Positions 1 to 45,737 of a DNA stretch of 45,737 bases are shown here, in pieces. The stretch covers positions 1-45,737 of the forward strand of contig CAITJH010000011.1 in NCBI GenBank assembly GCA_903892635.1, written 5' to 3'. Made by a program: the position numbers and the translations under genes. The notes under the pieces were generated by a model, which saw nothing but the letters and a program-made list of their open reading frames with translations, searched no databases and was not told the origin of the DNA. The DNA comes from an uncultured Actinomycetes bacterium. GTDB taxonomy: Bacteria; Actinomycetota; Actinomycetes; S36-B12; UBA5976. How positions within the stretch are numbered: position 1 is the first letter of the stretch; the number at the start of each line of letters is the position of its first letter.

Positions 1-359
1 AGCGTGACTTGGGTACCACCGTCAACTGTTCCACCGTTTGGCGTAGCCGACAACAAGGTTGTTGTTGGATTAGCCGGTGGAACGTAGGTGAACGAGTCAG
101 CTACTTCGTTGAGGCCGTCAGACAATACAACGTCGACAGTTCCGTAACCACCAGGTGTAACGAAGGTCAACGACGTTCCGTCACCATTCACCACAAAGTC
201 ACGAGCCTTAAACACAACGCCACCGATGTTAACGGTCTTGATTGTGTTCAAGCGGGTTCCAGTGATCGTCACTGATGTTCCACCCGCTTCTGGTCCACTA
301 TTAGGTGTCACAGCTGTGATCGTTGGTGCAACAGGGCTCACGATGAACGCACCTGCCAC
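1..359 (-). CDS. TIG/IPT-repeat surface protein, 5'-truncated and running off the left edge
   Basis: The reading frame is open from 398 down to the window edge. With the first GTG (359) as start it gives about 119 residues. Residues about 12-94 read as one IPT/TIG immunoglobulin-like domain (motifs ITAVTPNSGPEAGGTSVTI and a closing DSFTYVPP). A second repeat begins at about 98 (LSATPNGGTVDGGTQVT). TIG repeats are common in large exported surface proteins. No signal peptide is present, and no ATG or ribosome-binding site precedes the domain. The frame upstream is cut by a TGA at 399-401, yet the residues between that stop and the GTG (SGLHSYATNYVAGAFIV) still look like protein. I infer that the N-terminus has been lost and that this is the headless remainder of a surface gene just behind tRNA-Tyr. 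It could be a pseudogene. Its 3' end lies outside the window. Confidence 0.6.
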   Translation of the reverse strand, partial: MAGAFIVSPVAPTITAVTPNSGPEAGGTSVTITGTRLNTIKTVNIGGVVFKARDFVVNGDGTSLTFVTPGGYGTVDVVLSDGLNEVADSFTYVPPANPTTTLLSATPNGGTVDGGTQVT

Positions 360-415
360 GTAGTTCGTGGCGTAAGAATGAAGTCCAGAAGTGGAAAGTC
401 ACTCGTCTGAAAACT

Positions 416-446
416 AAAAAGCGCCAGAACCATAAGGTTCTAGCGC
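416..446 (-). terminator. Intrinsic terminator of tRNA-Tyr
   Basis: On the minus strand an 11-bp stem (GCGCTAGAACC pairing with GGTTCTGGCGC, with one G-U pair) closes a TTAT loop and is followed by five T residues. It starts 8 nt after the 3' end of tRNA-Tyr, as expected for the terminator of that transcript. Confidence 0.8.
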
Positions 447-453
447 TTAGTAG

Positions 454-534
454 TGGCAGATAGTGGGTTCGAACCACTGTAGCTTTCGCGACGGATTTAC
501 AGTCCGCTCCCATTGGCCGCTCGGGCAATCTGCC
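454..534 (-). tRNA. tRNA-Tyr (GTA anticodon)
   Basis: The minus strand folds as a class II tRNA of 81 nt. The acceptor stem is GGCAGAT/ATCTGCC (528-534 with 455-461) and the discriminator base is A. The anticodon loop is CTGTAAA with anticodon GTA. There is a long variable arm, and the T-loop is GGTTCGAACC. No CCA is encoded; the bases after the discriminator are CTA. It is transcribed away from yajQ and ends in a clear hairpin terminator. Confidence 0.93.
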
Positions 535-652
535 ATGTCGCCAATAAAGGCAACTACGCAAGAATACCGAGTCCATGTACCTTGTGCCAAACGCCAATAA
601 ACCCACAAGGTAAAGTCTGAAACCAAGCCCTTTAGTCAAGGAGAATCACGCC

Positions 653-1144
653 ATGGCCGATTCAAGTATGGACATCGTCAGCAAAGTTGATCGTCAAGAG
701 GCAGACAATGCGCTCCAACAGGCTGCCAAAGAATTGGCGACGCGCTTTGACTTTAAAGGAACTGACACTGTGATCGAGTGGAAAGGCGAGCTCGGCGTCG
801 AAATCACCTCAACGACTGAAGATCGAGCGAAGGCTGCTCTAGAAGTTTTCCGCGAAAAGCTTGTCAAGCGCGGCATCAGCCTCAAGTCTTTCAAGGCTGG
901 CGACCCTCGAGTGTCCGGCAAGGAATACAAGATCAACGGCGACTTCAAGGCAGGCATCAGTCAAGAACAGGCCAAGAAGATCGGCAAGATCATTCGCGAT
1001 GAAGGCCCAAAGAACGTCAAGACTCAAATCCAAGGTGAAGAACTTCGAGTCACGAGCAAGAGCCGTGATGACCTGCAAGAAGTTCAGCGACTCTTGAACG
1101 AATCGGATTTGGACTTCGCGGTTCAGTACACAAACTACCGATAA
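653..1144 (+). CDS. yajQ: YajQ-family cyclic-di-GMP-binding protein
   Basis: This 163-residue protein matches the YajQ (DUF520) family over its full usual length. The N-terminus has the typical [16 protein letters not shown] pattern, then TRFDFKGTD, and the C-terminus has [15 protein letters not shown]. The family adopts two ferredoxin-like folds. Some members bind cyclic-di-GMP or nucleotides and act as effectors of transcription regulators; the role in actinobacteria is not well defined. The ATG at 653 has an AAGGAGA ribosome-binding site about 8 nt upstream. The gene is divergent from tRNA-Tyr and monocistronic by position. Its stop codon abuts a remnant of a nuoI-like gene on the other strand. 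Confidence 0.93.
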
Positions 1145-1198
1145 TTATTTCTTGCGACGACCACTTGGTGGTTCGTCGAGAAGCGGCGCTTTCGTTCC
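1145..1198 (-). pseudogene. 3'-end remnant of a nuoI-like gene
   Basis: On the minus strand these bases read GTKAPLLDEPPSGRRKK followed by TAA. The real nuoI-like gene ending at 5208 finishes GTPAPQLDEPPSGRRKKS. The last 11 residues are identical and the preceding ones are similar, but with different codons. An in-frame stop lies 15 nt further upstream (1214-1216), so nothing longer is coded. Its stop immediately follows the yajQ stop, so yajQ and a nuoI-like gene were probably convergent neighbours before the intervening K+ module arrived. Alternatively this is only a repeated hairpin that happens to be coding at the other copy. Confidence 0.5.
1147..1180. repeat. 34-bp direct repeat, left copy, with internal hairpin
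   Basis: Identical over 34 bp to 5213-5246 in the same orientation. The core is an imperfect palindrome (CGACGACCAC, TTG, GTGGTTCGTCG, one bulged base) and could form a hairpin at the junction of convergent genes. Similarity continues more weakly for about 18 bp to the right of the identical block. The two copies bracket the kimA-kinase-regulator module. Confidence 0.8.
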
Positions 1199-1255
1199 AG
1201 ACTTGCCACATTGTTAAGAAGACATAAAGGCCAGTTTCCAGTAATTGATTCTTTG

Positions 1256-1261
1256 TAATTT
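1256..1261 (+). promoter_or_regulatory. Possible -10 box for a leaderless kimA transcript
   Basis: TAATTT fits the actinobacterial TANNNT -10 pattern and lies 9 nt before the kimA ATG. No ribosome-binding site is visible between them, so transcription may start at or near the ATG. No convincing -35 box is seen. Confidence 0.3.
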
Positions 1262-1270
1262 TCTAAATGC

Positions 1271-3205
1271 ATGACTAGCAAAACGAAACGCTTTTTCATC
1301 GGGCGACCCATGCGCACAGATGCAGCACATCACACATTGCTTCCGAAATGGCTCGCACTCCCCGTTTTCTGCAGCGATCCCCTTTCGAGCGTGGCATATG
1401 CAACTGAACAAATCTTGATGGTTCTTGTACTCGGTGGGTTATCTGCATTGCACTTCGCTCCAATGGTGGGTGCTGCTGTAGCAATTCTGATTGCCATCGT
1501 GGTCGCAAGCTATACCCGAACTATCCATGCCTATCCCAATGGCGGTGGAGCATATGCAGTTGCTAAAGATCAATTTGGTGATCGAATCGCACTCATCGCA
1601 GCAAGCGCACTAATCATCGACTACATCCTCACCGTAGCCGTGTCAATTACCTCAGGCGTAGCGAACTTCATCTCTGCTTTCCCCGTACTCGCTGCGGATT
1701 CAGTTCCGTTGTCGCTTGGCACCATCGTTATTATCACGATGGTAAACCTTCGTGGCATTAAAGAGTCTGGACGAGCCTTTGCAGTTCCAACTTATGCATT
1801 CATTGGCTCAGTTCTCACAATGATCGTGATGGGAATCTACCGACACTTCACGGGAGCCGTTGTACAAGCTCCAACAGCTCATCTTCAGGTGCATGCCCAA
1901 AGTCTGAGTCAACTCGCGATGGCATTTCTAATCCTCCGGGCATTTGCCTCTGGATGTACGGCACTAACAGGCGTCGAGGCAATTTCAAATGGAGTGCCAT
2001 TCTTCCGCGAGCCAAAGCCGCGCAATGCAAGTCGCACCCTCATTGGAATGGGCGTATTGGCGGTCACCATGTTCGTCGGTGTCACATGGCTTGCGATCAC
2101 TTCCGGCGCCAAAATCGCCGATAATCCCATTGATCTTGGACTACCCGCTGGAAGCACCCAACAAACTGTGATCGCTCAAATTGGAACAGCAGTTTTTGGG
2201 AGCGGAAGTTTTGGATTCTTTTTCTTGCAAATGTCCACGACGTTCGTATTGATCTTGGCTGCCAATACCTCCTACAACAGCTTCCCGATTATGGCCTCGG
2301 TTCTCGGTCGTGACGGATTCTTACCTCGACAATTTGGTCGCCGCGGCGATCGTCTGGTCTATAGCAACGGGGTCATCATCCTGGCCGTGGTTTCAGCACT
2401 ACTGGTGTGGCTCTACAAGGCAAACGTGACACATCTGGTTCAACTTTATATTCTCGGAGTGTTCCTAAGTTTCACTATTTCCCAAGCCGGCATGGTGAAG
2501 CGATGGATGAAAATTATTCGCGAGTCCGCTGAACACCAGTCATCAAGCACGTACATTTCGCTTGTAACGAATTCGCTTGGAGCCGTCATCACAGCAATTG
2601 TCCTTGTCATAGTTGTAATCACAAAGTTCCAGCATGGGGCATGGATCGTCGTTATTGGAATTCCTACCCTCGTCTTTGTCATGAACGGAATTAAGCAGCA
2701 CTACGCGAATAGTGACATGCGTCTACGCGCTCAACCGCAAGGAGTAGAGCTACCAGGCCGAGTACATGCAGTGGTTCTGGTTTCTCGCGCGAATGCCCCC
2801 AGCTTGCAGGCGTTGGCATATGCAGCGGCAACAAAGCCAAGTACGTTGGTTGCCGCGCATGCAGTCACTTACCCCGATCGTGCTGAAAAGCTCAGAAACG
2901 ATTGGAGTGAACGTGCAGTACCTGTTGACTTGGTCCTCCTTGAATCGCCATACCGAGATGTGACTTCCCCAGTGCTGAAATTTATATCTGAATTGCGCGC
3001 CGATAATCCTGGCGATCTCATCACAGTATTCATTCCGGAATACGTGGTAATTCATTGGTGGGAGAACCTGCTCCACAATCAGTCTGCACTTAGGCTTAAA
3101 CGGAGATTGCTTTACGAGCCTAATGTGCTTGTTACGAATGTTCCCTTGATTGGGACTCGATACGAACAAGAAATATATGAAGCTTCTCGTCGGGTAAAGA
3201 ACTGA
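1271..3205 (+). CDS. kimA: KimA-type potassium importer (KUP/APC superfamily)
   Basis: This 644-residue membrane protein resembles Bacillus KimA (YdaO) along its length. The N-terminal signature is FFIGRPMRTDAA, followed by CSDPLSSVAYATEQIL and later YPNGGGAYAVAKD and CTALTGVEAISNGVPFF. About twelve hydrophobic segments fill residues 25-460. A soluble C-terminal domain of about 170 residues ends with the KimA-like HNQSALRLKRRLLYEPNVLV. KimA proteins are H+-coupled K+ importers of the inner membrane, and in Firmicutes their expression or activity responds to c-di-AMP. The gene has no obvious ribosome-binding site and may be leaderless. It is followed after 8 nt by a KdpD-like kinase and its regulator, which supports a K+ role. 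The 90 nt available upstream show no recognisable c-di-AMP riboswitch. Confidence 0.88.
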   Translation: MTSKTKRFFIGRPMRTDAAHHTLLPKWLALPVFCSDPLSSVAYATEQILMVLVLGGLSALHFAPMVGAAVAILIAIVVASYTRTIHAYPNGGGAYAVAKDQFGDRIALIAASALIIDYILTVAVSITSGVANFISAFPVLAADSVPLSLGTIVIITMVNLRGIKESGRAFAVPTYAFIGSVLTMIVMGIYRHFTGAVVQAPTAHLQVHAQSLSQLAMAFLILRAFASGCTALTGVEAISNGVPFFREPKPRNASRTLIGMGVLAVTMFVGVTWLAITSGAKIADNPIDLGLPAGSTQQTVIAQIGTAVFGSGSFGFFFLQMSTTFVLILAANTSYNSFPIMASVLGRDGFLPRQFGRRGDRLVYSNGVIILAVVSALLVWLYKANVTHLVQLYILGVFLSFTISQAGMVKRWMKIIRESAEHQSSSTYISLVTNSLGAVITAIVLVIVVITKFQHGAWIVVIGIPTLVFVMNGIKQHYANSDMRLRAQPQGVELPGRVHAVVLVSRANAPSLQALAYAAATKPSTLVAAHAVTYPDRAEKLRNDWSERAVPVDLVLLESPYRDVTSPVLKFISELRADNPGDLITVFIPEYVVIHWWENLLHNQSALRLKRRLLYEPNVLVTNVPLIGTRYEQEIYEASRRVKN

Positions 3206-3213
3206 GGCACGCG

Positions 3214-4539
3214 ATGTTTAAATTTAAATGGAAGCTCTTGACTGGACTCTTGTATTCCCTCACTCAAGTCTTCGCGATGTGGCAGATTAGCAAGTTGAGT
3301 TCCATTGACATCACAGTGGTGCTGCTGTTCAATTTGCTCTTTCTTGCGACCTTCAGCGTAGTTACTGGGCCATGGATTAGCGCATGTAATGCCTTGACCT
3401 CGGTGGCTTCAATTAACTGGTTTCTCGTCCCCCCTTATGGAACCTTTCGCGTCGATAGCGCCGATAACTTATCTGCTCTCATTGTTTTCACATTTATATC
3501 CGTGGGTATCGCGCTCCTCCTTCAGTTGACCGGTCGACTAAGGACTCAAGCATCAACTGCTGAAGCACAATCCGAAATGCTCTCCTCTGTCATCAGTCCA
3601 GTTAGCGGACTTAAAGGAACGTTGTCGTCAATCCAAGAACAACTTGATCTCAGCGACATCACATTGATAAAGCCAAACGGAGAAATTGCGGTAGCTACGA
3701 ATGAAGTACTCGCACGCGACTCCGTTCACATCAATAACGAAAACGTAGCAATTACGTTCCATACGAAGAACGGGTTTGATCTAATCGGCTATGGCAACCC
3801 GCGAATCGCCTACGACGATAACTTCTTGGGTTCGCTGGCAGACGTAGCAGTTCGTGCATATATATCTGAGCAAGTGGAAAACGAAATTCAAAAGAACGTA
3901 GAGCTCACAACCGACAATGAATTTCGTTCAGCACTAATTGCTTCAATTGGACATGATCTACGCACTCCACTTGCCACAATGCGACTGGCCGTAGATTCGC
4001 TCAAGCATGAGACCCTTAATGCTGACGAAGCAAAAGAGACAATCGAACATCTTGAAGCAAGCACTTACCGACTAGCGGACACGCTAGAGAACTTGCTGGA
4101 CATGAGTCGGATTGAAAGCGAGAGCATCTTGCCACATTGGGAGATGGTCAATGTGAGTGCGCTTATTCGACGCTTAATCCGCGAACAATCGGAGAGCCGA
4201 ATCATTCTTATTGGTGATGATGTTCCCCCGATTACAAGTGATGACACACTACTCGAACGAATCATTGCCAATGTATTGGGTAACGCTTTGCAGCATGATC
4301 AATCAGGAGGGTACGTCCGCGTCAAGCAATCGAGAGAGAACGGGAATACGCTCATCGAGATCATCGATCAAGGAGCTGGATTTGATCCAAACAACTTGCC
4401 AACAACTTCCGAAGGTAGTCGGCTTGGAATTTCAATTGTGAAAAGCTTCTCTAAGTTCCTGGGAATTGATGTCAGCTTTGAGCCAAGTGAATTTGGTACT
4501 GGAACTCATGTTCGAATCAAGATTCCTGAGCAAAAATGA
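3214..4539 (+). CDS. KdpD-like sensor histidine kinase lacking the N-terminal KdpD/USP domains
   Basis: The 441-residue protein starts directly with a DUF4118-type membrane domain (four hydrophobic segments, residues 10-105, with the KdpD-like NWFLVPPYGTF). A linker of about 130 residues follows. The HisKA box has SIGHDLRTPLA with phospho-acceptor His247, and a HATPase domain has the N-box NVLGNALQHD, G1 DQGAGF and G2 GSRLGISIVKSF. Classical KdpD is about 900 residues, with Walker-type KdpD and USP domains in front; these are absent. The gene begins 8 nt after kimA and overlaps the regulator by 4 bp (ATGA). It is therefore the likely K+/turgor sensor controlling kimA. The true signal cannot be read from the sequence. 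Confidence 0.85.
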   Translation: MFKFKWKLLTGLLYSLTQVFAMWQISKLSSIDITVVLLFNLLFLATFSVVTGPWISACNALTSVASINWFLVPPYGTFRVDSADNLSALIVFTFISVGIALLLQLTGRLRTQASTAEAQSEMLSSVISPVSGLKGTLSSIQEQLDLSDITLIKPNGEIAVATNEVLARDSVHINNENVAITFHTKNGFDLIGYGNPRIAYDDNFLGSLADVAVRAYISEQVENEIQKNVELTTDNEFRSALIASIGHDLRTPLATMRLAVDSLKHETLNADEAKETIEHLEASTYRLADTLENLLDMSRIESESILPHWEMVNVSALIRRLIREQSESRIILIGDDVPPITSDDTLLERIIANVLGNALQHDQSGGYVRVKQSRENGNTLIEIIDQGAGFDPNNLPTTSEGSRLGISIVKSFSKFLGIDVSFEPSEFGTGTHVRIKIPEQK

Positions 4540-5213
4540 CAGACCTACTACTCGTTGAAGACGACGGCCAACTTCGGCGAATCTTGAGTCAGCGTTTGAC
4601 TCGCAGAGGATTTCATGTCATTCAAGCTGCATCCGTAAATGAAGCTAAAAGTAAGTTTTCTCAAACACATATCGGTTTAGTCATTCTCGACTTAGGTTTG
4701 CCTGACTACGATGGTTCTGAATTTATTACGTGGGTTCGTCACACCGAGAGTACTCCAGTAGTTGTACTCTCGGCACGTCGAAGCCAACTCGATAAAGTTA
4801 ACGCCCTCAATGCTGGAGCAGATGACTTTCTTACCAAACCATTTGGGTTTGAGGAACTTGTCGCTCGCATTCATGCCACTCTTCGCCGATCAGGAGCAGC
4901 GACTTCGCCCCTAACCTTCCAGAGTGGCGGTCTTGTCATAGATCCACAACATCTCAAATGCCAACGCGAAGACATCGAAATTCACTTCACTCCGATCGAG
5001 TGGAAAATTCTTGAGCTGCTACTTAGCGCTCAGGGACGCTTGGTGAGTTACGAGGAACTTGTCTCCCGAGTATGGGCTAGTTCAGCGAAAGATCGTCGGG
5101 CAGCTATCCGCGTTCACATTGCAAATATTCGAACCAAACTCGAAGAGGATGCTGCCCACCCACAGTTTGTTTTAGCTGTACCGGGTTTGGGGTATCAATT
5201 CGACCAATCATGA
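4536..5213 (+). CDS. OmpR/KdpE-family response regulator
   Basis: This 225-residue two-domain regulator has a receiver domain (1-115) with acidic residues E8, D9 and D10, phospho-acceptor D52 in VILDLGLPDYDG, and K101 in LTKPFG. A winged-helix OmpR-type DNA-binding domain fills residues about 130-222 (FTPIEWKILELL and the C-terminal VPGLGYQF). It closest resembles KdpE by its receiver wording and by its KdpD-like partner. Its start overlaps the kinase stop (ATGA), so the two are translationally coupled. Its stop overlaps the convergent nuoI-like gene by 6 bp. Probable targets are the kimA promoter and other K+ genes; this is inference. Confidence 0.88.
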   Translation: MTDLLLVEDDGQLRRILSQRLTRRGFHVIQAASVNEAKSKFSQTHIGLVILDLGLPDYDGSEFITWVRHTESTPVVVLSARRSQLDKVNALNAGADDFLTKPFGFEELVARIHATLRRSGAATSPLTFQSGGLVIDPQHLKCQREDIEIHFTPIEWKILELLLSAQGRLVSYEELVSRVWASSAKDRRAAIRVHIANIRTKLEEDAAHPQFVLAVPGLGYQFDQS

Positions 5214-5612
5214 TTTCTTGCGACGACCACTTGGTGGTTCGTCGAGTTGCGGTGCAGGTGTTCCATCGAGTCGCTTGGCACTCGGCAACGACGCTGCCAG
5301 TTCATCGATTCCATAAACAACTTCGCTGCGGGATTTTCCTGAGACCATATCCTTCTCGGACCAGAACAATGCATCGAACGGACATAACTCGATGCAAATG
5401 CCACACCACAAGCAATGGCTGAAATCGATCTGGAAAGAATCCAAAACATTTTTCATCGCTGGACGTCGTGCGTTGCTGTATTGCGGCGCATCAGGATCAG
5501 GCTCGGCATGAGCCTCAATAGATATACACCAGTCTGGGCATTCGCGAACACATAACATGCACGATGTACACGATGAAGGATGCAGCGCAATTGTTGCATG
5601 GGGATTTGTCAT
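5208..5612 (-). CDS. NuoI/ferredoxin-like 2[4Fe-4S] protein (second copy)
   Basis: This 134-residue soluble protein has two CxxCxxCxxxC clusters (C15, C18, C21, C25 and C67, C70, C73, C77), as in NuoI, HycF or 8Fe ferredoxins. It is not the NuoI of the main complex I operon, which is longer at 174 residues. I place the start at ATG 5612 because it overlaps the stop of the nuoC-like gene (ATGA) and has GGAG upstream. The C-terminal tail is basic, LDEPPSGRRKKS, and its coding DNA contains the right copy of the 34-bp repeat. It is the third gene of a tight operon with nuoC-like and nuoB-like genes, divergent from korAB. Likely role: electron relay for ferredoxin-level electrons. Confidence 0.85.
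   Translation of the reverse strand: MTNPHATIALHPSSCTSCMLCVRECPDWCISIEAHAEPDPDAPQYSNARRPAMKNVLDSFQIDFSHCLWCGICIELCPFDALFWSEKDMVSGKSRSEVVYGIDELAASLPSAKRLDGTPAPQLDEPPSGRRKKS
5213..5246. repeat. 34-bp direct repeat, right copy, inside the nuoI-like gene tail
   Basis: Identical to 1147-1180 and in the same orientation, 4.07 kb apart. Here it lies wholly inside the coding tail of the nuoI-like gene (residues LDEPPSGRRKKS on the minus strand). Its first base is the last base of the response-regulator stop codon. Confidence 0.85.
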
Positions 5613-6100
5613 AACTGCCACTCCGCAAGAACGCCAGGTGGAAGTGTCAGGCGTCGACGTGCTTGTGCATCTGGTTCAACTGCTCCGGGCCAAGGCTTGT
5701 CGAGGCGAGCTTGAAGAGCAAAGTCGCGCCGCAAAGGATGTCCTGCGATAGGAGCATCGAAAGCTACGCCGTCTGCAAGTCCCGCAAATTGCACTCCAAG
5801 TAACTGTCGCGCCTCTTGTTCATGAAATTGCGCGATCGGAAATAAATCTGACAACGTCACGGGCTCAGATGAATCACAGTGCATCGAGACCATGACTGGA
5901 GATTGCACATCGACATCAGTCACGCGAGTAACTATCTGAAAGTTGTCATCACCTTCATGTACGCTAGCAAGCCATTCCAACCGAACATATCCTTCACGCT
6001 GAAGTTCAGCATGAAGCGAATGCCAATTTTCGGGAGCAACGTCAATCCAGCGCGCACCGTCTTGTTGTCGATCACCTGTCAGTTGTGTCGTCAATGTCAT
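5609..6100 (-). CDS. NuoC-like (30 kDa) subunit, hydrogenase-type second copy
   Basis: The 163-residue protein carries the NuoC family signature FHEQEARQLLGVQFAG followed by HPLRRDFAL. This wording resembles the NuoC-type domain found at the front of HycE/HyfG-type hydrogenase large subunits more than the main operon NuoC ([13 protein letters not shown]). In those systems the domain is fused to, or encoded beside, a NuoD-like subunit; none is present here. The start overlaps the nuoB-like stop (ATGA) and the stop overlaps the nuoI-like start. It should be a cytoplasmic scaffold subunit for the NuoB-like partner. Function is inferred from family only. Confidence 0.8.
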   Translation of the reverse strand: MTLTTQLTGDRQQDGARWIDVAPENWHSLHAELQREGYVRLEWLASVHEGDDNFQIVTRVTDVDVQSPVMVSMHCDSSEPVTLSDLFPIAQFHEQEARQLLGVQFAGLADGVAFDAPIAGHPLRRDFALQARLDKPWPGAVEPDAQARRRLTLPPGVLAEWQL

Positions 6101-6507
6101 GCCGTCACCAACCCAGCAGCTTGCTCAAGTGCGCGAGCCAGATCATGCGGCGTAGGCGGGCAACCCGGGACATGAATATCGACTGGCACAATCTGATCGG
6201 CACCTGCCATAACGGAATACGAATCCCAATACGGTCCTCCGCCAATTGCGCAGGCACCGAATGCCACGACGACCCGAGGTTCGAGCAACGATTCATACGC
6301 ATCTTTGATAACAGGACCCAAGGCATGAGTCACCGTGCCAGCAACAACCAAGATGTGAGCCGCTTGATCATGACCAAGTCCAGCCAAAATATCTGCTTGA
6401 GCCACTAAATCCAAGGCAGACGCCTCAACGCCGCAACAGGCTAGCCCTGCTTCAAGTACCGAGATATTGGACGTGGTCACCTCCCAAGCGTACGAGACGC
6501 CAGCCAT
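6097..6507 (-). CDS. NuoB-like [4Fe-4S] subunit (second copy)
   Basis: The 136-residue protein keeps all four ligands of the N2-type cluster of NuoB/hydrogenase small subunits: C24 and C25 (GLACCG), C86 (GACA) and C116 (PGCPP). It differs strongly from the main NuoB, and PYWDSYSVMAGADQIVPVD is typical of the group 4 hydrogenase-like branch. I choose ATG 6507 because GAGGA lies about 8 nt upstream; a longer open frame to 6693 runs back over the korA start. It heads the three-gene operon. The short region to korA must hold the promoters for both directions. Without a NuoD-like large subunit it cannot form a hydrogenase by itself. Confidence 0.82.
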   Translation of the reverse strand: MAGVSYAWEVTTSNISVLEAGLACCGVEASALDLVAQADILAGLGHDQAAHILVVAGTVTHALGPVIKDAYESLLEPRVVVAFGACAIGGGPYWDSYSVMAGADQIVPVDIHVPGCPPTPHDLARALEQAAGLVTA

Positions 6508-6616
6508 CGAGTGCATCCTCGCGCTGACAGCGAATTTCGGGGACTCAAATATGCCAACCGAGGCGTTAAGTGGGACGATAGGAGGACAAAACTTAAGCAA
6601 TTCAAGAGGTTGGCCC
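6508..6616. promoter_or_regulatory. Divergent promoter region between the nuoB-like gene and korA
   Basis: This 109-bp gap is the only space upstream of both divergent operons, so it must contain both promoters and any shared control site. An AAGAGGT ribosome-binding site for korA lies at 6604-6610. I cannot assign -10/-35 boxes with confidence. Confidence 0.5.
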
Positions 6617-8479
6617 GTGAGCAAAGAAGTTGTCGAACTAGACCATGTGAGTATCCGATTCGCTGGTGATTCTGGCGATGGCATGCAGCTCACCGGAGAT
6701 CAGTTCACATCGACCACAGCCATCTTGGGCAATGACTTAACAACGCTTCCAGACTTTCCTGCCGAGATCCGCGCACCAGCCGGAACCCTGCCTGGCGTAT
6801 CTGCATTCCAATTGCACTTCGGAAACGCAGACATTCTTACACCAGGCGATTTTGCCGATGTACTCGTTGCCATGAACCCAGCCGCTTTGAAGGCAAACCT
6901 CAAAGAATTGCGCAAAGGTGGCGACCTTCTAGTTAACACAGATGAATTTGGCGCACGTGCCTTAACCAAAGTGGGATACGAAACCAACCCTCTTGAAGAT
7001 GGTTCGCTCGATGGATACAACGTTCATCCAATTGCATTGACATCGATGACCGTCGAAGCTCTTAAAGAATTCGATATGTCGAAGAAAGAAGCTGAACGAG
7101 CAAAGAACATGTTTGCTCTTGGCATGTTGTTGTGGATGTTTACTCGTCCTCTTGAACCAACGATCAAGTTTCTCGATGCAAAGTTTGGCAAAAAGCCAGT
7201 CATCCTTGCGGCTAATAAGAAGGCACTTCAGGCTGGATGGTCGTTTGGCGAAACCACTGAAAGCTTCGCAACACAGTTTGTTGTTAAGCCGGCTTCGATG
7301 CCAACAGGTACCTACCGAAACATTCACGGCAACCTTGCAACTGCATACGGCTTGATCGCAGCATCAAAGCGTTCTGGCCTGCCACTGTTTCTTGGCACGT
7401 ACCCGATTACTCCTGCGTCTGACATCTTGCACGAATTAAGCAAGCACAAAGGTTTCGGTGTTCGCACATTCCAAGCCGAAGACGAGATTGCTGCAATCGG
7501 CGCGGCACTTGGTGCAAGTTACGCAGGCATGCTTGGCGTCACCACAACGTCAGGTCCCGGCGTTGCACTGAAGTCAGAAACGATTGGCCTTGCTGTTGCT
7601 CTTGAACTACCGCTAATCATCATTGACGTTCAGCGTGGTGGACCATCAACAGGGTTGCCCACTAAGACCGAACAAGCAGACTTACTTCAAGCAATGTTTG
7701 GTCGAAATGGTGAAGCACCAGTGCCAATCGTTGCGCCACAATCACCAGCTGACTGTTTTAATGCAGCCATTGAAGCGGCTCGAATCGCAATTACGTACCG
7801 GACTCCTGTGTTCTTGCTCTCGGACGGATACGTTGCCAATGGTGCAGAGCCTTGGCTTATTCCAACCGAAGACAGCCTTCCAACAATCGATCCGAAGTTT
7901 GCCACTGGCCCGAATCACACTTTGGAAGATGGCACAGAAGTGTTCTGGCCCTTCAAGCGAGATCCCGAAACCTTGGCACGCCCATGGGCAATCCCGGGAG
8001 TGGCTGGGCTCGAACACCGTATCGGCGGTATTGAAAAGCAGGATGGCACAGGAAATATTTCCTACGATCCTGCCAACCACGATTTCATGGTGCGCACCCG
8101 TCAAGCAAAGGTTGACGGTATTGCCAAGACCATTGAGCCATTGCTCGTAGACGATCCATCGGGCGCTGCAAAGACTCTGGTCATTGGATGGGGTTCAACG
8201 TATGGACCGATCCAAGATGCATGCCGCAATCTTCGCGATGAAGGCATCCAAGTTGCTCACGCACAAGTGCGCCACCTGAATCCATTCCCGGCGAACCTCG
8301 GCGAAGTGATCAAGTCATACGACAAGGTTGTTGTTCCAGAAATGAACTTGGGGCAGCTCAACATGTTGTTACGTGCCAAGTACCTCGTGGACACAATCGG
8401 CTTTAACCAAGTTCGCGGTTTGCCTTTCAAGACTCAAGAATTGATGGATGCCATCAAGGAAGTAGCATCACATGGCTGA
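6617..8479 (+). CDS. korA: 2-oxoacid:ferredoxin oxidoreductase, fused gamma-alpha subunit (KorA)
   Basis: This is the 620-residue fused subunit of actinobacterial 2-oxoglutarate:ferredoxin oxidoreductase. The N-terminal gamma domain begins at residue about 8 (IRFAGDSGDGMQLTGDQF) and runs to about 190. The alpha (pyrimidine-binding) domain follows, with GTYPITPASDILHEL, FQAEDEIAAIGAALGA and TTTSGPGVALKSETIG. It makes reduced ferredoxin while converting 2-oxoacid plus CoA to acyl-CoA and CO2, or runs in reverse. I choose GTG 6617 because AAGAGGT lies 6 nt upstream; the frame is open further upstream but would overlap the divergent gene. It overlaps korB by 8 bp. Substrate (2-oxoglutarate rather than pyruvate) is inferred from the family. 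Confidence 0.9.
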   Translation: MSKEVVELDHVSIRFAGDSGDGMQLTGDQFTSTTAILGNDLTTLPDFPAEIRAPAGTLPGVSAFQLHFGNADILTPGDFADVLVAMNPAALKANLKELRKGGDLLVNTDEFGARALTKVGYETNPLEDGSLDGYNVHPIALTSMTVEALKEFDMSKKEAERAKNMFALGMLLWMFTRPLEPTIKFLDAKFGKKPVILAANKKALQAGWSFGETTESFATQFVVKPASMPTGTYRNIHGNLATAYGLIAASKRSGLPLFLGTYPITPASDILHELSKHKGFGVRTFQAEDEIAAIGAALGASYAGMLGVTTTSGPGVALKSETIGLAVALELPLIIIDVQRGGPSTGLPTKTEQADLLQAMFGRNGEAPVPIVAPQSPADCFNAAIEAARIAITYRTPVFLLSDGYVANGAEPWLIPTEDSLPTIDPKFATGPNHTLEDGTEVFWPFKRDPETLARPWAIPGVAGLEHRIGGIEKQDGTGNISYDPANHDFMVRTRQAKVDGIAKTIEPLLVDDPSGAAKTLVIGWGSTYGPIQDACRNLRDEGIQVAHAQVRHLNPFPANLGEVIKSYDKVVVPEMNLGQLNMLLRAKYLVDTIGFNQVRGLPFKTQELMDAIKEVASHG

Positions 8480-9524
8480 GACATTTGCTTCACTCTCGTT
8501 AGTTCCAAAGGCTGATGCTCCACAGTCAGCAAAGGACTTCAAGACTGACCAAGAAGTGCGTTGGTGCCCCGGTTGCGGTGACTACGCAATCTTGGCCGCC
8601 GTTCAAGGTTTCATGCCCGAACTCGGCGTCAAGCGCGAAAACATTGTGTTTGTTTCAGGCATCGGATGCTCAAGTCGATTCCCGTACTACATGAACACTT
8701 ACGGTGTGCATTCAATTCACGGCCGTGCTCCAGCAATTGCTACGGGCTTGGCTGCTTCACGACCAGATCTTTCGGTTTGGGTTGTGACCGGAGATGGCGA
8801 TGCGTTATCGATCGGTGGTAATCATTTGATCCACGCATTACGTCGCAATGTAAATTTGAAGATCCTATTGTTCAATAACCGTATTTATGGGTTGACCAAA
8901 GGCCAGTTCTCGCCTACCTCCGAGACTGGCAAAATCACCAAGAGCAGTCCAGTGGGCTCCGTTGATCATCCATTCAATCCACTATCAGTCGCGATTGGTG
9001 CCGAGGCTACGTTCGTTGCTCGCACAATTGATAGCGATCGTCAGCACTTGCAATCAGTATTGCGCGCAGCGGCTGAACACGAAGGCACTGCGTTGATTGA
9101 GATCTACCAGAACTGCGATATCTTCAACGACAATGCGTGGGAACCGCTCAAGAATCCTGACACTCGCGATGATGTGACGATTCGACTAGTCCATGGCGAA
9201 AAGCTCATCTTCGGTTCACAACTTGATCGCTGTGTTGTTCGCAAGGCCGATGGAACGCTTGCAGTTGCGAACGTTGCCGATGTAGCAGAGTCTGAAATTG
9301 TTGTGCATGACGCTCATAACGTTGATCCGTCCTACGCTTTTAGTTTGTCGCGTCTGTCGCATCCAGAAACCTTGCAAGATACTCCGATTGGTGTATTCCG
9401 CGATGTTAAGCGCCCAACATTTGAATCTGGACTACGTGCTCAGATTGAAACTGCCGAGGCTGTTGCTGGTGCGGGAGATCTCAACGCTTTGCTTCAAGGC
9501 AAAGACACGTGGGAAGTCCGTTAA
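8472..9524 (+). CDS. korB: 2-oxoacid:ferredoxin oxidoreductase, beta subunit (KorB)
   Basis: The 350-residue TPP-binding subunit has the N-terminal WCPGCGDYAIL (C32, C35), then GIGCSSRFPYYMNTYG and the TPP/Mg motif TGDGDALSIGGNH with NNRIYGLTKGQ. It pairs with KorA to form the oxidoreductase and carries the path from TPP to ferredoxin. The start overlaps the korA end, so expression is coupled. It converges with rarD and the two overlap by 4 bp. The divergent nuoI-like protein is a plausible electron acceptor; this is contextual inference. Confidence 0.92.
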   Translation: MAETFASLSLVPKADAPQSAKDFKTDQEVRWCPGCGDYAILAAVQGFMPELGVKRENIVFVSGIGCSSRFPYYMNTYGVHSIHGRAPAIATGLAASRPDLSVWVVTGDGDALSIGGNHLIHALRRNVNLKILLFNNRIYGLTKGQFSPTSETGKITKSSPVGSVDHPFNPLSVAIGAEATFVARTIDSDRQHLQSVLRAAAEHEGTALIEIYQNCDIFNDNAWEPLKNPDTRDDVTIRLVHGEKLIFGSQLDRCVVRKADGTLAVANVADVAESEIVVHDAHNVDPSYAFSLSRLSHPETLQDTPIGVFRDVKRPTFESGLRAQIETAEAVAGAGDLNALLQGKDTWEVR

Positions 9525-10450
9525 TCAAACTCGATAACTTCGTGTGCCGGCATTCGTCGAGCACGTTGAGCATCAATTGTGAGGACAACTAGCGCGCTCC
9601 ACGTGATTGCAAATCCCAAAAAGCGTGCTGGTGTCATCACTTCGTGGAAGATAAAGATGCCGACAAAGAACTGAATTGTCGAGCTGATGTATTGCAAGAA
9701 CCCGATGTAAGTCAGTGGTGCGCGTACAACGGCCGCACCGTACAACAACAACGGAACAGCAGTGATGACGCCGCAACTCGCCATCAGGAGTGCATGCGAA
9801 ATTCCATGCTCGCCGAATGTATTTACACCGGTGTATGACCAATAGCCAAGGAAAACGAGTGCTACCGGAGATAAGTAAGCAGTCTCAATAACGAGACTTT
9901 CTATCGCATCAACTCCGGCAAGTTTCTTAACAAAGCCATACAACGCAAAGCTGCTCGCTAAGGTGATGCCAATCCACGGAAATGAATGATGCTCGAACGT
10001 GATGTACACAACCGCTAATGCAGCGATTCCAATTGCAACCCACTGCAATGGGCGAAGACGTTCCTTGAGAAAGAAATAGCCAAGAGCCGTACTGAAAAGT
10101 GGCGTACTGAAATAACCAAGAGATGTATCGAGAATGTGCCCATTCATTGTTGCCCAAATAAACAGGAACCAGTTGCCACCAATGAGAAGTGATGCCAACA
10201 ACAAAAGCGATCGCTTTCGGCGATCAGCCAACGCAGCACGGACATGAGGTACGCGCCCTTGGAAGTACACCAGCGGTGCCAGAACTATAAAGCTCCAGAT
10301 CACTCGATCAGCAAGAATTTCCGATGGCTTTGCGGGGTGTAACAGCTGCCAAAACAGTGGCGCAAGGCCCCAGCCAATGTAGGCGAATGCACCGTAGAAA
10401 ACACCTTGGGCAACTTCAGACCGGCGGTGAGGTTCAGGAATATTCGACAT
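9521..10450 (-). CDS. rarD: RarD-like EamA-family transporter
   Basis: This 309-residue membrane protein has ten predicted hydrophobic segments arranged as two EamA repeats. The N-terminal GVFYGAFAYIGWGLAPLFWQ and the central GNWFLFIWATMNGHILDTSLGY closely match RarD. RarD proteins belong to the drug/metabolite transporter superfamily; the substrate is not established. The start at 10450 has no strong ribosome-binding site. It stands alone between korB (convergent) and the polyprenyl synthase gene. Confidence 0.87.
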   Translation of the reverse strand: MSNIPEPHRRSEVAQGVFYGAFAYIGWGLAPLFWQLLHPAKPSEILADRVIWSFIVLAPLVYFQGRVPHVRAALADRRKRSLLLLASLLIGGNWFLFIWATMNGHILDTSLGYFSTPLFSTALGYFFLKERLRPLQWVAIGIAALAVVYITFEHHSFPWIGITLASSFALYGFVKKLAGVDAIESLVIETAYLSPVALVFLGYWSYTGVNTFGEHGISHALLMASCGVITAVPLLLYGAAVVRAPLTYIGFLQYISSTIQFFVGIFIFHEVMTPARFLGFAITWSALVVLTIDAQRARRMPAHEVIEFD

Positions 10451-10505
10451 AACAGTCTTAAACCTACAACATCGAAATTATTAACAAGCAGACAAGAGTA
10501 AGTGC

Positions 10506-11483
10506 TCAGACGCTGCGGTAGGCAACACTGTCACACAGTGTCATGAGAGCCAGTTTCGCATCGCCATCAGGTAGCGAATCAGCCAAAGTGCGAGCCTTGG
10601 TGGTCCACTCTTCAAGCACAACGCGAGCCTCACTCATTGCAGGATGAACGCGTAATGCCTCGAGTGCCTCGGCATGCTCAGCATCATCAGTCAGTGGCTT
10701 GTTCAATAGATCGCGCAAACGAGCATCGGTCTCACCGTTAGCAAGAGCCAACAGAACCGGAAGCGTCTTAATACCTTCGCGAAGATCAGTTCCCGGAGTC
10801 TTGCCGGACACTGTTGATTCGATATCCAACAAATCATCACTGAGCTGGAAAGCAATGCCAATCGCTTCACCAAATTCCGCGATCTTGTCCGTAAGTTCTG
10901 GTGAGGCACCGCTCATCATGGCGCCATAACGACCCGAGGCTGCAATCAACGACCCTGTTTTGTCGGCAAGAACTTGTAAGTGATGCTCGACTGGGTCTTC
11001 CCCATTCACTGGTCCGGTGGTTTCGCGTAGTTGACCAATTACCAAACGCTCAAAAGTTTCAGCCTGAACGCGAACTGCATCGGGACCCAAGTCAGCGAGA
11101 ATTTTTGAAGAGCGCGCGAATAAAAAGTCGCCACTCAAAATTGCTACTGTGTTTCCCCAACGACTATTGGCAGATTCGGCACCGCGACGTACATCGGCCT
11201 CGTCCATCACATCGTCGTGATACAACGTAGCCAAGTGAGTCAGTTCAACTACCACTGCTGAGGGAATCACGCCATCAGCATGAGGATCGCCAAATTGCGA
11301 AGCCAGTAACACCAACAGCGGACGGAATCGCTTTCCACCTGCTTCAACGAGATGTCGAGCAGTAATGTCCGCGAGTTCGTAGTCACTAGCAATCTCGGCT
11401 CGCAATCGAGCTTCAACGGCAGCAAGACCTGACATTAACTCGGTTTCGAGCGATGCCAACTCAGCGGGGAATAATACGGTCAC
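10506..11483 (-). CDS. Polyprenyl (all-trans) diphosphate synthase, probable menaquinone side-chain enzyme
   Basis: The 325-residue protein is a trans-isoprenyl diphosphate synthase with GGKRFRPLLVLL near residue 50. The first Asp-rich motif is DDVMD (90-94) and the second DDLLD (about 214). It would extend farnesyl or geranylgeranyl diphosphate with isopentenyl diphosphate, making the tail used by MenA. The start is a GTG at 11483 without a clear ribosome-binding site. The gene follows nuoN by 48 nt in the same direction, across a hairpin. Position downstream of complex I, and menaquinone genes in the same window, favour a quinone role, but chain length cannot be read. Confidence 0.88.
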   Translation of the reverse strand: MTVLFPAELASLETELMSGLAAVEARLRAEIASDYELADITARHLVEAGGKRFRPLLVLLASQFGDPHADGVIPSAVVVELTHLATLYHDDVMDEADVRRGAESANSRWGNTVAILSGDFLFARSSKILADLGPDAVRVQAETFERLVIGQLRETTGPVNGEDPVEHHLQVLADKTGSLIAASGRYGAMMSGASPELTDKIAEFGEAIGIAFQLSDDLLDIESTVSGKTPGTDLREGIKTLPVLLALANGETDARLRDLLNKPLTDDAEHAEALEALRVHPAMSEARVVLEEWTTKARTLADSLPDGDAKLALMTLCDSVAYRSV

Positions 11484-11502
11484 AACATCTATCTTTTCAC
11501 GT

Positions 11503-11534
11503 TAAGCGAGAACCACAACTTGTGGCGACGCTTA
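11503..11534 (-). terminator. Hairpin between nuoN and the polyprenyl synthase gene
   Basis: Nested inverted arms TAAGCG/CGCTTA and CCACAA/TTGTGG enclose a single base. The outer arm includes the nuoN stop codon. No T-run follows, so it may be a partial terminator, an attenuator or an mRNA-stabilising hairpin between the nuo operon and the downstream gene. Confidence 0.4.
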
Positions 11535-13100
11535 GCGAACAAATAGTCCAGCGTTCACGACAGCATCAAGCACTGGCTGCGGCGCAATACCAAGAACCAA
11601 TGTTGCAGTGGCTGAGACCGCGATGGCTACCTTCGTAAAGTAACTCGGTACAACCACGTCTGCAGTATTTTCGTTTTCTGGTGTGAAGAACATCAAAACA
11701 ACCACGCGAGCGTAGAAGAACGCGGCGATTGCACTTGAGATCACGGCTACGATAACGAGCGGGGTTACTCCACCTGCGACACCGGCAGCAAAGACTGCGA
11801 ACTTGGCAGTGAATCCACTAGTTAGCGGGATTCCAGCAAGCGCGAACAAGAACAAAGCAAAGGTCGATGCCACGAGTGGCGACTTCTTGCCGAGCCCTGC
11901 CCATTGCGACAAGTGAGTCGCTTCGCCTGAAGAGTCTCGAACAATCGACACCACAGCGAATAGGCCAAGCGTGGTAAATCCGTAAGCAAGCAAGTAGAAC
12001 AAGCTACTCGATAGACCTGCTGGACTTGTTGCTGTGAGCGCAATCAAGATGAAACCAGTGTGTGCAACTGATGAGTACGCAAGCATGCGCTTGATGTCAG
12101 ATTGTGTCACCGCAAGGATGGAACCGATCAACATCGTAAGAATCGCAACGACCCACATCATTGGACGCCATTCCCAACGCATGCCACCAAAGGCTACGTA
12201 GAACGTACGGAAGAGTGCGCCGAATGCGGCGATCTTTGTTCCAGCACCCATGAACGCAACGAGAGGTGTTGGCGAACCTTGGTACACATCTGGAGTCCAC
12301 TGATGGAATGGCACTGCGCCAACCTTAAACAGAAGTCCAACAGCGATCAGACCAATACCTGCAAGCAGGATTGGATCTTGCAATGTGTTCGTAAGCGCCG
12401 TGGCAATTGTGCCAAATTCAACCGACCCTGCAATTGAATAAATCAAGGCAGAGCCAAAGAGGAAGAACGCACTCGAGAATGCGCCGAGGACAAAGTACTT
12501 CAGCGACGCTTCTTGTGAAAGCAGACGGCGACGGCGTGCCATACCTGCAAGCAAGTAAAGCGGAAGTGAAAGAACTTCAAGCGCAACGAACATCGTCAAC
12601 AGGTCGTTCGACACTGGGAATAGCAGCATGCCACCGACAGCAAACAGGAACAACGGCCATACTTCAGTCTGAGTCCAGCCCTGTGCAGTGAACTGACGTT
12701 CGTCTTCACTACCTGGCAGTGTCGAGGCACGTGCAGCGAACGCATCGCCTTGTGGATCAACCGAACGCTCTGCAAACAACATTGCACCGATGAAAGCAAC
12801 AATCAGCAATGTGCCTTGGGTAAATAGTCCTGGTCCATCAATGGCAACTGATCCGCTAGCAGCAAGTTCACGAATGCCCTGAGTTTGTCCACCCGTAACA
12901 GAAGCATTTCCGTTCAGGATTTGAGTAGCGCTTGCAACGAGGTAGCCAAATGCCACAACTATGCTGCCGAATACCAAAAACAGCTGCAACGTGCGACGGT
13001 GAATACGAGGCACGAATGCTTCGATCAAGATCGACAGCACACCAGCGGTCAACAAAATTTCAATCGGCGCTAGAGCTGCATATTCAATTGACGTTTTCAT
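11532..13100 (-). CDS. nuoN: NADH-quinone oxidoreductase subunit N
   Basis: This 522-residue antiporter-like membrane subunit has about 14 hydrophobic segments. Family motifs include KVGAVPFHQWTPDVYQGSPTP and SDIKRMLAYSSVAHTGFIL. NuoN is one of the three proton-translocating subunits in the membrane arm of complex I. Its ATG overlaps the nuoM stop (ATGA). It is the last gene of the complete nuoA-N operon. Confidence 0.95.
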   Translation of the reverse strand: MKTSIEYAALAPIEILLTAGVLSILIEAFVPRIHRRTLQLFLVFGSIVVAFGYLVASATQILNGNASVTGGQTQGIRELAASGSVAIDGPGLFTQGTLLIVAFIGAMLFAERSVDPQGDAFAARASTLPGSEDERQFTAQGWTQTEVWPLFLFAVGGMLLFPVSNDLLTMFVALEVLSLPLYLLAGMARRRRLLSQEASLKYFVLGAFSSAFFLFGSALIYSIAGSVEFGTIATALTNTLQDPILLAGIGLIAVGLLFKVGAVPFHQWTPDVYQGSPTPLVAFMGAGTKIAAFGALFRTFYVAFGGMRWEWRPMMWVVAILTMLIGSILAVTQSDIKRMLAYSSVAHTGFILIALTATSPAGLSSSLFYLLAYGFTTLGLFAVVSIVRDSSGEATHLSQWAGLGKKSPLVASTFALFLFALAGIPLTSGFTAKFAVFAAGVAGGVTPLVIVAVISSAIAAFFYARVVVLMFFTPENENTADVVVPSYFTKVAIAVSATATLVLGIAPQPVLDAVVNAGLFVR

Positions 13101-14629
13101 GAGCCATTCCCTTGCGTCGCAGCACCAACAGCTGGGGCGGGGTCAACCACCGATACATACTTCTGTACTTGCTTAACTGCTGGATTAATGATCTTGAGTG
13201 CTGCTTGTGGGAATACACCCAGAGCAACAATGAGAGCCAAAGCCGGAACTACAGCCACGAGTTCACGCTTGTTGATCTCAGTCACAGTCGACTTAACTTC
13301 TTCGCTTGGTTCGCCAGTCATTGTGCGCTGGTAGAGCCACAAAATGTAGAACGCCGCCAAGACAATTCCAACTGTGGCAATGTTTGCAGCCCAGCGGTTT
13401 TGCGAGAAGGTTCCGATAAGGACGAGGAATTCAGAGACGAACGACGACATTCCTGGAAGTGCGAGTGAAGACAGACCTGAGATCAGGAACACGCCAGCCA
13501 TAACTGGTGCAACCTTGTTCACACCGCCAAAATCTGAAATCTTCTTCGAACCGCGTCGCGAAGCCAAGTAGCCCACGACCAGGAACAGTGCACCTGTCGA
13601 GAATCCGTGGTTAACCATGTAGAACGACGAACCTGAAAGTCCCTGTGAGGTGAACACGAAGATTCCAAGAACGATGAAACCAAAGTGCGAAACCGACGAG
13701 AATGCGACAAGGCGCATCATGTCAGTCTGACCAATAGCAAGCAACGCACCATAGAAGATGCTGATGCACGCAAGCACAATGATGAACGGCGCGTAGTAGT
13801 GACTTGCATCTGGGAAAATCGGAAGCAAGTAACGAATCATGCCGAAGGTTCCGACCTTGTCGAGAACGCCGACGAGAAGAGCCGAAGTGCCTGGAGTCGC
13901 TTCAGCCGCTGCATCAGGCAGCCAAGTGTGGAATGGAACCATCGGTGCTTTCACAGCAAATGCGAAGAAGAATCCGAGGAACAAAACCTTTTGGGTTCCT
14001 GCATCCATGTGCAGTCCAGTGAGTGCTGTGAAATCGAAAGTGCCATGTCCAAGTTCGTGAATCGATGCGATGAAGACACCAATCAACGATGCCAACATGA
14101 ACAACCCACCCACGAGTGAGTACAACAAGAACTTCATTGCAGCGTATGAACGCTGGGCACCGCCGAAACGGCCGATCAAGAAGTACACCGGTACCAGCAT
14201 GACTTCGAAGAAGACGTAGAACAAGAAGAGATCAGTCGCAGCGAAAACGCCAATCATGCACACTTCGAGCAAAAGAATAAGTGTGAAGAATTCCTTGACT
14301 GAACCGCGTTCGGACTTTTCTGCATCAAACCAACCGGCGATGATGATCAATGGAACCAAGATAGTTGCCATCGCGATCAACAGACCAGCAATGCCATCCA
14401 TGCCAAGGCTCCACGAGATTCCAAACGAAGGAATCCAGCTGTGCTTTTCGGCAAGTTGAATTCCGCCATTATTCGTATCGAGGCCGACCAGCAAACGAAC
14501 GGCATCAGCCGCGGTGATGATCGAAACTACTAATGCAACTTGCTTGATCAGTGTTTCTTTTGCCTTTGGCAAAACGAGAATTGCAACTGCCCCAATAAGT
14601 GGGATTGCCATCAAAGTTGTTAACTGCAT
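13097..14629 (-). CDS. nuoM: NADH-quinone oxidoreductase subunit M
   Basis: The 510-residue proton-pumping subunit has KAPMVPFHTWLPDAAAEATP and TDMMRLVAFSSVSHFGFIVL, the motifs that mark NuoM, within about 14 membrane spans. A conserved Glu lies in the FEVMLVPVYFLIGR segment. Its start lies 2 nt after the nuoL stop, with GTGAGG as a ribosome-binding site inside the end of nuoL. It acts in the distal membrane arm with NuoL and NuoN. Confidence 0.95.
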   Translation of the reverse strand: MQLTTLMAIPLIGAVAILVLPKAKETLIKQVALVVSIITAADAVRLLVGLDTNNGGIQLAEKHSWIPSFGISWSLGMDGIAGLLIAMATILVPLIIIAGWFDAEKSERGSVKEFFTLILLLEVCMIGVFAATDLFLFYVFFEVMLVPVYFLIGRFGGAQRSYAAMKFLLYSLVGGLFMLASLIGVFIASIHELGHGTFDFTALTGLHMDAGTQKVLFLGFFFAFAVKAPMVPFHTWLPDAAAEATPGTSALLVGVLDKVGTFGMIRYLLPIFPDASHYYAPFIIVLACISIFYGALLAIGQTDMMRLVAFSSVSHFGFIVLGIFVFTSQGLSGSSFYMVNHGFSTGALFLVVGYLASRRGSKKISDFGGVNKVAPVMAGVFLISGLSSLALPGMSSFVSEFLVLIGTFSQNRWAANIATVGIVLAAFYILWLYQRTMTGEPSEEVKSTVTEINKRELVAVVPALALIVALGVFPQAALKIINPAVKQVQKYVSVVDPAPAVGAATQGNGS

Positions 14630-14631
14630 GA

Positions 14632-16491
14632 CTAGAGCCTCACTAAGAAGAGAACGAATGCAATCAACGCAGCGCCACCAAGCATGGTGAGTGCGTAAGA
14701 ACGCGTGTAGCCGTTTTGAATCTTGCGGCCTCGAGCAGAAAGTGCAGCAATGAAGCCAGCAAGTCCTGCGATGAAGCCATCAATTCCCTTTGAGTCGAAC
14801 CACACGAGTGCTCGAGTTAAGTGAAGACCTGGGCGCATGAATACTGCTTCATTGATCGCGTCGCCGTAAGCATCATTGCGTGCCGCGCGAGTAAGCAGGC
14901 TTACCTCGGCTGGAGCGACAACTGGAACTGGACGCTGACCATAGGTAACCCACGCATAACCTGCGCCAGCAAGTACGACAGCGAGAGTGACTGGAATTAA
15001 AATCGTATTCGATACATCGTTAGCTGGATTGGCATGACCGACTACTGGCTCAAGCCACGAGTCGATGTTGCCGAGGAACTTCAATGCCATACCGCCGAAG
15101 ACTGAACCAACAGCAAGGATCATCATTGGCGCGGTCATAACGAGTGGAGACTCGTGAGGATGAACACCCTTTTCCCATCGAGCTTCACCGAAGAAGGTCA
15201 TTGCCATCATGCGCGTCATGTAGAAAGCAGTGACACCTGCACCGATCAATGTCGCAAGGCCGATAAAGATGTTCTGACCGAATGCGGCGTGAATGATTTC
15301 ATCCTTTGACCAGAAACCTGCGAATGGCGGGATACCAATGATCGCAAGGAAGCCAAGTCCGAACGTCACATAAGTAATCTTCATCGCTGTGCGCAGTGCG
15401 CCGTAATGACGCATGTTTACATCATCGTTAACGCCGTGCATAACGGAACCGGCTCCGAGGAACAATCCGGCCTTGAACATACCGTGAGTCAACAAATGGA
15501 AGATTGCAAAAACATAGCCAACTGGTCCAAGACCTGCAGCAAGGATCATGTAACCGATCTGGCTCATGGTTGAACCTGCAAGACCCTTCTTGATGTCGTC
15601 CTTTGCAGTACCGATGAACGCACCAAGTAGCAATGTAATTGCACCGATGACAACAACTGCGGTACGAGCAGTTTCAGACAAGTCGAAGATCGCATGTGCG
15701 CGAACGATCAGATACACACCAGCAGTAACCATGGTTGCGGCGTGGATAAGGGCCGACACTGGAGTTGGGCCCTCCATCGCATCAAGCAACCATGACTGAA
15801 GTGGGAACTGCGCGCTCTTACCGCAAGCAGCAAGGAGAAGTGCAAAACCAATGAGCTTGAGTGATGTCGAATCACCCTTGCTTGCTTCCTTGGCAACGCC
15901 GTCGAAGGTGACGGTTCCAAAAGTGACGAACATCAACATGACAGCAAGCGATAAACCGACGTCACCAACACGGTTGACAACGAATGCCTTTTTACCAGCA
16001 ACTGCTGCTGACGGCTTGTGCTGCCAGAAGCTGATCAGCAAGTACGAGGCAAGGCCTACGCCTTCCCAACCAACATAAAGAAGGAAATAGTTATTTGCCA
16101 GAACCAGTAGCAACATCGCTGCCACGAAAAGATTTAGGTACGCAAAGAACTTACGGCGATTCTCATCATGTGACATGTAGCCAATTGAGTAAATGTGAAT
16201 CAAAGTACCGACACCGGTAATCAACAGCACAAAAGCAATTGAAAGCTGATCAACCTGAAGATCGAATGGCACATGGAATGAACCCACTGCAATCCAATCG
16301 AACAAGTGCTGGTGAACGGCACGATCTTCTGATGAACGTCCAAGCATCGATACAAACGTGGCTACACCAACAAAGAACGCTGAGGCAGACATGGCGACAG
16401 CGAACAAGTGTCCCCATGCGTTAGTACGACGACCCCCGAGAAGGAGCACGGTTGCGCCGAATAGCGGCAACCCAATGAGTGCGGCAGTCAT
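14632..16491 (-). CDS. nuoL: NADH-quinone oxidoreductase subunit L
   Basis: The 619-residue distal antiporter-like subunit has the classic [46 protein letters not shown] and [18 protein letters not shown]-type motifs. It also has a long C-terminal region for the lateral helix. It closes the membrane arm of complex I and pumps H+. The operon order nuoK-nuoL-nuoM-nuoN is the standard one. The N-terminus is close to the usual family start. Confidence 0.95.
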
Positions 16492-16498
16492 ATTCCCT

Positions 16499-16798
16499 CT
16501 AGTACTTCAGAAGATTGGCTTCATCGATAGAAGCTGATCGGCGGGTACGGAAAATGGTCACGATAATGGCAAGGCCCACCACTACTTCGGCGGCCGCAAC
16601 GACCATCACGAAGAAAGCAATGACTTGGCCATCGAGTGAACCAGTTGTGTGTGCAGCAGATGCAAATGCAAGGTTTGCTGCGTTGAGCATCATTTCAACA
16701 CTCATAAAGACGATGATTGCGTTGCGTCGAATAACGACACCAAATGCACCGATCGTAAACAAGATCGCGGCAAGAATCAGATAATTGTTCGGATTCAT
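16499..16798 (-). CDS. nuoK: NADH-quinone oxidoreductase subunit K
   Basis: A 99-residue protein with three membrane helices and the NuoK core [24 protein letters not shown], which includes the conserved membrane Glu, followed by [13 protein letters not shown] with a second Glu. It forms part of the proton channel at the E-channel of complex I. The ATG overlaps the nuoJ stop by 4 bp. Confidence 0.94.
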
Positions 16799-17517
16799 GA
16801 CGTCACTTCCTTTGAGTTGTCGCTGTCTTGTGCAGTCTCGCGGAATTGCACTGGCAAAGAAGCCTGCGACGGTGAACCATCTGGTAACAACGCAGGAGTA
16901 TCGACGGCATTGTGACGAGCAAGAACACCAGGATTTGGCAACGGTGTTACTTGGTTACTGAACGTGCGTTCCTTCGACATTTCGATGTGCGTCTTACGTG
17001 GGGTCCAACGCTCGCGGTGAGCAAGAACCATTGCACCAAGTGCAGCTGTGATCAACAATGCCGATGTCACTTCGAATGCCAATAGGTAACGACCAAAAAT
17101 CAAGTGTGCGAGTCCTTGAATGTTGCCGCCGTAGTCACCATTGGCAACTTCTAGGCCGTTATTGCGTACCGAGATTGTCGAGGTAATTGCGGAAATCAGC
17201 AGCGCACCGAATGCAAGACCAAACAAGATCGCGAGTAAGCGCTGTCCCTTCAAAGTCTCGAGCAATGAGTCCGATGAGTCCACGCCAACGATCATGAGAA
17301 CGAAGAGGAACAACATCATGACAGCGCCGGTGTACACAACAATCTGTGTGGTTGCCAGGAATGGTGCCTCGAGTGTGAAGTACAAAATCGCTAGGTTGAC
17401 CATTGCAAAAGCAACCCACAGTGCACTGTGAACAGCTTTACGAGACACGATCATTCCAAGCGCACCTACGACAGCGAAGATACCTGTAATCCAAAAAACT
17501 ACTGACTCGCCGCTCAT
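16795..17517 (-). CDS. nuoJ: NADH-quinone oxidoreductase subunit J
   Basis: The 240-residue subunit has five membrane helices in residues 8-170, with the conserved [19 protein letters not shown] segment. A hydrophilic tail of about 70 residues follows, a common extension in actinobacteria. NuoJ sits between NuoA/H and NuoK and takes part in coupling. It overlaps both nuoI and nuoK by 4 bp. Confidence 0.94.
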
Positions 17518-18038
17518 GATTCACCTGCACTCTTAATGTTGCCGAGGTAGTAATCAGTTTCGGATGAGCCTGGAGCCATTGCGTGTGGCGGTTCGAGCAT
17601 GCCACCCAACAGAGGAGCCAAAAGATCTTCCTTGGTGTAAATCAAACTTTCGCGAGTTGAATCAGCAAGTTCGTAATCATTCGTCATTGTCAACGCGCGA
17701 GTTGGACATGCTTCGATGCACAGTCCACACAAGATGCAACGTAAGTAGTTGATCTGGTAAACGCGGCCATAACGCTCTCCAGGTGAGAATCGTTCTTCAT
17801 CGGTGTTGTCTGCGCCTTCGACCAAAATCGCATCAGCAGGGCACGCCCATGCACACAACTCACAGCCAACACACTTCTCAAGACCATCTGGGTGGCGGTT
17901 GAGTTGGTGACGACCATGGAAGCGTGGCTTAGGTGGGAACTTGTCACGTTCTTCGGGGTACTGCTCTGTAGTGACCTTCTTGAACATCGAACTGAAGGTA
18001 ACCCAAAAAGCTCGAACCATTTGTGGTGCTTGTGCCAT
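17514..18038 (-). CDS. nuoI: NADH-quinone oxidoreductase subunit I (main copy)
   Basis: The 174-residue protein carries two [4Fe-4S] motifs: C56, C59, C62, C66 ([12 protein letters not shown]) and C101, C104, C107, C111 ([12 protein letters not shown]). They hold clusters N6a and N6b, which pass electrons from NuoG to NuoB. The N-terminus has the HRGRHQ-like membrane-facing helix ([15 protein letters not shown]). It is clearly distinct from the shorter nuoI-like gene ending at 5208. It overlaps nuoJ. Confidence 0.95.
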
Positions 18039-19360
18039 TACTGCTCCTCCCCTGCCGATACTGAGTTTGCACTCAGCGTGACTGGGATACGACGAGATGG
18101 TTGTGGAGTTTGACCTGGCATCGGTGGAACAGGGAATCCACCAGCGAAAGGATCGAACTCTGTGTTGGCTTCGAGTGCAGCGCGCTCGGCTTCGATATCC
18201 GCACGCTTTGACGCACGAATTTCAAGAACATACGAGATTGCGACGCCCATGAAGATCAAGACACTTGCTGCGATGAGCAGGCTGCGTGTTGGAACGCTTT
18301 CGTTGTTCTTCAATTGACGCGCAGCTGCAACGATCATGATCCATACGAGTGAGACTGGAATAAGTACCTTCCAGCCGAACTTCATGAACTGGTCGTAACG
18401 CATACGTGGAAGCGTTCCACGCAGCCAAATAAATACGAACAAGAAAGCGAAAATCTTTCCGAAGAACCACAGCATTGGCCACCAACCGGTGTTTGCCTGT
18501 GACCACATCGAGATTGGCCATGGAGCGCGCCAACCACCGAGGAACAATGTGGTTGCCATGGCAGAAACGGTCACCATGTTGACGTACTCAGCAAGGAAGA
18601 AGAGTGCGAACTTCAGTGATGAATATTCAGTGTGGAAACCACCAACAAGTTCGCCTTCCGCTTCGGGCAAGTCGAACGGTGCACGGTTTGTCTCGCCAAC
18701 CATTGCAACTGTGTAGATCACAAATGAAGGAAGCAGCAAGATGATGTACCAGAGGTGTTCTTGGCCAGCAACGATTTGCGAAGTCGACATCGATTGCGCG
18801 TACATAAATACAGCAACGAATGACAGACCCATCGCGATTTCATAACTGATCATCTGGGCAGTGGAACGAAGACCACCAAGTAATGGATACGTCGAACCGG
18901 ACGCCCAACCAGCGAGCACGATTCCATAGATACCAATCGAAGCAATAGCCAGAACGTAAAGAACTGAAACTGGGAAGTCCGTCAGTTGCAATGGCGTCAT
19001 ATGACCAAAGATTGATACCTCTGGACCAAGAGGGATAACTGCAAAAGTGAGGAACGCTGTCGTCGCTGAGATCACGGGTGCGATGCAATAAACCGCAATG
19101 TGCACACCTTTAGGAATGATTTCTTCCTTGAGTGCGAGCTTCACGCCGTCCATCAGTGACTGAAGCAGACCAAATGGACCTACGCGGTTTGGACCGATAC
19201 GCATCTGCATACGACCAACGACGCGACGTTCTGCCCAAATAGTCAGCAGTGTCATCAACACCATGATCGCGAAAATGCCAACGACCTTGAGCAAGATAAC
19301 GCCGATTGGATCTTGACCGAAAACAGTCAGATCACCTTGTGCGCTTGCATGAACTCTCAT
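18038..19360 (-). CDS. nuoH: NADH-quinone oxidoreductase subunit H
   Basis: A membrane subunit of 440 residues with eight to nine helices. It has the family motifs [19 protein letters not shown] and [20 protein letters not shown]. NuoH forms the quinone-binding chamber with NuoB and NuoD and links the arms of complex I. I choose ATG 19360, which overlaps the nuoG stop (ATGA) and has GGAGGTG 4 nt upstream; a longer open frame to 19390 has no support. The hydrophilic C-terminal extension (residues about 390-440) is longer than in E. coli, as in other actinobacteria. Confidence 0.94.
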
Positions 19361-21573
19361 GCAACACCTCCCGATACGTTCACAACACATCCGCTAGGTA
19401 GGTTCAGTGCCGCGCCTTCGCTGTTTGATGGAATCCACACAACGCCATCAGCCATACCTGCAGTTTCAATCACAGGTGCAGTTGCCTTACGGCCGCAACA
19501 TTCAACCTTTGCTTGACCACCATCAACCAAGTTCAGGCTGCGTGCAGTAGCTGGACTTACTCGGATCACTGCAACACGCGATGTTGCAGCTAAGTAAGGT
19601 TCGCCTTCTTGCAATGTTCCCTTGTCGAGCAAGTGCTTCCATGTTGCAAGAACTGCTTGACCAGATCCGACAGTTGGCTTGTGAGTACCAGCAACAAGCT
19701 CTGGCTTACTAGCCGTCGCCCAGAAGTCGGTTGCATCTAGTTCAACGCCAAGTTCACGAGCAAGTTCAGTCAGAACGTCAGCATCGCTCAAAACGTTTGC
19801 AGTTGGGATGGCTACGTTGAATGAACGATCGCGACCTTCCCAGTTGCGGAATGTTCCAGCCTTCTCCGTGACTACGGCAACTGGAAGAACAACATCAGCG
19901 CGTTCAGTGACATCTGAATGACGTGTTTCAAGTGACACAACAAATTGTGCGGCATCGACTGCTGCGACAAGATCGCCATCAACGTCACTTGCCGATACGC
20001 CACCAACTAGAAGTCCCTTAACAGCCTTGCCTGACTCAGAAAGGATGGTGGTGATATCGCGACCATTAATCGGCAACAAGCCTGCATCAACAGCACCACG
20101 ATCACCTGCACGACGTGGAACCCATGCAAGACGCGCGCCGGTAGATGCTGCAAGATCTGCAACAGCCTTAAGTGCACCGGGAGAAGTTGCAGCACGTTCA
20201 CCAACGAGGATGATTGAGCCCGCTTCCTTCACGTGTTCAGCGGCACCTGAAATTGCAGTTGCCTCGTCGAAAGGACCAGCCGCGATCAGCGTGCCCTTCA
20301 TCTTGGCAAGACCTGCTGTCATGTAAGGAGCAACTGAAACAACCTTCGTACGATGCTGCAAAGCAGCCTTGCGAAGTCGTAAGAACACGATTGGCGATTC
20401 ATCTTCTGGATCGAGTCCAACTAATAGAACCGAAGGTGCAACTTCGAGATCGCCATAAGTGACATCGATATTCTTACCAGCAACATGATGTGCAAGGAAT
20501 GCAGTCTCTTCGGCGCCGACTGCGCGAGCACGGAAATCAACATCGTTGGTACCAAGAACACCACGAGCAAACGCTGCGTATGCCTTCGCATCTTCCACTG
20601 TTACGCGACCACCAGTAAGTACACCAGTAGCTACGCCAGTTTCTTTCAAACCTGCGGCTGCAACACGAAGTGCTTCTGGCCACGAAGCTGGAACTAAATT
20701 GCCGTCTTCGTCACGTACAAGTGGCGATGTCAAACGACCATCTGACAAGTATGGGAATGCAAAGCGTCCCTTGTCACAGTTCCATTCTTCGTTAACTTCT
20801 GGAGCATCCCATGCCAGACGACGCATAACTGATCCACGGCGTACGTCAGTGCGAAGTGCGCAACCGCTTGCACAGTGCTCGCAAGCACTTGGGGTTGACA
20901 CCAAATCGAATGGACGTGAACGGAAACGATACTTCGCCGAAGTCAGCGCACCAACAGGACAGATCTGAATCGTATTACCTGAGAAGTACGAATCGAATGG
21001 CTGATCTTCGGAAGTACCAACCTGTTGCTTGGCTCCGCGTTCAAGCAATGCAATGAACTGATCGCCTGCGATTTGTTCAGCAAATCGAGTACAGCGCGCA
21101 CACGAAACGCAACGTTCGCGGTCAAGAAGAACTTGAGCACTGACATTGATCGGCTTTGGGAATGAACGCTTGGTGCCATCGAAGCGTGACTCTCCACGAC
21201 CATTTGCCATTGCTTGGTTTTGAAGTGGGCACTCGCCACCCTTGTCGCAGACTGGGCAATCAAGTGGGTGGTTGATGAGCAAGAATTCCATGACGCCGGC
21301 TTGTGCCTGTTGCGCCATGTCGCTTGTGTGCTGAGTCTTAACGACCATGCCATCAGTAACAGGGATTGCACAGGCTGGCTGTGGCTTTCCTTGGCCTTCA
21401 ATTTCCACCAAACATGCACGACATGCAGCTACTGGTGAAAGAAGTGGATGATCACAGAAACGTGGGATTGCAGTACCAAGCATTTCAGCAACACGAATGA
21501 TGAGTGTGCCTGCTGGAACTTCTACTGCAACGCCATCAACGGTGACAGTAACTGTTTGAGTTGTGACGGTCAT
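19357..21573 (-). CDS. nuoG: NADH-quinone oxidoreductase subunit G
   Basis: The 738-residue peripheral subunit begins with a [2Fe-2S] domain ([18 protein letters not shown]), then [16 protein letters not shown] and [18 protein letters not shown] for the next clusters. The fourth motif [17 protein letters not shown] corresponds to the N7-type site. A molybdopterin-oxidoreductase-like fold fills the rest, without catalytic function in complex I. It is somewhat shorter than many actinobacterial NuoG proteins. It overlaps nuoF and nuoH. Confidence 0.94.
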
Positions 21574-22871
21574 CGTGTAGCTCCTGCGAATACCGTGGCA
21601 GCGAATTGATCAAACGAATCATTCGCTGGCGTCGACGTTGCTGTAACAAATTCATCGCGGAAGTGCTTGATCGCTGCAGGGAACGGAGTCGAAGCAGCAT
21701 CACCAAGAGCACAGAATGAGCGACCAGAAATCTGGGCACACAATTCAACGATCTTGTCGAGATCTGACTCTTGACCTTCGCCATTTTCCAGACGATGCAA
21801 CAAGTCACTGATCCAGTACGTACCTTCACGACATGGTGTGCATTTGCCACACGATTCGTGCTTGTAGAACGCAAGCCAACCGGCAACAGCGCGAACAACT
21901 GAGGTGCTGTCGTCAAAGACCATCGGAGTGCCAGTGCCAAGCATGGAACCGGCAGCAGCAATGTCTTCGTAAGTCATCGGAGTATCAAGTAGATCTGGCG
22001 TCAACATTGGAACTGAAGATCCACCTGGCAACCAGAACTTGATTTGATGACCATCGCGCACACCGCCCGCATGCTCAATGAGCTCGCGAGCAGTGATGCC
22101 CAAAGGTGCTTCGTAAATACCTGGGTTCTTCACGTGGCCAGAAACAGCGAACAGTTTGAAGCCTGGTGACTTTTCGGTACCGAACGAGCGGAACCATTCA
22201 ACACCGTTGTTCACGATGTATGGAATGTTGGCAATTGTCTCGACATTGTTCACACAAGAAGGTGACGCGTAGAGACCTGCAACAGCTGGGAATGGTGGCT
22301 TCAAACGTGGCTGACCACGACGACCTTCAAGGGAATCAAGCAGTGCAGTTTCTTCACCACAAATGTATGCGCCGGCACCAGCGTGCAAAACGATCTCGAG
22401 ATCAAAACCTGAACCCATGATGTTCTTGCCAAGGTAACCAGCGGTGTAAGCCTCGCGGATTGCGGCATTAACGCGACGGAATACGTGAGGCACTTCACCG
22501 CGTAAGTAAATGAATGCGTGGCTGCAGCGCATTGCGTATGCAGCGATGATCATGCCTTCGATCAGTGCATGTGGGTTCGCAAGCATCAATGGGATGTCCT
22601 TGCAAGCACCTGGCTCTGATTCGTCGGCGTTAACAACTAAGTAGTGCGGCTTGCCATCGTTCTGTGGAACGAAAGACCACTTTATGCCAGTTGGGAAACC
22701 TGCGCCTCCGCGGCCGCGAAGTCCGGAATCTTTAACAAGATTGATGATGTCATCTGGTCCAGATTGGAACGCCTTCTTGAAAGCGCTGTATCCGCCATGA
22801 CGCATGTATCCGCCAATTGTGTACGAATCTGCTTCGTCCCAATGAGCTGTCAGTACTGGTGTCAGAGTCAC
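21570..22871 (-). CDS. nuoF: NADH-quinone oxidoreductase subunit F (NADH/FMN site)
   Basis: The 433-residue NADH-binding subunit has the NADH/FMN motif [16 protein letters not shown] (about residues 50-65) and [11 protein letters not shown]. The [4Fe-4S] ligands lie in [13 protein letters not shown], with a fourth Cys in FCALGDAA. It takes the hydride from NADH onto FMN and starts the Fe-S chain. It overlaps nuoE and nuoG by 4 bp each. Confidence 0.95.
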
Positions 22872-23515
22872 TTCTTCACCTCCGGTGCAGACTGGCCGAG
22901 TTCCTTTGCGCGGTTCAAACCAGCAAGCATGAATGAATCAGCATTGCCGCCTTCGGCAGCCAGGCCATCGTCAAAACCAGCGAGTGTGAGTTCGTTTTCT
23001 TTAAACGTACGAATGCGTGGACCGCGAGTGCTCTTCACTTCTTCGCCACGACGCAACTTCTCGACTGCATCAATGGCAGATTCAGGCGTCATGTTGTCGA
23101 GGAATTCCCAGTTAGCAGTCATCACAGGAGCATGCGTGCATGCGGCTTGGCACTCAATGCGCTCAAGCGAAATCTTTCCGTCTTCAGTCACTTCGTCATT
23201 GCCGATGCCAAGGCGCTCGCACAATGTTGACCAGATGGTGTCGCCACCGAGAATGCCACAACCTGGATTGATGCATACGCCAATGTGGTATTCGCCAACT
23301 GGCTTGCGGTGATACATCGTGTAGAAAGTTGCAACTGCTGCAACATCTGCAGTTGTTAGAGCGAGTTCTTCAGCGCAGAATGCAATACCGTCTGCACTGA
23401 CGTATCCCTCTTCGCTTTGCACAAGGTGCAACATTGGAAGAAGTGCGGAACGTGATTGCGGGTAACGCGAAATGATGTCGCGCGCCTTTTCACGTGTCTG
23501 TTCTGAGAATGACAT
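22868..23515 (-). CDS. nuoE: NADH-quinone oxidoreductase subunit E
   Basis: The 215-residue thioredoxin-fold [2Fe-2S] subunit has the ligand pairs CINPGC and ECQAAC, and an N-terminal helical part with the typical SALLPMLHLVQSEEGYV. It binds NuoF and holds cluster N1a. The start codon follows the nuoD stop directly. A C-terminal tail of about 50 residues, rich in charged residues, extends beyond the fold. Confidence 0.95.
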   Translation of the reverse strand: MSFSEQTREKARDIISRYPQSRSALLPMLHLVQSEEGYVSADGIAFCAEELALTTADVAAVATFYTMYHRKPVGEYHIGVCINPGCGILGGDTIWSTLCERLGIGNDEVTEDGKISLERIECQAACTHAPVMTANWEFLDNMTPESAIDAVEKLRRGEEVKSTRGPRIRTFKENELTLAGFDDGLAAEGGNADSFMLAGLNRAKELGQSAPEVKK

Positions 23516-24835
23516 CTATCGATCCACTCCGCCCATAACTGGGTCAATCGATGCGACGGCGGCGATCACATCTGCGATCTGGCCACCTTCACACATTGCT
23601 GCGGTTGCTTGAAGGTTGGTAAATGATGGGTCGCGGTAGTGAACGCGGTAAGGACGAGTTCCACCATCAGAAACAATGTGAACGCCGAGTTCGCCACGAG
23701 GTGACTCAATCGCGCTGTACACCTGACCAGCAGGAACATTGAAGCCTTCGGTCACGAGCTTGAAGTGGTGAATCAACGCTTCCATTGATTCACCCATGAT
23801 GTGACGGATGTGCTCGAGCGAGTTGCCCTGACCATCGGAACCAATCGACAACTGTGATGGCCATGCGATCTTCTTGTCTTCAACCATGACTGGACCTGGC
23901 TGCAAACGATCGAGACATTGTTCAACGATGTTGAGCGATTGTTCCATTTCAGCAAGACGGATCAAGAAACGACCATACGCATCTGAAGTGTTTTGGGTGC
24001 ACACTTCGAACTCGTAATTCTCGTAGCCCGAGTATGGGTTCGACTTACGAAGATCATGTGGCAATCCAGTTGCGCGCAAGATTGGTCCAGTGATGCCAAG
24101 AGCCATGCAACCTGACAGATCGAGGTAGCCAACATTCTTGGTGCGGCCAAGCCATACCGAGTTATCAACCAACATGTCTGCTGTGTCCTTGAGGCGACGT
24201 GGCAATGCCATGACTGCTTCACGAATCTTTGCTTCGGCATCAGCTGGAAGATCTTGTGCAACACCACCTGGGCGAATGTATGCACTGTTCATACGAAGAC
24301 CGGTGACGAGTTCGAACAAGTCAAGGATGGTTTCGCGTTCACGGAAACCAAAGATCATTGCTGTCAGCGCACCAAGTTCCATACCACCTGTTGCAAGACA
24401 AACAAGGTGTGACGAAATGCGATTCAGTTCCATCATCATGACGCGAATTACTTGCGCACGTTCAGGTATTTCTTCGGTGATGCCGAGAAGCTTTTCCATG
24501 CCGAGGCAGTAAGCAGCCTCGTTAAAGAATGGTGACAAGTAGTCCATGCGAGTTACATAAGTAACGCCTTGAGTCCATGAACGAAATTCCATGTTCTTTT
24601 CGATGCCCGTGTGCAAGTAGCCGATACCTGCACGAGCTTCGGTGACAGTTTCGCCTTCGAGTTCAAGAATCAAACGAAGAACGCCGTGAGTCGATGGGTG
24701 CTGAGGACCCATGTTCACTGTGATGCGTTCTTGTTCACCTTCGGCAAGGCCTGGGATTGTGTCCCAGTCCTGACCTTGCACTGTGTAGACGCGACCTGTT
24801 GTGGTCTCGTATGAATCTGCGTATGTATCAGTCAT
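23516..24835 (-). CDS. nuoD: NADH-quinone oxidoreductase subunit D
   Basis: The 439-residue 49 kDa subunit has [15 protein letters not shown] near residue 42, the quinone-site His in this motif, and the C-terminal [10 protein letters not shown]. It forms the quinone-binding pocket with NuoB. It is the only NuoD-type gene in the window, so the second nuoB/C/I-like set has no partner of its own here. The start overlaps the nuoC stop. Confidence 0.96.
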
Positions 24836-25530
24836 TAGTTGTATGACCTCCGCTGATCTGGTGCAGGAACTGTTGCACCCTTGTACTCGACTGGAATGCC
24901 GCCGAGTGGGTAGTCCTTGCGCTGTGGGTGACCCTGCCAGTCATCTGGCATTTGAATACGTGTGAGGTGTGGATGACATTCGAAAACAATTCCGAAGAAA
25001 TCAAATGTCTCGCGTTCATGCCAGTCATTCGTTGGGTAGACCGAAACGATTGATGGAACGCGCGCGTCAGAATCAGGAACTGACACTTCTACGCGAATCA
25101 CACGGTTATGCGTGATTGAACGGAAGTGATAGACCGCATGTAGTTCTTTGTTGGTGTGATTCGGGTAATGAACACCACTGACTCCAAGGCACATTTCAAA
25201 ACGCAAACCTGGTTCATCACGCAATGCGCGCACGAATGAAACGAGTTCGTCGCGATGTACATGGAAAGTCATCTCGCCATCGGCAATCACAACTTTTTCT
25301 ACAGCTTTGTCTGGTGTAGTGCCGTAATCAGCCAGTGCTGCATGAAGTTCATCAGCCACGATGTCAAAGTAACCACCGAAAGGACGATGTGATGCTTCTG
25401 GCACTGGAACTACGCTGACCAGTCCGCCAAAACCTGATGTGTCGCCTGAACCTTTGGTACCGAACATTCCTTCACGAACTGTTGTGATTTCGAGAAGCGG
25501 CTGTCCTGCTGGAACTACCTCGCCGCTCAT
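24835..25530 (-). CDS. nuoC: NADH-quinone oxidoreductase subunit C (main copy)
   Basis: The 231-residue subunit has the NuoC signature [16 protein letters not shown] followed by [11 protein letters not shown]. An N-terminal extension of about 45 residues before the fold (rich in Gly and Val) is usual for actinobacterial NuoC. It scaffolds NuoB and NuoD in the connecting part of complex I. It overlaps nuoB by 4 bp and nuoD by 1 bp. Confidence 0.95.
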
Positions 25531-26081
25531 CGCATGAGTCCCTTCTGAGAAATTGTTGGAACTGCAGCGAGTGCTTCTTGTTCGAGCTGAATGATTTCGC
25601 GCTTGCGATTTGAGCCCAGTGGAGTTTCGTCAATCTTGTCGTGCAACTTCAACAGTGCATCGATCAACATTTCAGGACGAGGCGGGCAACCTGGAAGATA
25701 AATATCAACAGGAACGATGTGATCGACACCTTGAACTACTGCGTAGTTGTTAAACATGCCACCCGAAGATGCACATGCACCCATCGCAAGTACCCACTTT
25801 GGTCCAGGCATTTGATCGTAAATCTGACGAACAACCGGAGCCATTTTCTGGCTTACGCGACCGGCAACGATCATGAGGTCTGCTTGACGTGGCGAAGCAC
25901 GGAATACTTCCATGCCAAAGCGCGCAAGGTCATAGCGACCCGCGCCTGATGCCATCATTTCGATCGCGCAACAAGCAAGACCGAACGTCGCTGGCCACAG
26001 TGAGTTCTTGCGTGCGTAGCCAGCAAGTCCTTCAACTGTTGTTAATAGAACGCCACTAGGAAGTTTTTCTTCAAGACCCAT
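25527..26081 (-). CDS. nuoB: NADH-quinone oxidoreductase subunit B (main copy)
   Basis: The 184-residue subunit has the N2 cluster ligands C37, C38 ([10 protein letters not shown]), C103 (GACA) and C132 (PGCPPRPE). N2 is the last cluster before quinone. I choose ATG 26081, which gives the family-typical [10 protein letters not shown] start with AGGGA about 8 nt upstream. A longer open frame reaches back over the end of nuoA and is unlikely. It overlaps nuoC by 4 bp. Confidence 0.95.
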
Positions 26082-26100
26082 TTTTGTTGTCCCTAATTCC

Positions 26101-26469
26101 TTAGTCCCACTCGAGTCCGCCACGTCGCCACACAAACGCGTATGCGGCGAAGACGGTCAGCATGAAGAGAACCATTTCGATGAGCCCAAAGAGACCGAGT
26201 GAATCAAAGCTCACTGCCCATGGGTACATAAAAACGATTTCGATATCGAAAATGATGAAGAGCATTGCAGTCAGGTAGTACTTCACAGGGAAGCGACCAC
26301 CGCCTGCTGGATGTGGTGTTGGTTGAATTCCACATTCATATTGTTCGAGCTTGGCTCGGTTGTATCGCTTTGGTCCGGTGATTGAAGCAATCGCAACAGA
26401 GAACGCTGCGAATCCAAAAGCAAGTAATCCCAAGAAGAGGATCGGGAAGTAAACGTGACCCTGACCCAT
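26101..26469 (-). CDS. nuoA: NADH-quinone oxidoreductase subunit A
   Basis: The 122-residue first gene of the operon has three membrane helices, the loop YECGIQPT with the conserved Cys, and the [12 protein letters not shown] motif. NuoA helps open and close the quinone chamber with NuoH and NuoJ. ATG 26469 is chosen because GAGAGGTGG lies 6 nt upstream. The region upstream (26470-26674) should carry the operon promoter and contains a large palindrome. Confidence 0.94.
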
Positions 26470-26597
26470 AATGTGCCACCTCTCGCTAACGCTCGTCTTA
26501 GCAATCAACACCTACAACGTGGGATGGCTTGACGCTTAAAAATCCAGTGTCATTTCCACAGGTGATCTGCACACCAATCCTAGAGCCCAAAACCTCT

Positions 26598-26607
26598 TGC
26601 AATTGCA
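26598..26607. repeat. Short palindrome TGCAATTGCA, recurring near a larger palindrome
   Basis: A perfect 10-bp palindrome. TGCAATTG recurs at 26640-26647, overlapping the end of the 28-bp palindrome, so related half-sites cluster within 50 bp upstream of nuoA. Confidence 0.5.
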
Positions 26608-26615
26608 GGGGTTTG

Positions 26616-26643
26616 TGCATTTGTGAAACTTTTCACTAATGCA
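26616..26643. promoter_or_regulatory. 28-bp near-perfect palindrome, candidate operator upstream of nuoA
   Basis: Arms TGCATTTGTGAAA and TTTCACTAATGCA around a central CT pair at 12 of 13 positions. It sits in the 205-bp gap between menG and nuoA, about 147 nt before the nuoA ATG. There is no T-run on the minus strand after it, so an operator for a dimeric regulator is at least as likely as a terminator of menG. The regulator is unknown. Confidence 0.5.
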
Positions 26644-26674
26644 ATTGAAGTCTACTTAGGCGCCCGATGAGTGC

Positions 26675-27373
26675 CTAGTTGCTGGCTTTGACAGCTCGAT
26701 GCAGAGCCACGATTCCGCCAGTGAGGTCGCGCCACTCGCAGGATTCCCAGCCCGCATGCAAAATCAGCTCAGAAAGTGCCTCTTGATCAGGCCATTCGCG
26801 GATTGAGTCGGCCAAATAAACGTAGGCTTCGGGGTCGCTTGAGACCTTTTTTGCCACTGCTGGCAGGGCTCTCATCAGGTAATTCATGTACACCTTGCGA
26901 AATGGCGACCACGTAGGGTGACTAAATTCGCAAATAACCATCCGGCCACCGGGTTTTGTGACTCGATAAAGCTCCGAGAGCGCTTTGACCGTGTTTTGTA
27001 CATTTCGTAGGCCAAAAGACATGGTTACGGCATCAAATTCGTTGTCTTTAAAGGGTAAATTCAGGGCATCGCCTTGAACAAAAGTCAGGTGTGGGTAGCG
27101 CTTTTTACCCACTTCAATCATTCCGGGGCTGAAATCACAGGCCACGGCATCGGCGCCGAGTTCAAAGAATGGCTGGGTGCTGGTGCCAGTGCCTGCAGCG
27201 AGGTCCAAAATGCGTTCACCGGATTTGGGATCAACAGCGGCAACTACGGCTTTGCGCCATGAGCGAGTCTGACCAAAAGACAGCACATCGTTAGTGATGT
27301 CGTATTTTTCAGCCACCTTGTCGAACATGGCGGCAACTTCTTCGGGCTGCTTATTTAGATCAGGGCGAGTCAC
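26675..27373 (-). CDS. menG: Demethylmenaquinone methyltransferase (MenG/UbiE)
   Basis: This SAM-dependent methyltransferase performs the last step of menaquinone synthesis. It has the UbiE core [20 protein letters not shown], motif [35 protein letters not shown] and the closing [10 protein letters not shown] choose GTG 27373, which gives the family-typical [19 protein letters not shown]-terminus and about 232 residues; a GTG at 27397 would add eight unlike residues. It is upstream of nuoA in the same direction and downstream of the unrecognised membrane protein. Confidence 0.92.
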
Positions 27374-27410
27374 GTCTCTAGTCTGCCACCGATTCACCGC
27401 ATCGGCACAC

Positions 27411-28784
27411 TTAAGTGAGGCTGCGAAGTTCTACTAATACAAGTTCCCAGATTTCGCTGACGCGCTCAAGAACTTGTTCGGCATCGATTGCTGCAGGAGT
27501 TTCAGAAAAATTACGCAACATAACAGTGGCAGCAGTGGGCGTTCGGCCGATGTCTCGAGCAAACATTTTTTTCCACGCCATGTTTTCGCGCTGCATCAAA
27601 CTGCGAAGTTCGTTGATCACAGAATGAAAGTCAACAATTCCACTTTCAATTTCTCTAACATATGAAAAATATTCATTTTGAACGCCAACGATGATTGACG
27701 CGACATTGATAACAACCCAACTCGTGAAAGCTCCTACGGCAAAAATTGACCCTTGCTGAGTTACTTGGCTGTCAAACAAAATTGTTAGCCATGCCCAAGT
27801 GGAAGCCACTAATACTGCAACAATTTGAAAGATTACCAACCTCACAATGCGTGAAAAGTTTTTCGTTACTGGAATTACCTGATGGCGATACAAGTAGAGC
27901 AAGCAAAAAATTGAAGTAAAAACCCAAAAGGCCTGTGCAAGTATTGTTGAGCTTTCACCTGAAGTAATGAAATAACGAAATGACAAATAGGAACCCATAG
28001 TGCTTGCGGCCAGTGGAGAAATTCCATACTTAGTCGTCAGCCAGTCCACAATGCTCATCATGGAAACATCGCTGAATTCAGGTGCAATTGAAGGCGGACG
28101 CGTCGAATATGCCTTGCTTAAAGTGCGAATTAGCTGGCCCAATTGATTCACTTGGTTTGAGATTTTTTCGATCAACACTGTGACAGTAATCCGAGAGTCA
28201 TGTGTCGAAATCAATGTTTCAATAACTTGCTTCGTTGTAGCAACTTCAATTGCTAGCTCGCGTTCTGCAAATGATCTCTGCTCGCTGTACTGCAGAGATA
28301 ATTCAGAAAGCTCGCTTCGAAGTTTTTCGACTTCACTCTGAAGCTCACTAATTCGTAGACGAGTTTTTTCACGAGTATTCAAAATCCAAGCGGGTCCAAA
28401 AAATCCGGGAATGTTGACGAATAGGTTGGCTTGAATTCGCCACAGCAACATCGTCGAATCCGACAGGTTTGCGCGAATCAAAAGTCGATTTGCCACATAA
28501 GCGCGAACGATGCAAAAAGCGATGTAACTGACAAAAACAAAAATACTTTTTAGTTTGAAGTTCGCTATGCGCGCAATGGTTAATGCAGCCGCCGCGTATA
28601 CAAAAAGTGCACACACCTGCGCAAAGGCGAAGATGACGAAGAAGTGCCACAGGTTTGTTTGTCCAGGAAGTGTAAAGAGAATAAGACTGCCCGCAGTCGC
28701 TATCACACTTAGAAAAAGTGCACCTTGCCATGTGAACGTGCGGCTACCAACAATGTCTTTGAGGCGAATTGTGAATGAGCGCAC
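27411..28784 (-). CDS. Unrecognised membrane protein with two helix bundles and coiled coils
   Basis: I do not recognise this 457-residue protein. Four hydrophobic segments occur at about 20-135, then a long charged coiled coil (about 137-215), a linker, and four more segments at about 260-375. A helical cytoplasmic C-terminal region follows. Residues 407-425 ([19 protein letters not shown]) resemble the dimerisation helix of some actinobacterial sensor kinases, but the expected phospho-acceptor His is missing and there is no ATPase domain. It may be a degenerate sensor or a scaffold. The GTG start has TAGACT 6 nt upstream, suggesting leaderless transcription. It is divergent from menF and precedes menG. 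Confidence 0.6.
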
Positions 28785-28815
28785 ATTGTGAGTCTACGAA
28801 CCTGACCGGAGGATT

Positions 28816-28827
28816 GTGACAAGTCAC
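28816..28827. promoter_or_regulatory. Palindrome GTGACAAGTCAC in the menF upstream region
   Basis: Two GTGAC/GTCAC half-sites flank AA, roughly where a -35 box for menF would fall (its likely -10 is at 28845-28850). It lies in the 75-bp divergent gap to the membrane-protein gene, so it could control either. No regulator is known. Confidence 0.3.
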
Positions 28828-28844
28828 GAATCCCAATCTCGGTC

Positions 28845-28850
28845 TAGGCT
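28845..28850 (+). promoter_or_regulatory. Probable -10 box of menF
   Basis: TAGGCT lies 9 nt before the menF ATG. The same octamer TCTAGGCT occurs upstream of menE (box at 40492-40497), 7 nt before its ATG. The TANNNT pattern and the short distance suggest leaderless or near-leaderless mRNA. Confidence 0.45.
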
Positions 28851-28859
28851 TGAGGGGCT

Positions 28860-30125
28860 ATGTCAACAACTGTCGCCTCGCCTGTTCACAACCTTGTGGT
28901 TCGTACAGTTGCTATTGCCGATTGCCCAGATTTACTTTCGTTGCTCGGCCCCGAAGGCGGACTGTCGTGGGTGACAGGTCCATCCAGTGATCATTCTGGA
29001 ATTGTCGCTTGGGGCGAAGTCGGACGCATTGAACTCGAGGGACCTGAGCGAGTTAGCCGAGCACAACGCTGGTGGAGTCAGTGGTGCGCGCAAGCACAGG
29101 GCGACGAGCCAGTGGCCTTTGCATCTTTTGCATTTGCCACAGGGCCAGCATCATCACTATTGATCATTCCGCAGGTTGCAGTTCGCCGAGCTCATGGAAA
29201 AACCACCCTGACTGTCGTGGCATCAGCTCCGGACATTGAACATCGAGTCGAAGAAGCGATCGCATCGATCTCGCAGCCGCACATAAATCAGAAGCAAGAA
29301 CTTACCGTCACTTACAGCGATGGCTCTCGATCTGTCGAGGCGTGGCAGGCATCAGTAGATACTGCGATTGAACGGATTAATTCAGGCGAACTCGACAAGG
29401 TGGTTCTTGCTCGTGACATCATCGCAAACACAAATGAGTCTCTCAATATCTCCGCTCTACTTACACGACTAAATGAGCGCTTTCCTGAATGCTGGACGTT
29501 CAGTGTTGATGGTCTCGTTGGAGCTACACCGGAACTACTCATCCGCCGACAAGGTGAACGCGTCATGAGTCGAGTGCTCGCTGGAACTGTTCGCCGAAGT
29601 AGCGACGAAGATCGTGATGGTGCACTTGCAGCAGCCCTCATGGGCTCTGACAAAGATCAAGAAGAACATACATACGCAGTTCAATCAGTTGCAGAGGCAT
29701 TAGCAAATCACTGCACTGACATGGATGTTCCATCTGAACCTTTTATTTTGCGATTAGCAAACGTGCAACACCTTGCAACTGATGTCACTGGTCAACTTGC
29801 CGATGCAACGCCTGCACTCGCACTTGCGGCTTCGCTGCATCCAACAGCAGCAGTATGTGGCACACCTACGGAACGCGCGAAACAAGTCATCAAAGAAATT
29901 GAAGGCATGGATCGCGGACGTTACTCCGGACCAGTTGGTTGGTTCGACAGCCGAGGCGATGGCGAGTTCGGTATCGCGCTTCGTTGTGCCCTCATCGAAA
30001 ATTCGCAGCGAACAACACTTCGACTTTTCGCAGGATGCGGAATTGTCGCAGGGTCGACTAGCGAGTCGGAAGTTGCTGAGTCGAACGCAAAGTTTGGCGC
30101 AATGCGCGACGCACTCAGCAACTAA
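28860..30125 (+). CDS. menF: Isochorismate synthase (MenF-type)
   Basis: The 421-residue chorismate-utilising enzyme has LDKVVLARDI with the conserved Lys of isochorismate synthases, then TPELLIRRQGERVMSRVLAGT and LHPTAAVCGTPTERA. The C-terminal Mg site lies in EGMDRGRYSGPVGW and GCGIVAGSTSESE. It converts chorismate to isochorismate, the first committed step to menaquinone. As menD, menC, menB, menE and menA are also in the window, a menaquinone role is more likely than siderophore synthesis. It converges with the P450 gene with no gap. Confidence 0.9.
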   Translation: MSTTVASPVHNLVVRTVAIADCPDLLSLLGPEGGLSWVTGPSSDHSGIVAWGEVGRIELEGPERVSRAQRWWSQWCAQAQGDEPVAFASFAFATGPASSLLIIPQVAVRRAHGKTTLTVVASAPDIEHRVEEAIASISQPHINQKQELTVTYSDGSRSVEAWQASVDTAIERINSGELDKVVLARDIIANTNESLNISALLTRLNERFPECWTFSVDGLVGATPELLIRRQGERVMSRVLAGTVRRSSDEDRDGALAAALMGSDKDQEEHTYAVQSVAEALANHCTDMDVPSEPFILRLANVQHLATDVTGQLADATPALALAASLHPTAAVCGTPTERAKQVIKEIEGMDRGRYSGPVGWFDSRGDGEFGIALRCALIENSQRTTLRLFAGCGIVAGSTSESEVAESNAKFGAMRDALSN

Positions 30126-31325
30126 CTAAACCTTCGCAGGAATTGATTCCCAGCCGCGTAGGACAAACGTTGGACGCTGGACCGGAGTTCCAGCAAGTTT
30201 GAGTTGTGGGAAACGTTCAAACAACATCGGCAACGAAGTATGCATTTCTAGCCGAGCAAGCGGCGCACCAATACAGAAGTGAATTCCCGCACCAAATGCA
30301 ATGTGTGGATTTGATTCACGAGTGATATCAAAAGTATCGACATTCTCAAAGACCGAACCATCACGGTTTGCAGACCCGAGCATCGCACCGGCCTTGTCAC
30401 CAGCTTTGACTGTCACGTTTCCGATTTGAGTGTCAGCCGTTGCAGTTCGATCAAAGAAATGTAGCGGTGAATCAAAGCGCATGAATTCCTCAAGTGCAGT
30501 TTGTGCATACTTACGTGGCTCTCCCGCGAGAAGTTCGAGTTGATCAGGATTACGAAATAGCGCAACCATTCCGTTACCGAATCCATTTACTGAAGCCTCG
30601 TGTCCAGCATTCAACAACAAAACGCACATCGCGATCAATTCATGCTCGTTAAGTTTTTCGCCTTGCTCTTCAACTTCAACAAGTGCGGTGATCAAGTCGT
30701 TTTGCGGTTCAATCTTTCGTTGCGCCGCAAGTGTGGAAATGTAAGAGACAAAGTCTGCGCTTGATTGTTGAGCTGCGAGTTCCTGTTCACGTGTGCGACC
30801 GAACTCATACATCTTCACAATGTCTTGTGACCAGCGACGAAGGTCGTCTGCCATCTCACGGGGAACACCGAGCAAGTCTGCGATGACGAGAACCGGAAGT
30901 GGTTCGGCGTAATCGGCCAAGATGTCGAACTGGCCTTCTGACTTCAATTTCGCTTCTGCTTGATCAAGAAGCTGTTCGCACAGTTGAGTGATGTTTGGCT
31001 GCAATGCATTAATGCGACCTGGCGTAAATGCTTTTTGCACTAGCGAACGCAGTCGCGTGTGCTTCGGTGGCTCGCTGTCCAGAATTGAATCAGAATGCAA
31101 CCAGTTAAAAATGTCCCACTCATTTTGTGGTTCAAGTGGGTTGTACAAACGTCCCATAGTCTTTGCACGTAACACGGCATTGGCAGTGGCATGTGTCGGT
31201 GCCAACCACATCTGAAGTCGGTCGCTCCAAATAAGTTCGCCAGATTCCCGCAATTGGGAGTAAATCGGATACGGGTTTGCAACCGCAGCTTGGTCTTGCA
31301 TGTCGAGGATGTCAGCAACGCTCAT
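30126..31325 (-). CDS. Cytochrome P450
   Basis: The 399-residue soluble bacterial P450 has the heme-thiolate loop FGAGIHFCIGAPLARLE, the K-helix ExxR in EEFMRF, and the meander region. The I-helix reads LLLNAGHEASVN: the usual AGxxT threonine is replaced by Ala followed by Ser, as in CYP107A1 (EryF)-like enzymes. It would hydroxylate an unknown small molecule, with electrons from a ferredoxin. No ferredoxin or reductase gene is adjacent. The substrate cannot be predicted. Confidence 0.92.
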   Translation of the reverse strand: MSVADILDMQDQAAVANPYPIYSQLRESGELIWSDRLQMWLAPTHATANAVLRAKTMGRLYNPLEPQNEWDIFNWLHSDSILDSEPPKHTRLRSLVQKAFTPGRINALQPNITQLCEQLLDQAEAKLKSEGQFDILADYAEPLPVLVIADLLGVPREMADDLRRWSQDIVKMYEFGRTREQELAAQQSSADFVSYISTLAAQRKIEPQNDLITALVEVEEQGEKLNEHELIAMCVLLLNAGHEASVNGFGNGMVALFRNPDQLELLAGEPRKYAQTALEEFMRFDSPLHFFDRTATADTQIGNVTVKAGDKAGAMLGSANRDGSVFENVDTFDITRESNPHIAFGAGIHFCIGAPLARLEMHTSLPMLFERFPQLKLAGTPVQRPTFVLRGWESIPAKV

Positions 31326-31375
31326 AGAACTATTGAACTACGTTGCCAAGCGCTCGTCGGCAATTGGGCTGTGAA

Positions 31376-31780
31376 CTACGACTCTTCTTGAATGCCAATG
31401 GACTTAATCGGCAAGGTAATGGCATACAACAGGCCAAGCAATGAACTAATGACGACTATGAGCCATCGTAAGGTTGTCGCTTCACCAGGGCCGGAGTAGG
31501 CAATTCCAGCGAATCCAAACTCGATCAACAAGCTCATGATCGCCGCACGCTTGAATGCGGGATCTGCCGCATGTCGAGACGTTGTCACCTGATGAATACC
31601 CAGAGCGACAAGTACCAGAGCGGTCATGTGGCATAGCCACTGCAACTCTGGGCTGATCGCAATCCCCAAAGCATCCATGCAGTCCGCTGGACGAATGAGC
31701 AAAGCCACGCCATTAATCAAGAAAATGATGGCAGCAAGCACCATGACGAGGCGGCTAAAGCGATAGCGGGAATTGCGCAC
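31376..31780 (-). CDS. Small four-helix membrane protein of unknown function
   Basis: A 134-residue protein with four hydrophobic segments (about 10-28, 45-63, 80-97 and 103-122) and short loops. It begins with GTG 31780 without a clear ribosome-binding site. The layout resembles small DUF4345-type membrane proteins, but I cannot confirm the family. It lies 50 nt upstream of the P450 gene in the same direction, so the two may share a transcript. Confidence 0.6.
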   Translation of the reverse strand: MRNSRYRFSRLVMVLAAIIFLINGVALLIRPADCMDALGIAISPELQWLCHMTALVLVALGIHQVTTSRHAADPAFKRAAIMSLLIEFGFAGIAYSGPGEATTLRWLIVVISSLLGLLYAITLPIKSIGIQEES

Positions 31781-31849
31781 GCTTAAGTGTAAGCGAAACA
31801 GGCGGGGAAACGCAGATTAGGTCAGACGTGCGGTGGCTAGCATTGGAGC

Positions 31850-34801
31850 ATGCAGTTGCCTGACATCATTTCCTTGGTCAATGAACACTATGGAATTTCT
31901 GGTTCGTGTACTCAACTCGCTGGCGAACGCGATTTGAATTTTCGAATTAGTGCCGATACTGGGGACTACATTTTTAAGATTCAACAGCCAGATGAAGCGC
32001 AATTCATTTCCTTTCAAAATGAGATTCTTACTTCTCTTGAAAATAAATCCGTTATTGCGCCCCACTTAGTGAAAACATCCGATGGTGACGAGACCTTTTC
32101 TTTGACTGATGGTCGGGTTTGTCGATTACTCACGTGGATCGAAGGTTCGCTCTGGTCAGACTTAGAAACCCACAGTGAAGCAGCGCTCTTCTCGCTTGGT
32201 GCCGCCGTAGCAAAGTTAGACAGCGCTCTTTCGTCAATTAATTTTGCGCATGCGCAGTCAATACTCGATCGACCATTTGGTTGGAACGTTCTCCAGAGTT
32301 CACAGCTTCTCAACAACACTCAGTTGATTGCCAACGACGAACTACGCGCCACTACGCACGAATTATTGAGCACGTTTGTGGAATCAAAACTCCCCACCGT
32401 GAACAATCTTGATCAACAACTAATTCATAATGATGCGAACGACAACAACATTGTTATGGCCGGTGAACGAGTTTCTGCGCTCATTGATTTTGGTGATGTG
32501 ATCGTTGCACCGCGAATCTGCGGATTAGCGGTTGCGTGCGCGTATGCAATGACAGACCTTGAAGATCCAATTGCCAGCATCATGCCGGCCGTCCGTGGCT
32601 ACCATCAAAGTGTTCCATTGGACGAAAATGAACTTGAGATGCTTTTTGATCTCATTCGGATTCGCGTCGCCACTAGCGTTGTGATGGCGGCCATTCAATC
32701 TGCTGCAGCTCCCGACAACGAGTACCTACAAATAAGTCAGGCTCATTTCTCGCAGCTCATTTCAGTACTTGCCGCAACATCACGCGACTTGAGCCACTTC
32801 CGATTCCGTCATGCGTGCGGTTACGAAGCAGTGCCAACAAGTCGTGCAGTTCGTCAATATCTAATGAGCGGACGAGCACACACCGGCGACGTGGTATTTC
32901 CACCGCTGGCCGAAGCTCCAAAAGTTTGGTTTGACTGGTCGATTACTGGAGTCGGCGCTCCAAAAACGTCAGAAGAAATCGACGCTGCGATGCGCCAAGC
33001 AGGTGCAGTACTTGCAATCGGTCACTATTGCGAAGATCGCAATGTATACGAAGGCGAGGCATACGAGGTTGCTGGTGAAAACCGACGCACGGTACACCTT
33101 GGTGTTGACCTCTTTGCTCCAGCAGGTACTCCGGTTTACGCAGCCTTGGACGGCACAGTTGAAATGTTCAACGACAACTTTGCACCACTGGACTATGGAC
33201 CTGTCATCATTCTTCGTCACGAAACTGACGAGGGCATTCCATTCTGGACGCTGTACGGCCATTTGTCTCGACCATCACTTGTTCCGCTTTTCGTTGGGAA
33301 AGAAATCAAGGCAGGCGAGCAAATTGCAACCATGGGCGAAGAGTTCGAAAACGTTGGCTGGGCACCGCATACGCATTTCCAGCTATTAACGAGCTTGTGC
33401 GACATGGGCATCGACATTTACGGCGTCGCACCGCTTAACGAACTTCCAATGTGGCGCAGCATTTCACCTAACCCAAATCTGTGTCTAAAGATTGCCGAAG
33501 GCACAGATGCACACGCTCACTTACGCAAGAAAGAGCTGATCAACGAACGCCAAGTTGTTCTCTCACGTGCATTGAGCTTGAACTTTAAATCGCCGCTTGA
33601 AATCACTCGTGGCGAAGGTGCGTATCTCTATGAACCCGATGGTCGTAGCTATCTTGATTTAGTTAACAATGTTGCACACGTTGGACACTGTCATCCGCGC
33701 GTGGTTGCCGCAGGGCAAAAGCAGATGGCGCTGCTGAACACCAACACTCGCTACATCAACCAAAATGCGATTGAGTACGCGCGATCTCTCGCCAGTACAT
33801 TGCCCGATCCCTTAAGCGTTGTGTTCTTCGTTAATAGTGGAAGCGAAGCTAACGATCTTGCATTGCGCCTAGCTCGCACTCATACCAAAGCGCGAGGAAT
33901 GCTTGTACTCGATCATGCTTACCACGGACATTTGACGAGCATCATTGACATCAGCCCTTATAAATTTGCTGGTCGTGGTGGACAAGGACGACCAGACTTT
34001 GTTCGAGTTGTTCCAACACCCGATGCATACAAGGGCATCCATCGCGGTCCTAACGCCGGCGTTGAATACGCAAACGAACTCGAGGCTCAGCTGAACGACT
34101 TAGGTCAACCACTGTGTGCATTTATCAGCGAGTCAATCGTGTCTACCGCGGGACAAATTACTTTGGCTGACGGTTTCCTCAAGCGGGCATACGACACTGT
34201 TCATGAAGCAGGCGGATTGTGTATCGCTGATGAAGTGCAGATTGGAATGGGCCGCGTTGGCGAACACTTCTGGGGCTTTGAACTTCATGGCGTGACCCCT
34301 GACATCGTCACGATGGGCAAGCCACTTGGCAACGGGCATCCGATGGCCGCTGTGGTGACCACGCCAGAAATCGCACAGTCATTCTTGAACGGTATGGAGT
34401 ATTTCAATACCTTCGGTGGCAATCCAGTCTCAGCAGCCATTGGTCAATCAGTGCTTGATGTCATCGCTGATCAGAACTTGCAAGCTAATGCTCGCGCTAT
34501 GGGCAATTACTTGATGTATAGCGTGCGCGACCTTGGCAAAGAGTTCGAATTCATCGGCGATGTCCGCGGAAGTGGCCTTTTCATTGGCGTGGAGTTCGTA
34601 ACTGATCGCGACTCACAAACTCCAGCAACTGAACTCACATCCAACTTGATGGAGTTCGCTCGAGAACGTGGTGTCTTCTTATCGAGCGATGGACCTGATA
34701 ACAACGTCTTGAAGATCAAGCCACCACTAGTGGTCAATCAGGCAGACATCGACTTGTTCCTGACCGTCGTTGCAGACGGCCTACGCGTTGCGCGAGTTTA
34801 A
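31850..34801 (+). CDS. Fused small-molecule kinase, M23 peptidase-like domain and class III PLP phospho-lyase/aminotransferase
   Basis: The 983-residue protein has three domains. Residues 1-300 are an APH-type kinase like hydroxylysine kinase: the catalytic loop has H193, D195 and N200 (HNDANDNN) and D213 of the DFG motif. Residues about 400-520 are an M23/LytM-like fold with all metal ligands (H416, D420, H507, H509). Residues about 550-983 are a class III PLP enzyme of the AGXT2L type, with K824 ([11 protein letters not shown]) as Schiff-base lysine. No signal peptide or membrane segment is seen. Kinase plus AGXT2L-type enzyme suggests phosphorylation of an amino alcohol (ethanolamine or hydroxylysine type), then elimination of phosphate; the substrate is inferred. 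TAGCAT 6 nt before the ATG suggests leaderless expression. The end overlaps the convergent nuclease gene by 21 bp. Confidence 0.85.
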
Positions 34802-35644
34802 TCCCGCCGCTTTCAGCATGGCATTAGAGTCCGCGCTACCTGGCTTGGGAGCCAGAGCATTGCGTGCTGGGCATGCTTCTTGGAAAGCGCAGTAATCGCA
34901 TAGACGTTGAACTTTAGCGTCCCATGCAGATGCATCAATGTCGCGTTCAGAATCTGCACGCATGACAGCGAGCTTTTCTCCCATCGACAACATGATTGAT
35001 TCTTCGACAGGTCGACGTATAACTTCTTTGGCATTGAGGAAGATGAGTTCGACCTCGTCAACGTCAATGTCGTACTGCAATTTAAATGCAAGTGAATACA
35101 GATACGGTTGCGACAATTTATCGTCGACAAATCGGCCTGGGCTTTTACCCGTTTTGTAGTCAGTGACTCGATTTACGCCATCCTGAGTGAAGCGGTCAAC
35201 CTTTCCAAAAAAATTGACGCCATTGATGTCGACGTTGAGTTCCATTTCAAGATGATCTGGATTAACAATTACTTCTTGCGGATTTTCTACGACAAAAAGA
35301 TTTTCAACAGCTTCGCGAATTTGAGTCTTCATCGCATTGTCATTTTCGAATGGTCGATAATCATTCATCTTGAGCATGCGAGGGCCATGCTCACGTAAAA
35401 GTGTGATGGCATTGTCAACAGTTCGTTCATCAGTTGGCAAGCGATATAGGTGTTCGACAACTTCATGGGTGATCGACCCACAAGCTAGAGCAGCAGATGG
35501 TGGTTCACGCCAACCACCGAGGTAGGTGAAGTAAAACTTCAGTGCACATTGTTGGTACAACGACATTTGCGAATAGGACACACGCTTTGGAAGCGATGCA
35601 TTCGCAAGTTGATCAACATCAATTCGCAGAACTTTATCCGTCAT
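34781..35644 (-). CDS. RecB-like PD-(D/E)XK nuclease with Fe-S cluster
   Basis: The 287-residue protein has the RecB/AddB-like C-terminal nuclease fold. It shows SQMSLYQQCALKFYF with the first cluster Cys, GSITHEVVEHLY with the motif-I His, the catalytic GKVDRF and VTDYKTGK (D-x-K), and a C-terminal Cys triplet in CDYCAFQEACP. Such Cys patterns hold a [4Fe-4S] cluster in Cas4 and AddB. It could act in DNA repair or recombination; there are no CRISPR or helicase genes nearby. I choose ATG 35644 because AAAGGAAA lies about 7 nt upstream, rather than a GTG at 35668. Confidence 0.87.
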   Translation of the reverse strand: MTDKVLRIDVDQLANASLPKRVSYSQMSLYQQCALKFYFTYLGGWREPPSAALACGSITHEVVEHLYRLPTDERTVDNAITLLREHGPRMLKMNDYRPFENDNAMKTQIREAVENLFVVENPQEVIVNPDHLEMELNVDINGVNFFGKVDRFTQDGVNRVTDYKTGKSPGRFVDDKLSQPYLYSLAFKLQYDIDVDEVELIFLNAKEVIRRPVEESIMLSMGEKLAVMRADSERDIDASAWDAKVQRLCDYCAFQEACPARNALAPKPGSADSNAMLKAAGLNSRNA

Positions 35645-35708
35645 GGCAATTTCCTTTGGTAGTGGCACATACGCTACTCGCCAAAACTGACAAACCGCTA
35701 GAAAATGG

Positions 35709-36842
35709 TTATTGAGATGCTTTTGTTATACGTTCCATCACCAATTTATGCGGCAGTGCATGACTCACATTGCCATCTCGACCAGTCATAGTGTCGTTGT
35801 TTATCAGGGCATTCACGACAGATTCTTCAACACATTGAACAACTGCTGTATAAAAAGCATCCATGAAATTCCACGGTACAAACTGCATTGAGTGCAGCGA
35901 AGCCTGTGAACGCCGCTCGATCGGAAAGCCGCTATTTAGCTCGCCAGGATTTGCCGTTGAGAACGCGAGGAAAATGTCTCCGCTAAAGTGTCCGCCAGCC
36001 GTGCCAGTGCGAGCTAAGCCCATCGGCACCCGTCGAGCAAGTGCCCTACATTGATCGGCGAGTAGCGGTGCATCTGTTGCAACAATCGCAATGACCGAGC
36101 CAGCGCCACCGGGCACTGCGCGGGAACGATCGGAATCAATCCAACCTTGCTCACCCATTGGATGTGGAACATCAAGATCGCCCATCGGCACGCCTGCGAT
36201 CCGTAACTCTTGGCGGTCGCCAAAGTTGCATTGCAAGAACGTTGCGACGGTGTAGTCCTTTCCACCAAAGTGCACCATGCGCGATGACGTGCCGTTGCCA
36301 CCTTTAAATCCATAGCAATTCATGCCGGTGCCACCACCGTGCGAGCCTTCAAGAACGGGGCCTGTCGTTGCCGCTTCGATCGCTTCAACAGCATGGTCGG
36401 TAGTCACATGTGGGCCGTTGATGTCATTGAGATATCCATCCCACGTTTCAGCCACGACAGGCAACAGCCACTCGATCGCAGCTTCGGGATGATGTTTCTT
36501 GACCCATTCGATGACACCTCGATGGACTGTGCCAACAGCATGCGTATTTGTAATCATCACAGGACCCGAAAGCGCGCCAGTTTCCGCAATCCAATGCGAT
36601 CCTGTCATCTCGCCATTGCCATTCAAAGAATAAATTCCTGCAGCAACAGAATCTTTTGCTCGTTGTGCACCGAGTGGAAGGATTGCGGTTACGCCAGTTC
36701 GAACCGGACCTTTGTCAGGAACAAGTTGCCCATCACCCTCAACTAAAGTCACCATGCCCACTTCAATACCTGGAATATCAGTGATCGCATTGAGCGGTCC
36801 TGGAGTTCCATCGAACGAAATCCCGAGTTCGCGAGCGCGCAT
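35709..36842 (-). CDS. P1-family peptidase (DmpA/BapA-like N-terminal nucleophile hydrolase)
   Basis: The 377-residue protein matches DmpA-type aminopeptidases. These proenzymes cut themselves before a serine that becomes the N-terminal nucleophile; here G248-S249 in GGAGSVIAIVATDAPL is the expected site. Other family motifs are TDIPGIEVG, NTHAVGTVHRG and SHGGGTGMNCYGFKGGNGT. These enzymes cleave N-terminal D- or beta-amino acids from small peptides. The gene lies 2 nt after menD in the same direction, so it is co-transcribed with men genes, for no evident metabolic reason. Confidence 0.9.
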   Translation of the reverse strand: MRARELGISFDGTPGPLNAITDIPGIEVGMVTLVEGDGQLVPDKGPVRTGVTAILPLGAQRAKDSVAAGIYSLNGNGEMTGSHWIAETGALSGPVMITNTHAVGTVHRGVIEWVKKHHPEAAIEWLLPVVAETWDGYLNDINGPHVTTDHAVEAIEAATTGPVLEGSHGGGTGMNCYGFKGGNGTSSRMVHFGGKDYTVATFLQCNFGDRQELRIAGVPMGDLDVPHPMGEQGWIDSDRSRAVPGGAGSVIAIVATDAPLLADQCRALARRVPMGLARTGTAGGHFSGDIFLAFSTANPGELNSGFPIERRSQASLHSMQFVPWNFMDAFYTAVVQCVEESVVNALINNDTMTGRDGNVSHALPHKLVMERITKASQ

Positions 36843-36844
36843 GA

Positions 36845-38476
36845 TTAACTCCCTGAATCTGAGACGCGTTGATTAATGCGCTTGATCAGCGCCATCTCGT
36901 CTGAGCGATTACCAGTAGTGCAGACAATAACGCTGACACCACCAATTTTTTTAGCCATATCAAGTGCGCGAGTAAGTTCATCGTGAGTCGTCACACGCTT
37001 GGCCGGAACTCCAAGAGATTCTGCAATCACCCAAAGATCACGACCGTGGGGTGTACCGAACACTTGCTCGTAATGAGCTGCATACTGCGGTGCACCTTGT
37101 TCGAGTTGGCTAAAAATTCCACTGCCGTCATTGTCGGCAACAACGATCGTTAAATCTGGACGATGCTGATTATCAGAAACATTCAAACCACTCATGTCAT
37201 GAAGAAAAGCAATGTCTCCAACGAGTAGATATGTATGACGCGAAGAGCCACTAGCGATTCCCCATGCCGTTGAAATCAAGCCATCAATTCCATTTGCACC
37301 ACGATTTCCAAACGTGCGAACGCCAGAACGAGTTGGTGCATACGCTTCGATGTGTCGTACTGGCCACGAGGCCGCAATCATCAATTGTGATTCATCGGCA
37401 ATGCTGATCCACAGAGTCACCGCAGTACTTGGACCAGTCAGTGTTTGGGTTGCTAGTTCTTCATTCACGATTGAACTGGCTTGCGCATCAGCGTCTTGCC
37501 ACAATGCCAGCCACGTTGGATCTACTGTGGTCGTCGCTCGTGGAACAGACGTGAATATTTCTTCGGCAGTGCCAAACATATCTGGAGCTTCAGGACCGTC
37601 ACTTGCAAGGTGTACTGACAAATGACGTGCGGTATCGCGCAACAATTTTCCAGTCACGCGCGAAAGTCCAACGGCACCGATTGATAACACCATCTCGGGT
37701 GTTGGCAAGTGACCTTCAATTAATACGCCGTGTGCAATAGCTGTTGGTGCGTGATGCACGTTCGCCGTTGATTCCCAAATAATTGGCCAACCTAAATGAG
37801 TGCCCAGTTCAGAAATTTGTTGCGCTGCCTCTTGGTCGTTGATGTCACCGGCAAGGATGACGCCGCGGCTCGGAACATCGAGATCGATACGATCATCCAC
37901 TGCGCGCTTGGCGGGAATAGACGTGACCGCTTGTGGCGACCATGAATCGTCGTCGGGCATCAATGGCATATCGAACTGGACATTGATGTGAATTGGACCC
38001 GAGTGAGTCAACGATGACGAGAAAATATCACTCACAGCTTTTCTGGCATCGCCATCAACGGCCAGATCGCAGTGACCACCACTGGCGTACTCGCCAAAGA
38101 TGTTTGCCTGCGCAATTGTTTGAGCAGCTCGGCGACCGCGCGATGATGCTGGCCGATCTGCTGAAAGTACAACTACTTGAACACCGGTGTAATGAGCTTC
38201 GACGACAGCAGGCAAGAGATTCGCAACTGCAGATCCCGATGTAACAACGACAGGTACTGGTCGCCCGCTTGCCTTTGCCAAGCCAAGTGCCACAAATCCT
38301 GCATCACGTTCGTCAATGCGAACATGCACGGTCACTGCTCCCGCAGCTGCGGCTTGCGCAAATGCATAACTTAATGGGGCCGACCGCGAACCTGGTGCCA
38401 CTACGACATGTTGAACTCCGGCATCAAGCAAGCCTTGAACGATTGTGCGCGCTGTTGATGTTGACACATTTGTCAT
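36845..38476 (-). CDS. menD: SEPHCHC synthase (MenD)
   Basis: The 543-residue TPP enzyme has the MenD N-terminus VVVAPGSRSAPLSYA, DERDAGFVALGLAKASGRP and TSGSAVANLLPAVVEAHY. The TPP-binding part has GNRGANGIDGLISTAWG and VGDIAFLHDMSGL. It joins isochorismate with 2-oxoglutarate to give SEPHCHC, the second step to menaquinone. It overlaps menC by 4 bp. Confidence 0.95.
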   Translation of the reverse strand: MTNVSTSTARTIVQGLLDAGVQHVVVAPGSRSAPLSYAFAQAAAAGAVTVHVRIDERDAGFVALGLAKASGRPVPVVVTSGSAVANLLPAVVEAHYTGVQVVVLSADRPASSRGRRAAQTIAQANIFGEYASGGHCDLAVDGDARKAVSDIFSSSLTHSGPIHINVQFDMPLMPDDDSWSPQAVTSIPAKRAVDDRIDLDVPSRGVILAGDINDQEAAQQISELGTHLGWPIIWESTANVHHAPTAIAHGVLIEGHLPTPEMVLSIGAVGLSRVTGKLLRDTARHLSVHLASDGPEAPDMFGTAEEIFTSVPRATTTVDPTWLALWQDADAQASSIVNEELATQTLTGPSTAVTLWISIADESQLMIAASWPVRHIEAYAPTRSGVRTFGNRGANGIDGLISTAWGIASGSSRHTYLLVGDIAFLHDMSGLNVSDNQHRPDLTIVVADNDGSGIFSQLEQGAPQYAAHYEQVFGTPHGRDLWVIAESLGVPAKRVTTHDELTRALDMAKKIGGVSVIVCTTGNRSDEMALIKRINQRVSDSGS

Positions 38477-39516
38477 GACAGCACCGCCTCGCGTACTTGC
38501 TCAGTCACCAATTCATGAGCACTTGCAAACCATGCTCGCACAATGCGCTCGCGCCATTCGGCAACGACCTCGTCACTAGGCGAAGCTTGGTCCAATAACT
38601 CTGTATTCGGTGATGTTCGTCCGACTGTAAGGATGCCGTCTTGTGGAATAAGTGGCGTGTCAACAATGTCGTGCGCGAACAGTGAACCCGTCCCCAGCCC
38701 GCATGCACCTGCGAGTTGCGGAGCGCAACCGGCCAGTTGAAGCCCACCTGCAAGGCCGATGCTCGTATCTAAACTGCCACTGACAACAACAGGAAGTCCG
38801 ATGGCATCGATGATGCCGAGTGCGCGTTGCACGCCACCTAGTGGAAGTGACTTAACGATTACCACGTCGGCCACTTCGCGAATTGCATCAACTTCGAGAG
38901 AAGCAGCTTGACGAATGCTTTCATCAACTGCGATGCGCACAGGTGCTTGCCATGACAAGGTCACATTTTTTAAATCACGAAGTTCGTCGAAAGTTCGGCA
39001 TGGTTGCTCGACATAATCAAGACCACGTGCAGCTTCGTTCAAAAGCGGCAGCTGCTCCTTAGCCTGATCGACTGTCCAACCAGCATTAACATCGATCCGA
39101 ATAGCACCTTCGACTTTGTGCGCATCTAGTTCCCGGCGAATGATGGCTACACGTTCGATGTCAGCTTGGCTATTGCTTACTTGCGCGTCATTCACTTTGA
39201 CTTTGATTGTTGTCATGCCTTGCGCAATTGCTTCACGGACAAGTTGCTCTGTCGTTACAGCATCGACAATTGGAATGATGGCATTGATCGGAATCTGAGT
39301 TCGAATCGGTGTTGGCCACTGACCGAATGCTTGCTCAAGCGCTCCTGCAAGCCACCGGCCCGCAACGTCGTCAGGGTACTCAGGAAATGGCGCAAACTCA
39401 CCCCACCCTGTTGTGCCTTGGAATACGGCTCCATAACGAATGTCGGTATTGCGGAATCGATTGCGAAGCGGCAAAGCAAAAACTGCTGCACCGTTTGCAA
39501 GATCCTCAATCGACAT
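38473..39516 (-). CDS. menC: o-Succinylbenzoate synthase (MenC)
   Basis: The 347-residue enolase-superfamily enzyme has the catalytic pair in TTIKVKVN, metal ligands in RIDVNAGW, DYVEQPC and AVDESIR, and the second lysine in VVIVKSLPLGG. It dehydrates SHCHC to o-succinylbenzoate. It begins 3 nt after menB and overlaps menD, in the order menB-menC-menD. The menH product that supplies SHCHC is not encoded in this window. Confidence 0.94.
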   Translation of the reverse strand: MSIEDLANGAAVFALPLRNRFRNTDIRYGAVFQGTTGWGEFAPFPEYPDDVAGRWLAGALEQAFGQWPTPIRTQIPINAIIPIVDAVTTEQLVREAIAQGMTTIKVKVNDAQVSNSQADIERVAIIRRELDAHKVEGAIRIDVNAGWTVDQAKEQLPLLNEAARGLDYVEQPCRTFDELRDLKNVTLSWQAPVRIAVDESIRQAASLEVDAIREVADVVIVKSLPLGGVQRALGIIDAIGLPVVVSGSLDTSIGLAGGLQLAGCAPQLAGACGLGTGSLFAHDIVDTPLIPQDGILTVGRTSPNTELLDQASPSDEVVAEWRERIVRAWFASAHELVTEQVREAVLS

Positions 39517-39519
39517 AAC

Positions 39520-40452
39520 TTATGGACGCTTGGGGTACTTCGAGAAATCTGGCTTACGGCGCTCCTTGTAAGCGTTACGACCTTCTTGTCCTTCTTCAGA
39601 CATGTAGAACAACAATGTTGCATCGCCAGCGAGTTGCTGAACTCCAGCGAGGCCGTCATCCGCTGCATTGTGAGATGCCTTCAACATGCGAAGTGCCAAT
39701 GGCGAGAGCGACAGAATACGGTTGCACCAACGAACAGTTTCAATTTCTAGATCCTCAAGCGGAACAACTTGGTTGACGAGTCCCCAGTCATAAGCCTGTT
39801 CAGCTCCATACTGTTCACACAGGTACCACACTTCACGCGAACGCTTTTGACCAATTGTGCGTGCCAGTAGTCCTGATCCGTATCCACCATCAAACGATCC
39901 AACCTTGGGACCAGTCTGGCCAAAGCGAGCGTTGTCCGCAGCGATCGAGAGATCACACACAACGTGCAGCACATGACCGCCACCAATTGAGTAACCAGCG
40001 ACCATCGCAATGACTGGCTTAGGAATTCGTCGAATTGCAATTTGAAGATCGAGAACGTTTAAACGACCGACACCAGCTTGCGCCACTTCATCATCGCCGA
40101 TGTATCCGTCATCTCCACGAATCATTTGGTCGCCGCCACTGCAAAATGCCCAGTCGCCTTGACCAGTCAAGATCACAGCACCAATAACTGGGTCGTCGCG
40201 CACAACATCAAATGCGTGCAACATTTCCTTGACGGTCTGAGGTCGAAACGCATTGCGCTTCTCAGGACGGTTGATCGTAATTTTTGCAATGCCAGCATCA
40301 TCGCCAGATGACAACTCAAGCTTGATGTCACCGTAATCACCGATATTGACCCATTCACATCCGGGTGTGATTGAGGAATATGACGGATCTGTGAAAGCGG
40401 GGCTGCTTTCGGCAACAACTGGAGGTAGCGGGTAGCGGTTTCGAGTATCCAT
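39520..40452 (-). CDS. menB: 1,4-Dihydroxy-2-naphthoyl-CoA synthase (MenB)
   Basis: The 310-residue crotonase-fold enzyme has [18 protein letters not shown], the oxyanion-hole segments [10 protein letters not shown] and [12 protein letters not shown], and the MenB-specific C-terminal [18 protein letters not shown]. It cyclises OSB-CoA. The start has AAAGG 6 nt upstream. It is divergent from menE with only 52 bp between, so both promoters are packed in that gap. Confidence 0.96.
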
Positions 40453-40491
40453 AACAGACCTTTTGTGAGTTGGGCATTGCTATTAAGGTTC

Positions 40492-40497
40492 TAGGCT
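40492..40497 (+). promoter_or_regulatory. Probable -10 box of menE
   Basis: TAGGCT lies 7 nt before the menE ATG, within TTCTAGGCT. TTGGGC about 17 nt further upstream could be the -35. The same TCTAGGCT octamer precedes menF. No ribosome-binding site is seen, consistent with leaderless mRNA. Confidence 0.45.
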
Positions 40498-40504
40498 AGT
40501 AGCG

Positions 40505-41800
40505 ATGCGCGCATTCGACACATTTGACGGTTCACCCCGCAAACTCACGGCTTTGACCATCCCTGCGGGGCTCGGCGGCGTGAGTCGGATGCAGGCCGCC
40601 TTGCCAATGGCCCTAGATGGGTCAGGGCCAGCCATTGCCCCGCTTCCTGAAGGGCCGCCACGTTTAGTGGCCTCGCTTCTCGATGCAATCAAACCCGATG
40701 ATTCGAACTACCCGCTGGAGTCAAACGATATCGCGCTAGTTGTATCGACTTCTGGATCAACCGGCGCACCGCGTGGAGTTTTACTCACGCAGCAGGCACT
40801 CACCGCCAGTGCAACTTCGTTCGCTCATCGATTTGGAACAGATGCTCGGTGGGTTGTTTCAATGCCCATGCATCGTATTGCCGGAATTATGGTTCTGGTC
40901 CGAGCACACCTTTTCGGTAATCCTTTTGAAGTTGACCCATCTACTGGGGGTGCACGACCTTTTAATGCAGCTACGTTTGCTGCAACAACCTTGAAGGCGA
41001 AACGACTCAGCGATGTTGATGGTCGCCCATTGATGGTGTCACTTGTTCCCACTCAAATCGCGCGCTTGCTCGAAGCTGGTTCAGTTGGCATCGAAGCTTT
41101 GCAATCATATGCAGTTGTCCTGAGTGGTGCCGCTGCTACGCCACAACCCTTGCTCGATAAATTACGGGAAAACGGAATTAACGTTGTCATTTCATATGGC
41201 ATGAGTGAAACCTGCGGCGGTTGCGCATTTGATGGACTGCCATTGGACGATGTAAGCATCTCGCTTGGAACTCAAGACGATATCGAGCCTGGTCGTATTT
41301 CAATTTCAGGTCCCGTACTTGCATCGGGTTATCGCTTGCGTCCTGATCTCGATGCGTTGACATTTATCGACGGTCGCATGATGACACACGACGTTGGCAA
41401 GTTAGATAGTTCTGGACTGTTGCACGTGCTCGGCCGCCTAGATGACATCGTGATTGTCGGCGGCGTAAATGTTGCTTTGTCTGCTGTTGAAGCAGCAATT
41501 CGGCATCATCCGTTTATTGAAGACGTCGCCGTTATAGACATCGCCGATCCGCTGTGGGGTTCTTTGCCGATGGCATACGTCGTACTGCGAACCCAAGACG
41601 TCAATACCGAACTGTTGAGTGCACAAATCAAAGACGCAGTTTCTCAACGAATTGGTAAAGCAGCGACGCCACGCACAATTCACTATGTCGATCAACTCCC
41701 GATGCTTGATAGTGGGAAGATTGATCGACTCAGTTTGCGATTGCAAGCTGCCAAAGACATCGAACAGGGTCGAGTACGTCACCCTGGTAATGCCGAATAG
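40505..41800 (+). CDS. menE: o-Succinylbenzoate-CoA ligase (MenE)
   Basis: The 431-residue acyl-adenylate-forming enzyme has the AMP-binding P-loop STSGSTGAPRGVLLT, the ISYGMSETCGG motif, the hinge region DDIVIVGGVNV and the C-terminal catalytic lysine in MLDSGKIDRLSL. It is short for the superfamily but normal for actinobacterial MenE, which often has a reduced N-terminal part. It activates o-succinylbenzoate for MenB. It is followed by menA 7 nt later. Confidence 0.92.
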   Translation: MRAFDTFDGSPRKLTALTIPAGLGGVSRMQAALPMALDGSGPAIAPLPEGPPRLVASLLDAIKPDDSNYPLESNDIALVVSTSGSTGAPRGVLLTQQALTASATSFAHRFGTDARWVVSMPMHRIAGIMVLVRAHLFGNPFEVDPSTGGARPFNAATFAATTLKAKRLSDVDGRPLMVSLVPTQIARLLEAGSVGIEALQSYAVVLSGAAATPQPLLDKLRENGINVVISYGMSETCGGCAFDGLPLDDVSISLGTQDDIEPGRISISGPVLASGYRLRPDLDALTFIDGRMMTHDVGKLDSSGLLHVLGRLDDIVIVGGVNVALSAVEAAIRHHPFIEDVAVIDIADPLWGSLPMAYVVLRTQDVNTELLSAQIKDAVSQRIGKAATPRTIHYVDQLPMLDSGKIDRLSLRLQAAKDIEQGRVRHPGNAE

Positions 41801-41807
41801 GAATCAC

Positions 41808-42698
41808 ATGACAACACGTGACGAGTGGATCGCCGGTGCGCGCCCAAAGACTTTGCCTGCTGCAATCGCTCCAGTCGTTGTGGGTACCTCAATTGCTTAT
41901 TACGAACAGAGCTTTCGTCCGCTCGTTGCACTACTTGCCTTGATTGTTGCTGTTGCATTTCAAGTTGGCGTGAACTATTCGAATGACTACAGCGATGGTA
42001 TTCGTGGAACAGACGCAGACCGCGTTGGTCCAGTACGACTTGTTGGTCAAGGTTTAGCAACAGCTGATTCAGTGAAAAAGGCCGCTTTGCTTTCCTATGC
42101 AGTTGGTGCCGTTGCAGGATTACTGATGGTTCTCATTTCTGGATTTTGGTTACTCATTCCAGTTGGCATCGCATCGGTAGCTGCTGGTTGGTTTTATACA
42201 GGCGGAAAGAATCCATACGGCTACAAAGGTTTCGGTGAAATTTTTGTTTTCATTTTCTTTGGTCTAGTTGCTGTCGTGGGAACTGCTGCCAGCCAAACCG
42301 GAAACATTTCGAGCCTTGCGTTGATGGGTGGCGTTTCATGTGGCGCACTTAGTTGCGCAATTCTGGTTACAAATAATTTGCGGGATCGTGCTGGTGACGA
42401 ACTTGTCGGCAAAAAAACACTCGCCGTTCGACTGGGCGATAAAGGAACTCGAGAGCTGTATCGCACACTCATTCTGATTGCCTATGCCATGCCAGTCATC
42501 ATGACTGTGATGACCAATGGACCAAAGTTTGCTTACATTTCCTTAGCTACCTTGCTCACAGCTCGTCGTCCGCTGCTTGCTGTACAAAATGGAGCTTCCG
42601 GCCCAGATTTGATTCCTGTACTTGCTGCGACCGGCAAAATGCTTTTGCTGTTCGCGCTCTCTCTTGCTGTTGGAATTAGCGCCAGCCCGATTAGCTAA
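41808..42698 (+). CDS. menA: 1,4-Dihydroxy-2-naphthoate polyprenyltransferase (MenA)
   Basis: This 296-residue UbiA-family membrane enzyme has eight to nine helices. The first Asp motif is NYSNDYSDGIRGTD (prenyl-diphosphate Mg site) and the second region is NNLRDRAGDELVGKKTLAVR. It attaches the polyprenyl tail to DHNA at the membrane. I choose ATG 41808, with TAGGA 7 nt upstream and the family-typical MTTRDEWIAGARPKTLPAA start; an open frame extending further upstream overlaps menE. It ends before a strong terminator. Confidence 0.93.
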   Translation: MTTRDEWIAGARPKTLPAAIAPVVVGTSIAYYEQSFRPLVALLALIVAVAFQVGVNYSNDYSDGIRGTDADRVGPVRLVGQGLATADSVKKAALLSYAVGAVAGLLMVLISGFWLLIPVGIASVAAGWFYTGGKNPYGYKGFGEIFVFIFFGLVAVVGTAASQTGNISSLALMGGVSCGALSCAILVTNNLRDRAGDELVGKKTLAVRLGDKGTRELYRTLILIAYAMPVIMTVMTNGPKFAYISLATLLTARRPLLAVQNGASGPDLIPVLAATGKMLLLFALSLAVGISASPIS

Positions 42699-42700
42699 TA

Positions 42701-42733
42701 AAAAAGGCACTGACAAATGTCAGTGCCTTTTTC
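42701..42733. terminator. Bidirectional intrinsic terminator
   Basis: A perfect 10-bp stem (GGCACTGACA with TGTCAGTGCC) around AA, flanked by six A on the left and five T on the right, lies between the convergent menA and DUF4229 genes. It can end transcription in both directions. Confidence 0.93.
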
Positions 42734-42745
42734 TAGAGACGTTAC

Positions 42746-42988
42746 TTAATCAATATCTTCTTTGCGGGTATTCGCGTCAATGCGCGCGTTAATACCTTGG
42801 AAGTATCCTGCGATTTTGACACCAAGACTTGTTCGCTGTTTGCCGAGCATGAAGAATGACATCACGCCTGAACCAAGAAACGCCATGATGATCAGGAGTG
42901 GGCCACGAAGTCCAGCGACATAACCAAGTCCGAGGGCTAGGACTAAAAGTCCTAGCCGCCCGAGTGTGTAAGAAATAAACGAGGTCAT
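42746..42988 (-). CDS. DUF4229-type small membrane protein
   Basis: An 80-residue protein with two or three hydrophobic segments (about 5-25 and 31-48) and a charged C-terminal part (YFQGINARIDANTRKEDID). It resembles the actinobacterial DUF4229 family, often found beside menaquinone genes. Function is unknown. It begins directly after the aminotransferase stop in the same direction and converges on menA across the terminator. Confidence 0.7.
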   Translation of the reverse strand: MTSFISYTLGRLGLLVLALGLGYVAGLRGPLLIIMAFLGSGVMSFFMLGKQRTSLGVKIAGYFQGINARIDANTRKEDID

Positions 42989-44335
42989 TTACTTGCCGGT
43001 GTAGTACTTACCAAGACCTGCAAATACTTCGTCCAAGATTGCAAGACCTTCCTTGGCATCTGCCTCAGAAACATTGCATGGTGGAACAACGTGAATGCGG
43101 TTGTAGTTAGTGAATGGCAAAAGACCGCGCTTGCGGCATTCGGTAACGAGTTCGGTCATCGCAGGTGAAGTGCCACCGTAAGGTGCAATCATTTCCTTTG
43201 TTTCACGATCGGTCACCAAGTCAACTGCCCAGAAGGTTCCAAGGCCGCGAACTTCACCGATGATCTTGTGACGCTCTTGCAATGCTGCAAGGCCAGGACC
43301 AAGAATCGTTTCACCAATGTGCTTCGAGTTTTCGACAACCTTTTCTTCACGCATGGTGTCGATCGTTGCAACGATTGATGCTGCGGCAAGTGGGTGACCT
43401 GAGTAAGTCAGACCACCAGGGAACACTCGCTCGTTAAATGTTTCAGCAATTGGATCGCTAATAATGACGCCGCCGACTGGAACGTAACCGCTGTTTGAAC
43501 CCTTTGCAAAAGTGATCAAGTCAGGCTTCACACCAAAGTGATCAAGCGCCAGCCATTCACCGGTACGGCCAAAGCCCGACATAACTTCATCAAGGATCAA
43601 CATGATGCCGTTCTTGTCGCACAGTTCGCGTAAGCCCTGCATGTATCCCGGTGGTGGAACAAGTACACCTGCAGTACCAACAACTGACTCGATCAAGATG
43701 GCTGCAATTGTTGTGCCGCCTTCGTACTTGATGACTTCAGCAAGGTGAGCAAGTGCGCGTTCTGATTCTTGCTCTTTGGTTTCTGACCAGAAGCTCGAAC
43801 GGTAAAGATGTGGTCCGAAGAAGTGAACGTGTCCATCGGAATGCTCGTTTGGCCAGCGACGAGGATCGCCTGTTGCAACAATGGCTGAACCCGTGTTGCC
43901 GTGGTACGAGCGGTAGAACGAGAGGACCTTGTTCTTGCCAGTGTGCAAACGTGCCATGCGAATCGCGTTTTCAATCGCATCAGCACCGCCGTTTGTAAAG
44001 AACACTTTGTTAAAGCCATCGGGCGCGATTTCAACGATGCGCTTTGCTGCTTCGCCACGTGCTTCGTTGGCGTGCTGAGGTGCGATCGTTGCAAGCTTTG
44101 CGGCCTGTTCCTGAATCGCAGCGATCACCTTTGGATGTTGGTGACCAATGTTGGTGTTAACCAACTGGCTCGAGAAGTCTAGGTAGCGATTACCTTCCCA
44201 GTCCCATACGTAGGAACCTTCGGCACCTGCTGGGTTGAATGGCTTGAGCGCAGCTTGGGCACTCCACGAATGAAATACGTGAGCGCGATCGAGGTCGTAA
44301 ACCTCTTGGCCACGGGCTGGATCTGGTGTGAACAT
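42989..44335 (-). CDS. Class III PLP-dependent aminotransferase
   Basis: The 448-residue enzyme has VFFTNGGADAIENAIRMAR, the Asp that contacts PLP (D249 in LILDEVMSGFGRTGEW) and the Schiff-base lysine K278 in ITFAKGSNSGYVPVGGV. The overall type is omega-aminotransferase, near taurine- or beta-alanine-pyruvate aminotransferases. The substrate is not certain. I choose ATG 44335, with GAAGGGGA about 8 nt upstream; longer readings overlap the sortase gene. The window has a second class III PLP domain in the fused protein ending at 34801, but the two are clearly diverged. Confidence 0.87.
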   Translation of the reverse strand: MFTPDPARGQEVYDLDRAHVFHSWSAQAALKPFNPAGAEGSYVWDWEGNRYLDFSSQLVNTNIGHQHPKVIAAIQEQAAKLATIAPQHANEARGEAAKRIVEIAPDGFNKVFFTNGGADAIENAIRMARLHTGKNKVLSFYRSYHGNTGSAIVATGDPRRWPNEHSDGHVHFFGPHLYRSSFWSETKEQESERALAHLAEVIKYEGGTTIAAILIESVVGTAGVLVPPPGYMQGLRELCDKNGIMLILDEVMSGFGRTGEWLALDHFGVKPDLITFAKGSNSGYVPVGGVIISDPIAETFNERVFPGGLTYSGHPLAAASIVATIDTMREEKVVENSKHIGETILGPGLAALQERHKIIGEVRGLGTFWAVDLVTDRETKEMIAPYGGTSPAMTELVTECRKRGLLPFTNYNRIHVVPPCNVSEADAKEGLAILDEVFAGLGKYYTGK

Positions 44336-44384
44336 GACAAAGTCCCCTTCGACGTTGATAGCCACAATGTTACGCCTTTTGCCG

Positions 44385-45049
44385 CTACTGGACGTCGGCT
44401 GGGATGTCCTTGATTGGCGCGCTTTCCACGAGGTGCCCCCACCAAATCCAGCGTCCGGACGAGCCATACCGCGGGGTACAGGTGGTTAACGTGATGATTT
44501 TGTCCGACCCGACTTTGTTGGCTATGCCACCTGGATTGTCTTCAAGTACCCACGCATCATCAGGAGATACCTGAGCGTCCACATCGAGGGCGTAGGTGTA
44601 CCACGTGTCTCGAGTTTGGACGATCACACGGTCGCCAGCTCGCAACTGTTCGATATGGGCAAATGGCTGGCCATGTGTTGAACGATGAGCAGCTATTGCA
44701 AAGTTGCCTGATTCACCCGGCAAACGCGTATTCACATAATGTCCCGCGCCGACATCAAGTTGCTCAGGCTCAGTTCCATGCAAGATCGGCAGTTCCCACA
44801 CATCACTTTTCAGTCGAGGGATATAGAGCAGTGCAAAGCCTTCACCGATTGCTGGGGCGGAAGTAGTCGTCTGGTGCTGCCAGTCATTCTTGATTGCTTG
44901 CGATTTGTTAGTTGCAGCCCGATGCGCGACATGGTTAGTCCACAGCACCTCATAGGAGAAGTAACAAATGCCCGTCACAGCAACGACCAAAAGGAACTTT
45001 CCGATCGTGCGTGCAAGAGAGTCGCTGTACAGCTTGTTAGGCAAAATCA

Positions 45050-45050
<1 letters not shown>
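44385..45050 (-). CDS. Class E sortase
   Basis: The 221-residue protein has one N-terminal membrane anchor (residues 15-33) and a sortase domain. Catalytic residues are H122 (AAHRSTHG), C191 (TLTTCTPRY) and R200 (GSSGRWIWW). Class E sortases of actinobacteria anchor surface proteins carrying an LAXTG-like signal to the peptidoglycan. No obvious sortase substrate is encoded next to it. Its ATG overlaps the stop of the upstream signal-peptidase-like gene (TAATG), so the two are coupled. Confidence 0.9.

Positions 45051-45737
<687 letters not shown>

Follow-up and report, generated by a model that had tools for sequence, protein, structure and literature searches.

The window analysed in this study, a stretch of 45,737 nucleotides, belongs to a 1.68-Mb draft assembly in 92 contigs, which is 96% complete with an estimated contamination of 2.1%. 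Toward its left end lies yajQ (653–1144, plus strand), which codes for a member of the c-di-GMP-binding DUF520 family (Pfam DUF520, 1.4e-54; NCBIfam NF003819, over the cut-off). It is followed on the same strand by three genes encoding a KimA-type potassium transporter, a sensor histidine kinase and a KdpE-like response regulator, and then by an intact nuoI-like gene for a 2x4Fe-4S ferredoxin-type subunit (5208–5621, minus strand), which converges with the regulator gene. The nuoI-like gene is part of a separate nuoB/C/I-like trio (5208–9524), which does not reach the cut-offs of the NuoI, NuoC and NuoB families. The trio adjoins, back to back, a pair of genes like those for 2-oxoacid:ferredoxin oxidoreductase, and it may be a ferredoxin-linked accessory module. 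A canonical nuo operon is also present in the window, at about 11.5–26.1 kb. Both ends of the contig fall in genes for repetitive proteins, an IPT/TIG-domain protein (3–359) and a Pro-Glu repeat protein (45609–45731), which probably explain the contig breaks.

The kimA gene (1271–3205, plus strand) is intact and encodes 644 amino acids, of which residues 4–625 match the solved KimA structures (PDB 6s3k, 8b70 and 8b71) with an E-value of 3.6e-120. It is preceded by a non-coding stretch (1200–1270, plus strand), presumed to hold the promoter region of the module, where neither a c-di-AMP riboswitch nor any other Rfam match was found. The sensor histidine kinase (3214–4539, plus strand) has a DUF4118 membrane sensor followed by HisKA and HATPase domains in a KdpD-like C-terminal half; these were the only domains found, and the N-terminal KdpD/Usp domains of KdpD were missing. 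The DUF4118 sensor is typical of KdpD. The OmpR/KdpE-type response regulator (4536–5213, plus strand) consists of Response_reg and Trans_reg_C domains, and its best NCBIfam model was KdpE (1.5e-51), with 175 bits lying below the equivalog cut-off of 325. KdpA was not found in any of the 23 genomes of the genus, while it was detected in five control genomes, and this KdpDE-like pair is therefore not there for a Kdp pump. Its linkage to kimA suggests that the two-component pair probably controls the transporter gene. The KimA of this locus thus resembles the structurally solved protein over nearly the whole chain but differs in being linked to a KdpDE-like pair and in having no Rfam match upstream. 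We infer that the module would work in K+ uptake through KimA under the regulation of its own KdpDE-like pair.

The three genes are bracketed by two 34-bp direct repeats (1147–1180 and 5213–5246, neither assigned to a strand). The preliminary description of this DNA had called them identical and had taken the right copy for the coding 3' end of the nuoI-like gene; the identity was exact, and the translation of the right copy as part of the intact gene ends in LDGTPAPQLDEPPSGRRKKS and a stop codon. The C-terminus encoded by the repeat is LDEPPSGRRKK. An ungapped alignment lengthens the match to 63 bp with 84% identity (1137–1199 against 5203–5265), and by a simple random-sequence estimate an exact 34-bp repeat in 45.7 kb would have a chance of about 1e-12. 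No other long repeat is dispersed in the window; the only further family is a 12-bp tandem repeat at the right end. The left copy lies in an orphan nuoI-like 3' tail (1145–1199, minus strand), a hybrid of the core and a diverged extension that we read as an insertion scar. This tail encodes KSGTKAPLLDEPPSGRRKK, and its stop (TTA on the plus strand) comes directly after the yajQ stop, the junction reading TAA TTA TTTCTTG, as in the congeners. The tail is thus convergent with yajQ, as had been described earlier. Beyond the core, the two tails are of different types, GTKAPLL on the left and GTPAPQL on the right. At the right copy the native TAA stop was lost, and the nuoI-like gene gained one codon (Ser), which makes its product one residue longer than that of most congeners; its TGA stop now overlaps the TGA stop of the regulator gene in the palindrome TCATGA.

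Further copies of the 34 bp at unrelated gene ends, which the preliminary description had named as evidence against a scar, did not appear. The sequence occurs exactly twice in its own genome and is absent from every other genome among the 166 of the order, with up to three mismatches allowed in both searches. A dispersed repeat or terminator family was ruled out, as only these two copies exist in the genome and the order. The core is a near-palindrome, and its dyad symmetry follows for the most part from the PPSGRR codons. The 34-bp stretch showed no clearly better fold than its shuffles (z from -1.7 to +0.35) and has no T-run after the stem, so that a bidirectional terminator at the core is unsupported.

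The comparison with relatives was made on species representatives. The closest relative, G017, shares 99% identity with the window in yajQ and 94% in the nuoI-like protein; at the DNA level the nuoI-like gene is only 82% identical. The sequences outside the two repeats both correspond to the native G017 locus, with 88% identity on the tRNA-Tyr–yajQ side and 80% on the nuoI side. In 16 congeners (G001, G002, G003, G005, G006, G009, G010, G011, G013, G014, G016, G017, G018, G019, G020 and G021), yajQ and the nuoI-like gene converge directly across a short spacer, with one tail and no module. The preliminary description had proposed to look at this junction in relatives for an arrangement with a single tail, and a genus in which all members carry two tails is not what we observed. 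In G022 the contig ends inside the tail, which follows directly after yajQ. Only G012 and G004 differ at this junction: there the neighbour of yajQ is an unrelated ORF of about 590 amino acids on the opposite strand, Ala/Lys-rich and of a secreted type (L038 2081–3847 in G012; L037/L154 in G004), the nuoI-like stop is lost with the tail extended to RRKKADK or RRKKTDK, and a second tail is absent. The cargo at the yajQ/nuoI-like junction is different, the kimA module here and a secreted-protein gene in these two. Since the single-tail convergent junction is usual in the genus, the module-free state is ancestral, and the insertion took place in the lineage of this genome. Against positions 5211–8476 of the window, G018 (L039) showed 81% identity in the nuoI-like gene, the second closest, and 91% in the korA-like gene, while its yajQ, at 82%, was among those of the most distant congeners. 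It suggests that the korA/nuoI-like region may have a mosaic ancestry.

The left extension had been described as diverged but alignable. Its pairwise alignment to the right copy gives weak support, as equally good alignments were obtained in 2 of 300 shuffles and in 9 of 204 window pieces, and it was replaced by a position-weight matrix built from the tails of 19 congeners. On this matrix the left extension scores 14.5 bits, where true tails reach at least 10.9 and the right copy 22.2, and only 0.003% of the window positions (3 in 100,000) score as high, which bears out the earlier description. Gapped homology on the left side much past 20 bp was considered and was unsupported by the alignment. 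The two copies show no difference in the core (0/33) and 7 differences in the next 19 bp, and the chance that all seven would fall outside the 34-bp core is 3e-4. The left tail therefore cannot have arisen from the right one by simple drift, in agreement with the earlier argument that the diverged part speaks against a simple target duplication. The nuoI-like tails of any two species differ at 2 or more of 33 positions (mean 7.2/33), and two cores without a difference therefore share an origin more recent than that of any two species. This identity could also stem from later gene conversion.

Judged by its sequence, the left tail is a different nuoI-like tail allele joined to a core identical with that on the right. 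Its extension is nearest to that of G018 (4/19 differences), followed by G017, G004, G012 and G006 (6/19 each). The PPSGRRKK tail was missing from all ten nuoI-like genes that were compared from other genera, and the second tail therefore came from within or near the genus. Outside the core, the left, right and G017 tails are about equally different from each other (5–7/19), so that either of the two flanking tails could be native, and the left extension could equally be the donor's. The preliminary description had called the left copy the old tail left behind; this agrees with its native position beside yajQ, whereas its extension is another allele, 7/19 different from the right copy and 4/19 from G018. 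The right nuoI-like gene appears favoured as the native one because it is closest to G017, with 82% DNA identity compared with roughly 77% for the neighbouring regions.

The KimA of the module is, by the sequence comparison, foreign to the genus. Full-length KimA occurs in only 6 of the 23 genomes of the genus. No kimA was found in G017, and the five congeners that have KimA carry it at other loci, only 48% identical and without an adjoining kinase or regulator gene. The closest homologs are found in other families, with 64% identity in G116, 59–61% in several genomes of family f3 and 57% in G156. In these, a kinase gene lies downstream (27–34% identity) and a regulator gene is present wherever the contig reaches (42–56%); the closest KimA (64%) stands in a different context. 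Matches of the window kinase among the genus-mates cover the kinase core only, at 18–30% identity. In the maximum-likelihood tree, the KimA of the window is nested among the module-bearing homologs of other families (100/99) as sister to G116 (96/91), and the congeners' KimA forms a separate group (100/100). The branch of the window KimA is very long (0.86), which makes its exact place less sure.

Acquired DNA commonly has an atypical composition, which is not required. The GC content of the module (46–50%) is close to that of the window (50%), so that composition carries no signature of recent transfer; this counts only against a transfer made very recently from a lineage with another GC. Together with the long KimA branch, it suggests that the module had long been in a moderate-GC lineage or is fast-evolving. 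The immediate donor was not among the genomes of the genus, family and order, in a sample of the class or in one GTDB contig scan, and no donor came to light that has the module adjoining a nuoI-like tail. In that scan, the nearest KimA records bearing names are labelled Candidatus Nanopelagicales or Actinomycetes, and Nanopelagicales is therefore the probable order of this genome. As vectors, viruses were rejected, with no match for KimA or the 34-bp core in viral contigs, and so were plasmids, whose homologs are all below 60% identity.

The locus therefore has the marks of a horizontally acquired islet, namely an empty site with conserved flanks in relatives and a KimA phylogeny in conflict with the host genus. 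We consider it fairly probable that a crossover in the 34 bp brought the islet to the 3' end of the nuoI-like gene after the split from G017. On the incoming DNA, which would stem from an unsampled congener or near relative, the module would have been adjacent to part of another nuoI-like tail. If a single crossover or template switch then took place in the 34 bp that the two tails share, the module would come to lie between two tail copies, a Campbell-type outcome, with a hybrid tail after yajQ and a restored nuoI-like gene ending one codon later at the stop of the regulator gene. Identity limited to the core, with 7/19 differences in the extension, is as expected at a crossover. The earlier proposal of an entry by recombination at a nuoI-like gene end is thus upheld by module-free relatives with a single tail, a 34-bp sequence that is not dispersed and a KimA from outside the genus.

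In a rival scenario of homology-facilitated illegitimate recombination, a linear donor fragment with the module and the donor's nuoI-like gene would have recombined by a homologous crossover upstream, in nuoI/nuoC, and by an illegitimate join about 55 bp inside the native nuoI tail, so that the left tail would be the native remnant and the right gene the donor's. In favour of this, the left tail keeps the native position, with the native stop immediately after that of yajQ, the 82% DNA identity of the right gene to G017 leaves room for a congeneric donor, and PMC3240628 describes one-sided events of this kind in bacteria. However, this explanation leaves unexplained an identity over exactly 34 bp followed by 7/19 differences, and the right nuoI-like gene is closest to G017, which is also the closest relative of yajQ, as expected for a native gene. 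We regard it as unlikely.

Site-specific integration, in which the 34-bp near-palindrome would be an att core, the repeats attL and attR, and the integrase supplied in trans or lost, would account for the insertion at a gene 3' end, the direct repeats, the dyad symmetry and the different extension outside the core. It is nevertheless a very doubtful explanation. No integrase, recombinase, relaxase, phage or transposase gene lies between the repeats, where only kimA, the kinase and the regulator genes are found, neither the core nor KimA was found in viral contigs, and no second element was seen at the same core in 166 genomes; the symmetry derives largely from codons, and the stretch has no clearly better fold than its shuffles. 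The earlier suggestion that the repeats would allow excision of the module is likewise unsupported, as the module has no recombinase gene and the data contain no excised form. Nor does the locus look like a transposon or IS, since there is no inverted-repeat pair at the module ends and the duplicated 34 bp have a diverged extension.

Equally improbable is a plain target duplication whose left copy drifted while selection kept the 34 bp as a bidirectional terminator. A core able to form a hairpin is indeed retained at both convergent junctions, but the lack of a T-run and the folding of the shuffles speak against a terminator, and all differences lie outside the core. Synonymous positions of the core vary freely among congeners (4–13 differences), which indicates that its exact letters are not selected. 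Finally, an assembly artefact, with the reads of two strains joined through the 34-bp identity, is conceivable in a draft of 92 contigs but extremely unlikely, because sequencing reads are usually much longer than 34 bp, the outer flanks on both sides agree with the native G017 locus and the estimated contamination is low.

Insertions at gene 3' ends flanked by attL/attR direct repeats are known from integrative elements and genomic islets. The crossover-derived islet that we favour is like them in its insertion at a 3' end, its flanking direct repeats and the gene end restored by one copy; it differs in having three cargo genes only, no integrase or mobility gene and no sister elements at the core. 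Homology-facilitated illegitimate recombination and additive integration in bacteria are dealt with in PMC3240628, and in such events foreign DNA is likewise added at a chromosomal site via short homology. Here the same short homologous tail is at both ends and both junctions map there, in an event that is inferred and was not observed. In PMC4033161, flexible genomic islands, described there as replacement islands, are exchanged by homologous recombination in aquatic prokaryotes, and the present locus is similar in that relatives differ in gene content at one set position between conserved flanks; unlike those replacement islands, it is a 4-kb addition of one operon.

It would be a rather unlikely generalization that short and highly conserved tails of genes at convergent junctions in this genus serve as recombination landing pads, with integrase-free islets moving tail to tail between species and the yajQ/nuoI-like junction used at least twice. 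The three-gene islet is a case of ordinary horizontal transfer with an unusually legible scar and not a new kind of system, and the scar changes no known mechanism. It makes legible how single operons are gained by the small genomes of this group, at gene ends that converge and without mobility genes, and it shows a unit of KimA and a KdpDE-like pair in a genus where KdpA is not detected and where most genomes are also without KimA.
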